64,000 nt of DNA, from positions 4,192,501 through 4,256,500 of the forward strand of contig NZ_CP140155.1 of assembly GCF_034479375.1 (NCBI RefSeq), given 5' to 3'. Below, piece after piece: positions 1 to 64,000 of the stretch; positions within the stretch are counted from its first letter, which is position 1, and each line of letters starts with the position of its first letter. This DNA is from Rhodopseudomonas palustris (GTDB lineage Bacteria; Pseudomonadota; Alphaproteobacteria; Rhizobiales; Xanthobacteraceae). A program made the position numbers and the translations under genes. Under the pieces are notes generated by a model, which was not told the origin of the DNA, searched no databases, and was given only the letters and a program-made list of their open reading frames with translations.

Positions 1-587
1 TTGCCGGCGAGCTTGTCCGGCTCGGAGGCGACCACGCTGCGGATCTGGAACGCGGCGCTGCCGACGCTGACGCGGTCCCCGATCTTGAGGTCGAGCCGGG
101 CGAGAAACGCGGCGTCGGCCGCGGCGCCGAACGCGCCATCGCGCTCCGCCAGCACGTCGGCGAGCGGCAGCGGCGGATCGAGTTTCAGCTCGCCGAGCAT
201 CGGATAGAGGCTGTCGACCGCCTTGATCTCGACCAGCGCCGAGGCGCCTTCGGCGGTGCGCGCCATGCCGCGCATCGACGCCGCGACCGAGACCGGCGCG
301 CGGTCGCGCAGATAGCCGAGCTCTTGCGGCGTCGCCTCGCGCTGGATCAGCGAGAACGCGACATCGCCGCCGAGCAGGGTGCGGCCTTCGCGGGCCAGCC
401 CTTCGCCGAGGCTGGCGGCGACCGAGCCGACGCCGGCGATCGCCATCACGCCGAGCGCGATGCAGGCGATGAAGACGTAGAACCCGTTGAGACCGCCGCG
501 CATCTCGCGCAGCGCATAGCGCAACGGCAGCGACCAGCCGCGCGACTGCGGCGCGGATTTGGCGAGCGGATCGGCGACCAGCGTCAT
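1..587 (-). CDS. ABC transporter permease, FtsX/MacB-like, C-terminus outside window
   Basis: Open reading frame running off the left edge; only the first 195 or so residues are present. The ATG at 587 lies 3 bases after the stop of the ATPase gene, so the two are co-transcribed. The N-terminus reads MTLVADPLAK, a polar stretch, then a hydrophobic segment at about residues 36-56 (FYVFIACIALGVMAIAGVGS), followed by a periplasmic-type region with GGDVAFSL and RLDLKIGDRVSVG. This layout (one N-terminal membrane helix then a MacB-type periplasmic core) fits the large YbbP-like permeases that pair with LolD-type ATPases. Such pairs act in lipoprotein or lipid handling or drug export; the substrate cannot be told here. 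An adjacent esterase gene is common for this family (ybbA-ybbP-tesA in E. coli). Confidence 0.85.
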   Translation of the reverse strand, partial: MTLVADPLAKSAPQSRGWSLPLRYALREMRGGLNGFYVFIACIALGVMAIAGVGSVAASLGEGLAREGRTLLGGDVAFSLIQREATPQELGYLRDRAPVSVAASMRGMARTAEGASALVEIKAVDSLYPMLGELKLDPPLPLADVLAERDGAFGAAADAAFLARLDLKIGDRVSVGSAAFQIRSVVASEPDKLAG

Positions 588-590
588 GCG

Positions 591-1331
591 TCAGGCCGAT
601 CGCGCCCGGGCATTGCCCGGCATTGTTGTGTCGATCGCCCCGGAGCGCAGCCTGACCACGCGGTCGCAGCGCTGCGCCAGCGAGGTGTCGTGGGTCACCA
701 GCACCAGCGTCATGCCGCGTTCGGCGTGTTTGGTGAACAAGAGGTCGACGATCTGCCGGCCGGTCGCCTCGTCGAGATTGCCGGTCGGCTCGTCGGCCAC
801 CAGGATGGTCGGATCGGGCGCCAGCGCCCGCGCCAGGGCGACGCGCTGCTGCTCGCCGCCGGAGAGCTGCGTCGGATAATGATGCAGCCGTTCGCCAAGT
901 CCCACCGAATCCAGCTCGCGCGCCGCCCGCTCAGCCGCGTCCGGGGCGCCGGCGAGTTCGAGCGGCACTGCGACGTTCTCCAGCGCGGTCATGGTCGGGA
1001 TCAGATGAAAGGACTGGAAGACGATGCCGACCTGGCGGCCGCGGAAGCGCGCCAATGCGTCCTCGCTGAGGCCATTGAAAGCGGTGCCGCTGACCACCAC
1101 CTCACCGCTGTCGGGCCGCTCCAGCCCGGCCATCACCATCAGCAGGGTGGATTTGCCGGATCCCGACGGGCCGATCAGGCCGATCGCCTCGCCGGGTGCG
1201 ACGCGGAGGCTGATATCCTTGAGGATGTGCACCCGCGCGGCGCCACTGCCCAGCGACAGATTGACGTTCGAAATGGAGATGGTGTCCGGCGTGGTGCCGG
1301 GCCGCGACGAGGGTTCGATGAAGCTGTCCAT
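591..1331 (-). CDS. ABC transporter ATP-binding protein, LolD/YbbA-like
   Basis: 246-residue ATPase with Walker A GPSGSGKS at about 54-61, the ABC signature LSGGEQQRVALARAL and Walker B ILVADEPTGNLD followed by the LolD/MacB-like spacing. It would energise the permease encoded 3 bases downstream. I chose the ATG at 1331, which gives 16 or so residues before the conserved beta strand. A GTG at 1382 would add 17 residues and run under the divergent esterase. The start codon at 1331 shares the palindrome CATG with the proposed esterase start at 1330, so at least one of the two starts may be wrong. Substrate unknown. Confidence 0.88.
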   Translation of the reverse strand: MDSFIEPSSRPGTTPDTISISNVNLSLGSGAARVHILKDISLRVAPGEAIGLIGPSGSGKSTLLMVMAGLERPDSGEVVVSGTAFNGLSEDALARFRGRQVGIVFQSFHLIPTMTALENVAVPLELAGAPDAAERAARELDSVGLGERLHHYPTQLSGGEQQRVALARALAPDPTILVADEPTGNLDEATGRQIVDLLFTKHAERGMTLVLVTHDTSLAQRCDRVVRLRSGAIDTTMPGNARARSA

Positions 1332-2031
1332 GGCTGGTGCATATGGCGATTGTTTCGGTGCGGTCGAGAGGGCGGGGCGCACGATTGCGTGGGCGATGGT
1401 TATCGCGGTGTTGGCGATGACGGTGATACCGATGCCACACGCCTTCGCGCAGCCGGCCGTGAAGCCCCTGAAAGTGGTGGTGCTGGGTGATTCGCTGTCC
1501 GCCGGTTACGGATTACCGGCCGACGCGGCGTTTCCGGCCAAGCTGCAGAAAGCACTGCAGGCCAAGGGGATCGCGACCGAGATGATCAACGCCGGGGTGT
1601 CGGGCGACACCGCCAGCGGCGGGCTCGCGCGGCTGGATTGGTCGGTGCCGGCGGATACGGACGCGGTGATCGTCGAGCTCGGCGCCAATGACGCGCTGCG
1701 CGGCACCGATCCCAAGGTCCCGCAACAGGCGCTGGAGGAGATCGTCAAGCGTTTGAAAGCGCGGAAGATCGCGGTGCTGTTGTGCGGGATGCTGGCGCCG
1801 CCGAATTACGGACCGGACTACGCCAGGCAGTTCAACGCGATCTATCCCGATCTGGCGAAAAAATACGACGTGCCGCTGTACCCGTTCTTCCTCGACGGCG
1901 TCGCGGCGGTGGCGAGCCTCAATCAGCCGGACGGCATCCACCCGACCGCCGCGGGCATCGACCTCGTGGTCGCGAACATCCTGCCCACGATCGAGGCATT
2001 CCTCCGATCGGCCGCTGGGCAGAACGGCTGA
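1330..2031 (+). CDS. tesA: GDSL-type arylesterase / lysophospholipase TesA-like
   Basis: 233-residue secreted esterase of the SGNH hydrolase family. Residues 1-40 form a signal peptide: charged start, hydrophobic core IAWAMVIAVLAM and a cleavage site after HAFA. Block I VLGDSLSAGYG holds the nucleophile Ser at about 55, block III is ELGANDALRG, and the catalytic Asp-His pair is DGIHPTAAG near the C-terminus. Hydrolyses short-chain esters or lysophospholipids in the periplasm, judging by the family. It is divergent from an ABC ATPase-permease pair, recalling the E. coli tesA-ybbA-ybbP arrangement. Start uncertain: 1330 gives a complete signal peptide, while ATG 1396 would leave only the hydrophobic core. 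Confidence 0.88.
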   Translation: MAGAYGDCFGAVERAGRTIAWAMVIAVLAMTVIPMPHAFAQPAVKPLKVVVLGDSLSAGYGLPADAAFPAKLQKALQAKGIATEMINAGVSGDTASGGLARLDWSVPADTDAVIVELGANDALRGTDPKVPQQALEEIVKRLKARKIAVLLCGMLAPPNYGPDYARQFNAIYPDLAKKYDVPLYPFFLDGVAAVASLNQPDGIHPTAAGIDLVVANILPTIEAFLRSAAGQNG

Positions 2032-2222
2032 AAATTCCGGCAACGTTCTTCTAAGGGGCGGATTGCCCTCAACTTTTTCGTCACCCGGGCGTTGTAGCGG
2101 TAGCGCTGTTACATAAACGCGATACAGAATTGGTGAGTTGATTCGCCGGACGTTTTGCGGAGTGCAAAGTCCCGAACGACAGGGACGGCGACCGCAATCG
2201 GGCCTCAGTATGGGGAGTTCCG

Positions 2223-2789
2223 ATGCCGCGTTTATTCACTGGACTTGAGATTCCCGCCGAGGTCACCCAGACCTTGTCCCATCTCCGCGGCGGCCTTCCC
2301 GGCGCCCGCTGGGTCGATCCGGAAAACTATCACCTCACGCTGCGCTTCATCGGCGACATCGACGGCGTCACCGCCAACGAGATCGCCTCGACGCTGTTTC
2401 GGGTCAACCGCAAACCGTTCGAAGTGCAATTGCAGGGGCTGGCGAGCTTCGGCGGGCGCAAGCCACGCGCGGTGGTGGCGTCGGTGGTGCCGTCGAAGCC
2501 GCTGATCGAATTGCAGGCCGAACTGGAGCGGCTGCTGCAGCGGGTCGGGCTCGATCCCGAAGGTCGCAAATTCACCCCGCATGTCACGCTGGCCTGGCTG
2601 CGCGACGCCTCCTGTCAGGACGTCGCGGATTATCTGTCGCTGCGCGGCTATTTCCCGGCCAAGGTGTTCAAGGCCGAGCGCTTCGTGCTGTATTCGTCGC
2701 GGGCCTCGACCGGCGGCGGGCCGTATGTCGTCGAGGCGCCGTACGAGCTCAGATCCGCCGCCGAGGCCCGAGCCGTCCGAACTGCATAG
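2223..2789 (+). CDS. thpR: RNA 2',3'-cyclic phosphodiesterase (2'-5' RNA ligase family)
   Basis: 188 residues, the normal size of this family. The two catalytic HxTx motifs are visible: HLTL at His37 and HVTL at His120. The enzyme opens 2',3'-cyclic phosphates on RNA ends, and the same fold catalyses 2'-5' ligation in vitro; its cellular role is not settled. The ATG at 2223 follows a 190-base gap in which I see no other gene. The following gene starts 57 bases after its stop, so the two may be co-transcribed. Confidence 0.93.
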   Translation: MPRLFTGLEIPAEVTQTLSHLRGGLPGARWVDPENYHLTLRFIGDIDGVTANEIASTLFRVNRKPFEVQLQGLASFGGRKPRAVVASVVPSKPLIELQAELERLLQRVGLDPEGRKFTPHVTLAWLRDASCQDVADYLSLRGYFPAKVFKAERFVLYSSRASTGGGPYVVEAPYELRSAAEARAVRTA

Positions 2790-2846
2790 CCCCCAGCAGG
2801 AATCCCGGCTTGCATTTTGCCGCAGGCTGAGGCGGTAAGGGCGTCC

Positions 2847-4028
2847 ATGTCCCCGCCGCTCTCGTTCCGTCAGCATTATCAGTCCCTGGTCGCCTCCGGT
2901 GCGATCGAAGCCGACCCCGCCCAGGCGCGCGCGGTCGAAGCCTTCGGCGCGCTCGACGACACCCTGGCAGGCTACAAGCCGCCGAAAAAGCAGGGCTTTC
3001 TCGGCCGACTGTTCGGCGGCGGCGAGCCCGACAAGCCGCCGCGCGGGCTCTACGTCCATGGCGAGGTCGGCCGCGGCAAGACCATGCTGATGGATCTGTT
3101 CTTCGATGCGAGCCCGGTGGCGCACAAGCGCCGCGCGCATTTCCACGAATTCATGGCCGAGGCGCACGAGCGCATCAACGCCTTCCGGCAGAACATCAAA
3201 CGCGGCGAAATCCCCGACGGCGACGTGATCGGGCTGACCGCGGCGTCGATTTTCGACGAAGCGTGGCTGCTGTGCTTCGATGAATTCCACGTGACCGACA
3301 TCGCCGACGCGATGATCCTGTCGCGGCTGTTCGGCAAGCTGTTCGAACTCGGCACGGTCGTCGTCGCGACGTCGAACGTCGCGCCCGACAATCTCTACAA
3401 AGGCGGCCTCAACCGCGCGCTGTTCGTGCCGTTCATCGGCCAGGTCAAACAGCACATGGAGGTGCTGCGGCTCGACGCTCGCACCGATTATCGGCTGGAG
3501 AAATTCGCCGGGATGAAGGTCTGGCTGGCGCCGGACGATGCGGAGGCGACCGCCGCGCTGGATCGCGCCTGGAGCCGGATCACCGGCGGCGCTGCGGGCA
3601 AGCCGCGCGACATCTCGATCAAGGGCCGGCATCTGCACGTGCCGAAATCCGACCATCACGTCGCGCGGTTCGATTTCGCCGACCTGTGCCAGAAGCCGCT
3701 CGGTGCGTCCGACTATCTGCGGCTTGCGCATGAATACCACACGCTGCTGATCGACCACGTGCCGGCGATGGATTACGCCGACCGCAACGCCGCCAAGCGC
3801 TTCATCGCGCTGATCGACACGCTGTACGACAATGCCGTGAAGCTGATGGCCTCGGCCGCAGCCGAGCCGGCCGACCTGTACCGCGCTTCCGAGGGCTACG
3901 AGGCGATGGAATTCAACCGTACGGTGTCGCGCCTGATCGAGATGGGCTCGGAATCGTACCTGGCGCTGCCGCACGGCCGCAGCGACTCGCTCGCCTCCGG
4001 CGCCACGACCGGCCTGGTCGAAACCTAG
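2847..4028 (+). CDS. zapE: Cell division protein ZapE (AFG1-like ATPase)
   Basis: 393-residue P-loop ATPase of the AFG1/ZapE family, cytoplasmic or membrane-associated. Walker A GEVGRGKT lies at about 72-79 and Walker B LLCFDEFHVTD at about 142-152; a DEFHVTD motif in this position is typical of the family. In E. coli ZapE acts on the Z-ring during late division and under low oxygen, and mitochondrial homologues act in protein quality control. I chose ATG 2847 because TAAGG at 2836-2840 is a well-placed ribosome binding site; an in-frame start at 2817 would add ten residues without family support. Confidence 0.93.
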   Translation: MSPPLSFRQHYQSLVASGAIEADPAQARAVEAFGALDDTLAGYKPPKKQGFLGRLFGGGEPDKPPRGLYVHGEVGRGKTMLMDLFFDASPVAHKRRAHFHEFMAEAHERINAFRQNIKRGEIPDGDVIGLTAASIFDEAWLLCFDEFHVTDIADAMILSRLFGKLFELGTVVVATSNVAPDNLYKGGLNRALFVPFIGQVKQHMEVLRLDARTDYRLEKFAGMKVWLAPDDAEATAALDRAWSRITGGAAGKPRDISIKGRHLHVPKSDHHVARFDFADLCQKPLGASDYLRLAHEYHTLLIDHVPAMDYADRNAAKRFIALIDTLYDNAVKLMASAAAEPADLYRASEGYEAMEFNRTVSRLIEMGSESYLALPHGRSDSLASGATTGLVET

Positions 4029-5189
<1,161 letters not shown>

Positions 5190-5200
5190 GTTTGAAACGG

Positions 5201-5243
5201 CCGGGGTGCGCCGCCGCCCGCCAAGGCGCGGCGCGCACCCCGG
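5201..5243 (+). other. GC-rich hairpin between mdh and sucC
   Basis: The arm CCGGGGTGCGCCGC at 5201-5214 pairs with GCGGCGCGCACCCCGG at 5228-5243, with a two-base bulge. There is no T tract after it on either strand, so it is not a classical terminator. It sits 12 bases after the mdh stop and 38 before sucC. It could mark mRNA processing or partial attenuation that lets mdh and suc levels differ; that is inference. Confidence 0.5.
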
Positions 5244-5280
5244 TTCAACGGGCTGGAAACGATCTGCCGAGGGGCATTAG

Positions 5281-6477
5281 ATGAATATCCACGAATACCA
5301 GGCCAAAGCGGTGCTGCGCGAATTCGGCGTTCCGGTGTCGCACGGCTATCCGATCTTCAAGGCGTCCGAAGCGGAAGGCGCCGCCAAGCAGCTCGGCGGT
5401 CCGGTCTGGGTGGTGAAGAGCCAGATCCACGCCGGCGGCCGCGGCAAGGGCAAGTTCAAGGAAGCCTCCGCCGGCGACAAGGGCGGCGTGCGGCTCGCCA
5501 AGTCGGTCGACGAGGTCAAGCAATACGCCGAGCAGATGCTGCACGCGACGCTGGTGACGGTGCAGACCGGCCCGGCCGGCAAGCAGGTCAACCGGCTGTA
5601 CGTCGAGGAAGGCTCCGAGATCGACAAGGAGTTCTACCTGTCGCTGCTGGTCGACCGCGCCACCTCGCGGATCTCCTTCGTGGTCTCGACCGAAGGCGGC
5701 ATGTCGATCGAGGACGTCGCCCACGATACCCCCGAGAAGATCGTCTCGTTCACGGTCGATCCGGCCACCGGCATCATGGGCCACCACGGCCGCGCCGTCG
5801 CCAAGGCGCTGGGGCTGAAGGGCGAGCAGGCCAAGCAGGCGGAAAGCCTGGTGACCAAGCTCTACACCGCGTTCCTCGCCAAGGACATGGAGATGCTCGA
5901 GATCAACCCGCTGGTGCTGACCAAGCAGGGCGATCTCAAGTGCCTCGACGCCAAGATGTCGTTCGACGGCAACTCGCTGTATCGCCACGCCGACGTCCAG
6001 GCGCTGCGCGACGAGAGCGAGGAAGACGCCAAGGAAATCGAGGCGTCGAAATACGACCTCAACTACGTCACGCTCGACGGTACCATCGGCTGCATGGTCA
6101 ACGGCGCCGGCCTCGCCATGGCGACGATGGACATCATCAAGCTCTACGGCATGACCCCCGCCAACTTCCTCGACGTCGGCGGCGGCGCCAGCAAGGAGAA
6201 GGTGACGGCGGCGTTCAAGATCATCACCGCCGATCCCAACGTGAAGGGCATCCTGATCAATATCTTCGGCGGCATCATGAAGTGCGACGTGATCGCCGAG
6301 GGCGTGGTTGCGGCCGTCAAGGAAGTCGGCCTCTCGGTGCCGCTGGTGGTTCGCCTCGAAGGCACCAATGTCGAAGCCGGCAAGAAGATCATCAAGCACT
6401 CCGGCCTCAACGTGCTGCCCGCCGACAATCTCGACGACGCCGCGCAGAAGATCGTCAACGCCGTCAAGGGAGCCTGA
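5281..6477 (+). CDS. sucC: Succinyl-CoA synthetase subunit beta (ADP-forming)
   Basis: 398 residues, the usual length. It begins [18 protein letters not shown], the hallmark N-terminus of the family, followed by the ATP-grasp domain ([10 protein letters not shown] at about 50-60) and the C-terminal CoA-ligase domain with [10 protein letters not shown] at about 321-331. With SucD it converts succinyl-CoA plus ADP and phosphate to succinate, ATP and CoA. GAGGGG sits 8 bases before ATG 5281. sucD follows after 81 bases. Confidence 0.98.
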
Positions 6478-6558
6478 GGCTTCACGGCCGCGGCCCGCGG
6501 GCCCGGCCACTCACCCACGCTCCCGACCCACCGGTTCGACCGCGAAAGCATCCCGACT

Positions 6559-7443
6559 ATGTCCATCCTGATCGACGCCAACACCAAAGTCATCTGCCAG
6601 GGCTTCACCGGCAAGAACGGCACCTTCCATTCCGAGGCCGCGGTGGCCTACGGCACCAAGATGGTCGGCGGCACCTCGCCGGGCAAAGGCGGCACCACCC
6701 ATCTGGGCCTGCCGGTGTTCGACACCGTGCGCGAGGCGGTCGACAAGACCGGCGCCGATGCCTCGGTCATCTACGTGCCGCCGCCGGGCGCGGCCGATGC
6801 GATCTGCGAGGCGATCGACGCCGAGATCCCGCTGATCGTCTGCATCACCGAGGGCATCCCGGTGCTCGACATGGTGCGGGTGAAGCGCTCGCTGGTCGGC
6901 TCCAAGTCGCGGCTGATCGGGCCGAACTGCCCGGGCGTGATGACCGCCGGCGAGTGCAAGATCGGCATCATGCCGGCCAACATCTTCAAGCCGGGCTCGG
7001 TCGGCATCGTGTCGCGTTCCGGCACGCTGACCTATGAGGCGGTGTTCCAGACCACCAGCGAGGGGCTGGGCCAGACCACAGCGGTCGGCATCGGCGGCGA
7101 TCCGGTCAAGGGCACCGAATTCATCGACGTGCTGGAAATGTTCCTGGCCGACGACAAGACCGAGTCCATCATCATGATCGGCGAGATCGGCGGCTCCGCC
7201 GAGGAAGAGGCCGCCCAGTTCCTGATCGACGAGGCCAAGCGCGGCCGCAAAAAGCCGACGGTCGGATTCATCGCCGGCGTCACCGCCCCGCCAGGTCGGC
7301 GTATGGGGCATGCCGGTGCGATCATTTCGGGTGGCAAGGGCGACGCGGCGTCGAAAACCGCCGCAATGGAGGCCGCCGGCATCACCGTTTCGCCGTCCCC
7401 GGCGCGGCTCGGCAAGACGCTTGCCGAAAAATTGAAGTCCTAA
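6559..7443 (+). CDS. sucD: Succinyl-CoA synthetase subunit alpha
   Basis: 294 residues, standard for the family. The N-terminal CoA-binding Rossmann domain has [16 protein letters not shown] at about 12-27, and the phosphorylated active-site histidine is His251 in RMGHAGAI. Motifs GPNCPGVMT and GGDPVKGT are intact. Partner of the upstream sucC product, with which it forms the TCA-cycle synthetase. The 81-base spacer contains a GC-rich stretch but no recognised element. Confidence 0.98.
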
Positions 7444-7506
7444 TTCAAACCTTGTTTCATTACGAGCTTACATTTCCCTAGAATCCGATAAAAGGTGCAC
7501 TATGTT

Positions 7507-7529
7507 GCTGATCCGGTAACCGGATCAGC
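7507..7529. promoter_or_regulatory. Perfect 23-bp palindrome upstream of sucA
   Basis: GCTGATCCGGT, a single central A, then ACCGGATCAGC: eleven-base arms without mismatch, 42 bases before the sucA start and 63 after the sucD stop. No T tract follows, so it is not an intrinsic terminator. The spacing suits an operator for a dimeric regulator controlling sucA separately from sucCD, or a leader hairpin. The cognate protein is unknown. Confidence 0.6.
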
Positions 7530-7571
7530 TTATCGCGTGTCTGTCGCGATCGTCATCATCAGGAAGCAATC

Positions 7572-10529
7572 ATGTCTCGCCAGGACGCGAATGCCGCTTT
7601 CGCCCTTTCTTCGTTTCTCCAGGGCGCCAACGCCACCTATATCGACGACCTCTATTCCCGCTACGAAAACGACCCGTCCTCCGTCGATGCCGACTGGCAG
7701 GCATTCTTCAAAAGTCTGAAGGACAACCCCGGCGACATCCAGAAGAACGCCGAGGGCCCGTCCTGGGAGCAGGCCAACTGGCCGCTGACGCCGCGTGACG
7801 ATCTCACCTCGGCGCTGGACGGCAACTGGGCCCAGGTCGAAAAGAGCGTCGGCCAGAAGATCCAGTCCAAGGCGCAGACCAAAGGCGTCGAGCTGTCGAC
7901 CACCGACGTCAATCAGGCGACCCGCGATTCCGTCCGCGCGCTGATGCTGATCCGCGCCTACCGCATGCGGGGCCATTTCCACGCCAAGCTCGATCCGCTC
8001 GGGCTGGAGCCGACCAAGGATCACGAGGAACTCGATATCCGGTCTTACGGCTTCACCGAGGCCGATCTCGACCGCAAGATCTTCCTCGATCACGTGCTGG
8101 GCCTCGAATACGGCTCGCTGCGCGAGATCGTCGCGATCTGCGAGCGCACCTATTGCCAGACGATGGGCATCGAATTTCTGCATATCTCCAACGGGGCGCA
8201 GAAGGCCTGGCTGCAGGAGCGGATCGAAGGTCCCGACAAGGAGATCAGCTTCACCCGTGAAGGCCGGCGCGCCATCCTGATGAAGCTGGTCGAGGCCGAA
8301 GGCTTCGAGCGGTTCTGCGACCTGAAATTCACCGGCACCAAGCGGTTCGGTCTCGACGGCGGCGAGTCGCTGATCCCGGCGCTGGAGCAGATCATCAAGC
8401 GCGGCGGCAATCTCGGCGTCCGCGAGATCGTGCTCGGCATGCCGCATCGCGGCAGGCTCAACGTGCTGACCCAGGTGATGGGCAAGCCGCACCGCGCGCT
8501 GTTCCACGAATTCAAGGGCGGCTCGGCCAACCCCGACGAGGTCGAAGGCTCCGGCGACGTCAAATATCACCTCGGCGCCTCGTCCGACCGCGAGTTCGAC
8601 CACAACAAGGTGCATCTGTCGCTGACCGCCAACCCGTCGCATCTCGAGATCGTCGATCCGGTGGTGCTCGGCAAGGTCCGCGCCAAGCAGGACCAGCATG
8701 GCGACCTGCCGGAAGAGCGCGTCTCGGTGCTGCCGCTGCTGATGCACGGCGACGCGGCGTTCGCCGGCCAGGGCGTGGTCGCCGAATGCTTCGGCCTGTC
8801 CGACCTGAAGGGCTATCGCACCGGCGGCTCGATCCACTTCATCGTCAACAACCAGATCGGCTTCACCACCTATCCGCGCTATTCGCGGTCCTCGCCGTAT
8901 CCGTCGGACGTCGCCAAGATGATCGACGCGCCGATCTTCCATGTGAACGGCGACGATCCCGAAGCGGTGGTGTTCGCGGCCAAGATTGCGGTCGAGTACC
9001 GGCAGAAGTTCCACAAGCCGGTCGTGATCGACATGTTCTGCTACCGGCGCCACGGCCACAACGAAGGTGACGAGCCGGCCTTCACCCAGCCGATGATGTA
9101 CCGCAAGATCGCGGGCCATCCGTCGGCGCTGGAATTGTATTCGAAGCGACTGATCGCCGACGGCGTCATCACCGAAGGTGAAGTCGAGAAGGCCAAGGCC
9201 GACTGGCGCGCCCGGCTCGACGCCGAGCTCGAGGCCGGCTCCAGCTATCGCCCCAACAAGGCCGACTGGCTCGACGGCAAATGGGCCGGCTTCAAGTCGG
9301 CCGATCAGGAAGAGGATCCGCGCCGCGGCATCACCGGCGTCGACCTGGCGCAGCTCAAGGACGTCGGCCGCAAGATCACCAAGGTGCCGGAGGGCTTCCG
9401 GGTTCACCGCACGGTGGCGCGCTTCCTCGAGAACCGCGCCAAGGCGATCGACAGTGGCGTCGGCATCGACTGGGCGACCGGCGAGGCGTTGGCGTTCTGC
9501 ACGCTGCTGCAGGAAGGCCATCGCGTCCGCCTGTCCGGCCAGGACTCCGAACGCGGCACCTTCTCGCAGCGCCATTCGGTGCTGTTCGATCAGGAAGACG
9601 AGACCCGCTACACCCCGTTCAATCACCTCTCCCCCGATCAGGGCCATTACGAGGTGGTGAACTCGATGCTGTCGGAAGAAGCCGTGCTCGGCTTCGAATA
9701 CGGCTACACGCTGGCCGAGCCGAATGCGCTGACGATCTGGGAAGCGCAGTTCGGCGACTTCGCCAACGGCGCCCAGGTGCTGTTCGACCAGTTCATTTCG
9801 TCGGGCGAACGCAAATGGCTGCGGATGTCCGGCCTGGTCTGCATGCTGCCGCACGGCTACGAGGGCCAGGGACCGGAGCACTCCTCGGCCCGGCTCGAGC
9901 GTTTCCTGCAGATGTGCGCCGAGGACAACATGCAGGTGGTGCACGCCACCACGCCGGCGAACTTCTTCCACGTGCTGCGCCGTCAGCTCCGCCGCGAGAT
10001 CCGCAAGCCGCTGATCCTGATGACGCCGAAATCGCTGCTGCGCCACAAGCGCGCGGTGTCGCGGCTCGACGAGCTCGGGCCCGACACCAGCTTCCACCGC
10101 GTCTTGGCCGACGACGCCCAGTCGTTGCCGGACGAGAAGATCAAGCTGGTGCCGGACAACAAGATCCGCCGCGTCGTGATCTGCTCCGGCAAGGTCTATT
10201 ACGATCTCTACGAAGAGCGGGAGAAGCGCGGCGTCGACGACGTCTATCTGCTGCGCGTCGAGCAGCTCTATCCGGTGCCGCTGAAGACGCTGGTGCAGGA
10301 GATGTCGCGCTTCAAGGAGGCCGAGCTGGTGTGGTGCCAGGAAGAGCCGCGCAACATGGGCGCGTGGCACTTCATCGAGCCGTATCTGGAGTGGGTGCAG
10401 AATCAGGCGGGCGCGACCCATCGCCGTCCGCGTTATGTCGGCCGTCCCGCGTCGGCCGCCACCGCCTCCGGCCTGATGTCGAAGCATCTGGCCCAGCTCA
10501 AGGCCTTCCTCGACGAGGCGCTGCGCTGA
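7572..10529 (+). CDS. sucA: 2-oxoglutarate dehydrogenase E1 component
   Basis: 985 residues, full length for E1o. Thiamine diphosphate-dependent decarboxylase that forms the succinyl group passed to E2. It has the N-terminal FLQGANATYIDDLYSRYENDP segment that docks on the complex, the substrate loop GMPHRGRLNVL at about 293-303, the diphosphate/Mg motif HGDAAFAGQGVV at about 391-402 and the C-terminal transketolase pyrimidine region with FSQRHSVL. ATG 7572 is preceded by CAGGAAG. sucB starts 99 bases downstream. Confidence 0.98.
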   Translation: MSRQDANAAFALSSFLQGANATYIDDLYSRYENDPSSVDADWQAFFKSLKDNPGDIQKNAEGPSWEQANWPLTPRDDLTSALDGNWAQVEKSVGQKIQSKAQTKGVELSTTDVNQATRDSVRALMLIRAYRMRGHFHAKLDPLGLEPTKDHEELDIRSYGFTEADLDRKIFLDHVLGLEYGSLREIVAICERTYCQTMGIEFLHISNGAQKAWLQERIEGPDKEISFTREGRRAILMKLVEAEGFERFCDLKFTGTKRFGLDGGESLIPALEQIIKRGGNLGVREIVLGMPHRGRLNVLTQVMGKPHRALFHEFKGGSANPDEVEGSGDVKYHLGASSDREFDHNKVHLSLTANPSHLEIVDPVVLGKVRAKQDQHGDLPEERVSVLPLLMHGDAAFAGQGVVAECFGLSDLKGYRTGGSIHFIVNNQIGFTTYPRYSRSSPYPSDVAKMIDAPIFHVNGDDPEAVVFAAKIAVEYRQKFHKPVVIDMFCYRRHGHNEGDEPAFTQPMMYRKIAGHPSALELYSKRLIADGVITEGEVEKAKADWRARLDAELEAGSSYRPNKADWLDGKWAGFKSADQEEDPRRGITGVDLAQLKDVGRKITKVPEGFRVHRTVARFLENRAKAIDSGVGIDWATGEALAFCTLLQEGHRVRLSGQDSERGTFSQRHSVLFDQEDETRYTPFNHLSPDQGHYEVVNSMLSEEAVLGFEYGYTLAEPNALTIWEAQFGDFANGAQVLFDQFISSGERKWLRMSGLVCMLPHGYEGQGPEHSSARLERFLQMCAEDNMQVVHATTPANFFHVLRRQLRREIRKPLILMTPKSLLRHKRAVSRLDELGPDTSFHRVLADDAQSLPDEKIKLVPDNKIRRVVICSGKVYYDLYEEREKRGVDDVYLLRVEQLYPVPLKTLVQEMSRFKEAELVWCQEEPRNMGAWHFIEPYLEWVQNQAGATHRRPRYVGRPASAATASGLMSKHLAQLKAFLDEALR

Positions 10530-10628
10530 CGCCATGGGCTGCCGCGCGCCGGCGGCCGGTGTTGTCGAGACATTTGGATCAGGGGCGAACCGCCGCAGCA
10601 GCGGTGACGCCGCAAGAGGACAGAAACA

Positions 10629-11942
<1,314 letters not shown>

Positions 11943-12000
11943 GAGCGACGTCGATACGGGCAGGAGAGCCGGCGGGTCGTCGAAGCGGATTGGGGGGGAC

Positions 12001-12405
12001 ATGATGCAGCCGATGCCGACCGAGATCGTGGTGCTGGGTTGGAGCGTGGCGCTACTGATCGTGCAGATGTTCCTGGCTGCCGTGCCCGTTGGTCTGGAAC
12101 TCGGACCGAAATATCAGGCCGGTCCCCGCGACGAGGGCAAGGTGGCGCAGGGCCGGTTCGCCGGCCGTGCGGCGCGCGCCTTCCGCAATCTGCTCGAGAC
12201 CTATCCGGCCTTCGTCGCGCTCGCGCTGGCGCTGGCCGTCACCGGCAAGACCGGCGGCTATGCGGCGACCGCCGCGATCGTCTGGCTGGTCGCGCGGGTG
12301 CTGTATGCACCGCTTTACATCATCGAGATTCCGTTTGCCCGCAGCATCGCCTGGTTCGTGGCGCTGCTGGCGCTCGTCGCGATGCTGATCCGGCTGCTGT
12401 CATGA
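12001..12405 (+). CDS. MAPEG family membrane protein
   Basis: 134 residues with about four hydrophobic segments (about 7-29, 62-80, 84-106, 109-132). The loop between the first and second carries GRAARAFRNLLETYPAF, the characteristic MAPEG signature (RA-x-RNxLE). The family includes glutathione-dependent and eicosanoid enzymes, and bacterial members are mostly uncharacterised. It lies 58 bases after sucB and 7 bases before the SDR gene, so it is probably co-transcribed. A second ATG at 12004 is an equally possible start. Confidence 0.85.
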   Translation: MMQPMPTEIVVLGWSVALLIVQMFLAAVPVGLELGPKYQAGPRDEGKVAQGRFAGRAARAFRNLLETYPAFVALALALAVTGKTGGYAATAAIVWLVARVLYAPLYIIEIPFARSIAWFVALLALVAMLIRLLS

Positions 12406-12412
12406 GGTGCGC

Positions 12413-13159
12413 ATGAACGACCGCGTCGTCATCATCACCGGCGGTAGCCGCGGCATCGGCCGCGCCACCGCGCTGGCCGCTGCGGCCCGCGGCTACAAGG
12501 TCGTGGTCGGCTACGCCAGCAATGCGGATGCGGCGCGCGAGACCGTGTCGGCGATCGAGGCCAGCAACGGCCAGGCGATCGCGGTGAAATGCGATGTCGG
12601 CGACGAGGCCGATATCCTCGCTCTGTTCGAAGCCGCCGACAATTTCGGCACGCTCGGCGCGCTGGTCAACAATGCCGGCATCGTCGGCCCGACCACGCGG
12701 GTCGACGAGATGTCGGCGGAGCGCATCCAGCGGATGATGGCGGTCAACGTCACCGGCAGCATCCTGTGCGCGCGCGAGGCGGTCAAGCGGCTGTCGACCC
12801 GGCACGGCGGCCCCGGCGGCGTGATCATCAATCTGTCGTCGGTCGCGGCCAAACTCGGCTCGCCGAATACTTACGTTGACTACGCGGCCTCGAAAGGCGC
12901 GATCGATAGCTTCACCATCGGTCTCGGCCATGAGGTCGCAGGCGAAGGCATTCGCGTCGCCGCGATCCGGCCCGGCCTGATCGACACCGAGATCCACGCC
13001 TCCGGCGGTGATCCGGGCCGCGCGCACCGGCTCAGCGGCCACGTGCCGATGCAGCGCGTCGGCCGCGCCGAGGAAATCGCCAACGCCGTCGTCTGGCTGA
13101 TGTCGGACGAAGCCTCCTACGTCACCAGCGCCATCATCGATGTCTCGGGCGGACGGTAG
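12413..13159 (+). CDS. SDR family oxidoreductase
   Basis: 248 residues with the classical short-chain dehydrogenase layout: NAD(P)-binding ITGGSRGIGRA at about 7-17, NNAGI at about 84-88, catalytic Ser in NLSSVAAK, and YVDYAASKG with the catalytic Tyr/Lys pair at about 155-161. Resembles glucose-dehydrogenase or FabG-like reductases; the substrate is not predictable. ATG 12413 has GAGG 5 bases upstream; a GTG at 12407 is the alternative. Closely follows the MAPEG gene inside the 2-oxoglutarate dehydrogenase block. Confidence 0.9.
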   Translation: MNDRVVIITGGSRGIGRATALAAAARGYKVVVGYASNADAARETVSAIEASNGQAIAVKCDVGDEADILALFEAADNFGTLGALVNNAGIVGPTTRVDEMSAERIQRMMAVNVTGSILCAREAVKRLSTRHGGPGGVIINLSSVAAKLGSPNTYVDYAASKGAIDSFTIGLGHEVAGEGIRVAAIRPGLIDTEIHASGGDPGRAHRLSGHVPMQRVGRAEEIANAVVWLMSDEASYVTSAIIDVSGGR

Positions 13160-13185
13160 GATCGGGTCGTTGATCGGAGCCAAAC

Positions 13186-13440
13186 ATGCCGGTCATTGCG
13201 AAGGTCGACGGGGTCAAGATCGAATTCTATCCCGACGAGCATCCGCCGCCGCATTTTCACGCCCGCTACGCAGAATACGTTGCCCAGATCGAGATCCGGA
13301 CCGGCAAGGTCTTGCGCGGTTCGCTGCCGCCCGCGAAACTCGGGCGCGTTCTAGCTTGGACGGCGGGCCACTATATGGGACTTATGAACGCCTGGACCGC
13401 AGTCGAAGAGTTGCGCAAGCCGGAGAAGATCGATGACTGA
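13186..13440 (+). CDS. DUF4160 domain protein
   Basis: 84 residues. The motif YPDEHPPPHFHARY at about 16-29 is the signature of DUF4160, a small family usually encoded next to DUF2442, as here. The stop overlaps the start of the next gene by 8 bases, so translation is coupled. Function unproved; the pairing, small sizes and patchy distribution have led to the suggestion of a toxin-antitoxin-like role. It is an unexpected guest between the E2/SDR genes and lpdA. Confidence 0.88.
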   Translation: MPVIAKVDGVKIEFYPDEHPPPHFHARYAEYVAQIEIRTGKVLRGSLPPAKLGRVLAWTAGHYMGLMNAWTAVEELRKPEKIDD

Positions 13441-13723
13441 GATCATCGCGATACGCAGCGCCGAGCCGGTCATCTTCGGCGTGCTGAAAATCGTCTGGAG
13501 CGATGGCTTCGAGGGAGTCGTGGATCTGCGCCCTCTGATCGACAAAGGCGAGATGTTCGCGTTCCTACGCGCAGCGCCCCCCCGCTTCGCGACAGTTCAA
13601 CGCGAGCCGCATGGTCACAAGATCTTTTGGCTCGACGATCAGGGCGACGAGATCGATTTCGGATCCTCCTCGCTTCGTCAACGCGCCGAGCGTCAAGCCG
13701 GCCTTCTTCATCTCGCTAGCTGA
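13433..13723 (+). CDS. DUF2442 domain protein
   Basis: 96 residues, with the DUF2442 pattern of an N-terminal strand-rich segment ([19 protein letters not shown] at about 18-36), [13 protein letters not shown] and the terminal acidic [12 protein letters not shown]. Partner of the DUF4160 gene, whose end it overlaps by 8 bases. The related DUF2442 fold (NE0471 N-terminal-like) is described structurally but its role is not known. lpdA begins 14 bases after the stop, so lpdA transcription may pass through this pair. Confidence 0.85.
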
Positions 13724-13737
13724 ATAGAAAGCACTCC

Positions 13738-15141
13738 ATGCCCTCCTACGATCTCGTCATCATCGGCACCGGCCCCGGCGGCTATGTCTGCGCGATTCGC
13801 GCGGCGCAGCTCGGCCTCAAGGTCGCGGTGGTCGAAAAGAACGCCACCCTCGGCGGCACCTGCCTCAATGTCGGCTGCATGCCGTCGAAGGCGCTGCTAC
13901 ATGCCTCGGAACTGTTCGAGGAGGCCGGGCACTCGTTCGCCAAGATGGGGATCGGCGTGCCGGCGCCGAAGCTCGATCTGCCGACGATGATGAACTTCAA
14001 GCAGCAGGGCATCGACGGCAACGTCAAGGGCGTCGAGTACCTGATGAAGAAGAACAAGATCGACGTCATCGTCGGTCGCGGCAAGGTGCTCGGCACCGGC
14101 AAGGTCGAGGTCACCGGCAATGACGGCAAGGCGCAAACCGTCGAGACCAAGTCGATCGTGATCGCCACCGGCTCGGACGTGGCCAAGCTCAAGGGCATCG
14201 AGATCGACGAGAAGCGCATCGTGTCGTCGACCGGCGCGCTGTCGCTCGACAAGGTGCCGGGCAAGCTGATCGTGGTCGGCGCCGGCGTGATCGGGCTCGA
14301 ACTCGGTTCGGTGTGGCGCCGCCTCGGCGCCGAAGTCACCGTGGTCGAATTCCTCGATCGCATTCTGCCCGGCATGGACGCCGAGATCGTCAAGCAGTTC
14401 CAGCGCATCCTCGAGAAGCAGGGTTTTGCCTTCAAGCTCGGCGCCAAGGTCACCGGGGTGGATAGTTCGGGCAAGCAGCTCAAGGTCAGCGTCGAGGCCG
14501 CGGCCGGCGGCAGTCCGGAGACGCTTGAAGCCGACGTCGTGCTGGTCGCGATCGGCCGGGTGCCGTTCACCGAGGGGCTGGGGCTGAAGGAAGCCGGCGT
14601 CGCGCTCGACGAGCGCGGGCGCGTGGCGATCGACGATCACTTCGCCACAAGCGTCCAGGGCGTCTATGCGATCGGCGACGTGGTGAAGGGCCCGATGCTG
14701 GCGCACAAGGCCGAGGACGAGGGCGTCGCGGTCGCGGAAATCATCGCCGGCAAGGCCGGGCACGTGAACTACGACGTCATTCCGGGTGTGGTCTACACCA
14801 CGCCGGAAGTGTCATCCGTCGGCAAGACCGAGGAAGACCTCAAGCAGGCCGGCGTCGCCTACACGGTCGGCAAATTCCCGTTCACCGCCAACGGCCGCTC
14901 CAAGGTCAACCAGACCACCGACGGCCTGGTGAAGATCCTCGCCGACGCCAAGACCGACCGTGTGCTCGGCGTGCATATCGTCGGCCGCGAAGCCGGCGAG
15001 ATGATCCACGAGGCCGCGGTGCTGATGGAGTTCGGCGGCTCTGCCGAAGACCTCGCCCGCACCTGCCACGCCCACCCGACCCGCTCGGAGGCCGTCAAGG
15101 AAGCCGCGCTTGCGGTCGGGAAACGCGCCATCCATATGTGA
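13738..15141 (+). CDS. lpdA: Dihydrolipoyl dehydrogenase (E3)
   Basis: 467 residues. FAD-binding [19 protein letters not shown] at 8-26, redox-active disulfide GGTCLNVGC with Cys42 and Cys47, NAD-binding [15 protein letters not shown], a second FAD motif YAIGDVV, and the C-terminal catalytic HAHPTRSEA near residue 445. Re-oxidises dihydrolipoamide on the E2 subunits with NAD+. It serves the oxoglutarate complex encoded upstream and may also serve other lipoyl complexes. Separated from sucB by four accessory genes. Confidence 0.97.
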
Positions 15142-15177
15142 GAGAGCGCCGGCATCGTCCGGGAACCGGACGACTCC

Positions 15178-15717
15178 ATGAAGCGCCGCCTGCTGCAACC
15201 GCTGTGGTTCATCCTCGCCGTCCTCTTCCTGGTCGAGGCATGGCTGTGGGATCACCTCGAGCCGTGGGTGGAGCGGATCGTCGCGGCGCTCCCGCTGCGC
15301 GAGCTCAAGGCGTGGACGGCGGAGCGGATCGCAAACCTGTCGCCGCCGCTGGCGCTGGTGGTGTTCGCGGTGCCGCTGATCCCGCTGTATCCGTTCAAGC
15401 TGTTCGCGCTGTGGTTGATGGCGACGCAGCATTTTGTCGCCGGCCTGCTCGCCTTCGTGCTCGCGCAATTCGTCGGCCTCGGCCTGATCGCCTTCATCTT
15501 CGACGTCACCAAGCCGAAGCTGATGCAGATGGCCTGGTTCGTGCGCGCCTATCAGTTCGTGCTGACGATCAAGGCCAAGGCGCACGCGATCGTGGCGCCG
15601 GTGATGGCGGCGATCCGGGCGCAGCTTCGCGCCCTGATGGGCGACGGCAACGGCGCGGTGCAGCGGCTGCTGCGCAAGGCGATGCAGGTCCGCAACCGGA
15701 TCCGCGCCTCGCGCTGA
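15178..15717 (+). CDS. Uncharacterised membrane protein
   Basis: 179 residues, not assigned to a characterised family. An N-terminal hydrophobic helix (about 8-24), two more long hydrophobic stretches (about 56-80 and 86-108: LVVFAVPLIPLYPFKLFALW, GLLAFVLAQFVGLGLIAFIF) and a basic, helical C-terminus (KAMQVRNRIRASR) suggest an inner-membrane protein with a cytoplasmic tail. It follows lpdA by 36 bases on the same strand and could be the last gene of that transcript. Codon use is like the neighbours, supporting a real gene. Confidence 0.8.
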   Translation: MKRRLLQPLWFILAVLFLVEAWLWDHLEPWVERIVAALPLRELKAWTAERIANLSPPLALVVFAVPLIPLYPFKLFALWLMATQHFVAGLLAFVLAQFVGLGLIAFIFDVTKPKLMQMAWFVRAYQFVLTIKAKAHAIVAPVMAAIRAQLRALMGDGNGAVQRLLRKAMQVRNRIRASR

Positions 15718-15752
15718 GCCGCGCGCGGCGCGGTTGCGTCAGCGCGACGACG

Positions 15753-16343
15753 TCAGAACAGATGCACCGCATGCGGCGCGAACAGGCCGATCGCCGTGAA
15801 GGCGAGGCCGGTCAACGCCAAGGCGCCTGAAATCCAAGCCAGTGCGATCATGCCGGTGATGATCGTCGCCGATGCCAGCACGATGCCGATCTGAAACGCC
15901 GCCGAGGCCAGCTCGTAGTGATGGTAGCGCGCTTGCGCGAGGTCGCGGTCGTGTTCGGCGTGCTTGGCGCGCGCGGCGAGCTGCTCGGAGCCCTCGCCGG
16001 TCTCCGGCTCGGAGCGATAGCGCTGCGCGGTCTTCTGCCATTCCTCGATCTGCTTCTGCAGCGCGGCCTTGGCGGCGTCGTCGCCGACCGTGCTCATGCT
16101 GAGGCGCGCCTCTTCCGAGATCGTCTGCACCACCGTGCGGCGGATGCTCTTGGCCTGGAAGAACGCCCACAGATTCGACGCCTCGACGTTCTTGGCCAGC
16201 GATTCGGTCTGCGCGGCCTTGCCGAGCGTCTCGGAGAAGGCGAGGAACAGCGCAATCACCGCAATCAGCAGGGCGATTTTTTTGTTCGAGCCTGAGGCAT
16301 GCTCCGCATGTTCGGCATGCTCCATGCTCTCGTGCGCGCCCAT
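15753..16343 (-). CDS. DUF4337 family membrane protein
   Basis: 196 residues from ATG 16343, chosen because GGGAG lies 8 bases upstream; in-frame starts at 16361 and 16400 have none. The N-terminus is rich in His and Glu (MGAHESMEHAEHAEHA). It is followed by a membrane helix (KIALLIAVIALFLAFSETLG), a long amphipathic helical region (about 50-135) and two C-terminal membrane helices. This is the layout of DUF4337. Function unknown. The His-rich start could bind metal, but nothing else supports that. Convergent with the preceding gene. Confidence 0.8.
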   Translation of the reverse strand: MGAHESMEHAEHAEHASGSNKKIALLIAVIALFLAFSETLGKAAQTESLAKNVEASNLWAFFQAKSIRRTVVQTISEEARLSMSTVGDDAAKAALQKQIEEWQKTAQRYRSEPETGEGSEQLAARAKHAEHDRDLAQARYHHYELASAAFQIGIVLASATIITGMIALAWISGALALTGLAFTAIGLFAPHAVHLF

Positions 16344-16366
16344 GTCCTTAACTCCCGTCATGAATT

Positions 16367-16453
16367 CGTCATGCCCGGCGCCGGCCGGGCAACGGATCAT
16401 CAGATCAGGACCTTGTCAGTTGGAAGGCAGACCGGGTCAAGCCCGGTGATGGC
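16367..16453. repeat. Intergenic palindromic repeat, decayed copy
   Basis: Begins CGTCATGCCCGGCGCCGGCCGGGC and ends with CCGGGTCAAGCCCGGTGATGG. It resembles the element at 29219-29311, which has the same GTCATGCCCG...GGGC start and a CGGG...CCCGG end, but the arms are diverged. Lies between the DUF4337 gene and xerC. Confidence 0.5.
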
Positions 16454-16473
16454 GTGCTAACAACTTCGGCGTA

Positions 16474-17445
16474 TCACGCGCGGGGATGGGCGCTGGCGTA
16501 GACTTCCAGCAGCCGCTCGGTATCGATGCCGGTATAGATCTGCGTGGTCGACAAGGACGCGTGGCCGAGCAATTCCTGGATCGCGCGCAAATCGCCGCCG
16601 CGGCTCAGAAGATGCGTGGCGAAGGAGTGGCGGAGCGCATGCGGGGTGGCCGAATCCGGCAGTCCCAGCGCGCCGCGCAGCCGCTCCATCGCCAGTTGGA
16701 TGATTCGCGGGCTGAGCGGCCCGCCGCGGGCGCCGACGAACATCGGCCCGTCCGGCGGCAGCGGATGCGGGCAGGCTTTAGCGTAGTCGGCGATCTGCCC
16801 CAGCACGGTGTCCAGCACCGGCACCATCCGGGTCTTGTTGCCCTTGCCGAGCACGATCAGGGTGTCGCCCTGGCCGGGCGCCGGCACGTCGCGACGCTTC
16901 AGCCCGAGCGCTTCGGAGATGCGCAGGCCGGAGCCGTACAACAGCGCCATCACGGCGGCGTCACGAACCAGCACCCAGGTCTCGCGGTCCTCGCCGGCGC
17001 GCTCGTCGGCGTCCGCCAGCCGTTTGGCGGCGGCGATCTGGATCGGTTTCGGCAGGCTCTTCTTGATCTTGGGCGCGCGCACCGCCGATAGCGCGCCGAC
17101 GCTGCCCTTGCCCTCGCGTTCGAGGAAGCGGCCGAACGAGCGCAGCCCGGCCAGAGCCCGCATCAGCGAGCGGCCGGCGATCGCATCGCCGCGCCGCGCC
17201 GCCATGAAGGCGCGCACGTCGGTGGCTTCCAGCCGGGCGAATCGGCCGAGCGTCACCTCGCCGCCCCAATGGCCGGCGAGGAAAAACAGGAACTGCCGCA
17301 GGTCGCGCGTATAGGCTTCCAGCGTCTTGCCGGACAGCCGCCGCTCGGCGCGCAGATGCGACAGCCAGCGGGTGATCTCGGTGTTGAGATCGGCGGTCGC
17401 GCAAGGCAGGTCGATCGGGGGAGGCATGGGCTGTGATTTGGCCAT
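16474..17445 (-). CDS. xerC: Tyrosine recombinase XerC
   Basis: 323 residues. The N-terminal SAM-like domain begins ITRWLSHLRAERRLSGKTLEAY and the C-terminal catalytic domain has GSGLRISEALGL (first Arg), HALRHSFATHLL (His-x-x-Arg) and the nucleophile in STTQIYTGI (Tyr). Resolves chromosome dimers at dif together with XerD. Convergent with the DUF4337 gene and divergent from priA, with a palindromic repeat in between. Start uncertain: ATG 17445 is preferred, and ATG 17427 would shorten it by six residues. No sign that it belongs to a mobile element. Confidence 0.92.
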   Translation of the reverse strand: MAKSQPMPPPIDLPCATADLNTEITRWLSHLRAERRLSGKTLEAYTRDLRQFLFFLAGHWGGEVTLGRFARLEATDVRAFMAARRGDAIAGRSLMRALAGLRSFGRFLEREGKGSVGALSAVRAPKIKKSLPKPIQIAAAKRLADADERAGEDRETWVLVRDAAVMALLYGSGLRISEALGLKRRDVPAPGQGDTLIVLGKGNKTRMVPVLDTVLGQIADYAKACPHPLPPDGPMFVGARGGPLSPRIIQLAMERLRGALGLPDSATPHALRHSFATHLLSRGGDLRAIQELLGHASLSTTQIYTGIDTERLLEVYASAHPRA

Positions 17446-17486
17446 GGGGTGCTTATGCCGGATGCCGACTGAAACGAGATCCTCTC

Positions 17487-17572
17487 CGTCATTGCGAGCA
17501 AAGCGAAGCAATCCAGAAGCGCCAGGCATAGGGCTGCTGGATTGCTTCGTCGCTTCGCTCCTCGCAATGACG
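17487..17572. repeat. Palindromic intergenic repeat (CGTCATTGCGAG type)
   Basis: The left arm, 17487-17516 (starting CGTCATTGCGAGC), and the right arm, 17537-17572 (ending CTCGCAATGACG), form a long inverted repeat around a 20-base centre. The arms share GCGAAGCAATCCAG and its complement with a few indels. This is the form of a REP-like palindrome, as found dispersed in Bradyrhizobiaceae genomes. It sits in the divergent xerC-priA spacer. Confidence 0.8.
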
Positions 17573-17646
17573 CGGAGGTTGTGGCCCGATCATAGCCGAT
17601 TTCCTTTCCCATTGATGAAAGCCGGCTTTGGCGGCACACCGGAGCC

Positions 17647-19851
17647 ATGGACGACTCTCCCACCAGCCCGGCCCGGCCCTCGGCGACGCGCGTCGTCGAC
17701 GTGCAGGTACCGGTCGCGATCGACCAGGCCTATTCGTACCGGGTGCCGCGCGGGCTCGATCTGAAGCCCGGCGATGTCGTCGCTGTGCCGCTCGGGCCGC
17801 GCGAGGTGATGGGGGTGGTCTGGGCCGAGAACGAAAATCCCGATCCGCGGCTGCATAACCGGCTCAAGGACGTCTCCGAAAAGCTCGACGTGCCGCCGCT
17901 GCGCGAGGAGCTGCGCCGGCTGGTCGACTGGGTCGCCAACTACACGCTGTCGCCGCGCGGCCAGGTGCTGCGGATGACGCTGCGGATGGGCGAACTCGGG
18001 CCGGAGCGGGTGCGGACGGGAGTCCGCCTGATCGGCCCCCCGCCGCAGCGGATGACGCCGGCGCGGCGGCGCCTGATCGAGATCCTGTCCGACGGCCTGC
18101 TGCACGGCAAATCGGACGCGGCGAAGGAGGCGGGCTGCAGCCCCGGCGTGATCGACGGGCTGGTCGACGAGGGCACGCTCGGCGTCGAGGCGATGCCGCG
18201 CGAGCCCACGGCGCCGGCGCCCGATCCGGATTTCGCACCGGCGGATTTCTCGCCGGAGCAGGCGGCGGCGGCCGAGACGATGCGGGCGCTGGTGACGGAT
18301 GGTGGCTTTCAGGCTGCGCTGCTCGACGGCGTCACCGGCTCCGGCAAGACCGAAGTGTATTTCGAGGCGGTCGCCGAGGTCATCCGTCAGGGGCGGCAGA
18401 CGCTGATCCTGATGCCGGAGATCGCCCTGACCGGGCAATTCCTCGACCGCTTCGCGCTACGCTTCGGCGTGCGGCCGCTGGAATGGCATTCCGAGCTGAC
18501 GCCGCGCACTCGCGCCCGCAACTGGGCGGCGATCGCGGCCGGCGAGGCGCAGGTCGTGGTCGGGGCGCGCTCGGCGCTGTTTCTGCCCTACGCCGATCTC
18601 GGGCTGATCATCGTCGATGAGGAGCACGACCAGGCCTACAAGCAGGAAGACGGCGCGCATTATCACGCCCGCGACATGGCGGTGGTGCGGGCGTCGATCG
18701 CGAAAATTCCGATCGTGCTGGCGTCCGCCACGCCGTCGGTCGAGACCGAGGTCAATGCCCGCAAGGGCCGCTACAAGCGGATTCCGCTGCCGTCGCGGTT
18801 CGGTGGCCAGCATATGCCGCAGATCGAGGCGATCGATCTGCGCCGGGCGCCGCCGATGCGCGGGCGGTTCATCTCGCCGCCGCTCGCCGAGCAGATCGGT
18901 CACGCGATCGAGCGCCGCGAACAGGCGCTGCTGTTTCTCAACCGCCGCGGCTATGCGCCGCTGACGCTGTGCCGCGCCTGCGGTCACCGCTTCGCCTGCA
19001 CGATCTGTGACGCGTGGCTGGTCGATCACCGCTTCCGCCAGCGGTTGGTGTGCCACCATTGCGGCTTCTCGATGCCGCGCCCGCACCAATGCCCGCATTG
19101 CGGCGCCGAGGAATCTTTAGTCGCAGTCGGACCCGGCGTCGAACGGTTGCAAGAGGAGGCGGCGAGCCTGTTTCCGAACGCGCGCACCATGGTGCTGTCG
19201 AGCGATCTGATCACTTCGATCGAGGCGATGCGCAGCGAACTCAACGACATCGCCGAAGGCCGGGTCGACATCATCATCGGCACCCAGCTTGTGGCGAAGG
19301 GTCACAACTTCCCGCGGCTGAATCTGGTCGGCGTGGTCGATGCCGACCTCGGCCTTTCCAACGGAGACCCGCGTGCCGCCGAGCGGACCTTTCAATTGCT
19401 CAATCAGGTGATCGGCCGCGCCGGCCGCGATCAAGGCCGCGGCGTGGGGTTTCTGCAGACGCATCAGCCGGAGCATCCGGTGATGAAGGCGCTGGTCGCG
19501 TGCGATCGCGAGGCGTTCTACGCCAGCGAAATCGACGCGCGCGAGCGCACGTTGTATCCGCCGTTCGGCCGGCTCGCGAGCCTGATCATTTCAGCCGGCG
19601 ATCGTCCGACCGCCGAAGGCTTTGCGCGCAAGCTGGCGTCCTGCGCGCCGGTCGACGAGCGCGTGCAGGTGCTGGGACCGGCGGAAGCACCGCTCGCGGT
19701 GATCAAGGGCCGCTATCGATTTCGGCTGCTGGTGAAGTCGGTGCGGTCGTTCGATTTGTCGAACTACTTGCGGCAATGGCTGGCACTGGGGCCGAAGACG
19801 AAAGGAAACCTGAAGCTCGAGGTCGACGTCGATCCGCAAAGCTTCCTGTAA
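17647..19851 (+). CDS. priA: Primosomal helicase PriA
   Basis: 734 residues. The N-terminal DNA-binding domain starts VVDVQVPVAIDQAYSYRVP. The helicase core has Walker A GVTGSGKTEVYF at about 226-237, motif II DEEHDQAYKQ at about 322, and an inserted zinc-binding module of about 45 residues at about 442-487 with the Cys pairs CRAC, CTIC, CHHC and CPHC. It restarts stalled replication forks by binding D-loops and loading the primosome. ATG 17647 chosen; the upstream spacer holds a palindromic repeat shared with xerC. Confidence 0.97.
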   Translation: MDDSPTSPARPSATRVVDVQVPVAIDQAYSYRVPRGLDLKPGDVVAVPLGPREVMGVVWAENENPDPRLHNRLKDVSEKLDVPPLREELRRLVDWVANYTLSPRGQVLRMTLRMGELGPERVRTGVRLIGPPPQRMTPARRRLIEILSDGLLHGKSDAAKEAGCSPGVIDGLVDEGTLGVEAMPREPTAPAPDPDFAPADFSPEQAAAAETMRALVTDGGFQAALLDGVTGSGKTEVYFEAVAEVIRQGRQTLILMPEIALTGQFLDRFALRFGVRPLEWHSELTPRTRARNWAAIAAGEAQVVVGARSALFLPYADLGLIIVDEEHDQAYKQEDGAHYHARDMAVVRASIAKIPIVLASATPSVETEVNARKGRYKRIPLPSRFGGQHMPQIEAIDLRRAPPMRGRFISPPLAEQIGHAIERREQALLFLNRRGYAPLTLCRACGHRFACTICDAWLVDHRFRQRLVCHHCGFSMPRPHQCPHCGAEESLVAVGPGVERLQEEAASLFPNARTMVLSSDLITSIEAMRSELNDIAEGRVDIIIGTQLVAKGHNFPRLNLVGVVDADLGLSNGDPRAAERTFQLLNQVIGRAGRDQGRGVGFLQTHQPEHPVMKALVACDREAFYASEIDARERTLYPPFGRLASLIISAGDRPTAEGFARKLASCAPVDERVQVLGPAEAPLAVIKGRYRFRLLVKSVRSFDLSNYLRQWLALGPKTKGNLKLEVDVDPQSFL

Positions 19852-19885
19852 TCTTCCTTCGCCTCGCCGAGACCTCGCGTGTCAC

Positions 19886-19922
19886 AAAAAGGAAAGCCTG
19901 CCGTCATGGCTGACGGCAGGCC
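19886..19922 (-). terminator. Intrinsic terminator after rlpA
   Basis: Arms GCCTGCCGTCA (19897-19907) and TGACGGCAGGC (19912-19922) pair perfectly over 11 bases around a TGGC loop. Read on the minus strand, the hairpin is followed by TTTCCTTTTT. It lies 81 bases beyond the rlpA stop and 45 beyond the convergent priA stop; on the plus strand no T tract follows, so it serves rlpA. Confidence 0.85.
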
Positions 19923-20002
19923 GCAGATCGGGCGCGCGATGATCGCGGCCATCTCAACGAGTAGCTCTTCTTGATTACTGGGAAGCGAACCGCGTGCTGC
20001 GG

Positions 20003-20497
20003 TTACATCACTTCCGCGACGACCCGGCCGACCCCGCGGCTGGTCAGACCGATCGCGCGCGCGGCGCCGGTCGACAGATCGAGCACACGGCCGCGAATGA
20101 ACGGGCCGCGATCGTTGATGGTGACGACGACGCTGCGGCCGCCATGGGTGACGCGCAGCTTGGTGCCGAACGGCAGGCTGCGATGGGCTGCCGTCATGGC
20201 GCTGGCGTTGAAGCGCTGGCCCGATGCGGTGCGGTTGCCGGATTCACTGCCGTAGTAAGACGCGACGCCCGAGAAGGTACGACCGCCGCCGCTTGATTCG
20301 AGCGTGGCATTGGCGTTGCGCCAGTCGTTCTGGACGTGATGGCGCTGATGATGGCCGTGATGATGAGTCCGGTGCTTCGATCGCGCCGAAGCTTCAGTGA
20401 CGGCCGCTCCGCTCAGCAGAACCGTTGCGGCGATCAGAGCAGCCGCGGTGCGTGGCCGGGCTACGATTCCCGGCGGAGACTTCTTGGCGTTAGTCAT
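20003..20497 (-). CDS. rlpA: RlpA-like septal lytic transglycosylase family protein
   Basis: 164 residues. A signal peptide (about 1-38, hydrophobic core AAALIAATVLLSGAAV) precedes a striking His-rich stretch (HRTHHHGHHQRHH) and then a double-psi beta-barrel domain, GVASYYGSESGNRTASGQRF to NDRGPFIRGRVLDLS. This domain is the RlpA catalytic fold; no SPOR domain is present, so this is the short form common in alphaproteobacteria. Probably cleaves or binds denuded glycan strands in the periplasm. The His-rich linker could bind metal. Transcribed alone, ending in the terminator described at 19886-19922. Confidence 0.88.
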   Translation of the reverse strand: MTNAKKSPPGIVARPRTAAALIAATVLLSGAAVTEASARSKHRTHHHGHHQRHHVQNDWRNANATLESSGGGRTFSGVASYYGSESGNRTASGQRFNASAMTAAHRSLPFGTKLRVTHGGRSVVVTINDRGPFIRGRVLDLSTGAARAIGLTSRGVGRVVAEVM

Positions 20498-21119
20498 TAA
20501 TGTAAGCCCTCAGTATTGCCACATGCGCGGCAAGTGGAACCCCCGTCCCGTTTGCGGTGCCGGACCGTTCGCTGCGTAATGAGGCGACAAATTGACGAAC
20601 AGTCGAATCGTTTCTCCGCTGAAACATCTTTTGAAGCGATGCGCCGGATCAAAAAGCCCCGAATTGCGTTGGATGGAAAATTGAATTAATACTTTCGTAT
20701 ACACGCGAATACTAAAGTTTTAAGTCTTTATTAGAAAAAGACCTGGAGCTGCAAATCAAACCCAAGAAATCGCAGGTCATCGCGCGAGTGTGTGGAGGCT
20801 TGCTCGAGCGGCGGTCGCGAATTTTCCCGAGCCGCTGATCTTTCCCCGCAGGCTTCATCGATGCGGTGCCGTAGTGGGGGAATTCCGCCCCGCGAAGAAG
20901 GCGCAACGAAGAATGCGACAGAGCGTCTTCCCGACGGCGCGTCATGTTGCGCCTGCGCGCGCGCTATGTTAGCAAAGCCGCGATTTTAAAGGCCGCCGGC
21001 TACGATCGTACCGGTCGAAAATCGAAGTCCAGCTTGAATTCCAAGGGCTTAAATCGGGGGCGCCGCGACTTGGCGACGGTTTTCTTCTTGGCAATTTGAC
21101 AGCACAAAAGAGCGCGTCT
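20498..21119. other. 622-base AT-richer spacer between rlpA and atpH
   Basis: Divergent spacer that must hold the rlpA and ATP synthase promoters. About 20580-20780 is clearly richer in A and T than the rest of the window. No protein-like frame, tRNA or terminator was recognised. A short perfect palindrome, TACGATCGTA, lies at 21001-21010. Confidence 0.4.
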
Positions 21120-23212
<2,093 letters not shown>

Positions 23213-23218
23213 GGCTCA

Positions 23219-23296
23219 TGGCCGGCGTCAGCCGGCCATTCACGCTTCTGGCGTGAAGCATTTCAAGTCGTGGATGCCCGGGACGAGCCCGGGCAT
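23219..23296. repeat. Hairpin cluster between atpA and atpG
   Basis: Two strong inverted repeats: TGGCCGGC (23219-23226) with GCCGGCCA (23231-23238), and ATGCCCGGG (23274-23282) with CCCGGGCAT (23288-23296). The second resembles half of the GTCATGCCCG repeat family seen at 29219-29311. No T tract follows either. Being inside an operon, they might slow exonuclease decay or attenuate transcription. Confidence 0.7.
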
Positions 23297-23352
23297 GACG
23301 AATGTGAGGGTTGCGGTCGGGTCATCGATCTGATTGCCGGGGTGGACTGAGA

Positions 23353-25729
<2,377 letters not shown>

Positions 25730-25738
25730 TCAACTAAG

Positions 25739-25839
25739 CCTCACCCTGAGGAGCCGGCCGTAGGCCGGCGTCTCGAAGGGTGACGAACAACTCACTCATC
25801 CTTCGAGACGCGCGCAACGGCGCGCTCCTCAGGATGAGG
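25739..25839. repeat. Inverted pair of CCTCANCCTGAGGAG repeats between atpD and atpC
   Basis: Copy A at 25739-25783 starts CCTCACCCTGAGGAGC and ends GTCTCGAAGGGTGA. Copy B at 25795-25839, in the opposite direction, starts CCTCATCCTGAGGAGC and ends GTCTCGAAGGATGAG. Each copy has an inner GC-rich palindrome. Together they can form a long hairpin in the mRNA. The outer end of copy B supplies GAGGG 6 bases before an atpC start codon. Confidence 0.85.
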
Positions 25840-25846
25840 GCAGCGG

Positions 25847-26266
25847 ATGAGCGCAGGCATGGCCACCTTCCACTTCGATCTGGTTTCGCCCGAACAGGTT
25901 GCCTTCTCCGGCGAGGTCGATCAGGTCGACATCCCGGGCGCCGAGGGCGATTTCGGCGTGCTCGCCGGCCACGCGCCGGTGGTGGCGGTGATCCGCCCCG
26001 GCATTCTCACGGTGACCGCCGGCGGCGCGCAGCAGAAGATCGTGGTGCTGGGCGGCATCGCCGAAGTGTCCGACAAGGGCCTGACCGTGCTGGCCGACGT
26101 CGCCACCGCGACCGCCGATATCGACATGCGGGACTTCGCCGAGACGATCACCACCATGGAGCAGCAGCTCCCCGGCAAGGTCGGCGACGAACTCGACCGC
26201 TCGATCGAGCGGCTGGATCACTACAAGAGCATCCAGCACCAGCTCTCCACCACCGCGATGCACTGA
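25847..26266 (+). CDS. atpC: ATP synthase F1 subunit epsilon
   Basis: 139 residues from ATG 25847 (135 from ATG 25859). Starts [20 protein letters not shown] at the inner methionine, followed by the beta-sandwich motif [19 protein letters not shown] and a C-terminal helical segment. Epsilon inhibits ATP hydrolysis and couples rotation. The outer start has GAGGG at good spacing, within the repeat B end; the inner start matches usual family length. Last gene of the operon, ahead of a strong terminator. Confidence 0.95.
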
Positions 26267-26294
26267 GCCGCGCCGCGGCCGCAGCAGGAATTCG

Positions 26295-26329
26295 AATGGC
26301 CGGGCATCGTCCCGGCCATTTGCTTTTTT
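26295..26329 (+). terminator. Intrinsic terminator of the F1 ATP synthase operon
   Basis: Perfect 10-base stem AATGGCCGGG (26295-26304) and CCCGGCCATT (26311-26320), loop CATCGT, followed by TGCTTTTTT. It begins 28 bases after the atpC stop. Confidence 0.92.
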
Positions 26330-26341
26330 GGCCCAGGTGCC

Positions 26342-26440
26342 GTCATTCCGGGGCGCTTGCGCAGCAAGCGAACCCGGAATCCAGAGGTTCATGGCACATC
26401 GAGATTCCGGGTTCGCCGCTGCGCGGCGCCCCGGAATGAC
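26342..26440. repeat. Inverted pair of GTCATTCCGGGGCGC repeats
   Basis: The left half starts GTCATTCCGGGGCGCTTGCG and ends AACCCGGAATC (26342-26381). The right half, 26403-26440, is its near-exact reverse, ending GCGCCCCGGAATGAC. Sits between the atp terminator and the convergent Nudix gene. Same design as other two-copy palindromes in the window. Confidence 0.8.
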
Positions 26441-26460
26441 CGTGGTGAGGCTACTGTCGT

Positions 26461-26970
26461 CTAGACGAACTGCGCGAAGCTGTTTGCCACTTCGCGGTAG
26501 ACCTCGCGCCGGAACGGCACCACCAGATCGGCGACGCGGTCGAGCCGCTCCCAGCGCCAGGCGTCGAATTCCGGCGGCATGTCGTTTCGAACCGCGAGCG
26601 GGTCGATGTCGCGCTCGTCGCCGGTGAAGCGCAGCGCGAACCATTTCTGGCGCTGGCCGCGAAAATGCCCGAGCCGATGCGGCGGGCCGTCATAGGGCGG
26701 GAAGTCGTAAGTCATCCAGTCGGTCGCGCCGAGCATCTCGGCATGTCGTACGCCGGTCTCTTCCCACAATTCGCGCATCACCGCCGCCTGCGGCTCTTCG
26801 CCTTCGTCGATGCCGCCTTGCGGCATCTGCCATTCGAGGCCGGGCAGGATGATCTCCGGGCCGTCGTCGCGGAAGCGGCGGCCGATCAGCACGCGACCTT
26901 CGGCATTGAACAGCGCGATTCCGACATTGCGCCGGTACGGCAGCGGGTCGAGAAGTGGGCTCGTGCTCAC
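26461..26970 (-). CDS. rppH: RNA pyrophosphohydrolase (Nudix hydrolase), copy 1
   Basis: 169 residues with a complete Nudix box [23 protein letters not shown] and the RppH-like context [25 protein letters not shown] and FDAWRWE. The family removes pyrophosphate from 5' triphosphate RNA, starting decay, and can also act on diadenosine polyphosphates. It overlaps the uxs stop by 4 bases (ATGA), so the two are translationally coupled. A second RppH-like gene lies at 29340-29843; which is the major enzyme is not decidable here. Confidence 0.92.
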
Positions 26971-27914
26971 GAGGCCAGCAGCTTGCGGAAGTAGCCGATC
27001 GTCTCCTTGAGCCCGTCGGCGAGCGCGACCTTCGGCTCCCAGCCCAGCGCGCTGCGCGCCAGCGTGATATCGGGCTGACGCTGCTTCGGATCGTCCGCCG
27101 GCAGCGGCAGGTAGATCAGCTTCGATTTCGAATCGGTCATTGCGATCACCATCTCGGCGAGCTCGCGCATGCTGAACTCGACCGGATTGCCGAGATTGAC
27201 CGGCCCGATGAAATCGTCGCCTGAAGCCATCAGCCGCCCGAAGCCGTCGAGCAGATCGGTAACGTAGCAGAACGAGCGCGTCTGGCGGCCGTCGCCATAG
27301 ATCGTGATGTCGTTGCCCGACAGCGCCTGGACGATGAAGTTCGACACCACGCGGCCGTCGTTCGGATGCATCCGCGGTCCGTAGGTATTGAAGATCCGCG
27401 CCACCTTGATCCGCACCTTGTGCTGGCGGTGGTAGTCGAAGAACAGCGTCTCGGCGGCGCGCTTGCCTTCATCGTAGCAGGCCCGGATGCCGAGCGGATT
27501 GACGTGGCCCCAATAGCTTTCCGGCTGCGGATGCACGGTCGGGTCGCCATAGACCTCGCTGGTCGAGGCCTGGAAGATCTTCGCGCGGGTGCGCTTGGCG
27601 AGGCCCAGCATGTTGATGGCGCCGTGCACGCTGGTCTTCAGCGTCTGCACCGGATCGTGCTGGTAGTGCACCGGCGAGGCCGGGCAGGCGAGGTTGTAGA
27701 TGTCGTCGACCTCGACATAGAGCGGAAAGGTGACGTCGTGGCGCATCACCTCGAAGCGCGGCGCGCCGACCAGATGCTCGATATTGCGCCGCCAGCCGGT
27801 GAAGTAGTTGTCGACGCAGAGGACTTCGTGGCCCTCGGCGAGCAACTTGTCGCACAGATGCGAGCCGATGAAGCCGGCGCCGCCGCTCACGAGAATTCGT
27901 CGAGAAAGTCGCAT
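26967..27914 (-). CDS. uxs: UDP-glucuronate decarboxylase (UDP-xylose synthase)
   Basis: 315 residues from ATG 27914 (27920 possible). Extended SDR: NAD motif [15 protein letters not shown] at about 9-23, [16 protein letters not shown], the catalytic TSEVYGDP, then the Tyr/Lys pair in YDEGKRAAE, and the family motif [17 protein letters not shown]. Converts UDP-glucuronate to UDP-xylose for surface polysaccharide or glycan synthesis. A divergent glycosyltransferase-like gene starts 190 bases away, consistent with a surface glycan role. Confidence 0.93.
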
Positions 27915-28103
27915 GTGCATCCCGGGGTGATCCCGCCCCGATGTCGCGACGGCCGTTGTCCGCCGCATTGAATGGCAAGAAACCCCATGCTAGGCAAGCG
28001 CCGAAACCGGCCCTTACCCGTCGGCACAGTGCCGGCCGCGGCCCCGGATCACGTCGATCCCGCTCGAACCGAGGGCCTCGGCGCCCGCAGGCGATCTTCC
28101 GCA

Positions 28104-29180
28104 ATGTCCGCGCCCGTCGATATCGCAACCGCCCGGATCCTCGAAATCGGCGGCGGCTATTTCAAGCTGCAATATCCCGAGCGGACCACCTGCCTGTGGA
28201 CCTGGACCAAGCTCACCAATGATTTCGGCGCGCTCGACGGCTTCTCGACGCCGGACCGGATCTGGCGCGAGCTGCGCGCCGCGCGCGCCGGCGAATACGA
28301 CGTCGTCGTGGTCAACACGCTGCGCTATTCGCCATGGCATCCGCGCTACTGGGCGCGGGGGATGTTCTACACGCCGACCAATCCGTGGGCCTCGCTGACG
28401 CGGCAATTCGGCCCCGCCATGCTGCGCTGGCTGGACGTTCCGGTGCCGCTGGTCGCGGTCGAAATGGACGATCATTTCGGGATCGCCAAGAGCAGCGTGT
28501 TCCTGCTCGACAAGGCCAAGGCCTATTTCAAGCGCGAGCTGCCGGCGGATAATTGGCAGGTGCTGTCCGGCACCGTACATCCGCATCTGCCCACGCTGCG
28601 CTACCGCCGCAGCGACAAGTGGCGGCGGCGCATCGACAAGCTGCAGCCGATCTCGCTGCCGCAATACCGGTTCGAGCCGCGCTGGCGCGATGCGCCGTTC
28701 CCGGAGAAGACCCACGACATCTTCTTCTCGGGCGGGATCGAGGGCAATTCGACGGTGCGCGCCGCCGGCCTGCCGGAGCTGGAACGCCTGCGCGCCATGG
28801 GCGTCAGGATCGACCAGCCGACCGAACGGCTGCCCTACGACGCCTTCATGGAGCGGATGTCGCATTCCTGGCTGGCGTGGTCACCGGAAGGCATGGGCTG
28901 GGACTGCTACCGCCACTACGAGGCGCCGATCGTGCAGGCGGTGCCGGTGATGAACAACCCGACCATCATGCGCTACGCGCCGCTGCTGTCGGGCGTGCAC
29001 GGCGTGTATTACGACATCGAGCCCGGCGGCCTGGAACGTGCGGTCACCGCGGCGCTAGCCGACAAGGACAAGCTGCGCACCATGGCGCAGGCGGCGCGCG
29101 ACCACGTCTTGGCGCACCACACCGTCAAGGCGCATTGCGACCACATCCTGCAGACGGCGTTGGCGCCGGACCTCGCGTGA
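28104..29180 (+). CDS. Putative glycosyltransferase (GT-B-like), divergent from uxs
   Basis: 358 residues from ATG 28104. The C-terminal half has features of exostosin/GT-B glycosyltransferases: HDIFFSGGIEGNSTVRAAGLPEL, then SWLAWSPEGMGWDCYRHYEA with a conserved-looking Glu, LLSGVHGVYYDIEPGGLERAV, and a final KLRTMAQAARDHVLAHHT helix. The N-terminus (ARILEIGGGYFKLQY) has a GGGY loop. I recognise no specific enzyme. An in-frame ATG at 27972 adds 44 residues, but that stretch uses rare codons (AGA, CTA, TTA, ACA, AGG), unlike the rest, so I prefer 28104. The adjacent UDP-xylose synthase suggests a pentose-containing glycan, which is inference. Confidence 0.72.
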   Translation: MSAPVDIATARILEIGGGYFKLQYPERTTCLWTWTKLTNDFGALDGFSTPDRIWRELRAARAGEYDVVVVNTLRYSPWHPRYWARGMFYTPTNPWASLTRQFGPAMLRWLDVPVPLVAVEMDDHFGIAKSSVFLLDKAKAYFKRELPADNWQVLSGTVHPHLPTLRYRRSDKWRRRIDKLQPISLPQYRFEPRWRDAPFPEKTHDIFFSGGIEGNSTVRAAGLPELERLRAMGVRIDQPTERLPYDAFMERMSHSWLAWSPEGMGWDCYRHYEAPIVQAVPVMNNPTIMRYAPLLSGVHGVYYDIEPGGLERAVTAALADKDKLRTMAQAARDHVLAHHTVKAHCDHILQTALAPDLA

Positions 29181-29218
29181 GGCGACTGCCGCTCTGACCG
29201 GCGGCCATCCTCACATCT

Positions 29219-29311
29219 CGTCATGCCCGCGCTTGTCGCGGGCATCCAGGTCTTTGCGGCTTCGCGGCGCCCAAGACGTGGATGGCCGGGACGAAGCCCG
29301 GCCATGACGAA
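29219..29311. repeat. Palindromic repeat GTCATGCCCGCG type
   Basis: Begins CGTCATGCCCGCGCTTGTCG and ends GAAGCCCGGCCATGACGA, containing two hairpins: GCCCGCG...CGCGGGC and GGCCGGG...CCCGGCC. Located between the glycosyltransferase and the second Nudix gene. Related half-copies lie at 16367-16453 and 23274-23296. Confidence 0.75.
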
Positions 29312-29339
29312 CGATGTGCATTGCAGGTCGCTTTCAGGC

Positions 29340-29843
29340 TCAGACCGCGACGGCGAGCTGCGAGAATTCCTTCACTACGCGCTCATAGACCGGGCGTTTG
29401 AACGGCACGATCAGATCGGGCAGATTCTGCATCGGCTCCCAGCGCCAGCTGGTGAATTCCGGCTTGTGTCCGCCGGGGGCGGCGACGTCGATTTCGGAGT
29501 CCGGCCCGGTGAATCTCACCGCGAACCACTTCTGGCGCTGGCCTCGATAGCGGCCCTTCCAGGCGCGGCCGGCGACGGTCCGGGGGATGTCGTAGATCAG
29601 CCACTCGGGAACCTCGCCGATCTTCTCCACCGAGCGGACGTTGGTCTCCTCGTAGAGCTCGCGCTTGGCCGCTTCCCAGGTGTCCTCGCCGGGATCGACG
29701 CCGCCTTGCGGCATCTGCCAGACATGGGTGTCGTCGACGTGCTCGATGCCGCCGGTGCGACGCCCGATGAAGACGAGACCCGCCCGGTTGATCAGCATCA
29801 TGCCGACGCATGTTCGATAGGGCAGATCTTCGTAGCGCGCCAT
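29340..29843 (-). CDS. rppH: RNA pyrophosphohydrolase (Nudix hydrolase), copy 2
   Basis: 167 residues. Starts [22 protein letters not shown], with Nudix box [20 protein letters not shown] followed by TNV, where the box normally has TGV; the usual final Gly is Asn here. RppH hallmarks [25 protein letters not shown] and FTSWRWEPM are present. Expected to hydrolyse triphosphate RNA ends. Likely transcribed alone. The glycine change is outside the metal-binding Glu set, so activity may be kept. Confidence 0.92.
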
Positions 29844-29967
29844 TCGGTCAGTGCCTCGTCCGTTTCGCGGACTCTAGAACGTTTTCGAGCGAAGCGGGGG
29901 ACCGTCGCGTGAAGAAAACGCATCGAAACTGAAGTCCAGCGCCTCGATCCCGATTCGATCGGAACCG

Positions 29968-31185
29968 CTAGGTTGATTTTGATTTCAGCATCGCCGTTGT
30001 CAATGGCACCAGCACGATGCCGCGACTCTCCAAGCTCTTGCTCCAGCTAACAATTCGTTCAATCGACAGCGGCAGCGCCGAGGCCGTGCCGATGGCGTTG
30101 CCGCGCTCCTTGGCGAGCGCCTCCAGCCGTGCCAGCGCCTTGTCGATTTCACCCCCGGTCGGCACGGTGTCGATGGCGAGGTCGGCGCGGGCGAACGGCA
30201 TCGCCATCGATTTTGCCAGGGCCGGAGCGACGCTGCGCGGCGCCGAGCCGTCGTCGAGGTAGCCCAATCCGCGCTTGGCCGCTTCGCGAATAATCGGCTG
30301 CATCGCCGCATCGGTCGCGACGAAACGCGCGCCCATGAAGTTCGACAGCCCGACATAGCCCTGGATCCGGCTGAGGTGCCAGTTCAGGCGATCGAGGTTC
30401 TGTTCCGGCGCGCCGGAGGTCAGCAGCGTCTGCGGCCCCGGATCGTTGTCCGGATAGTCGAACGGCTCCATCGGGATCTGCAACAGCACTTCGTGCCGCT
30501 TGGCCCGCGCCTGCTCGACCAGCCTGCCGGGATCGGACCCGTAGGGCGTGAACGCCAGCGTCACCGCGCTCGGCAGCTTCATGACGGCATCGTTGGTGCG
30601 CGCGGCGCCGACGCCGAGGCCGGTGACGACGATCGCGATCGTCGGCATCCTGTCGGCCTTGGCGCGCTCCGCATCGGTGGACATCGCATAGGCCGAAAAC
30701 GGCTTCAGCGCGCCGGCCATCACCGGGATCATGCCGTAGCGCGATTGCTCGAGCAGCCGCGGATTGATGCCGCCCGCCATCGCCGGCGCCGCAGGCGGAG
30801 GGTCGGCTCTGTCATCATTGCCGGCCGAGACCACGACGTCCTGCCGGGTGCCCTTGGAGCCGTCGATGATGGTGATGGTCTTTTGCCCGGGCTGCGCCGC
30901 GTCCTTGGTTTCGGCGCGCTCGGACTTCTCCGCCTTGGCGGCGTTCGATTTTTCGGCCGCGACGGCGGCTTCCTTGGCCTCGTCGGGGCCGGGCGGCTTC
31001 AGGGTGATGTGAGCGATCGGCTCGCCGCCGAGCGGGTCGTCGTTGAACAGCGCGAAGCCCACAAAGGCCAGCAGGAACAGGCCGAGCAGTGTCGCGATCG
31101 CCTGCGTCGCGGTGAACGGCAAGCGAAAGCGGCGCAGCCGGCCGCGCTTCTGACCCAGCGGTGTGCTCAGTTCGTCCGCGGACAC
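29968..31185 (-). CDS. Divergent polysaccharide deacetylase family protein
   Basis: 405 residues from GTG 31185. A cytoplasmic basic stretch, one membrane helix (ATQAIATLLGLFLLAFVGFAL at about 25-45), an Ala/Lys/Glu-rich linker, then the divergent deacetylase domain from about residue 170: PTIAIVVTGLGVG, LPSAVTLAFTPYG, LLQIPMEPFDYPDNDPGP and VGLSNFMGARF. This domain (YibQ-like) is a distant NodB relative thought to act in the periplasm; its substrate is not known. It follows ctpA after its terminator, so it probably has its own promoter; envC-ctpA and yibQ-like genes often neighbour each other. Confidence 0.88.
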   Translation of the reverse strand: MSADELSTPLGQKRGRLRRFRLPFTATQAIATLLGLFLLAFVGFALFNDDPLGGEPIAHITLKPPGPDEAKEAAVAAEKSNAAKAEKSERAETKDAAQPGQKTITIIDGSKGTRQDVVVSAGNDDRADPPPAAPAMAGGINPRLLEQSRYGMIPVMAGALKPFSAYAMSTDAERAKADRMPTIAIVVTGLGVGAARTNDAVMKLPSAVTLAFTPYGSDPGRLVEQARAKRHEVLLQIPMEPFDYPDNDPGPQTLLTSGAPEQNLDRLNWHLSRIQGYVGLSNFMGARFVATDAAMQPIIREAAKRGLGYLDDGSAPRSVAPALAKSMAMPFARADLAIDTVPTGGEIDKALARLEALAKERGNAIGTASALPLSIERIVSWSKSLESRGIVLVPLTTAMLKSKST

Positions 31186-31270
31186 TGCCGACCGTCTCCC
31201 GAATCACCTGCGCGACGATACCACGTCGCGGCGCAGGGGCGGGGCCGCCGGCCCGCAACCCTTCGGACCT

Positions 31271-31304
31271 GCTCATCAAAAAGGGCGGCCCGAGAGCCGC
31301 CCTT
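31271..31304 (-). terminator. Intrinsic terminator after ctpA
   Basis: Arms AAGGGCGGC (31281-31289) and GCCGCCCTT (31296-31304) with loop CCGAGA; on the minus strand the hairpin runs into CTTTTTGATG. It lies 29 bases after the ctpA stop and before the deacetylase gene. Confidence 0.85.
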
Positions 31305-31332
31305 CGCAGAGAAACCGTGTCGTCGTGATCGA

Positions 31333-32706
31333 TCAGTTCGCGGCCTTGTTGCCGGCCGGCTTGTCGATCGCCGCCTTCTCGCCGGTCACCGGCGCGGCCG
31401 GCGTGGTGGCGGTGGCCTTGATGCCGTGCAGCAGATCGGCCGCGGTCTTCAGCGCCTTGTCGTCCTTGGCCTCCGGCGGCACGTAGGATTGCGAGCCGGT
31501 CTTCTCGTCGCCGTCCTGGCCCTTCAGATGGCCGCGCAGCGAGGCTTCACCCTTGGTGTCGGTACGGGCCTTGAGATCGTCCGGCACGTCCTGCAGCACC
31601 TCGATGTCGGGGGTGATGCCCTTGGCCTGGATCGATTTGCCCGACGGCGTGTAGTAGCGCGCGGTGGTGAGCCGCAGCGCGCCATTGCCGGAGCCGAGCG
31701 GGATGATGGTCTGCACCGAGCCCTTGCCGAACGAGCGGGTGCCGATCAGCGTCGCGCGCTTGTGGTCCTGCAGCGCACCGGCGACGATCTCCGACGCCGA
31801 GGCCGAGCCGCCGTTGATCAGCACCATCACCGGCTTGCCCTTGGTGAGGTCGCCGGCATGGGCGGAGCGGCGCTGGGTCTCTTCGGCGTTGCGGCCGCGG
31901 GTCGAGACGATCTCGCCGCGATCGAGGAAGGTGTCGGAAACGGTCACCGCTTCCTCGAGCAGGCCGCCTGGATTGTTACGCAGATCGAGAATGAAGCCCT
32001 TCAGCTTGTCGGGGCCGATCTGTTTGGTCAGATTGGCGATCTCCCGCTTCAGGCCCTCGGTGGTCTGCTCGTTGAAGGTGGTGATGCGGATGTAGCCGAT
32101 GTCGTCGGATTCGACGCGCGCGCGCACCGAGCGGACCCGGATGTTGTCGCGCACCAGCGTGACCTCGATCGGATTGTCCTGGCCCTTGCGCATGATCTTG
32201 AGCCGGATCTTGGTGTTGACCGGGCCGCGCATCTTCTCGACCGCCTGGTTCAGGGTCAGGCACTGCACCGCCTCGTCGTCGAGCGTGGTGATGATATCGT
32301 TGGCCATGACACCGGCCTTCGACGCCGGGGTGTCGTCGATCGGCGACACCACCTTGATCAGGCCGTCTTCCATGGTGACTTCGATGCCGAGCCCGCCGAA
32401 CTCGCCGCGGGTCTGCACCTGCATGTCGCGGAAGCTCTTGGCGTCCATGTAGCTCGAATGCGGATCGAGCCCGGTGAGCATCCCGCTGATCGAGGATTCG
32501 ATCAGCTTGCTGTCGTCGGGCTTCTCGACATAGTCGCTGCGGACCCGCTCGAACACGTCGCCGAACAGGTTGAGCTGACGGTAGGTATCGGACGTCGCGG
32601 CGCGCGCGGTCGAACCCATCAGCACCGAACGCGGCTGGGTGACGAAAAGTGTCAGCGCAGCACCCGTGACGGCGCTGAGAAGGATTACCGAAGTCTTGCG
32701 CATCAT
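31333..32706 (-). CDS. ctpA: Carboxy-terminal processing protease CtpA (S41 family)
   Basis: 457 residues. N-terminal signal anchor, PDZ domain (about 95-175, FGGLGIEVTMEDGLIKVVSPIDDTPA) and the S41 catalytic domain with the Ser in INGGSASASEIVAGAL and the Lys in IGTRSFGKGSVQTI. Periplasmic protease that trims C-termini, often of peptidoglycan enzymes. Its start overlaps the envC stop by 4 bases (ATGA). The C-terminal Ala/Thr/Lys-rich tail is typical for Rhizobiales. Confidence 0.95.
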   Translation of the reverse strand: MMRKTSVILLSAVTGAALTLFVTQPRSVLMGSTARAATSDTYRQLNLFGDVFERVRSDYVEKPDDSKLIESSISGMLTGLDPHSSYMDAKSFRDMQVQTRGEFGGLGIEVTMEDGLIKVVSPIDDTPASKAGVMANDIITTLDDEAVQCLTLNQAVEKMRGPVNTKIRLKIMRKGQDNPIEVTLVRDNIRVRSVRARVESDDIGYIRITTFNEQTTEGLKREIANLTKQIGPDKLKGFILDLRNNPGGLLEEAVTVSDTFLDRGEIVSTRGRNAEETQRRSAHAGDLTKGKPVMVLINGGSASASEIVAGALQDHKRATLIGTRSFGKGSVQTIIPLGSGNGALRLTTARYYTPSGKSIQAKGITPDIEVLQDVPDDLKARTDTKGEASLRGHLKGQDGDEKTGSQSYVPPEAKDDKALKTAADLLHGIKATATTPAAPVTGEKAAIDKPAGNKAAN

Positions 32707-34115
32707 CCGCGAACCTTTTCGCCTTCATTTGCGGCCCACCATGGGCCTGGATCGATGGGAGTGCCGTCCTTACGGAACTCGATATAGAGCACTGGCTGAC
32801 TGGCACTCGCCGCCAGGATCGAAGCGACCTGCGACCTCGATCCCATGGTCGCCACCGGCTCCCCGGTGAGCACGAACTGGCCGATGTTAACCGAAATGCG
32901 CTCCATCCCGGCGATCAGGATATGATATCCGCCACCGGCATTGAGGATCAAGAGTTGTCCGTAGGAGCGAAACGGTCCGGCATACACAACCCAGCCGTCA
33001 CACGGGGTTGTGACCTGCGCGCCGGGCCGCGCTGACAGCGAAATCCCGCGTTCCACCCCGCCGACGCCGTCCGTCCGGCCGAATTCGCGGATCTTGCTGC
33101 CATTGACCGGGAAAGCCAGCATACCTTTGGCCGAGGCGAACGCGATCGCCGGGCTGAGCCTGCCGGGATCCTTCAGCGCCGCCAGATTGGGCTGGCCGTT
33201 CAGGGCCACCGGGCTACCCTTCTGGGTCGCCGCTGCGGCGGCCTTGGCGGCGCTCTTGAGATCCTGCTCCATCTTGGCGATCAGGCCCTGCAGGCTGTCG
33301 ACCTGTCGCGACAGCGTCAGTGCCCGCGCGCGCTCGGTCTCGATATCCTTTTCGACCGCGCTCTGCTTGCGCTGGCGCTCGTCGATCAGCGCGGCGAGCC
33401 GGGTCTGGTCCGCCGTCATGCTGCCGCGGTCGGCGGCGAGCTGGTCGCGCTCGGCCGCGATCGTCTTGCGGACCGCGATCAGTTCGCCGAGATCGGTGGC
33501 GAGACGGTCGGCGCGCTCGCGCAGATCGGGGACGACGGCGCCGAGCAGGATCGCGGTGCGCAGCGATTGCAGCGCGTCTTCGGGCCTCACCAGCAGCGCC
33601 GGCGGGGCACGGCGGCCGGCGCGTTGAAGCGCCGCCAGCACTTCGCCGATTTCGCCGCGGCGCTGGTCGAGCGAGCTGCGGATCTGCGTCTCGCGGGCGT
33701 CGAGCGGAACGAGACGCGCTTCGGCGTCGCTGATCCTGGTTTCGACCGCGCGAACCTTGGCGGCGATGTCGATCAGTTGCTGGTTGAGTTTGGTGCGGTC
33801 CTCACCAATCGCGGCGAGATCGGCCCTGAGCTTGTCCTGCAGCTCGGCGGCGCGCTTCTGCTGCTCGCGCGCGGCATCGAGCTCCTGTTCGCGCTGCCGG
33901 ATCAGATCGGTCGTCGGCGACGGCGCGGGCGCCGCTGCCGGGGCAGTCTGTGCCTGCGCGGCAACAACCATCGCGCCGGAGTTCAACACCAATCCGCCGG
34001 AGACGAGGCTCGCCGAAAGCAGCGCGACCGACGGCCAGCCCGCGCCCGAGGCCTGGTCCTTCACAGCCATGGCAAGTTGGTGTTGCATCGGATCGCTGCG
34101 GCGCTCGTTAGGCAC
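32703..34115 (-). CDS. envC: EnvC-like murein hydrolase activator
   Basis: 470 residues from GTG 34115, whose codon overlaps the rlmH end by 8 bases. N-terminal secretion region, a coiled coil over about 65-310 (for example LIRQREQELDAAREQQKRAAEL), then a C-terminal LytM domain: ERGISLSARPGAQVTTPCDG, WVVYAGPFRSYGQLLILN, GGYHILIAGM. The zinc ligands of active LytM peptidases are missing (HxGxD is RxISL), as in E. coli EnvC, which activates amidases rather than cutting itself. ATG 34088 is an alternative start. Confidence 0.92.
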   Translation of the reverse strand: MPNERRSDPMQHQLAMAVKDQASGAGWPSVALLSASLVSGGLVLNSGAMVVAAQAQTAPAAAPAPSPTTDLIRQREQELDAAREQQKRAAELQDKLRADLAAIGEDRTKLNQQLIDIAAKVRAVETRISDAEARLVPLDARETQIRSSLDQRRGEIGEVLAALQRAGRRAPPALLVRPEDALQSLRTAILLGAVVPDLRERADRLATDLGELIAVRKTIAAERDQLAADRGSMTADQTRLAALIDERQRKQSAVEKDIETERARALTLSRQVDSLQGLIAKMEQDLKSAAKAAAAATQKGSPVALNGQPNLAALKDPGRLSPAIAFASAKGMLAFPVNGSKIREFGRTDGVGGVERGISLSARPGAQVTTPCDGWVVYAGPFRSYGQLLILNAGGGYHILIAGMERISVNIGQFVLTGEPVATMGSRSQVASILAASASQPVLYIEFRKDGTPIDPGPWWAANEGEKVRG

Positions 34116-34590
34116 GGTGATAAGGATGGCCCGCCAAAATCGTCGCGGCCCGGTAGATCTGCTCCAGCAGCATCACCCGGACCATCTGGTGCGGCCAAGT
34201 CGCGGCGCCAAACGATAGGCACAGCTTTGCCTTGCGCCGCAATTCAGGCAAAAGTCCGTCCGCTCCGCCGATCACGAAAACGGTACCGGGCACCGATTCG
34301 TCACGCCAGCGGCCGAGCTGCGCCGCGAAGGCCGCACTGTCGACGCTCTTGCCGCGCTCGTCGAGGGTGACCAGCGTGCCGCCGTCAGGAACCAGCGCCG
34401 CGATCGCGGCGGCTTCCTCGGCCATGCGCGCGGCGGCCTCGCGGGCGCGACTCTCGCCGAGCTCATGGATGTCGAGGCCGCGAAAGCCGAGCTTGCGGCC
34501 GATATCGTCGAACCGAGCGCGATAGCGCTCGGCGAGTTCGCGTTCGGGGCCCTGCTTGAGTTTGCCGACGGCAATCACTGTCAGCCGCAT
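34108..34590 (-). CDS. rlmH: 23S rRNA pseudouridine(1915)-N3 methyltransferase RlmH
   Basis: 160 residues, the usual size. SPOUT-fold features: MRLTVIAVGKLKQGPERELAERY at the start and the knotted SAM-binding segment FVIGGADGLLPELRRKA near residues 104-120, with the C-terminal WPHQMVRVMLLEQIYRA. Methylates pseudouridine 1915 on mature 70S ribosomes. Sits in the standard rsfS-rlmH order. Confidence 0.97.
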   Translation of the reverse strand: MRLTVIAVGKLKQGPERELAERYRARFDDIGRKLGFRGLDIHELGESRAREAAARMAEEAAAIAALVPDGGTLVTLDERGKSVDSAAFAAQLGRWRDESVPGTVFVIGGADGLLPELRRKAKLCLSFGAATWPHQMVRVMLLEQIYRAATILAGHPYHRA

Positions 34591-34693
34591 CGGCTTGCGC
34601 TCCCTGCGCCGCGCTGTCCTGCCCCCTGCGTCGACGGACCGGCACGCGTATGCACGCGCGCACTCGCCGACAGCGCGTGCAGAATCGCGGTTG

Positions 34694-35293
34694 CTACAGC
34701 GTCTTCGCCGGCTGCGGTCCCTGCGTCCACAACCGCTCGAGGTTGTAGAACTCGCGAACCTCCGGACGGAACACGTGCAGCACCACGTCGCCGCAATCCA
34801 TCAGCACCCAATCGCAATTGGTCATGCCCTCGGTATGGATGTTGACGATGCCGGCTTCCTTCAGCCCCTTGGAGACGTTCTCGGCGATCGCGCCGACATG
34901 ACGGTTCACACGGCCGCTCGTGACGACGACGTAATCGAACATCGCTGACTTGCCGCGGATGTCGATCGCGATCGTCTCTTCCGCCTTCATGTCGTCGAGG
35001 CGGGAGAGGATCAGTTGCAGAGTTTCCTCGGCCGTCAACCGGAGCCCGGAGATCGCGTCGGGCGCAACAGCTTCTGTCACGGCTACGGATTGCGGAGCAG
35101 CGGCCATCGCACTGGTCTTCTTCGATGCAGCCGTTTTCGAGGCTGCGGTCTTCGAAGTTGCGGTCTTCGAAGTTGCGGTCTTCGAAGTTGCGGTCTTCGA
35201 AGTTGCGGCCTTCGAAGTAACCGCTTTCGAAGTCGCCGTCTTGGACTTGACCGCTTTGGCGGTGACCGGCTTCGGCAGAGCCGACTTGGACAA
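34694..35293 (-). CDS. rsfS: Ribosomal silencing factor RsfS with repetitive N-terminal extension
   Basis: 199 residues if translated from TTG 35293. The C-terminal 120 residues are RsfS: TAEETLQLILSRLDDMKAEE, DIRGKSAMFDYVVVTSGRVNRHV and NCDWVLMDCGDVVLHVFRPE. It binds L14 and blocks subunit joining in starvation. Residues about 15-60 are a Lys/Thr/Ser/Ala repeat (units of KTATS type) encoded by a 15-base tandem repeat. AAAGGAAAGG at 35312-35320 is a ribosome binding site but lies 18 bases before the TTG. A CTG at 35308 and ATG 35107, which would give a normal 137-residue protein without the repeat, are alternatives. Confidence 0.93.
   Translation of the reverse strand: MSKSALPKPVTAKAVKSKTATSKAVTSKAATSKTATSKTATSKTATSKTAASKTAASKKTSAMAAAPQSVAVTEAVAPDAISGLRLTAEETLQLILSRLDDMKAEETIAIDIRGKSAMFDYVVVTSGRVNRHVGAIAENVSKGLKEAGIVNIHTEGMTNCDWVLMDCGDVVLHVFRPEVREFYNLERLWTQGPQPAKTL
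35131..35250. repeat. 15-base tandem repeat in rsfS 5' region
   Basis: Four identical units CGGTCTTCGAAGTTG at 35146-35160, 35161-35175, 35176-35190 and 35191-35205, flanked by one diverged unit before and three after, eight units in all. The period is a multiple of three, so copy-number change keeps the reading frame. On the minus strand each unit encodes a Lys-Thr-Ala-Thr-Ser type pentapeptide. Confidence 0.95.
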
Positions 35294-35414
35294 TACAGAT
35301 GTGGTCAGGGACCTTTCCTTTCACTGTATCGCGCGCGCGCCGAATCCCGGCGCCTGAGAACCATACTAGGCATGTGGGGTTGACGGTTTCAACAATCCAG
35401 ACGGCGAGGAAGCT

Positions 35415-36044
35415 TCATTTCTTCCAACTTCCGTCGGGGTTCCGGAGCGAGGACGAGGACAGCGGCGATTTCAGCCCTGTCAGGAAGATCCACGACGGCG
35501 GCGTCCGGTCGGCCAGCGTTGCGGCCGCATTGCTCCCCAGGCGGTAGCGCTTGAGCGTCTGAGCGGCGGGCGCGGCGAGGGCGCGGAACGTCGCCGGCGG
35601 GCGGTCGATCACCGCGATCGGCAGCGACGTCGCAATTCGCTGCCAGCGCTGCCAGCGATGGAACTGCGCCAGATTGTCGGCGCCCATGATCCAGACGAAG
35701 TGCGCGCCGGGGCAGTGCCGCAGCAGATAATCGATGGTGTCGGCGGTGTAGCGGGTGCCGATCGCGGCTTCGAGGCAACTCACCTGGATGCGTGGATCGT
35801 CGGCCATCGCCTGCGCCGCGGCGACCCGGGCGTCGAGCTCGCGCAACGCCGTGACGTCCTTCAGCGGATTGCCGGGCGACACCAGCCACCAGACGCGGTC
35901 GAGCTTCAGCCGAGTCAGCGCGAAGCGGCTGATCGCGCGATGCGCTTCGTGGGGCGGATTGAACGAGCCGCCGAGCAGGCCGATCCGCATGCCGCGACTG
36001 TAGGCCGGAACGGCGCGGCGGGCCGCCACGGGATCCGGCGTCAA
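35415..36044 (-). CDS. nadD: Nicotinate-nucleotide adenylyltransferase
   Basis: 209 residues from TTG 36044. The nucleotidyltransferase motif is [18 protein letters not shown] (HxGH variant HEAH), with the C-terminal SSSSLR (equivalent of SSTxIR). Makes nicotinate adenine dinucleotide in NAD synthesis. TTG 36044 has GGAG 6 bases upstream; ATG 35990 (MRIGLLGG) is the alternative and would give a 191-residue protein. It lies 30 bases after proA. Confidence 0.93.
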
Positions 36045-36074
36045 CTCATGCTCCGCGCAGGCAGGTCGGGGCGC

Positions 36075-37367
36075 TCACGGTCGGGTCTGCCCGGTGCCGT
36101 GAATCCGATATTTGAAGGTCGTGAGCTGCTCCGCGCCGACCGGGCCGCGGGCGTGGAACTTGCCGGTGGCGATGCCGATCTCGGCGCCGAAGCCGAACTC
36201 GCCGCCGTCGGCGAACTGCGTCGAAGCGTTGTGCAGCACGATCGCGGAATCGACCTCGCCGAGAAATTTCGCGGCGGCCTGCGCATCCTCGGCGACGATC
36301 GCGTCGGTATGGTGCGAGCCGTGATCGTGGATATGCACGATCGCGTCGTCGACGTCGTCGACCACCTTCGCGGCGATCACCGCGTCGAGATATTCGGTGT
36401 CCCAGTCCTGATCGGTCGCGGGCTTCACTCGCGTATCGGCCTGCTGCACGACGGCGTCGCCGCGGACTTCACAGCCGGCGTCGATCAGCATGCCGACCAG
36501 CGGCGCGAGATGCGTTGCGGTGGCGGCGCGATCGACCAGCAGCGTCTCGGCGGCGCCGCAGACGCCGGTGCGCCGCATCTTGGCGTTGAGCACGATCGAC
36601 TTCGCCATGTCGAGATCGGCGCTGCGATCGATATAGACGTGGTTGACGCCTTCGAGATGCGCGAATACCGGCACGCGCGCTTCACTCTCGACTCGCGCCA
36701 CCAGGCTCTTGCCGCCGCGCGGCACGATCACGTCGACAGAGCCGTTCAGTCCGCCAAGTAACAAGCCCACCGCGGCGCGGTCGCGGGTCGGCACCAGCGT
36801 GATCGCGGCTTCCGGCAACCCCGCCTCGCGTAGCCCCTGCACCAGGCATTGATGGATCGCACGGCCGGAGCGAAAGCTCTCCGAGCCGCCGCGCAGGATC
36901 ACCGCATTGCCGGATTTCAGGCACAGCACGCCGGCATCCGCCGTGACGTTGGGGCGGCTCTCGTAGATCACTGCGACCACGCCGAGCGGGACGCGGACGC
37001 GCTCGATCGTCATGCCGTTCGGGCGCTGCCAGCTTTCGGTGACGGCGCCGACCGGGTCGGGAATGCCGCGGACCACGGCGATGCCCTCGGCCATGGCTTC
37101 GATCCGTGCCGGCGTCAGCGTCAGCCGGTCGAGGAAGGCGGAATTGGCGCCCGAGGTCTTGGCGTCGGCGACATCCTCGGCATTGGCGGCCAAAATCTTG
37201 TCGGCGCCGGCGCGAATGGCCTTTTCCATTGCCTCGAGCGCGCGGTTCTTCTGCTCCGGCGAGGCCTGTGCCAGCACCCGCGCGGCGGCGCGGGCGTCGC
37301 GGCCGAGGTCGTTCATCAGCGTGGCGAGCTCGGCGCTGCCGTCGATGGCTTTGAGCGAGGCGGTCAT
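36075..37367 (-). CDS. proA: Glutamate-5-semialdehyde dehydrogenase (gamma-glutamyl phosphate reductase)
   Basis: 430 residues from ATG 37367. Reduces gamma-glutamyl phosphate to glutamate semialdehyde in proline synthesis. Visible motifs: [21 protein letters not shown] with the substrate/NADP site, VPRGGKSLV, and the catalytic Cys in [15 protein letters not shown]. Normally adjacent to proB; here a ParDE cassette on the other strand separates them by about 670 bases. Confidence 0.96.
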
Positions 37368-37490
37368 GAGCGGTCCAGCCTGAAAAATACGTGTTGCGTC
37401 ATGTAAATAGGCGGAAATTGCCGACACGCCAAGCCGGTTGCGGGGAAACCGGGCGATCACTATCATTTTGCGTGTCCTCAGGAGGCGCCC

Positions 37491-37748
37491 ATGGCCGGCA
37501 GCTATACCCTCGACGAGCAGTCCGAGGCTTTTGTCGAAAGCCTCGTCGAAAGCGGCCGCTACGAGTCGGTCGGCGATGTTCTGCGCGACAGCCTCCGCCT
37601 GATGCAGGCGCGCGAAGCGAAGCTAGAAGAATTGCGGGCGGCGATCCAGGAAGGCCTCGCCAGCGGGCCGATGGAAGAGGTCGGCAGCATGTTCGAACGC
37701 ATCAAGGCCGAAGGACGCAAGCGGCTGGCAGCGGAACGTGGCGAATAG
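37491..37748 (+). CDS. parD: ParD-type antitoxin
   Basis: 85 residues with the ribbon-helix-helix start typical of ParD/CC2985 antitoxins: [36 protein letters not shown], followed by an acidic, helical C-terminus that wraps the toxin. AGGAGG lies 7 bases before ATG 37491. The stop overlaps the toxin gene by 11 bases, so translation is coupled. RHH antitoxins repress their own promoter; the 123-base spacer to the divergent proA start would hold the operator. Confidence 0.92.
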
Positions 37749-38034
37749 GGCACGGAAGAGTCCGCAAGCCGAGCGCGATATTGCCGCGATCTGGCGCTTC
37801 GTCGCCAGCGACAACATCAAAGCCGCGGATCGGCTGCTCGAAACCTTCGAGAAGGTGTTTGACGTTCTGGCGCAGTCGCCTCTGCTCGGACGAGTGCGCC
37901 CGGATTTGTCCCCAAAACTGCGCAGCTTTCCGTCAGGAAGCTACGTCCTGTACTATCTTCCTTTGAAGGACGGTGTGGCCGTCGTTCGCGCTCTGCACGG
38001 ACGCCAGGACATCTCGCCTGAAGACTTCAAGTAA
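37738..38034 (+). CDS. parE: ParE/RelE-superfamily toxin
   Basis: 98 residues from GTG 37738. ParE features: SPQAERDIAAIWRFVASDN near the start, a central LLGRVRPDLSPKLRSFPSGSYVLYY and the C-terminal VVRALHGRQD. ParE toxins poison DNA gyrase; RelE relatives cut mRNA at the ribosome. The adjacent ParD antitoxin and intact motifs suggest a functional module. The stop lies 3 bases from the convergent proB stop. Confidence 0.92.
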   Translation: MANRARKSPQAERDIAAIWRFVASDNIKAADRLLETFEKVFDVLAQSPLLGRVRPDLSPKLRSFPSGSYVLYYLPLKDGVAVVRALHGRQDISPEDFK

Positions 38035-38037
38035 GCC

Positions 38038-39168
38038 TCACCCCGGCGCGGTCCCCACCACCAGATCGTCGCGGTGGATCATTTCGGCGCGGCCGCTGAT
38101 GCCGAGGATGCTCATCACGTCGGGAGAGGAGCGCCCCTTGATCCTGTCGGCGTCGTCGGCGTCGTAGGCGACCAGGCCGCGGCCGATCTCGTGGGTGTCC
38201 GGGCCGCGCACGATCACCGCATCGCCGCGCGCGAACTGACCGTCGACCCGGATCACGCCGGCCGGCAGCAGGCTTTTGCCGGCGCGCAGCGCCGTCACCG
38301 CGCCGGCGTCGATCGTCAGCGTGCCTTTCGGCTCCAGCGAGCCGGCGATCCAGCGCTTTCGCGCCGTCACGGGATTCGCGGGCGTCAGGAACCAGGTGCA
38401 GGGGCCGCCATCGGCGATGGCCTCGAGCGGATGGTCGATCTTGCCGGACGCGATCAGCATGTGGGTGCCGGCGCTGGTTGCTATCTTGGCGGCCTCGATC
38501 TTGGTCCGCATGCCGCCGCGCGACAGTTCGGAACCGGCGGCGCCCGCCATCCCCTCGATCTCGGCGGTGACGGAGTCGACCACCGGGATCAGCTTCGCAT
38601 CCGGATTGCTGCCGGGCGGGGCGGTGTACAGGCCGTCGATGTCCGACAGCAGGATCAGCAGGTCGGCGCTCGCCATGGTGGCGACCCGCGCGGCGAGCCG
38701 GTCGTTGTCGCCATAGCGGATTTCGTTGGTGGCGACGGTGTCGTTCTCGTTGATCACCGGCACCGCGCGCCATTCCAGCAGCTTGGCGATGGTCGAGCGG
38801 GCGTTGAGATAGCGCCGCCGCTCCTCGGTGTCCTGCAGCGTCACCAGGATCTGCCCTGCGCCGATGCCGTGGTGGCCCAGCACCTCCGACCAGGTCCGCG
38901 CCAGCGCGATCTGGCCGACGGCGGCGGCGGCCTGGCTTTCCTCGAGCTTCAGCGCGCCGCGCGGCAGCTTCAGTCGGCTGCGGCCGAGTGCGATCGAGCC
39001 GGAGGAGACGATCATCACGTCGCGGCCGCCGCGATGCAGCTCGGCGATGTCGGCGGCGAGCGCGGCGAGCCAGTTCGCCCGGACCTCGCCGGCGCCGGAA
39101 TCGATCAGCAGCGAGGAGCCGACCTTGACGACGATGCGGCGGAAATCATGGAGTTTCGGGCGGGCCAT
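38038..39168 (-). CDS. proB: Glutamate 5-kinase
   Basis: 376 residues from ATG 39168; a TTG at 39201 would add 11. Amino-acid kinase domain [11 protein letters not shown] at about 10-20 and [34 protein letters not shown], then a C-terminal PUA domain (about 290-375). Phosphorylates glutamate, the first step of proline synthesis. Its proA partner is downstream past the ParDE cassette. Confidence 0.96.
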
Positions 39169-39291
39169 CGGCGTATCGGTCGAGTGATGGGTCGCGGCCA
39201 ACGACGCGGCGACGGTCGAAAAGGGATTTCGTTGTGCAGCACCGCGCCGCCCCGCGCAAGCCGCCTCTCCGATCCGACACGAGACGAAAGA

Positions 39292-41457
<2,166 letters not shown>

Positions 41458-41628
41458 TTACTCGGCGTTCATCAGTTTGAGGCCGGTGAAGCGCGCGTTG
41501 AGTTGGCGGGCGCGTTCGCGCCGGTCCTCTGCCAACAGGCGGCGTTCGCGCGCTTCGAATGCCTCGAGATCCCGAAGGATCTGATCCTCGACATTGGCGA
41601 CGGCAATCAGTTCGGCGTGGTCGGACAT
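41458..41628 (-). CDS. Small uncharacterised protein, 56 aa
   Basis: 56 residues from ATG 41628, chosen because GGGAG is placed 7 bases upstream. The product is highly charged and helical: SDHAELIAVANVEDQILRDL, then EARERRLLAEDRRERARQL, suggesting a coiled coil. No family recognised. Ends 6 bases from the convergent EamA stop. A strong ribosome binding site argues that it is real. Confidence 0.6.
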   Translation of the reverse strand: MSDHAELIAVANVEDQILRDLEAFEARERRLLAEDRRERARQLNARFTGLKLMNAE

Positions 41629-41777
41629 GGCAAGCTCCCTGTTCGTATCCGGAAACTCTTCTGGACTCGCCACATCCTACCGGCGAGCTGATTAAGGCCT
41701 GATGCTCCGGCGGTGTCCGCCGGAGGAAACCGGGTCTCGTCGTTAAACATCTGCGAACGGGCGAGAGCGCCCGGACA

Positions 41778-41954
41778 TCAGATTCCGAAGCGGCGGTCGA
41801 GATCGACGAACCGGAAGCTCAATTGCTCGGTGTGCTCCTGCTGCTCGGCGACGCGAAGCGCGCGTTCGCACTTTTCGATCGCGTCGGCGTTGTGCTTGAT
41901 GCCGTCGGCGATGTCGTGAGTGAGGATGGCCTGGATGTAGCGTTGGGTCAGCAT
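41778..41954 (-). CDS. Small uncharacterised protein, 58 aa
   Basis: 58 residues from ATG 41954, with AAGGAG 6 bases upstream, a near-ideal ribosome binding site. Sequence MLTQRYIQAILTHDIADG then KHNADAIEKCERALRVAEQQ: a mostly helical protein with one Cys. No family recognised. Followed, beyond a 149-base gap, by a second small helical gene on the same strand. Confidence 0.65.
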   Translation of the reverse strand: MLTQRYIQAILTHDIADGIKHNADAIEKCERALRVAEQQEHTEQLSFRFVDLDRRFGI

Positions 41955-42137
41955 GTCGAACTCCTTGTTTGCGGAGCTCTTGCTAAGCGACTGCGGCGGC
42001 GCTGCGTACTCGTGATCGCCCCAGCGGATGCGGCGCTGGTTAAGTATCTCTGGCGGCAAAGCGGCGACTTGCAACGATCCTTGCCGGATCACGAACCGCG
42101 GCGGCCGGGATATGCCCGGCCGCTCGCGTCTCGCGCG

Positions 42138-42734
42138 TCAGCGGCTGCGCCGGGTCTTGCCCCAGCTCTTCAGCGACGACCACACGCCGCGGGTCAGGCG
42201 GAAGCAGTCGACCGGGGTCGACGAGCCGATCGCCTCCATGCGATGCAATTCGACGCCGGTCCACTGGAAGCCGCACTTCTCGAGGACGTTGCGCGATGCC
42301 GGATTGACGACGCGCGCCGCCGAGACCATCTGCCCGATCGCGTGTTCCTCGAAGGTGAAGTCGATCACCGCACGCGCCGCCTCGGTGGCATAGCCGTTGC
42401 CCCAATGCGCGACGCCGAGCCAGTAGCCGAGCTCCGGCGCGTCGCGGTCGCGCCAGTCGACGCCGACCATGCCGACCGGCTCGAAATCCGCTTCGATCAG
42501 AAACACGGTCTCGTGGTCCTGCCCGAGCGAGGTGACGAAGCGCGCGGCGTCGTCGCGCGTATAGGGATGCGGCAGCCGGCGGGTCATCTCGGCGACCCGG
42601 CGGTCGTTGGCTAGGCGCGCGATGGCGTTGACGTCCGCGAGAGCCGGTTTGCGCAGCGTCAGCCGCCCGGTCTCGAGGACGCAAGGTCTCGGCTCTCGCA
42701 ACGAGGGCGTGTGGGTCGGGATTTCCTGCAACAT
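42138..42734 (-). CDS. GNAT family N-acetyltransferase
   Basis: 198 residues from ATG 42734, preceded by AGGAG with 6-base spacing. GNAT features of the RimJ/RimL-type subgroup: LETGRLTLRKPALADVNAIARL, VGMVGVDWRDRDAPELGYWL, the acetyl-CoA motif HWGNGYATEAARAVIDFTF and ARVVNPASRNVLEKCGFQ. Probably acetylates an amino group on a protein or small molecule; the target is unknown. Downstream of rpmA but beyond its terminator. Confidence 0.88.
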   Translation of the reverse strand: MLQEIPTHTPSLREPRPCVLETGRLTLRKPALADVNAIARLANDRRVAEMTRRLPHPYTRDDAARFVTSLGQDHETVFLIEADFEPVGMVGVDWRDRDAPELGYWLGVAHWGNGYATEAARAVIDFTFEEHAIGQMVSAARVVNPASRNVLEKCGFQWTGVELHRMEAIGSSTPVDCFRLTRGVWSSLKSWGKTRRSR

Positions 42735-42770
42735 GGCGGGCTCCTGAATGCGCTTCTGAACATGCACGCA

Positions 42771-42805
42771 AAACGAAAAGGGGAGGCCGGTTATCCCGCC
42801 TCCCC
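42771..42805 (-). terminator. Intrinsic terminator after rplU-rpmA
   Basis: Arms GGGGAGGC (42780-42787) and GCCTCCCC (42798-42805) pair perfectly; on the minus strand the hairpin is followed by TTTTCGTTTT. It lies 63 bases after the rpmA stop. A second inverted repeat TCCGCCGGT/ACCGGCGGA at 42823-42848 precedes it without a T tract. Confidence 0.85.
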
Positions 42806-42867
42806 TGGAGCCCTTTTTGTGCTCCGCCGGTTTGACAGGACCGGCGGACACACGATCAGTCCACCGT

Positions 42868-43140
42868 CTATTCAGCCGCCTCCGCCGCGATCGGGAGTAC
42901 CGATACGAAGGTGCGGCCGTTGCCTTTGGCGCGAAACTCGACATGGCCTTCCACCTTGGCGAACAAGGTGTGATCGGTGCCCATGCCGACATTGAGGCCG
43001 GGGTGCCAAGTGGTGCCGCGCTGACGCGCAATGATGTTGCCGGGGATCACATGCTCGCCGCCATAGGCCTTGATCCCGAGGCGCTTGCCCGCAGAATCAC
43101 GCCCGTTGCGCGATGAACCGCCCGCTTTTTTATGAGCCAT
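42868..43140 (-). CDS. rpmA: 50S ribosomal protein L27
   Basis: 90 residues, [21 protein letters not shown] start, [17 protein letters not shown] and [11 protein letters not shown], all typical of L27. The N-terminal tail lies near the peptidyl transferase centre. Co-transcribed with rplU, 85 bases upstream, in the usual order. Confidence 0.99.
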
Positions 43141-43225
43141 AGCCCGTCTCCAAAATTCCGAGTGATCTCTAGACCGATTCCGTCAGGGAATCATCTCACT
43201 TTTTGTTTGTATCGCGGTCGCTGCC

Positions 43226-43612
43226 TTATTCGGCAGCGTCCGCTGCAGGAGCCGGCTCGGCCTTGACGCGCTTCGGCCGCGGGCCGATCGAGGGCGACTT
43301 GCCGTCGGCGAGGATCTCGGTGATCCGCAGCACCGTGATCTCGTCGCGATAGCCGCGCTTGCGCTTCGAATTCTTGCGGCGGCGCTTCTTGAACGAAATC
43401 ACCTTCGGGCCGCGCTTGTGGTCCAGCACTTCGGCGGCGACGCTGGCGCCCGCAACCATGGGAAGACCGAGCTGGGGCGTGTCGCCGCCGAGCATCAGAA
43501 CTTCGCCGAGCTGCACGATCGTGCCGACTTCGCCTTCGATCTTGCCTACTTCGAGAACATCATCCGGAACGACACGGTATTGCCGGCCGCCGGTTTTGAT
43601 GACTGCGAACAT
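43226..43612 (-). CDS. rplU: 50S ribosomal protein L21
   Basis: 128 residues from ATG 43612: [31 protein letters not shown], then [17 protein letters not shown]. An ATG at 43621 is also in frame, but AAGGA is better spaced for 43612. Has an Ala/Pro-rich C-terminal extension ([15 protein letters not shown]) common in Rhizobiales. First gene of rplU-rpmA. Confidence 0.98.
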
Positions 43613-43947
43613 CGTTTTCATCCTTCGTGTTCGATCCCAGCCTCGGGTGAACCGGGCCGGCTTTTTGTTCAGTCGTTGCGGGTTGCGACCTGAATGGTCG
43701 CTTGAATCCGTGTGAATGGCGTGGCCCTCTGACGGGGCTTCGGCGCTGGTCACACAAAGCAAATCGGCGCGGGACCTGCCCACGCCGGGTGCGGGACTTA
43801 TAGCCTCGGGTCGCCTCAAGTCAAGGCGGAAGCGGCGAAAAGCCGAGTCCGTGCAAGGGGAAGTGGGTGATCGCCATGTCGCAGGGCGGTGCAACCAACG
43901 GGTTCCCGGATCGTTGTCACCCGGTTTTCACACCGGGGAAACGAGCA
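43613..43947. other. 335-base divergent spacer between rplU and the ROK-like gene
   Basis: Should hold the rplU and ROK-like promoters. No convincing protein frame, hairpin with T tract or RNA gene was seen. Confidence 0.3.
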
Positions 43948-45099
43948 ATGGCCGAGGACACGCTGACCACCACCAACGCCGGCATCGCCGCTCACGGCGC
44001 CGCGCGGCTGCCGTCGGTCGACGTCGATACCTATAATATCGAGCTCAAGGATGACGATGGATTTCTCGGCGACCGGGCCAGCAAGGGCGCATTCCAGCGC
44101 ATGCTCGACGCCTCGCGCAAGCCGCTGCGCAAGAATGGCGACGATCCGCTGGGCAAGAAGCCGACAGAGGAGATTTCCAAGGGGACGCTCGAAGATGCTG
44201 TGAACGGCGATGACCTCCACGCCGCGGCGCTGGTGCACGGCGCAATCGAGGAATTCGCCCAGGAACTGGCCTATGTCACCCGCCGGTTTCTCAAGACCAA
44301 GGCCTGGGCCGATACCGAGTGCATCGTGGTCGGCGGCGGCTTCCGCCAGGGCCGGGTCGGGGAACTGGCGATCGCCCGCACCGACATCATCCTCAAATCC
44401 GAAGGGTTGAAGATCGATCTGGTGCCGATCCGGTTCGATCCGGACGAAGCCGGGCTGATCGGCTGTCTGCATCTGGCGCCATCGTGGATCTTCGAGGGAC
44501 ACGACAGCATTCTGGCGGTCGATATCGGCGGCTCCAACATCCGCTGCGGCGTGGTCGAAACCGGCTGGAAAAAGGCAAAGGACCTCTCGAAGGCGTCGGT
44601 CTGGAAGGTCGATCTGTGGCGCCATGCCGAAGACGAGCCGACCCGCGAAGGCGCGGTGAAGCGACTGACCAAGATGCTGAAGGATCTGATCGCGGCCGCC
44701 GAGAAAGAGGGCTTCAAGCTCGCGCCGTTCATCGGGATTTCCTGCCCCGGCGTGATCAACGCCGACGGCACCATCGAGAAGGGCGCCCAGAACCTGCCGG
44801 GCAATTGGGAAAGCAGCCGATTTCACCTGCCGCGCAGCTTGATCGAGGGCATCCCCACCATCGGCGACCACGACACCGCGATCCTGATGCACAATGACGG
44901 CGTCGCCCAGGGGTTGAGCGAAGTGCCGTTCATGCAGGAGTTCGAGCGCTGGGGCGTGCTGACCATCGGCACCGGCCTCGGCAACGCCCGCTTCACCAAC
45001 CGCAAGGCCAAAGACAAGGGCAAGAAAGACAAGGCCAAAGACGACAAGGGCAAGGACAAAGACAAGGACAAGGACCGCAAGGACAAGGAGAAGGCCTGA
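43948..45099 (+). CDS. ROK-like sugar kinase-fold protein with unusual N- and C-terminal parts
   Basis: 383 residues from ATG 43948. The middle has an actin-like ATPase fold typical of ROK proteins: SILAVDIGGSNIRCGVVETG at about 190-209 (phosphate 1), FIGISCPGVINADGTIEKG at about 266 and GDHDTAILMHNDGVAQ; GVLTIGTGLGNARF is the second phosphate motif. The 185-residue N-terminal region is not recognised. The last about 30 residues are a Lys/Asp run (KAKDKGKKDKAKDDKGK type). ROK proteins are sugar kinases or repressors; no HTH is seen here. The zinc-binding Cys cluster (CxCGxxGC) of classical ROK kinases is absent. Confidence 0.75.
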   Translation: MAEDTLTTTNAGIAAHGAARLPSVDVDTYNIELKDDDGFLGDRASKGAFQRMLDASRKPLRKNGDDPLGKKPTEEISKGTLEDAVNGDDLHAAALVHGAIEEFAQELAYVTRRFLKTKAWADTECIVVGGGFRQGRVGELAIARTDIILKSEGLKIDLVPIRFDPDEAGLIGCLHLAPSWIFEGHDSILAVDIGGSNIRCGVVETGWKKAKDLSKASVWKVDLWRHAEDEPTREGAVKRLTKMLKDLIAAAEKEGFKLAPFIGISCPGVINADGTIEKGAQNLPGNWESSRFHLPRSLIEGIPTIGDHDTAILMHNDGVAQGLSEVPFMQEFERWGVLTIGTGLGNARFTNRKAKDKGKKDKAKDDKGKDKDKDKDRKDKEKA

Positions 45100-45347
45100 G
45101 TCGCCGACACCGGGAATCAAGTCCGGCCGCCTGCACCCCAAAGGCTTGCGCTTGAGGGGGTCGGCATGGGCCCGGCCAGGCCCCACCGGGATCCCCACCC
45201 CCAACCGGCTCTGCCGATCCGTCCGAGGGCGCTTTGCCCCGGTTAGGTCGGTGCGGCCGGCTCGAGACCTGCGCCGGCTTGTTTATCCGCGCGGCCTCAC
45301 CTAGAACTCCGCCCGACCAGTTGCGGGATCATTCCCGCTTTCGCCGC

Positions 45348-45437
45348 GGAGAGGTGGCAGAGTGGTCGAATGCACCGCACTCGAAATGCGGCATAGGTGC
45401 AAGCCTATCGGGGGTTCGAATCCCTCCCTCTCCGCCA
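45348..45437 (+). tRNA. tRNA-Ser, anticodon CGA
   Basis: 90-base cloverleaf with CCA encoded. Acceptor arms GGAGAGG (45348) and CCTCTCC (45427-45433), discriminator G and CCA to 45437. The anticodon stem CCGCA/TGCGG encloses the loop with CGA at 45382-45384, the T arm contains GGTTCGAATCC and there is a long variable arm, as expected for serine. Reads the UCG codon. An accessory segment follows. Confidence 0.97.
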
Positions 45438-45781
45438 CGTCTTCTGACGTCTCGAAAAACCCCTGAAAATAAAGGTTTTCTCACACGCTTGTGGGTGGTG
45501 GTGGGAGCCCCGGGGGGGTAGCCCAAATCCCCTACGGATTCTGCCGCTGAACAACAGCTTCGTTGGACAGGATTGCAGACACTTTCAAAGTGGCTCGAAG
45601 TCGCGAGCTTCTCGCAAGGATGTCCGCAGCTCGCTGCACCGACCGCCGATGTAGTTGGTTGGAAGGCAGCCGCCGGCAGTGGGTCGATCGTTGGATGGGC
45701 AGGGGGCCGAAACCCTTCAAGGGTTGAGGTTGCAGATGGCTGGCCGTCATTGGCGCAATTCGCGCTGGGGACAATCCGCGT
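45438..45781. other. Non-coding accessory DNA after tRNA-Ser
   Basis: 344 bases without a plausible gene; it contains a run of G's near 45513-45521 (GCCCCGGGGGGG). No copy of the tRNA 3' end was found by eye nearby. It precedes the regulator remnant. Confidence 0.4.
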
Positions 45782-46021
45782 TCACTTCGGCCGCGGGCCG
45801 GCGACGGCGCCGCGCATGAACCGCCTGACGTGGTCGACGATCACCGGATCGAGTTCGGCCGGCACCGGCGTGCCGTACACGTATCTGCGGATCGCGATGT
45901 AGAAGATCTGGCCGTGCAGGCCCCAGATCGCTTCCTGCTCCAGCTCGGTGATCTTCGCACCGGCGCTTATGTCACCGGGATCGCAATCGGTCAGTTCGGC
46001 GTGAGCTGATGTGTTCGTGGT
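45782..46021 (-). pseudogene. C-terminal remnant of a TetR/CecR-like transcriptional regulator
   Basis: A minus-strand frame bounded by stops at 46022-46024 and 45782-45784, with no start codon at the proper place and no N-terminal HTH. It reads ITELEQEAIWGLHGQIFYIA, then IRRYVYGTPVP, IVDHVRRFMRGAVAG, resembling the C-terminal ligand-binding domain of CecR-type TetR regulators (helices around LHGQ-x-x-xFRIAR). About 75 residues remain. It suggests a deleted regulator whose former partner may have been the efflux genes. Similarity is judged by eye only. Confidence 0.45.
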
Positions 46022-46123
46022 TCACGCGATCATGAGGCAATCCGTCGCGGATGACGGCGCGAAAGCCTCACCCCGAGCGGAATTGTGATAGTGTTCACGC
46101 GAGCGATTTGATATTCGGGCCGC

Positions 46124-46489
46124 ATGGAACAGTCGACACCCACCGGTGCATCGAAAAAGCAGGCGGGCGATTTGCGCCGTTGCCTGCTGATGTTCATTGC
46201 GTTTGTCTACCTGTTCGTGGGCGTCGCTCATGAGATGTCCTGCTTCGATCAAGCCGTCGCATCCCCTGTTGGAATCGAAAAGGTGTCGAACTCGTCGGGC
46301 CACGATTCATCGCCTGCCGAATTGACGCTCTGCGACCATTGCCCGACCTGCATTCCCGCGCTGGTGCCCGCGCCGGTAGTAGCAGACGCTCTAGGCGGTC
46401 TGCCGAGCTCGATCACGATGTCGGTCGCATCGTTTTTCGCCGCCGATCACGCGTGGTTCGACTCTCCCCCACCTAAATCTCTGACCTGA
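46124..46489 (+). CDS. Small cysteine-containing protein upstream of metal efflux genes
   Basis: 121 residues from ATG 46124. An N-terminal membrane helix (CLLMFIAFVYLFVGVAHEM at about 20-38), then a periplasmic-type domain with His and a CDHCPTC motif (about 80-86). No family firmly recognised. The Cys pairs and the position directly before the efflux operon (54 bases) suggest a metal-binding or sensing helper, which is inference. No regulator gene is intact in the segment. Confidence 0.6.
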   Translation: MEQSTPTGASKKQAGDLRRCLLMFIAFVYLFVGVAHEMSCFDQAVASPVGIEKVSNSSGHDSSPAELTLCDHCPTCIPALVPAPVVADALGGLPSSITMSVASFFAADHAWFDSPPPKSLT

Positions 46490-46542
46490 ACGTAATCGCT
46501 GGGCGCATCGCGCCCTGACTCCGTCGTTCGTTAGGTCTTCCC

Positions 46543-47814
46543 ATGCTTTCGAAACACGCAACGCGTCTAGCGTGCGTGACGTCTTTGCTGGCAGGTTTAC
46601 TGCAGGCAGACGCCGCGCATTCGCAGACCCTCACCATGGGGGCGGCGCTTCAGCGCGCGCTCGCGACCAATCCACGTCTGACGGCTGCCGAGCGCGACAT
46701 CGGCATCGCCCGCGGACAGCGGATCCAGTCCGAAGCGCTGATCAATCCGGAGGTCTCCTTCGAACAGGACGACGCCTTCGGATCGGGCGCGTATCGCGGT
46801 ACACGCTCGGCCGAGACCACGCTGCAGATCAGTCAGATGTTGGAGCTTTGGGGCAAGCGCGATGCGCGCATCGCCGCGGGGCAGGCCGGTCTCGATCAGG
46901 CCGGGATCGAGCGGCAGGCGGTGAGGCTCGAAGTGCTGGGCGAGACCGCGATCGCGTTCCTGAATGTGCTCGGCCTGCAGCGAAGGATCCAGATTCTCGA
47001 AGAGCTGGTCAGTTCGATCGACCGGATCACCCCGCTGTTGCAGCGTCGCGTCGAGGCCGGCGCGTCGTCCGTCGCGGAAACGGGACGCGCGGAAGTCGCC
47101 TCCGCCCTCGTCAAGGCCGACCGGGAGCGAACGAAGTCGTCGCTCGCGACCGCGCGTCGCGAACTTGCGATCCTGATGGGCGACTCCGCGCCGAAGTTCG
47201 GCACCTTGTCCGGACGGCTGGACGTGACGGGGCGGCCGCCGGCGTTCCAGACGGTCGTCGCCGCCATCGATGCCAATCCGCAACTGGTGCGGTGGACGGC
47301 CGTCTATGCGCAGCGGAACGCCCAGCTGATTCTGGCGCGCCTCAAGCCCTATCCGGACGTGACGGTCTCCGCAGGCTGGCGCCACTACAACTCGACGGGC
47401 GACGACGCTGCGCGGCTGTCCGTGTCGATCCCGATCCCCGTATTCGACCAGAATCGGGGCAACATCCTCTCTGCCCAAGAGAGCCTCGCGAAGACCGCGG
47501 CCGAGCGGAAAGCGAACCGCAATATGCTGATTGTCGTGGCCGGACGTGCCTACGACACGCTCCAGGGATCGCTGCGCGAACTCGTCATTCTGCGCGAGAC
47601 CGCGATCCCGAAGTCGAAGGACGCTTCGGATGCGATCTTCGAGGGCTACGGTCAGGGGCGCTACTCGCTTCTCGAAGTGCTCGACGCGCAGGCGAGCGTC
47701 GCCCAGGCGCGGCTTCGCGAACAGGAAGCCCAGCAGAATTTCCACGTCGCCGTCGCCACCATCGAGGCGCTTGTCGGCAATCCGTTTGCTCTGGCGCGGG
47801 GGAGCGCACGATGA
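46543..47814 (+). CDS. Heavy-metal RND efflux outer membrane factor (TolC/CzcC family)
   Basis: 423 residues with a signal peptide (about 1-28, ending AAHSQ). TolC-type helical repeats with two OEP domains: LTMGAALQRALATNPRLTAAER and RYSLLEVLDAQASVAQARLREQE. Forms the outer-membrane duct of a tripartite efflux pump. Overlaps the adaptor gene by 4 bases (ATGA), so it belongs to the same operon as the pump. Confidence 0.92.
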   Translation: MLSKHATRLACVTSLLAGLLQADAAHSQTLTMGAALQRALATNPRLTAAERDIGIARGQRIQSEALINPEVSFEQDDAFGSGAYRGTRSAETTLQISQMLELWGKRDARIAAGQAGLDQAGIERQAVRLEVLGETAIAFLNVLGLQRRIQILEELVSSIDRITPLLQRRVEAGASSVAETGRAEVASALVKADRERTKSSLATARRELAILMGDSAPKFGTLSGRLDVTGRPPAFQTVVAAIDANPQLVRWTAVYAQRNAQLILARLKPYPDVTVSAGWRHYNSTGDDAARLSVSIPIPVFDQNRGNILSAQESLAKTAAERKANRNMLIVVAGRAYDTLQGSLRELVILRETAIPKSKDASDAIFEGYGQGRYSLLEVLDAQASVAQARLREQEAQQNFHVAVATIEALVGNPFALARGSAR

Positions 47815-48779
47815 AGAAGCCCCTACTCATGATCGTCGGCGCCATCGCGGTTCTGGCGGCAGCAGCTTTTCTCTACCCCAACGCGCCGAGCGGCAACGCG
47901 GCTCCGCCGGGCAAGGATGCCAAGCACGGCGAGAAAGGCCATGACGAAGGTCATGGCGCCGAGGGTGTCGTCGAGATGACCGACGCCAAGGTCGCCGCCG
48001 CGGGAATTGAGATCGTGACGGCTGCGCCCGCGACGCTGCACGATTCCATCATCCTCAACGGCATTCTGCAGCCCAACCAGGAGGCGCTCGTCCAGGTGAC
48101 ACCCCGGTTTCCGGGTGTGGTCCGCGAGATCAAAAAACGCATCGGCGACTCCGTCGAGAAGGGCGAGCTTCTGGCCAAGATCGAGAGCAACCAGAGCCTG
48201 AGCGTCTACGAGATGCGTGCGCCATTCTCCGGAACCGTGATCGATCGACAGATCTCGCTCGGCGAATATGCGTCCGAGCAGAAGCCCGCCTTCGTGGTCG
48301 CGGACATTTCGACGGTCTGGGTCGATCTTTCGGTCTACAGGCGCGATCTGCCCCGCGTTCGTTTGGGCGATGCGATCCTGATCGATGTCGGCGACGGCGG
48401 CGACCCCATCAAGGCGGAACTGTCCTACGTGTCCCCGGTCGGCAGCGCCGATACCCAGAGCGCGCTTGTCAGGGCCGTCGTGGCGAACGACGGCATGCGC
48501 CTTCGCACCGGGTTGTTCGTCTCGGCCAGGCTGATCCTGTCGGCAAAGCAGGTGCCGGTCGCCGTGAAGGGCTCGGCGCTGCAGACGGTGGAGAACCGCA
48601 ACGTGGTCTTCGTCCGTAGCGGGGAGAAATTCGAGGCGCGCGACGTGGAGATCGGATCTCGCGATTCCGAGAACATCGAGATCGTCTTCGGTGTGATGGA
48701 CGGCGACAAATATGCCGCCAGGAACAGCTTCGTCGTGAAGGCGGAGCTCGGCAAAGGCGAAGCGTCCCATGACCACTGA
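47811..48779 (+). CDS. RND efflux periplasmic adaptor (CzcB-like)
   Basis: 322 residues. An N-terminal membrane anchor (LLMIVGAIAVLAAAAFLYP), a His/Gly-rich segment (KHGEKGHDEGHGAEG, about 37-51), barrel-sandwich hybrid (RFPGVVREIKKRIGDSVEKG, then PFSGTVIDRQISLGEYASE) and beta-barrel domains; the C-terminus ends ASHDH. Bridges pump and outer membrane factor and may carry metal on its His-rich parts. The 45-base gap to the pump gene is within operon range. Confidence 0.92.
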   Translation: MKKPLLMIVGAIAVLAAAAFLYPNAPSGNAAPPGKDAKHGEKGHDEGHGAEGVVEMTDAKVAAAGIEIVTAAPATLHDSIILNGILQPNQEALVQVTPRFPGVVREIKKRIGDSVEKGELLAKIESNQSLSVYEMRAPFSGTVIDRQISLGEYASEQKPAFVVADISTVWVDLSVYRRDLPRVRLGDAILIDVGDGGDPIKAELSYVSPVGSADTQSALVRAVVANDGMRLRTGLFVSARLILSAKQVPVAVKGSALQTVENRNVVFVRSGEKFEARDVEIGSRDSENIEIVFGVMDGDKYAARNSFVVKAELGKGEASHDH

Positions 48780-52034
<3,255 letters not shown>

Positions 52035-52403
52035 ATGAAGAAGATACTGCTCGTCGCCTCCGCGGTTCTGTTGGCCGGATCGGCATTCGCCCAGCATGTC
52101 CATCAGAAAGGCCCCAACGGGGGCGCGATGGAGGATGTCGCCGGCGTGCATGTGGAGATGGTCGCCACCGGCCGCACGATCTCGTTCAACGTCTACGACG
52201 AATCCAACAAGCCGATCTCGACCAAGGGGTTTTCCGGATCCGCATTGCTGACGTCCGACGGTGACCGGGAGACGCTGACGCTGGTTGCCACAGATAACGC
52301 GCTGAAGGCCGAAGCAAAGAAGGACATCCCGAAGGGCGCAGCCGTCTCGGTGACGCTCAAGGCCGCCGACGGCAAATCCGGCCAGGCCAAATTCAAGAAC
52401 TAA
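52035..52403 (+). CDS. Small periplasmic protein of the metal efflux operon
   Basis: 122 residues, beginning on the base after the pump stop. Signal peptide MKKILLVASAVLLAGSAFA, mature protein begins QHVHQKGPNGGAMEDVAGVHVEM with His and Met residues. The remainder is strand-rich (ISFNVYDESNKPISTKGFSG). I recognise no characterised family. Position and His residues suggest a metal-binding accessory or chaperone for the pump, which is inference. Confidence 0.8.
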   Translation: MKKILLVASAVLLAGSAFAQHVHQKGPNGGAMEDVAGVHVEMVATGRTISFNVYDESNKPISTKGFSGSALLTSDGDRETLTLVATDNALKAEAKKDIPKGAAVSVTLKAADGKSGQAKFKN

Positions 52404-52794
52404 GCCATTGCAAGATCAAGGAGCGCTGTTGCGCAGCGTGTTCGATTCGATGTCAGCGAGCGTCACGCTTGCCTGCATGGCGAAGGATCGGCCTGGGGCA
52501 ATGCCGATGCCGCTTCCGCGCCCGTCACGAACGCTGTTTCGTGCCGCGAGTACTTCTCGGCGTTCCTCTTCCGGACCGTCAGAACGAGTCGGGCTGTTTG
52601 AATCGGGTCCATCCACGCCTGTCTTCAGGGATCGGCAGCATCCAGGACCGAATCGGAATCACCGATGCCGCTTCGCCACGATGAAGGAATCGCCTCTCAC
52701 CGGACGCGCCTGCTCGGCAGAAGCAGAATATGACATAAGCGGCCGCGCCGATGCGCGGACCGCGGATGTCGCGCCGCCGGTTTGCGACGGCCGG
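52404..52794. other. 391-base region between the efflux operon and the MFS gene
   Basis: No convincing gene. A minus-strand frame ending near 52416 contains GIGIAPGRSFAMQASVTL, somewhat like a TonB-receptor tail, but too little remains to name. Probably degraded sequence at the edge of the accessory segment. Confidence 0.35.
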
Positions 52795-54102
52795 TTACCG
52801 ATACTCTTCCGATTCCCGCAGGCCGCTGATCCACAGCGCCAGGATGGTGACGACGGCGCCGGACAGCAGATAGGCGCCGGACGACAGCAGGCCGAAATCG
52901 GTGGCGAGCAGTAGCGCCACCAGCGGAGCGAAGCCGGCGCCGAACAGCCAGGCGAGGTCTGCGGTCAGCGCCGACGCGGTGTAGCGATAGGCGGTGCGGA
53001 AGCTCGAGGCGATCACGCCGGAGGACTGGCCGAACGACAGCCCGAGCAGGATGAAGCCGAGAATCATATAGACCGTCTCGCCGGCCGGGCCGGCATCGAG
53101 CAATTGCGGAGCGAAGCCGCTGAACACGGCGATCGCGATCGCCGAGCCCAGCAGCAGCGGCTTGCGGCCGATGCGGTCGGCCAGCATGCCGGACACGATG
53201 ATCGCCACCACGCCGAACATCGCGCCGATGGTCTCGATGATCAGGAACCGGACCGGGCTTTCGCGGGTGAACAGGAACACCCAGGACAGCGGGAACACCG
53301 TGACCATATGAAACAGGGCGAAGCTCGCCAGCGGCGCGAACGCACCGATGATGATGTTGCGGCCGTCGTGGCGGACCGTGTCGAGGACGCGGCCGGGCTG
53401 CAATTCGCGGCTTTCGAACAGCGACGAATATTCCGGCGTCACCACCATGCGTAGCCGCGCGAACAGCGCCACGACGTTGATGGCGAAAGCGACGAAGAAC
53501 GGGTAGCGCCAGCCCCAACTGAAGAAATCCTCGGACGACAGATGCCCGGTGAAATAGGCGAACAGGGCACTGGCGACGATCAGTCCGAGCGGTGCGCCAA
53601 GCTGCGGCACCATCGCGTACCAGCCGCGCTGCTCCTTCGGAGCGTTCAGCGCCAGCAGCGACGCCATCCCGTCCCAGGCGCCGCCCCAGGCCAGGCCCTG
53701 CGCCGCGCGCGCCAGCGCCAGCAGCCAGATCGAGGCGGCGCCGATCTGGGAATAGCCGGGCAGGAAGGCGATCGCGACCGTGGCGGTGCCGAGCAGCAGC
53801 ATCGCGCTGATCAGCTTGGCGCTTTTGCCGTAGCGGCGGTCGATCGCCATGAAGATCACGGTGCCGAGCGGCCGCGCGATGAAGGCCACCGCGAAGATCG
53901 CGAACGAATACAGCGTGCCGGTCAGCTCGCTGACGAACGGGAACACCAGCCGCGGAAACACGATCACCGACGCGATCGCATAGACGAAGAAGTCGAAGAA
54001 TTCGGCGGTGCGGCCGATGATGACGCCGATCGCAATCTCGCCGGGTTTGGCCTGCTTGTGCGCCGGATCAGAGCCAAGTCCCGCGGTCGTCGTGTCTGTC
54101 AT
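52795..54102 (-). CDS. MFS transporter, metabolite:proton symporter type
   Basis: 435 residues with about twelve hydrophobic segments. Features of the sugar-porter/metabolite symporter branch: IIGRTAEFFDFFVYAIAS, ARPLGTVIFMAIDRRYGKSAKL (a MFS motif A variant) and SGMLADRIGRKPLLLGSAIA (motif A in the second half). Substrates of relatives include organic acids, betaine or proline; not decidable here. Divergent from cyoA with a palindrome in the spacer. Confidence 0.88.
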   Translation of the reverse strand: MTDTTTAGLGSDPAHKQAKPGEIAIGVIIGRTAEFFDFFVYAIASVIVFPRLVFPFVSELTGTLYSFAIFAVAFIARPLGTVIFMAIDRRYGKSAKLISAMLLLGTATVAIAFLPGYSQIGAASIWLLALARAAQGLAWGGAWDGMASLLALNAPKEQRGWYAMVPQLGAPLGLIVASALFAYFTGHLSSEDFFSWGWRYPFFVAFAINVVALFARLRMVVTPEYSSLFESRELQPGRVLDTVRHDGRNIIIGAFAPLASFALFHMVTVFPLSWVFLFTRESPVRFLIIETIGAMFGVVAIIVSGMLADRIGRKPLLLGSAIAIAVFSGFAPQLLDAGPAGETVYMILGFILLGLSFGQSSGVIASSFRTAYRYTASALTADLAWLFGAGFAPLVALLLATDFGLLSSGAYLLSGAVVTILALWISGLRESEEYR

Positions 54103-54198
54103 CGCGCTCTGCCGTTGTGAAAACTGAGGAATTTAATGCGATCGCCTCTCAATGGCACCGCGATCCTGCCTCTGTTTGAGCGGTGATCCCGCACCGCA

Positions 54199-54221
54199 AC
54201 ATTGGACAAATTGTCCAATGT
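54199..54221. promoter_or_regulatory. Perfect 23-bp palindrome upstream of cyoA
   Basis: ACATTGGACAA, central A, TTGTCCAATGT: eleven-base arms without mismatch, 65 bases before the cyoA start and 96 before the divergent MFS start. Symmetric enough for a dimeric regulator controlling one or both directions. The regulator is unknown. It is not the same as the GntR-side palindrome, although both hold TTG/CAA half-site elements. Confidence 0.7.
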
Positions 54222-54286
54222 CCCGATTGCTGCGCCGCAGCTAGGCCCTGCGTTGCGAGACATTCTCATTCTCAAAGGGCGGAACG

Positions 54287-55444
54287 TTGGCACGTCTCAA
54301 AATCCTGGCTCTGCTACCTTTGGCGGCACTGTTGAGCGGCTGCAACTTCGTGGTGATGGCGCCGGCCGGCGACATTGCCGTGCAACAGCGCGATCTGATC
54401 GTGATCTCGACGGTGCTGATGCTGCTGATCGTTCTGCCGGTGATGGCGCTGACGGTGTGGTTCGCCTGGCGCTACCGGCACTCCAACGACGCGGCGCAAT
54501 ACGATCCCGACTGGGACCATTCGACCGGCCTCGAACTGGTGATCTGGTCGGCGCCGCTGGCGATCATCATTTGTCTCGGGGCGATCACCTGGATGGGCAC
54601 GCATCTGCTCGATCCTTATCGCTCGCTCGACCGCATTGCCCATGATCGGCCGATCGACCGCGCCCAGACCCCGCTCGAGGTCAATGTCGTCGCGCTCGAT
54701 TGGAAGTGGTTGTTCATCTATCCGGAATACGGCGTCGCTTCGCTCAACGAACTCGCCGCGCCGGTCGACCGCCCGATCAATTTCCGGATCACGGCGTCGT
54801 CGGTGATGAATTCGTTCTACATCCCGGCGCTCGCGGGGCAGATCTACGCGATGCCGGGCATGGAGACCAAGCTGCACGCGGTGGTCAATCATGCCGGCAA
54901 GTACAAGGGTTTCTCGGCGAACTACAGCGGCGCCGGCTTCTCCGGCATGCACTTCGCGTTTCACGGGCTCGACGATGCCGGATTCGAGCAATGGATCGCG
55001 CGCATCAAGGCGAGCCCCGACGCGCTGGGCCGCACTGAATATCTGGTGCTGGAGAAGCCCAGCAGCAACGAGCCCGCCCGCGGCTTCGGCAAGGTCGACA
55101 GCGATCTGTATCGCGCCATCCTCAATATGTGTGTCGAGCCGGGCAAGATGTGCATGAGCGAGATGATGGCGATCGACGCGCGCGGCGGCAACGGCATGGC
55201 CGGCCTGCGCAACACGCTGCCGCTCGCCTACGACAAATACGCCCGCCGCGGCACCGCGCTCGGGCCGGAGCCGAGCTTCGTCGCCGGCACCTGCACCGTC
55301 GACGAGCCGCAGGGCCGCGTCACGGCCGCGGTCCGGGACGGCACGCCGCTGCTCGGCGCCGGGCTGAAGCGTCCGGCGCTGCTCACGCCGCTCGGGTCGT
55401 CCACCTCCTTGCCGTTCGGCTCGACGTCGAAATCCGAGTCCTGA
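54287..55444 (+). CDS. cyoA: Ubiquinol oxidase subunit II (CyoA)
   Basis: 385 residues from TTG 54287, with AAAGGGCGG upstream. Lipoprotein signal [19 protein letters not shown], lipidated Cys19. Two membrane helices (about 33-53 and 80-100), then a cupredoxin-like periplasmic domain with [31 protein letters not shown] and [13 protein letters not shown]. CuA ligands are lacking, as expected for a quinol rather than cytochrome c oxidase. First gene of cyoABCD. Confidence 0.95.
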
Positions 55445-55452
55445 GGGATCGC

Positions 55453-57462
55453 ATGCTCACCAATCCTGATATCGTCAAAGCGATCTTCGGCCGGCTGACG
55501 CTGGAGTCGCTGCCGCTGCACGAGCCGATCGTCGTCCTCACCTTCGTCGCGGTTGCGATCGGCGGCGCCGCGCTGGTCGCCGGCCTGACCTACTTCAAGC
55601 TCTGGGGCTATCTGTGGCGCGAGTGGTTCACCACCGTCGACCACAAGCGCATCGGGATCATGTACATGATCCTCGGCATCGTCATGCTGCTGCGCGGCTT
55701 CGCCGACGCGGTGATGATGCGGCTGCAGCAGGCGATGGCCTTCGGCGGCTCCGAGGGTTACCTCAACGCGCATCACTACGATCAGGTGTTCACGGCCCAC
55801 GGCGTGATCATGATCTTCTTCGTGGCGATGCCACTGGTCACCGGACTGATGAACTACGTCGTGCCGCTGCAGATCGGCGCCCGCGACGTGTCGTTCCCGT
55901 TCCTCAACAATTTCAGCTTCTGGATGACCACGGCCGGCGCCGTGCTGGTGATGATCTCGCTGTTCATCGGCGAATTCGCGCGCACGGGCTGGCTGGCCTA
56001 CCCGCCGCTCTCGAACATCGGCTACAGTCCGGACGTCGGGGTCGACTACTATATATGGGCGCTGCAGGTCGCGGGTGTGGGCACGACATTGTCGGGCGTC
56101 AACCTGATCTGCACCATCGTCAAGCTGCGGGCGCCCGGCATGACGATGATGCGGATGCCGATCTTCACTTGGACCTCGCTTTGCACCAACATCCTGATCG
56201 TCGCGTCGTTTCCGGTGCTGACGGTGGTGCTGGCGCTGCTGTCGCTCGATCGCTACGTCGGCACCAATTTCTTCACGAACGACTTCGGCGGCAACCCGAT
56301 GATGTACGTGAACCTGATCTGGATCTGGGGCCATCCGGAGGTCTACATCCTCATCCTGCCGGCCTTCGGGATCTTCTCCGAAGTCACCTCGACGTTCTCC
56401 GGCAAGCGGCTGTTCGGCTACACCTCGATGGTCTACGCCACGGTGGTCATCACCATCCTGTCGTATCTGGTGTGGCTGCACCATTTCTTCACGATGGGCT
56501 CGGGCGCCAGCGTCAACTCCTTCTTCGGCATCACCACGATGATCATCTCGATCCCCACCGGGGCGAAGATGTTCAACTGGCTGTTCACGATGTATCGGGG
56601 CCGTATCCGCTACGACCTGCCGATGATGTGGACGATCGCCTTCATGCTGACTTTCGTGATCGGCGGCATGACCGGCGTGCTGCTCGCGGTGCCGCCGGCC
56701 GATTTCGTGCTGCACAACAGCCTGTTCCTGGTCGCGCACTTTCACAACGTCATCATCGGCGGCGTGGTGTTCGGTGCGTTCGCCGGCATCGCCTACTGGT
56801 TCCCGAAGGCGTTCGGCTTCAAGCTCGACGTGTTCTGGGGCAAGGTCTCGTTCTGGTGCTGGGTGGTCGGCTTCTACCTCGCCTTCATGCCGCTGTATGT
56901 GCTCGGCCTGATGGGCGTCACGCGGCGTCTGCGGGTGTTCGACGATCCGAGCCTACAGATCTGGTTCATTATCGCAGGCTTCGGTGCGTTTCTGGTCGCG
57001 GTCGGCATCGCCGCGTTCCTGATCCAGATCGCCGTCAGCGTGATGCGTCGCGAACAGCTCCGCGACGTCACCGGCGATCCGTGGAACGGTCGCACGCTGG
57101 AATGGGCGACGTCGTCGCCGCCGCCGGACTACAATTTCGCCTTCACGCCGATGGTGCGCGACTCCGATGCGTGGTGGGACATGAAGCGGGCCGGCTACCA
57201 GCGTCCGCTCGAAGGCTTCAAGCCGATCCACATGCCGAGCAACACCGGCACCGGCATCATCCTCGCCGGGCTCAGCACGATGATGGCGTTCGGCCTGATC
57301 TGGTACATCTGGTGGCTGGCGGCGATCTCCTTCATCGCGCTGCTCGCCGTCGCGATCGGCCACACCTTCAACTATCACCGCGACTTCCACATCCCCGCCG
57401 ATGAGGTCGTTCGCGTCGAGGACGAGCGGACCCGTCTGCTCGCCGCGGGAGCCAAGCCATGA
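55453..57462 (+). CDS. cyoB: Ubiquinol oxidase subunit I (CyoB)
   Basis: 669 residues from ATG 55453. Haem-copper oxidase core with [15 protein letters not shown] (CuB/His-Tyr motif), LHHFFTMG and HFHNVIIGG, i.e. all haem and CuB histidines. About 15 membrane helices, as in CyoB. Oxidises ubiquinol, reduces oxygen and pumps protons. Overlaps cyoC by 4 bases (ATGA). Confidence 0.97.
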
Positions 57463-58088
57463 GCGTCGCCGTCGCCACCCCTCAGGCCGCCGAGCCGGTG
57501 TTCCACGTCGTCGACGAGCACGCGCATCCGGAAGGCGCGAGCACGATGCTCGGCTTCTGGATCTATCTGATGAGCGATTGTCTCATCTTCGCGATCCTGT
57601 TCGCGACCTATGGCGTGCTCGGCGGCAACTACGCGGCCGGCCCGGCGCCGAAGGACCTGTTCGATCTGAAGCTGGTCGCTCTCAACACCGCGATGCTGCT
57701 GATGTCGTCGATCACCTACGGCTTCGCGATGCTGACGATGGAGAAGCGCCAGGTCGGCGCGACGCAGATGTGGCTGGCGATCACCGGCCTGTTCGGACTC
57801 GCCTTCCTCGGCATCGAACTCTACGAGTTCCACCACATGATCCATGAAGGTGCGACGCCGCAGCGGAGCGCCTTCCTGTCGTCGTTCTTCACGCTGGTCG
57901 GCACCCACGGCCTGCACGTGACGTTCGGCATCATCTGGCTGGTGACGCTGATGACGCAGGTCGCGCGCAGCGGCCTGATCGAAGCCAACCGCCGCCGGCT
58001 GATGTGCCTCAGCATGTTCTGGCACTTCCTCGACGTGGTGTGGATCGGCGTGTTCACCTTCGTCTATCTGTTGGGAACCTTGCGATGA
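57459..58088 (+). CDS. cyoC: Ubiquinol oxidase subunit III (CyoC)
   Basis: 209 residues with five membrane helices, [23 protein letters not shown] and the subunit III signature [11 protein letters not shown]. Overlaps cyoB and cyoD by 4 bases at each end, which implies coupled translation of the operon. Confidence 0.96.
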
Positions 58089-58477
58089 GCATCAATTCCG
58101 CCCCCGTCGACGCGCACGGCCACGACCACGGCCAGGAGGCCCACGAGGCCGCGCATGCCCATGGTACGTTGAAGAGCTATCTGATCGGCTTCGGACTGTC
58201 GGTGGTTCTCACCGCGATTCCGTTCTGGCTGGTGATGGGCGATGTGCTCGGCAACAAGCAGGCGACCGGCCTCGTGATCATGGCGTTCGCGGCGGTGCAA
58301 ATCGTGGTGCACATGATCTACTTCCTGCACATGACCACCTCCGCCGAGCAGGGCTGGACGATGATGGCGCTGATCTTCACCATCGTGATGGTGGTGATCG
58401 CGCTGGCCGGTTCGCTGTGGGTGATGCACCATCTCACCACCAACATGATGCCGGCCCACGACATGATCCGGCGCTGA
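58085..58477 (+). CDS. cyoD: Ubiquinol oxidase subunit IV (CyoD)
   Basis: 130 residues. His-rich N-terminus (AHGHDHGQEAHEAAHAHG), then three membrane helices including GFGLSVVLTAIPFWLVM, VIMAFAAVQIVVHMIYFLHM and FTIVMVVIALAGSLWVMHH. Needed for CuB assembly or stability in the bo3 oxidase. ATG 58085 overlaps the cyoC stop. Confidence 0.93.
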   Translation: MSINSAPVDAHGHDHGQEAHEAAHAHGTLKSYLIGFGLSVVLTAIPFWLVMGDVLGNKQATGLVIMAFAAVQIVVHMIYFLHMTTSAEQGWTMMALIFTIVMVVIALAGSLWVMHHLTTNMMPAHDMIRR

Positions 58478-58490
58478 GGACGGCGCCATC

Positions 58491-59330
58491 GTGACGCCCG
58501 ACAGCGATCCGGCAACCGGCGGCCGCGAATTCGCGCGGTGGCCCTCGCTGTGGCTGACGATCCCGGCGATCGCCGGCGTGATCGGATTGATCGCGCTCGG
58601 CGTCTGGCAGATCGAGCGGCGCGCCTGGAAACTGGCGCTGATCGACCGGGTCGAGCAGCGCGCTCATGCCGCACCCGCATCGTTGCCCCCCGTGGCGTCC
58701 TGGCCCGCGGTGACCGCCGCCCGCGACGAATATCGACGGGTGACCGTGACCGGCCGCTTCCTGCACGACCGCGAGACGCTGGTGCAGGCCGTCACCGATT
58801 TCGGCGGCGGATTCTGGGTGATCACGCCGCTGCACGCCGACGACGGCCGCAACGTTCTGATCAATCGCGGATACGTTCGGCCAGACCAGCGGGACCGTGC
58901 GACCCGACGGGACGGCGAGCCGTCCGGCGAGGTCACGGTTAACGGTCTGTTACGCGTGACGGAACCCGGCGGTGGCTTCCTGCGCCACAACGACCCCGCC
59001 GCCGACCGCTGGTATTCGCGCGATGTCGCGGCGATCGCGCAGACGCGAAGCGTCGAGAATATCGCGCCTTTCTTCATCGACGCCGACGCTTCGCTCGACG
59101 CCGACGGGCAGCCGATTGGCGGACTGACCGTGATCCGGTTTCCCAACAACCACTTGATCTATGCGCTCACGTGGTTTTGCCTGGCATTTATGCTGGCGGG
59201 CTGGCTTGGTGTCGTCGTCTTCGGCGGCAGATTTCCCCGCCGCAAGGGCGGCGGCCGCGGACCGGGCGAAGCGGCGCATTCCGCCCTCGTAACAGGATCA
59301 CATGCTGGACCGATCTCCGGGCATCGCTGA
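58491..59330 (+). CDS. SURF1 family cytochrome oxidase biogenesis protein
   Basis: 279 residues from GTG 58491. Typical SURF1 layout: N-terminal membrane helix IAGVIGLIALGVWQIERRAWK, conserved GRFLHDRETLV, GGFWVITPL and VLINRGYV, and a C-terminal helix LIYALTWFCLAFMLAGWLG. Assists haem a/o insertion into haem-copper oxidases. It follows cyoD by 13 bases and overlaps the kinase start by 29 bases. Confidence 0.93.
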   Translation: MTPDSDPATGGREFARWPSLWLTIPAIAGVIGLIALGVWQIERRAWKLALIDRVEQRAHAAPASLPPVASWPAVTAARDEYRRVTVTGRFLHDRETLVQAVTDFGGGFWVITPLHADDGRNVLINRGYVRPDQRDRATRRDGEPSGEVTVNGLLRVTEPGGGFLRHNDPAADRWYSRDVAAIAQTRSVENIAPFFIDADASLDADGQPIGGLTVIRFPNNHLIYALTWFCLAFMLAGWLGVVVFGGRFPRRKGGGRGPGEAAHSALVTGSHAGPISGHR

Positions 59331-60714
59331 CGACAAGGACGGCTGGACGTTGCGGGACAATGCGTCCTGGCCCGCTCCCGGCGGCCAGCCCGGTGCGCCT
59401 CGCCCGAGCGATGGCGGCACACCTCTGCCGATCGACGCTTCGCCCGCCGACGATGCGACCGACCGCAAGAACATGGCGCTGCTGATCCAGCTCCGCTGGA
59501 CCGCGGTGATCGGGCAGATCGTCACCATCGGGGCGGTGCATTCGTGGCTCGGTGCCCCGCTGCCGATCGTACCGATGGGCGCCGTCGTGCTCGGGCTGGT
59601 CGCGCTCAACATCGCCAGCCTGGCGTGGATGCGCTATCGCATCGCGATCAGCAATCGCGATCTGCTGGTCGCGCTGATCCTCGATGTCGTCGCGCTGACG
59701 GCTCTGCTCTATCTCAGCGGCGGCATCACCAATCCGTTCACATCGCTGTATCTGCTGCAGGTGACGCTCGGCGCCGTGCTGCTCGACAGCCGTTCGAGCT
59801 GGTCACTGGTGGCGGTCGTGTTCACCGCGTTCCTCTGGCTGACCGAAGCGTCGCGCCCGCTGGTGCTGCCGCCGGCCGCGGGCGACCCGGTCAATCTGGC
59901 CGTCGCCGGCATGCTGATCGGCTTCGCGCTGAACGCGGTGCTGCTGGTGGTGTTCGTCACGCGAATTCATCGCAATCTGCGCGAACGCGACGCGCATCTG
60001 GCGGCGTTGCGTCAGCACGCCGCCGAGCAGGACCACATCGTGCGGATGGGTCTGCTCGCCTCCGGCGCCGCGCATGAGCTCGGCACGCCGCTGGCGTCGG
60101 TCTCGGTCATTCTCAGCGACTGGCGCCGGATGCCGCAGATCACGGCCGATCGCGAACTCGCCGAAGACCTCACCGAAATGGAGACGGCGCTGAAGCGCTG
60201 CCAATCGATCGTGACCGGGATTCTGGTTTCGGCCGGCGAGGCGCGCGGCGAGGGGTCGTCGCCGACCACGGTGTCGGCGTTTCTGTCGGCGCTCGTCGAG
60301 GAATGGCAGAATGCGCGCTGCAAGACGACGCTGCACCTCGTCAACGCGTTCGGGGAAGACCTGCCGATCGTTTCCGACGTGACGCTGAAGCAGGCGATTT
60401 TCAACGTGCTGGACAATGCCTTCGAGGTTTCGCGCGACTGGATCGAGCTGTTCGCCGAACGCGACGGCGACAATCTGGTGCTGTCGATCAGCGATCGCGG
60501 TCCCGGCTTTCCGAAGGACATGCTGACGCAGATCGGCAAGCCGTATCAGTCGAGCAAGGGCCGGGCCGGAGGCGGTCTCGGCCTGTTCCTGGTGATGAAT
60601 GTGGTGCGCAAGCTCGGCGGCTCGATGACGGCCGAAAACCTCCGCAACCGCGGCGCCAAGGTCAAGCTGGTGCTGCCGCTCTCGACGCTGGCGATCGGAG
60701 ACCAATTTGATTGA
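59302..60714 (+). CDS. RegB/PrrB/RoxS-family redox sensor histidine kinase
   Basis: 470 residues. An N-terminal soluble stretch, about six membrane helices (75-225) with the quinone-binding motif GGITNPF at 140-146, H-box AAHELGTPLAS with phospho-acceptor His258, and N-, G1-, G2-boxes (NVLDNAFEVS, SDRGPGFP, GGLGLFLVM). Cys300, 42 residues after the His, fits the redox-active Cys of RegB. This kinase family senses the ubiquinone pool and Cys redox state and controls oxidase and photosynthesis genes. It overlaps the regulator gene by 8 bases. Whether it is the main RegB orthologue or a paralogue is not decidable. Confidence 0.92.
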   Translation: MLDRSPGIADDKDGWTLRDNASWPAPGGQPGAPRPSDGGTPLPIDASPADDATDRKNMALLIQLRWTAVIGQIVTIGAVHSWLGAPLPIVPMGAVVLGLVALNIASLAWMRYRIAISNRDLLVALILDVVALTALLYLSGGITNPFTSLYLLQVTLGAVLLDSRSSWSLVAVVFTAFLWLTEASRPLVLPPAAGDPVNLAVAGMLIGFALNAVLLVVFVTRIHRNLRERDAHLAALRQHAAEQDHIVRMGLLASGAAHELGTPLASVSVILSDWRRMPQITADRELAEDLTEMETALKRCQSIVTGILVSAGEARGEGSSPTTVSAFLSALVEEWQNARCKTTLHLVNAFGEDLPIVSDVTLKQAIFNVLDNAFEVSRDWIELFAERDGDNLVLSISDRGPGFPKDMLTQIGKPYQSSKGRAGGGLGLFLVMNVVRKLGGSMTAENLRNRGAKVKLVLPLSTLAIGDQFD

Positions 60715-61240
60715 AGAACGCTCGTTGATCGTCGTCGAGGACGACGCCGGATTCGCCCGCACGCTGAAACGCTCGTTCGAGCGTCGCGGCTACGAAGTCG
60801 TGCACGCCTCGACCATCGACGAGGTGCGCGACGCGTTGGACGAGCGTTCGTTCGGCTACGCCGTGGTCGACCTCAAACTCGGCGGCGCCTCTGGGCTCGC
60901 CTGCGTCGAACTGCTGCACGCTCAGGACCCGGAGATGCTGATCGTCGTCCTGACCGGCTTCGCCAGCATCGCCACCGCGGTCGAGGCGATCAAGCTCGGC
61001 GCCTGCCACTACCTCGCCAAGCCGTCGAACACCGACGACATCGAGGCCGCGTTCCGCAAGGCCGAGGGCAACGCCGACATCGCGCTGGCGAGCCAGCCGA
61101 CCTCGATCAAGACGCTGGAATGGGAACGCATCCACCAGACCCTGATCGAAAGCGAGTTCAACATCTCCGAAGCCGCGCGGCGGCTCGGCATGCATCGCCG
61201 GACCCTGGCGCGCAAGCTCGAAAAGCGGCAGGTCAGGTAG
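60707..61240 (+). CDS. RegA/ActR/RoxR-family response regulator
   Basis: 177 residues from TTG 60707, with GGAG 6 bases upstream. Receiver domain with E11/D12/D13, phospho-acceptor Asp55 (VVDLKLGG), LTGFASIATAVEAIKLGA and Lys in YLAKPSN; then a Fis-type HTH with FNISEAARRLGMHRRTLARKL, the RegA-family DNA recognition segment. Partner of the kinase just upstream. The helix-turn-helix is close to but not identical to that of classical RegA (NVSETARRLNMHRRTLQR in memory of the family), supporting a RegA/RoxR relative. Confidence 0.92.
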   Translation: MIEERSLIVVEDDAGFARTLKRSFERRGYEVVHASTIDEVRDALDERSFGYAVVDLKLGGASGLACVELLHAQDPEMLIVVLTGFASIATAVEAIKLGACHYLAKPSNTDDIEAAFRKAEGNADIALASQPTSIKTLEWERIHQTLIESEFNISEAARRLGMHRRTLARKLEKRQVR

Positions 61241-61263
61241 GCGTAGCATCCCGGCCTGAGCCC

Positions 61264-62067
61264 TCAGGCTGTCCGGTCGCTGCCCGCAATGGTCGGGGGC
61301 GCCGCGCCGGTCTCATCGACATGCGCCAGCGCGCTGAGGTCGAAGGCCTCGCCGCGGATCTGCGAGAGCGTTGCCAGCGCGCGGTCGCGGTCGCCTTCCA
61401 GCAATTCGCCGAGATGGGTCACGGCCGCATTCGGCCGGCGCTGCCGGATCGCCTTCAGCGTCGCCGCCATCAGGTCGGCGCTGAGCCGCCGAATCTCCGG
61501 CGTCTGATAGTCCAGCGGCGACTTCCAGATCGTCGTCCACACGGTCTGATCGGCGAGGTCGGTGAGCAGTTCGACCAGCAACTGATTGCCGGAGCCGCGC
61601 GCAATGGTCTTGACCGCCCGCGTCGTGGTCCGCGCGAAGGCGATCGGATCGTCGGGCTCGACCTGCGCCTTCAATTCCGCGCAGCGTCGCGCGAGCGTGT
61701 CGATGTAGCTCTCGACCGGCGTGGTCGCCATGGTCCGCACCGCCAGCATCGACAGCGCGGTGCGGACGTTGAACAGATCGGCGACTGATTTCAGCGACAC
61801 CGGCTTGATGTAGGCGCCGCGCCGCGGCAGCAATTCGACCAGCCGGCGACGTTCGAGAATCCGAATCGCTTCGCGGATCGGCCCGCGACTGACGCCGAAG
61901 TCGCGCGCCAGATCGAGTTCGACGAGGCGCTCGCCCGCCTTGCGTCGGCCCGAGACGATCTCGGCGCCGAGTTCTTCGGCGACCTGGTCCGGCAGCGTGC
62001 GCGGCGCGAACCGCCGCTCGTGGGTGCCGTCACTCCCGGTCGCCGGCCTGCGATACGTCGCTGCCAC
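61264..62067 (-). CDS. GntR family transcriptional regulator (FadR/FCD-type)
   Basis: 267 residues from GTG 62067, whose GGGGGA lies 4 bases upstream; GTG 62082 or 62100 and TTG 62118 are other starts. Winged HTH: LDLARDFGVSRGPIREAIRILERRRLVELLPRRGAYI at about 60-95. The C-terminal half is an all-helical FCD-like ligand-binding domain. Probably controls the divergent peptide-type ABC transporter genes and itself through the palindrome at 62118-62143. Ligand unknown. Confidence 0.88.
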   Translation of the reverse strand: MAATYRRPATGSDGTHERRFAPRTLPDQVAEELGAEIVSGRRKAGERLVELDLARDFGVSRGPIREAIRILERRRLVELLPRRGAYIKPVSLKSVADLFNVRTALSMLAVRTMATTPVESYIDTLARRCAELKAQVEPDDPIAFARTTTRAVKTIARGSGNQLLVELLTDLADQTVWTTIWKSPLDYQTPEIRRLSADLMAATLKAIRQRRPNAAVTHLGELLEGDRDRALATLSQIRGEAFDLSALAHVDETGAAPPTIAGSDRTA

Positions 62068-62117
62068 GATGTCCCCCGCCACTCTCGTCTCTTCCGCCAC
62101 GCGGACAAAGTAGTCCA

Positions 62118-62143
62118 ATTGTCAATTGTTGACAATTGACAAT
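62118..62143. promoter_or_regulatory. Perfect operator-like palindrome before the GntR gene
   Basis: ATTGTCAATTG (62118-62128), spacer TTGA, CAATTGACAAT (62133-62143): eleven-base arms without mismatch. The TTGTCAA/TTGACAA halves and symmetric shape suit a GntR dimer. It sits between the GntR gene and the divergent ABC ATPase gene, 248 bases from the latter. The rest of the spacer up to 62390 has no recognisable gene. Confidence 0.75.
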
Positions 62144-62390
62144 CGATGGCCTTTGATCGGCGTGTATCGCGCACCGCAATCGGCCGACCGCCGGCCCGCG
62201 ATGCACCGTACCGACGCAGATCGGACGGATGGGAGGATCAGTTGTGACGATGTCCGCGCCGAAACACGTTCGCCACCAAGACCCCCGGGATGACGCGTCG
62301 CTCCGTGTCGAACGTCTCGCGAAGGCGCATGTCGCGATGACTGTTCGGCGCGCGCGCGGCGTGCAGCCGGCTTCCCGCTGAATCGTCGCG

Positions 62391-63445
<1,055 letters not shown>

Positions 63446-63446
<1 letters not shown>

Positions 63447-64000
63447 TGGCTGCTCCGCAACAGACCGATGCCGACGCCGGCATTCTCGCGGTGCGCGATC
63501 TGCGCATCCTGTTTCCGTCGCGCGATGGCCGGGACACCGTCAAGGCGATCGACGGCATGGATTTCGAGGTGCGCGCCGGCGAGACCTTCGGCATCATCGG
63601 GGAATCCGGCTCAGGCAAGACCACGCTCGGAAGGGCTCTGGTATCGCTGCTGCGGCCGACCCACGGCCACATCCTGCACGACGGCACCGATCCGGCGACG
63701 CTGGGCAACCGGGCGTTTCGCAAGCATCGCCGCGACTATCAGATCATCTTCCAGGATCCGAATGCCGCGCTCAATCCGCGGATGACGATCATCGACAGCG
63801 TGGTCGAGCCGCTCGAAGTCCTCGGAGAGGGCGACGCCGCCTCGCGTCGCCGCCGCGGCATCGAGGTGCTGGAGCGCGTCGGACTCGCCGCCGAGGCCGC
63901 CGATCGCTATCCGCATCAGCTTTCGGGCGGGCAGAAGCAGCGCGTCAACATCGCGCGGGTGCTGACGCTGCGGCCCAAACTGATCGTCTGCGACGAGGTC
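63446..64000 (+). CDS. ABC transporter ATP-binding protein, DppF/OppF type, truncated by window edge
   Basis: 185 residues read before the window ends, open at the right edge. ATG 63446 overlaps the previous stop by one base. Walker A GESGSGKTTLGRAL, Q-loop FQDPNAALNPRM and the signature LSGGQKQRVNIARVL, the typical OppF set. Second ATPase of a peptide-type importer, paired with the upstream gene. Confidence 0.93.

Follow-up and report, generated by a model that had tools for sequence, protein, structure and literature searches.

In the 64,000-nucleotide stretch of the Rhodopseudomonas palustris genome analysed here (the window), the genes for cytochrome bo3 quinol oxidase are followed by a gene for the oxidase assembly factor SURF1 and by genes for a sensor kinase and a response regulator of the RegB/RegA type (Table 1). 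With a probability that we put at about 75%, this pair is an operon-dedicated paralogue of RegB/RegA that switches on a single oxidase operon through a single operator. The anatomy of the operon, the separate clade of the pair, its linkage to cyo, the palindrome upstream of cyoA, the single occurrence of this palindrome, its fixed promoter spacing and its association with the pair are all supported by sequence comparison.

Table 1. Features of the cyo region (positions in the window)
Feature	Position	Strand	Basis or remark
MFS transporter, metabolite:H+ symporter type, YhjE-like, divergent from cyoA	52795..54102	-	TIGR00883 258 bits (cut-off 443)
Palindrome ACATTGGACAA-A-TTGTCCAATGT, predicted operator of the regulator	54199..54221	.	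centre 54210
Conserved TA, predicted start of -10 element	54242..54243	+	+32/+33 from palindrome centre
cyoA, quinol oxidase subunit II, TTG start	54287..55444	+	TIGR01433 345 bits (cut-off 266)
cyoB, quinol oxidase subunit I	55453..57462	+	TIGR02843 1129 bits (cut-off 1020)
cyoC, subunit III	57459..58088	+	TIGR02842 268 bits (cut-off 224)
cyoD, subunit IV	58085..58477	+	TIGR02847 110 bits (cut-off 81)
SURF1-family oxidase assembly protein, GTG start	58491..59330	+	Pfam PF02104 189 bits
RegB-like sensor histidine kinase, oxidase-linked clade	59302..60714	+	NF033792 225 bits (below cut-off 350), trees, residues
RegA-like response regulator, TTG start, Asp55, Fis-type HTH	60707..61240	+	NF033791 162 bits (below cut-off 250), alignment

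Organization of the oxidase array

All four Cyo subunits scored above the NCBIfam equivalog cut-offs for cytochrome bo3 quinol oxidase, and the gene order from cyoA to the regulator is that of a cyoABCD-surf1-regBA type operon. Gaps of 8 and 13 bp were found at cyoA-cyoB and cyoD-SURF1, respectively, and overlaps of 4, 4, 29 and 8 bp at cyoB/cyoC, cyoC/cyoD, SURF1/kinase and kinase/regulator. By profile search, the kinase contains HATPase_c and a PilS-like 6TM domain, and the regulator a receiver and a Fis-type HTH. The head-to-tail arrangement described in an earlier note on this DNA (overlaps of 4-29 bases, gaps under 15) was confirmed by these profiles and junctions, and its positions for the GGITNPF motif (140-146), His258 and Cys300 of the kinase were reproduced. 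A terminator between cyoD and SURF1, which the note had named as a refuting result, was not found; between the array genes no terminator-like sites were detected, the three matches in the region being all intragenic (mean after shuffling, 3.8).

The divergent MFS gene, missing from the earlier note, is a conserved member of the arrangement: it lies next to cyoA and is transcribed away from it in 34 of the 35 arrays with cyoABCD, SURF1, kinase and regulator (the window included) and in each of the 74 named loci that show cyoA. Its product is 35% identical to E. coli YhjE over 415 amino acids, and for TIGR00883 YhjE itself scored 510 bits. YhjE-like MFS genes have been described beside cyoABCD, mostly in the opposite orientation as in the window, in an account whose available text does not treat the kinase pair (PMC10588857); active bo3 oxidase in E. 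coli reportedly requires YhjE.

Relation of the pair to canonical RegB/RegA

In the domain plan, the GGxxNPF motif, the H-box, the cysteine and the receiver followed by a Fis-type HTH with HRRTL, the pair is like RegB/RegA and its counterparts PrrB/PrrA, ActS/ActR and RegS/RegR. The GG..NPF letters, the H-box histidine and the cysteine were invariant in 40 of 40 rows of the family alignment and present also in 14 of 14 comparison rows (a divergent protein from genome G116 being counted twice). We take GGxxNPF to be the quinone site and the cysteine to be the redox cysteine. The helix letters [M/L]HRRTL of the regulator are those of RegA and common to all comparison rows, while the adjacent positions differ.

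Unlike the global RegB/RegA systems, the pair is located in an oxidase operon and scores below both cut-offs for the canonical ActS/PrrB/RegB and ActR/PrrA/RegA proteins. A canonical pair is encoded elsewhere in the same genome, at 3742660-3744670, with 571 and 322 bits for NF033792 and NF033791, respectively. In trees in which canonical RegB was represented by proteins other than the named references RegB, PrrB, ActS, RegS and RoxS, the window-type kinases were split from canonical RegB by a long branch with support of 100/100. The scores and the tree rule out canonical RegBA identity; the pair forms a paralogous clade of its own, apart from the canonical RegBA of the genome. The kinase is not the sole RegB relative in the genome, and the proposal in the earlier note of a second, oxidase-dedicated system is supported, with the correction that the pair represents this distinct clade and not a plain RegBA. 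Canonical RegB above the cut-off was present in 26 of the 41 genomes with a window-type kinase, and no other RegB-family kinase was found at E<=1e-45 in 15 of the 41, so that the label of a second system fails in some genomes.

These 15 genomes, together with the RegA helix letters kept in the regulator, are in favour of a redundant RegBA with its output into the global RegA regulon, placed behind cyo only for aerobic co-expression, the palindrome being that of another regulator; the authors of a study on Sphingopyxis granuli TFA likewise name the pair regBA and propose targets of a second tier (PMC7713065). We consider such redundancy quite unlikely, in view of the distribution of the palindrome given below.

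Among the 41 sampled genomes (those with a kinase at least 48% identical to that of the window, whose own genome is included), 35 have the kinase gene immediately after cyoABCD-SURF1. The same holds for 80 of 80 named loci from Alpha-, Beta- and Gammaproteobacteria, which are the best 80 of 591, nearest to a query from outside the class of the window, and therefore lean to Burkholderiales. The linkage, whose absence from relatives was part of a refuting result named in the earlier note, is thus widespread and kept across classes. In one genome (G435) the kinase is 31 kb apart from cyo and the palindrome is still present at cyoA. At the thresholds used, bo3 cyo was undetected in two of the 41 genomes, G077 and G182; the kinase frame of G182 holds stops beside an open regulator frame, and no matching palindrome was found at this locus.

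A single palindrome upstream of cyoA

The palindrome is exact, with 11-nt arms and a 1-nt spacer. With up to 3 mismatches allowed, its pattern, TTGGACAAATTGTCCAA, matches nowhere else in the window (0 expected), and with up to 2 allowed, nowhere else in the 5.3 Mb genome. In kinase-bearing genomes it was found before cyoA in 39 of 39 regions, with at least 8 of 10 core positions in all and at least 9 in 37, the 8/10 sites of L073 and L103 being weak, no better than shuffles of their own regions (p about 0.2). Among the named loci, the core reached at least 9/10 in 71 of 74. The TA downstream had weighted frequencies of 0.85 and 0.83 across the 39 cyoA regions and was located at +32/+33 in 59 of these 71.

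The strict palindrome was present in 34 of the 41 kinase genomes and in none of 39 genomes without this kinase type, among which are G116 and G491 with a divergent kinase (35% and 34%) and G325 without CyoB at threshold. Of the 34 carriers, 32 had it a single time, one sharp site in contrast to the many degenerate sites of global RegBA. The extra matches in G035 and G069, one between a kinase gene and an MFS gene and the other within a gene that by eye is ParA-like, were rejected as targets; about 4 chance matches are expected in 80 genomes (an estimate from 14 fixed bases), and the extras were therefore left uncounted. The palindrome was not found in 9 of 16 members of the genus, counted irrespective of the presence of cyo.

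In 15 of 15 loci with the MFS gene, cyoABCD and SURF1 but no linked kinase, a site of at least 9/10 was absent; the genomes of 12 hold canonical RegB, and in 3 the MFS gene is co-directional with cyo, so that the region upstream of cyoA may there not be a promoter. Of 39 kinase-lacking cyo loci, a non-random set of 20 of the 21 such cyoB genes plus 19 picked ones that favours Alphaproteobacteria, 3 reached a 9/10 core, all without the TA spacing. Random 400-bp stretches reached it in 64 of 3000 cases, 20 of these with TA, in a pool that includes true sites. The restriction of the strict palindrome to genomes with the pair and its absence from same-content loci, even beside canonical RegB, both argue against a redundant RegBA. 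On the cyoB tree, gain or loss of the kinase amounts to only 2-3 independent events, and the match between palindrome and kinase across cyo loci cannot therefore reach significance by the independent-pairs test; the argument for an operator thus leans also on non-homologous operons.

The pair and the palindrome at other operons

In Thioclava, the pair and the palindrome were found at cydABDC in 4 of 4 loci read, with the same spacing to TA as for cyoA; in Methylosinus they were found before a cytochrome c operon, with TA one base further, and in G077 beside ccoNOPG. The Thioclava cydA and Methylosinus cytochrome c loci have only the kinase and the regulator in common with the genes of the window.

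This recurrence speaks against the redundant RegBA, and also against the binding of a different conserved factor (for instance a Crp/Fnr, metal or GntR regulator) to the palindrome, the association with the kinase then reflecting shared cyo ancestry. The small number of independent kinase events would allow such a factor, and Fnr/Crp-like dyads were observed near the palindrome in two loci (L101 and L106), while the GntR gene neighbouring the array in the window was not conserved as a neighbour across the sampled loci. A different factor is, in our estimate, very unlikely. The palindrome is probably the operator of the linked regulator and, as the single conserved palindrome, probably the main switch point. 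As a control site, it has become the best-supported part of the earlier note, by conservation, kinase association and recurrence, from which binding itself is predicted.

A wider reading has, to our mind, an even chance of being correct: the RegBA paralogue, its own operator and the promoter spacing may form a portable control cassette of terminal oxidases, moving as one unit in evolution between operons whose products consume quinol or cytochrome, as a private redox thermostat of each, in many genomes beside the global RegBA. The partners of such a cassette, at the same even odds, would be bo3 cyoABCD-SURF1 most often, bd oxidase (cydABDC in Thioclava, cydAB in G116), cytochrome c (Methylosinus) and a cbb3 neighbourhood (G077).

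Promoter architecture and the mode of regulation

From the position of the TA, transcription may start near 54254, and the palindrome would then be centred near -44. Upstream of cyoA neither a sigma-70 consensus nor a recognisable -35 element was found, and the palindrome occupies the place of the latter by its spacing. Class II activator sites have a fixed spacing to the -10 element, as has the palindrome to the TA.

The same overlap is open to repressors, and a regulator bound over the -35 region could instead turn off the oxidase in response to an oxidised quinone pool; the open regulator frame beside a stop-bearing kinase frame in G182, where bo3 cyo was undetected, would be in agreement with repression. 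Repression appears rather unlikely to us, given the lack of a kept -35 element and the activator-like spacing. In addition, the promoters tested in A. ferrooxidans, a set that includes cyo, mostly have RegA bound upstream of the -35 or -24 box (PMC5506826), and in another genus cyoABCD is under positive control by a RegA homologue (PMC8191878). The dyad GGAC-N5-GTCC of the predicted operator retains GRC-N5-GNC, the core shared by the consensus sites published for PrrA and RegR (PMC5506826).

Comparison with known arrays

The gene order and the idea of autoregulation are already in print: in Sphingopyxis granuli TFA, cyoABCDsurF1regBA has a gene order equal to that of the window and is treated as one operon, with RegBA proposed as a possible activator of the whole (PMC7713065). 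The pair is there taken as an ordinary RegBA, an internal Fnr site is placed before regB, and an operator before cyoA is not reported in the available text (PMC7713065). In the window, a scan for such an Fnr box (TTGATNNNNATCAA, 2 mismatches) gave 25 matches against 10.8 expected, none of which fell within the cyoA promoter or immediately ahead of the kinase. The same gene order with the palindrome was found in Sphingomonas parapaucimobilis (Sphingomonadaceae). In plant-growth-promoting Caulobacter, the cyo operon was noted to include SURF1 and a sensor kinase with its receptor, conserved among those strains, the available text containing no kinase family assignment, control site or kinase test (PMC8016251). 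For the separate clade, the single operator and its mobility, no earlier description was found in open-licence papers.

Implications

In the mechanism that we propose, the bo3-type quinol oxidase, SURF1 and their own RegB/RegA-type pair would be co-transcribed as one operon in this strain; the regulator would bind the one palindrome genome-wide, in place of the -35 element, and from there would most likely activate cyoA transcription. Build-up of quinol would raise the level of the oxidase that consumes it, and with it that of the sensor, until the oxidised state of the pool is restored. Growth of Methylomonas was still supported by a RegB without the quinone-binding domain (PMC13274454), so the GGxxNPF motif alone is no proof of quinone sensing, and we infer the quinone signal and the feedback with this in mind. 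With the sensor pair behind the oxidase genes and one conserved palindrome before them, enzyme and sensor look like a self-adjusting unit, and the first interpretation is supported, with the feedback as a predicted part of it.

RegA-type regulators control many genes from degenerate sites and are for this reason hard to study. In one study the RegA motif could not be deduced (PMC5506826). The window pair, in contrast, is of the RegBA type but seems to have a single target and a single clean operator, and its hosts are easy to grow, so that the RegB signal and RegA-type reading of DNA become directly testable in a minimal setting. Many aerobic bacteria carry an extra RegBA-like copy directly behind the genes of one oxygen-consuming enzyme. 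If the loop is real, the quinol oxidase would have its level adjusted by a private sensor that monitors the very pool it drains, and bd and cytochrome c operons would be cases in which this cassette has been reused.

Features of the array and its surroundings (window coordinates)
Feature	Position	Strand	Remark
RND-type efflux pump gene	48825-52034	+	upstream of the MFS gene
MFS transporter gene	52795-54102	-	divergent from cyoA
Palindrome ATTGGACAAATTGTCCAAT	54199-54221		centre 54210
cyoABCD-SURF1-kinase-regulator array	54287-61240	+
GntR/FCD regulator gene	61264-62118	-	directly past the array
Palindrome ATTGTCAATTGT / ACAATTGACAAT	62118-62143		start of the GntR/FCD gene

A second RegB/RegA-type system linked to the bo3 oxidase

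The earlier note proposed a RegB/RegA-type system in one array with cyoABCD and SURF1, and both the gene identities and the head-to-tail junctions were borne out by profile matches and coordinates. In the profile search cyoA, cyoB, cyoC and cyoD passed the NCBIfam equivalog cut-offs, and SURF1 was identified by its Pfam match. The best models were ActS/PrrB/RegB for the kinase (225 bits, below the cut-off of 350) and ActR/PrrA/RegA for the regulator (162 bits, below 250). At four junctions the genes overlap (by 4, 4, 29 and 8 bases), at two they are separated (by 8 and 13), and a scan of the array detected no terminator-like site between its genes. The kinase residues had also been read correctly (GGITNPF at 140-146, His258 and Cys300); in the alignment of window-type kinases, 40/40 family rows share GG..NPF, this His and this Cys without change. 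The regulator carries Asp55 and an HTH core of MHRRTL. Among named relatives, the closest kinase is that of Rhodopseudomonas palustris HaA2 (95% identity across 91% of the query).

The window comes from a single-contig genome of 5.3 Mb, in which canonical copies of RegB (571 bits) and RegA (322 bits) are encoded as well, roughly half a megabase from the array. A canonical RegB over the cut-off was likewise present in 26 of the 41 sampled genomes with a window-type kinase, while no other RegB match at E<=1e-45 was detected in 15 of the 41, eleven being outside the window's class and four in family f56. In a tree of 40 window-type kinases plus a divergent row from genome G116 against 12 RegB-type rows, the two sides were separated with 100/100 support, the branch between them measuring 3.86 changes per column, and the genome's own canonical RegB fell on the RegB-type side; the tree was built without named RegB, PrrB, ActS, RegS or RoxS, and four of its RegB-type rows (L111, L039, L045 and L046) are over-cut-off canonical matches, the other eight being outside that scoring.

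Several features around the array were observed in addition. The palindrome at the start of the GntR/FCD gene is perhaps autoregulatory; this gene is not a conserved neighbour of the array in the neighbourhoods of relatives. The long RND-type pump gene, recognized by eye, is possibly metal-exporting, which would perhaps place a metal-efflux gene close to a heme-copper oxidase; it is followed by a small secreted-looking protein with no Pfam match. Fnr-box-like TTGATNNNNATCAA at two or fewer mismatches is over-represented in the window (25 against 10.8 expected).

Conservation of the linkage to cyo

The window-type kinase (at least 50% identity) was found in 14 of 121 genomes of the order-wide sample, below which came a gap, then one kinase at 35% and the canonical ones at 29-32%. 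The phylum-wide sample of 398 genomes gave 34 (E<=1e-70), and the two samples combined gave 41 genomes, in which all 40 neighbourhoods besides the window were inspected. The kinase and regulator are directly downstream of cyoABCD-SURF1 in 35/41, counting the window and the confirmed locus L074. In three others (L076, L080 and L096) the pair belongs to the same cluster but is placed beyond the MFS gene, in one (G435) it is 31 kb away from cyo, and in two (G077 and G182) bo3 cyo was not detected at the thresholds used. CyoB at E<=1e-290 was present in 114 of the 398 phylum-sample genomes and in 32 of the 34 bearing the kinase. At L109 of G182, an open regulator frame adjoins a kinase frame interrupted by three stops, perhaps representing sensor decay following oxidase loss.

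A scan of named genomes, from which the best 80 of 591 relatives were retained, covered Variovorax, Cupriavidus, Massilia, Janthinobacterium, Herbaspirillum, Achromobacter, Alcanivorax and Luteimonas among others. Within these 80, cyoD-SURF1-kinase was found in all; the divergent MFS gene was present in 74/74 loci with cyoA in view, and the order was intact through the regulator in 73 of these 74, L246 stopping at a contig edge. The window MFS product shares 35% identity with YhjE of E. coli, a protein that bo3 oxidase requires in order to be active; genes resembling YhjE, mostly in opposite orientation to cyoABCD, had been reported earlier (PMC10588857).

The palindrome and the cyoA promoter

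The palindrome is the sole such site in the genome at two or fewer mismatches. Each of the 39 regions examined upstream of cyoA in genomes with the kinase (37 loci of relatives, the window and L156 of G435) matches the palindrome core at 8/10 or better, and 37 do so at 9/10 or better; the 8/10 sites of L073 and L103, taken alone, do not exceed what shuffling the respective region gives. Among the named loci (best 80 of 591), which played no part in defining the palindrome, 71/74 matched at least nine core bases, two matched eight and one seven. The strict form GGACAAANNGTCCAAT occurred in 34/41 kinase genomes versus 0/39 without a kinase of this type, and its reversed control gave one match in these 80 whole genomes. 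The cyoA site accounts for 34 of the 36 strict-form sites, the remaining two looking like chance. The strict form was missing from seven kinase genomes: five carry variants at the same place, and the other two are those without detected bo3 cyo. In the window's genus, the exact palindrome was found in 7 of 16 genomes, all counted whatever their cyo status, and always between the MFS gene and cyoA (7/7).

As controls, 39 cyo loci without a linked kinase were picked, not randomly. MFS, cyoABCD and SURF1 lie in a row in 15 (MFS divergent in 12, co-directional in 3), none with a core of at least 9/10; such a core was found in 3 of the other 24, without the TA spacing. This comparison across cyo loci depends on two to three independent kinase gains or losses.

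When 39 regions were aligned on the palindrome, a downstream TA stood out at +32/+33 from its centre (weighted frequency 0.85 and 0.83); beyond the palindrome flank, the sole other position above the display limit was a G at +29 (0.62). The TA was present in 59 of the 71 named loci with a strong site (among the best 80 of 591). If the TA represents the first bases of the -10 element, the palindrome centre falls at about -44, covering the position of the -35 element. Class II activators bind close to this position. Since no mirror TA towards the MFS gene stands out in the 39 regions, the palindrome seems to serve cyoA first. The published consensus sites of PrrA and RegR share the core GRC-N5-GNC (PMC5506826); the dyad GGAC-N5-GTCC retains this core but differs in the bases flanking it. 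Fnr/Crp-like dyads (TTGATC type) were seen near the palindrome upstream of cyoA in L101 and L106; these may add oxygen control on top of redox control in some lineages.

The pair and the palindrome in other operons

Operons unrelated to cyo provide the strongest sequence evidence for the palindrome as the likely site of this regulator. On Thioclava plasmids, the pair is downstream of cydABDC (kinase about 37% identical), and the palindrome with TA at +32/+33 precedes cydA in all four loci inspected of five listed. On plasmid pMSC49c of Methylosinus sp. C49 (L253, 5368-15784), the pair ends a cytochrome c operon adjoining genes for methanobactin, a copper chelator; a 9/10 palindrome precedes the first gene, with TA one base further out. 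G077 has the pair beside ccoNOPG and a variant site (9/10) before the kinase, with TA in place. In G116, the divergent kinase is flanked on one side by a cytochrome c gene and an unassigned ORF and on the other by cydAB, the regulator being beyond cydAB on the opposite strand; palindromes precede the cytochrome gene and cydA without the TA spacing.

In a wider tree, the cyd-type kinases (two from Thioclava, G116 and G491) group together (97/87), the cyo-type kinases make up the neighbouring clade (76/91), and canonical RegB is distant from both; cyd genes were not seen beside the pair of G491, though its kinase groups with the cyd-type. The pairs of G116 and G491 are divergent and unlinked, and their cyoA promoters carry altered dyads at the same distance from a TA (GTGAC-N5-GTCGT in L122 and GCGAC-N5-GTCGC in L152), possibly through regulator and operator changing together or through takeover by canonical RegA.

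Plasmids of Sphingomonas parapaucimobilis, Azospirillum brasilense, Palleronia and Phyllobacterium (cyoA unannotated, upstream region located from cyoB) carry cyo, SURF1, kinase and regulator with palindrome and TA; the plasmid comparison covers nine of 23 plasmid records.

Prior work and proposed feedback

The operon of Sphingopyxis granuli TFA has been named cyoABCDsurF1regBA; it is induced without oxygen and contains an Fnr site internally, ahead of regB. Activation of the entire operon by RegBA was suggested as a possibility in that study (PMC7713065). In Caulobacter, genes for SURF1 and for a sensor kinase with its receptor are described as part of the cyo operon (PMC8016251). Within the open-licence literature as partly accessed, no description was found of a separate clade, its operator or its movement between oxidase operons. 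In another genus, a RegA homologue has been reported to act positively on cyo (PMC8191878), and A. ferrooxidans RegA binds upstream of the -35 or -24 box at most tested promoters, cyo being among those tested (PMC5506826). A Methylomonas RegB without the quinone domain still supported growth (PMC13274454), which cautions against presuming quinone sensing.

We infer all functional steps of the following loop from the anatomy of the operon. The kinase would read quinone or thiol redox state, and the regulator would activate its single operator; expression of the operon would supply further sensor along with the quinol oxidase and the assembly factor of this enzyme, and oxidase activity would in turn drain the signal read by the kinase.
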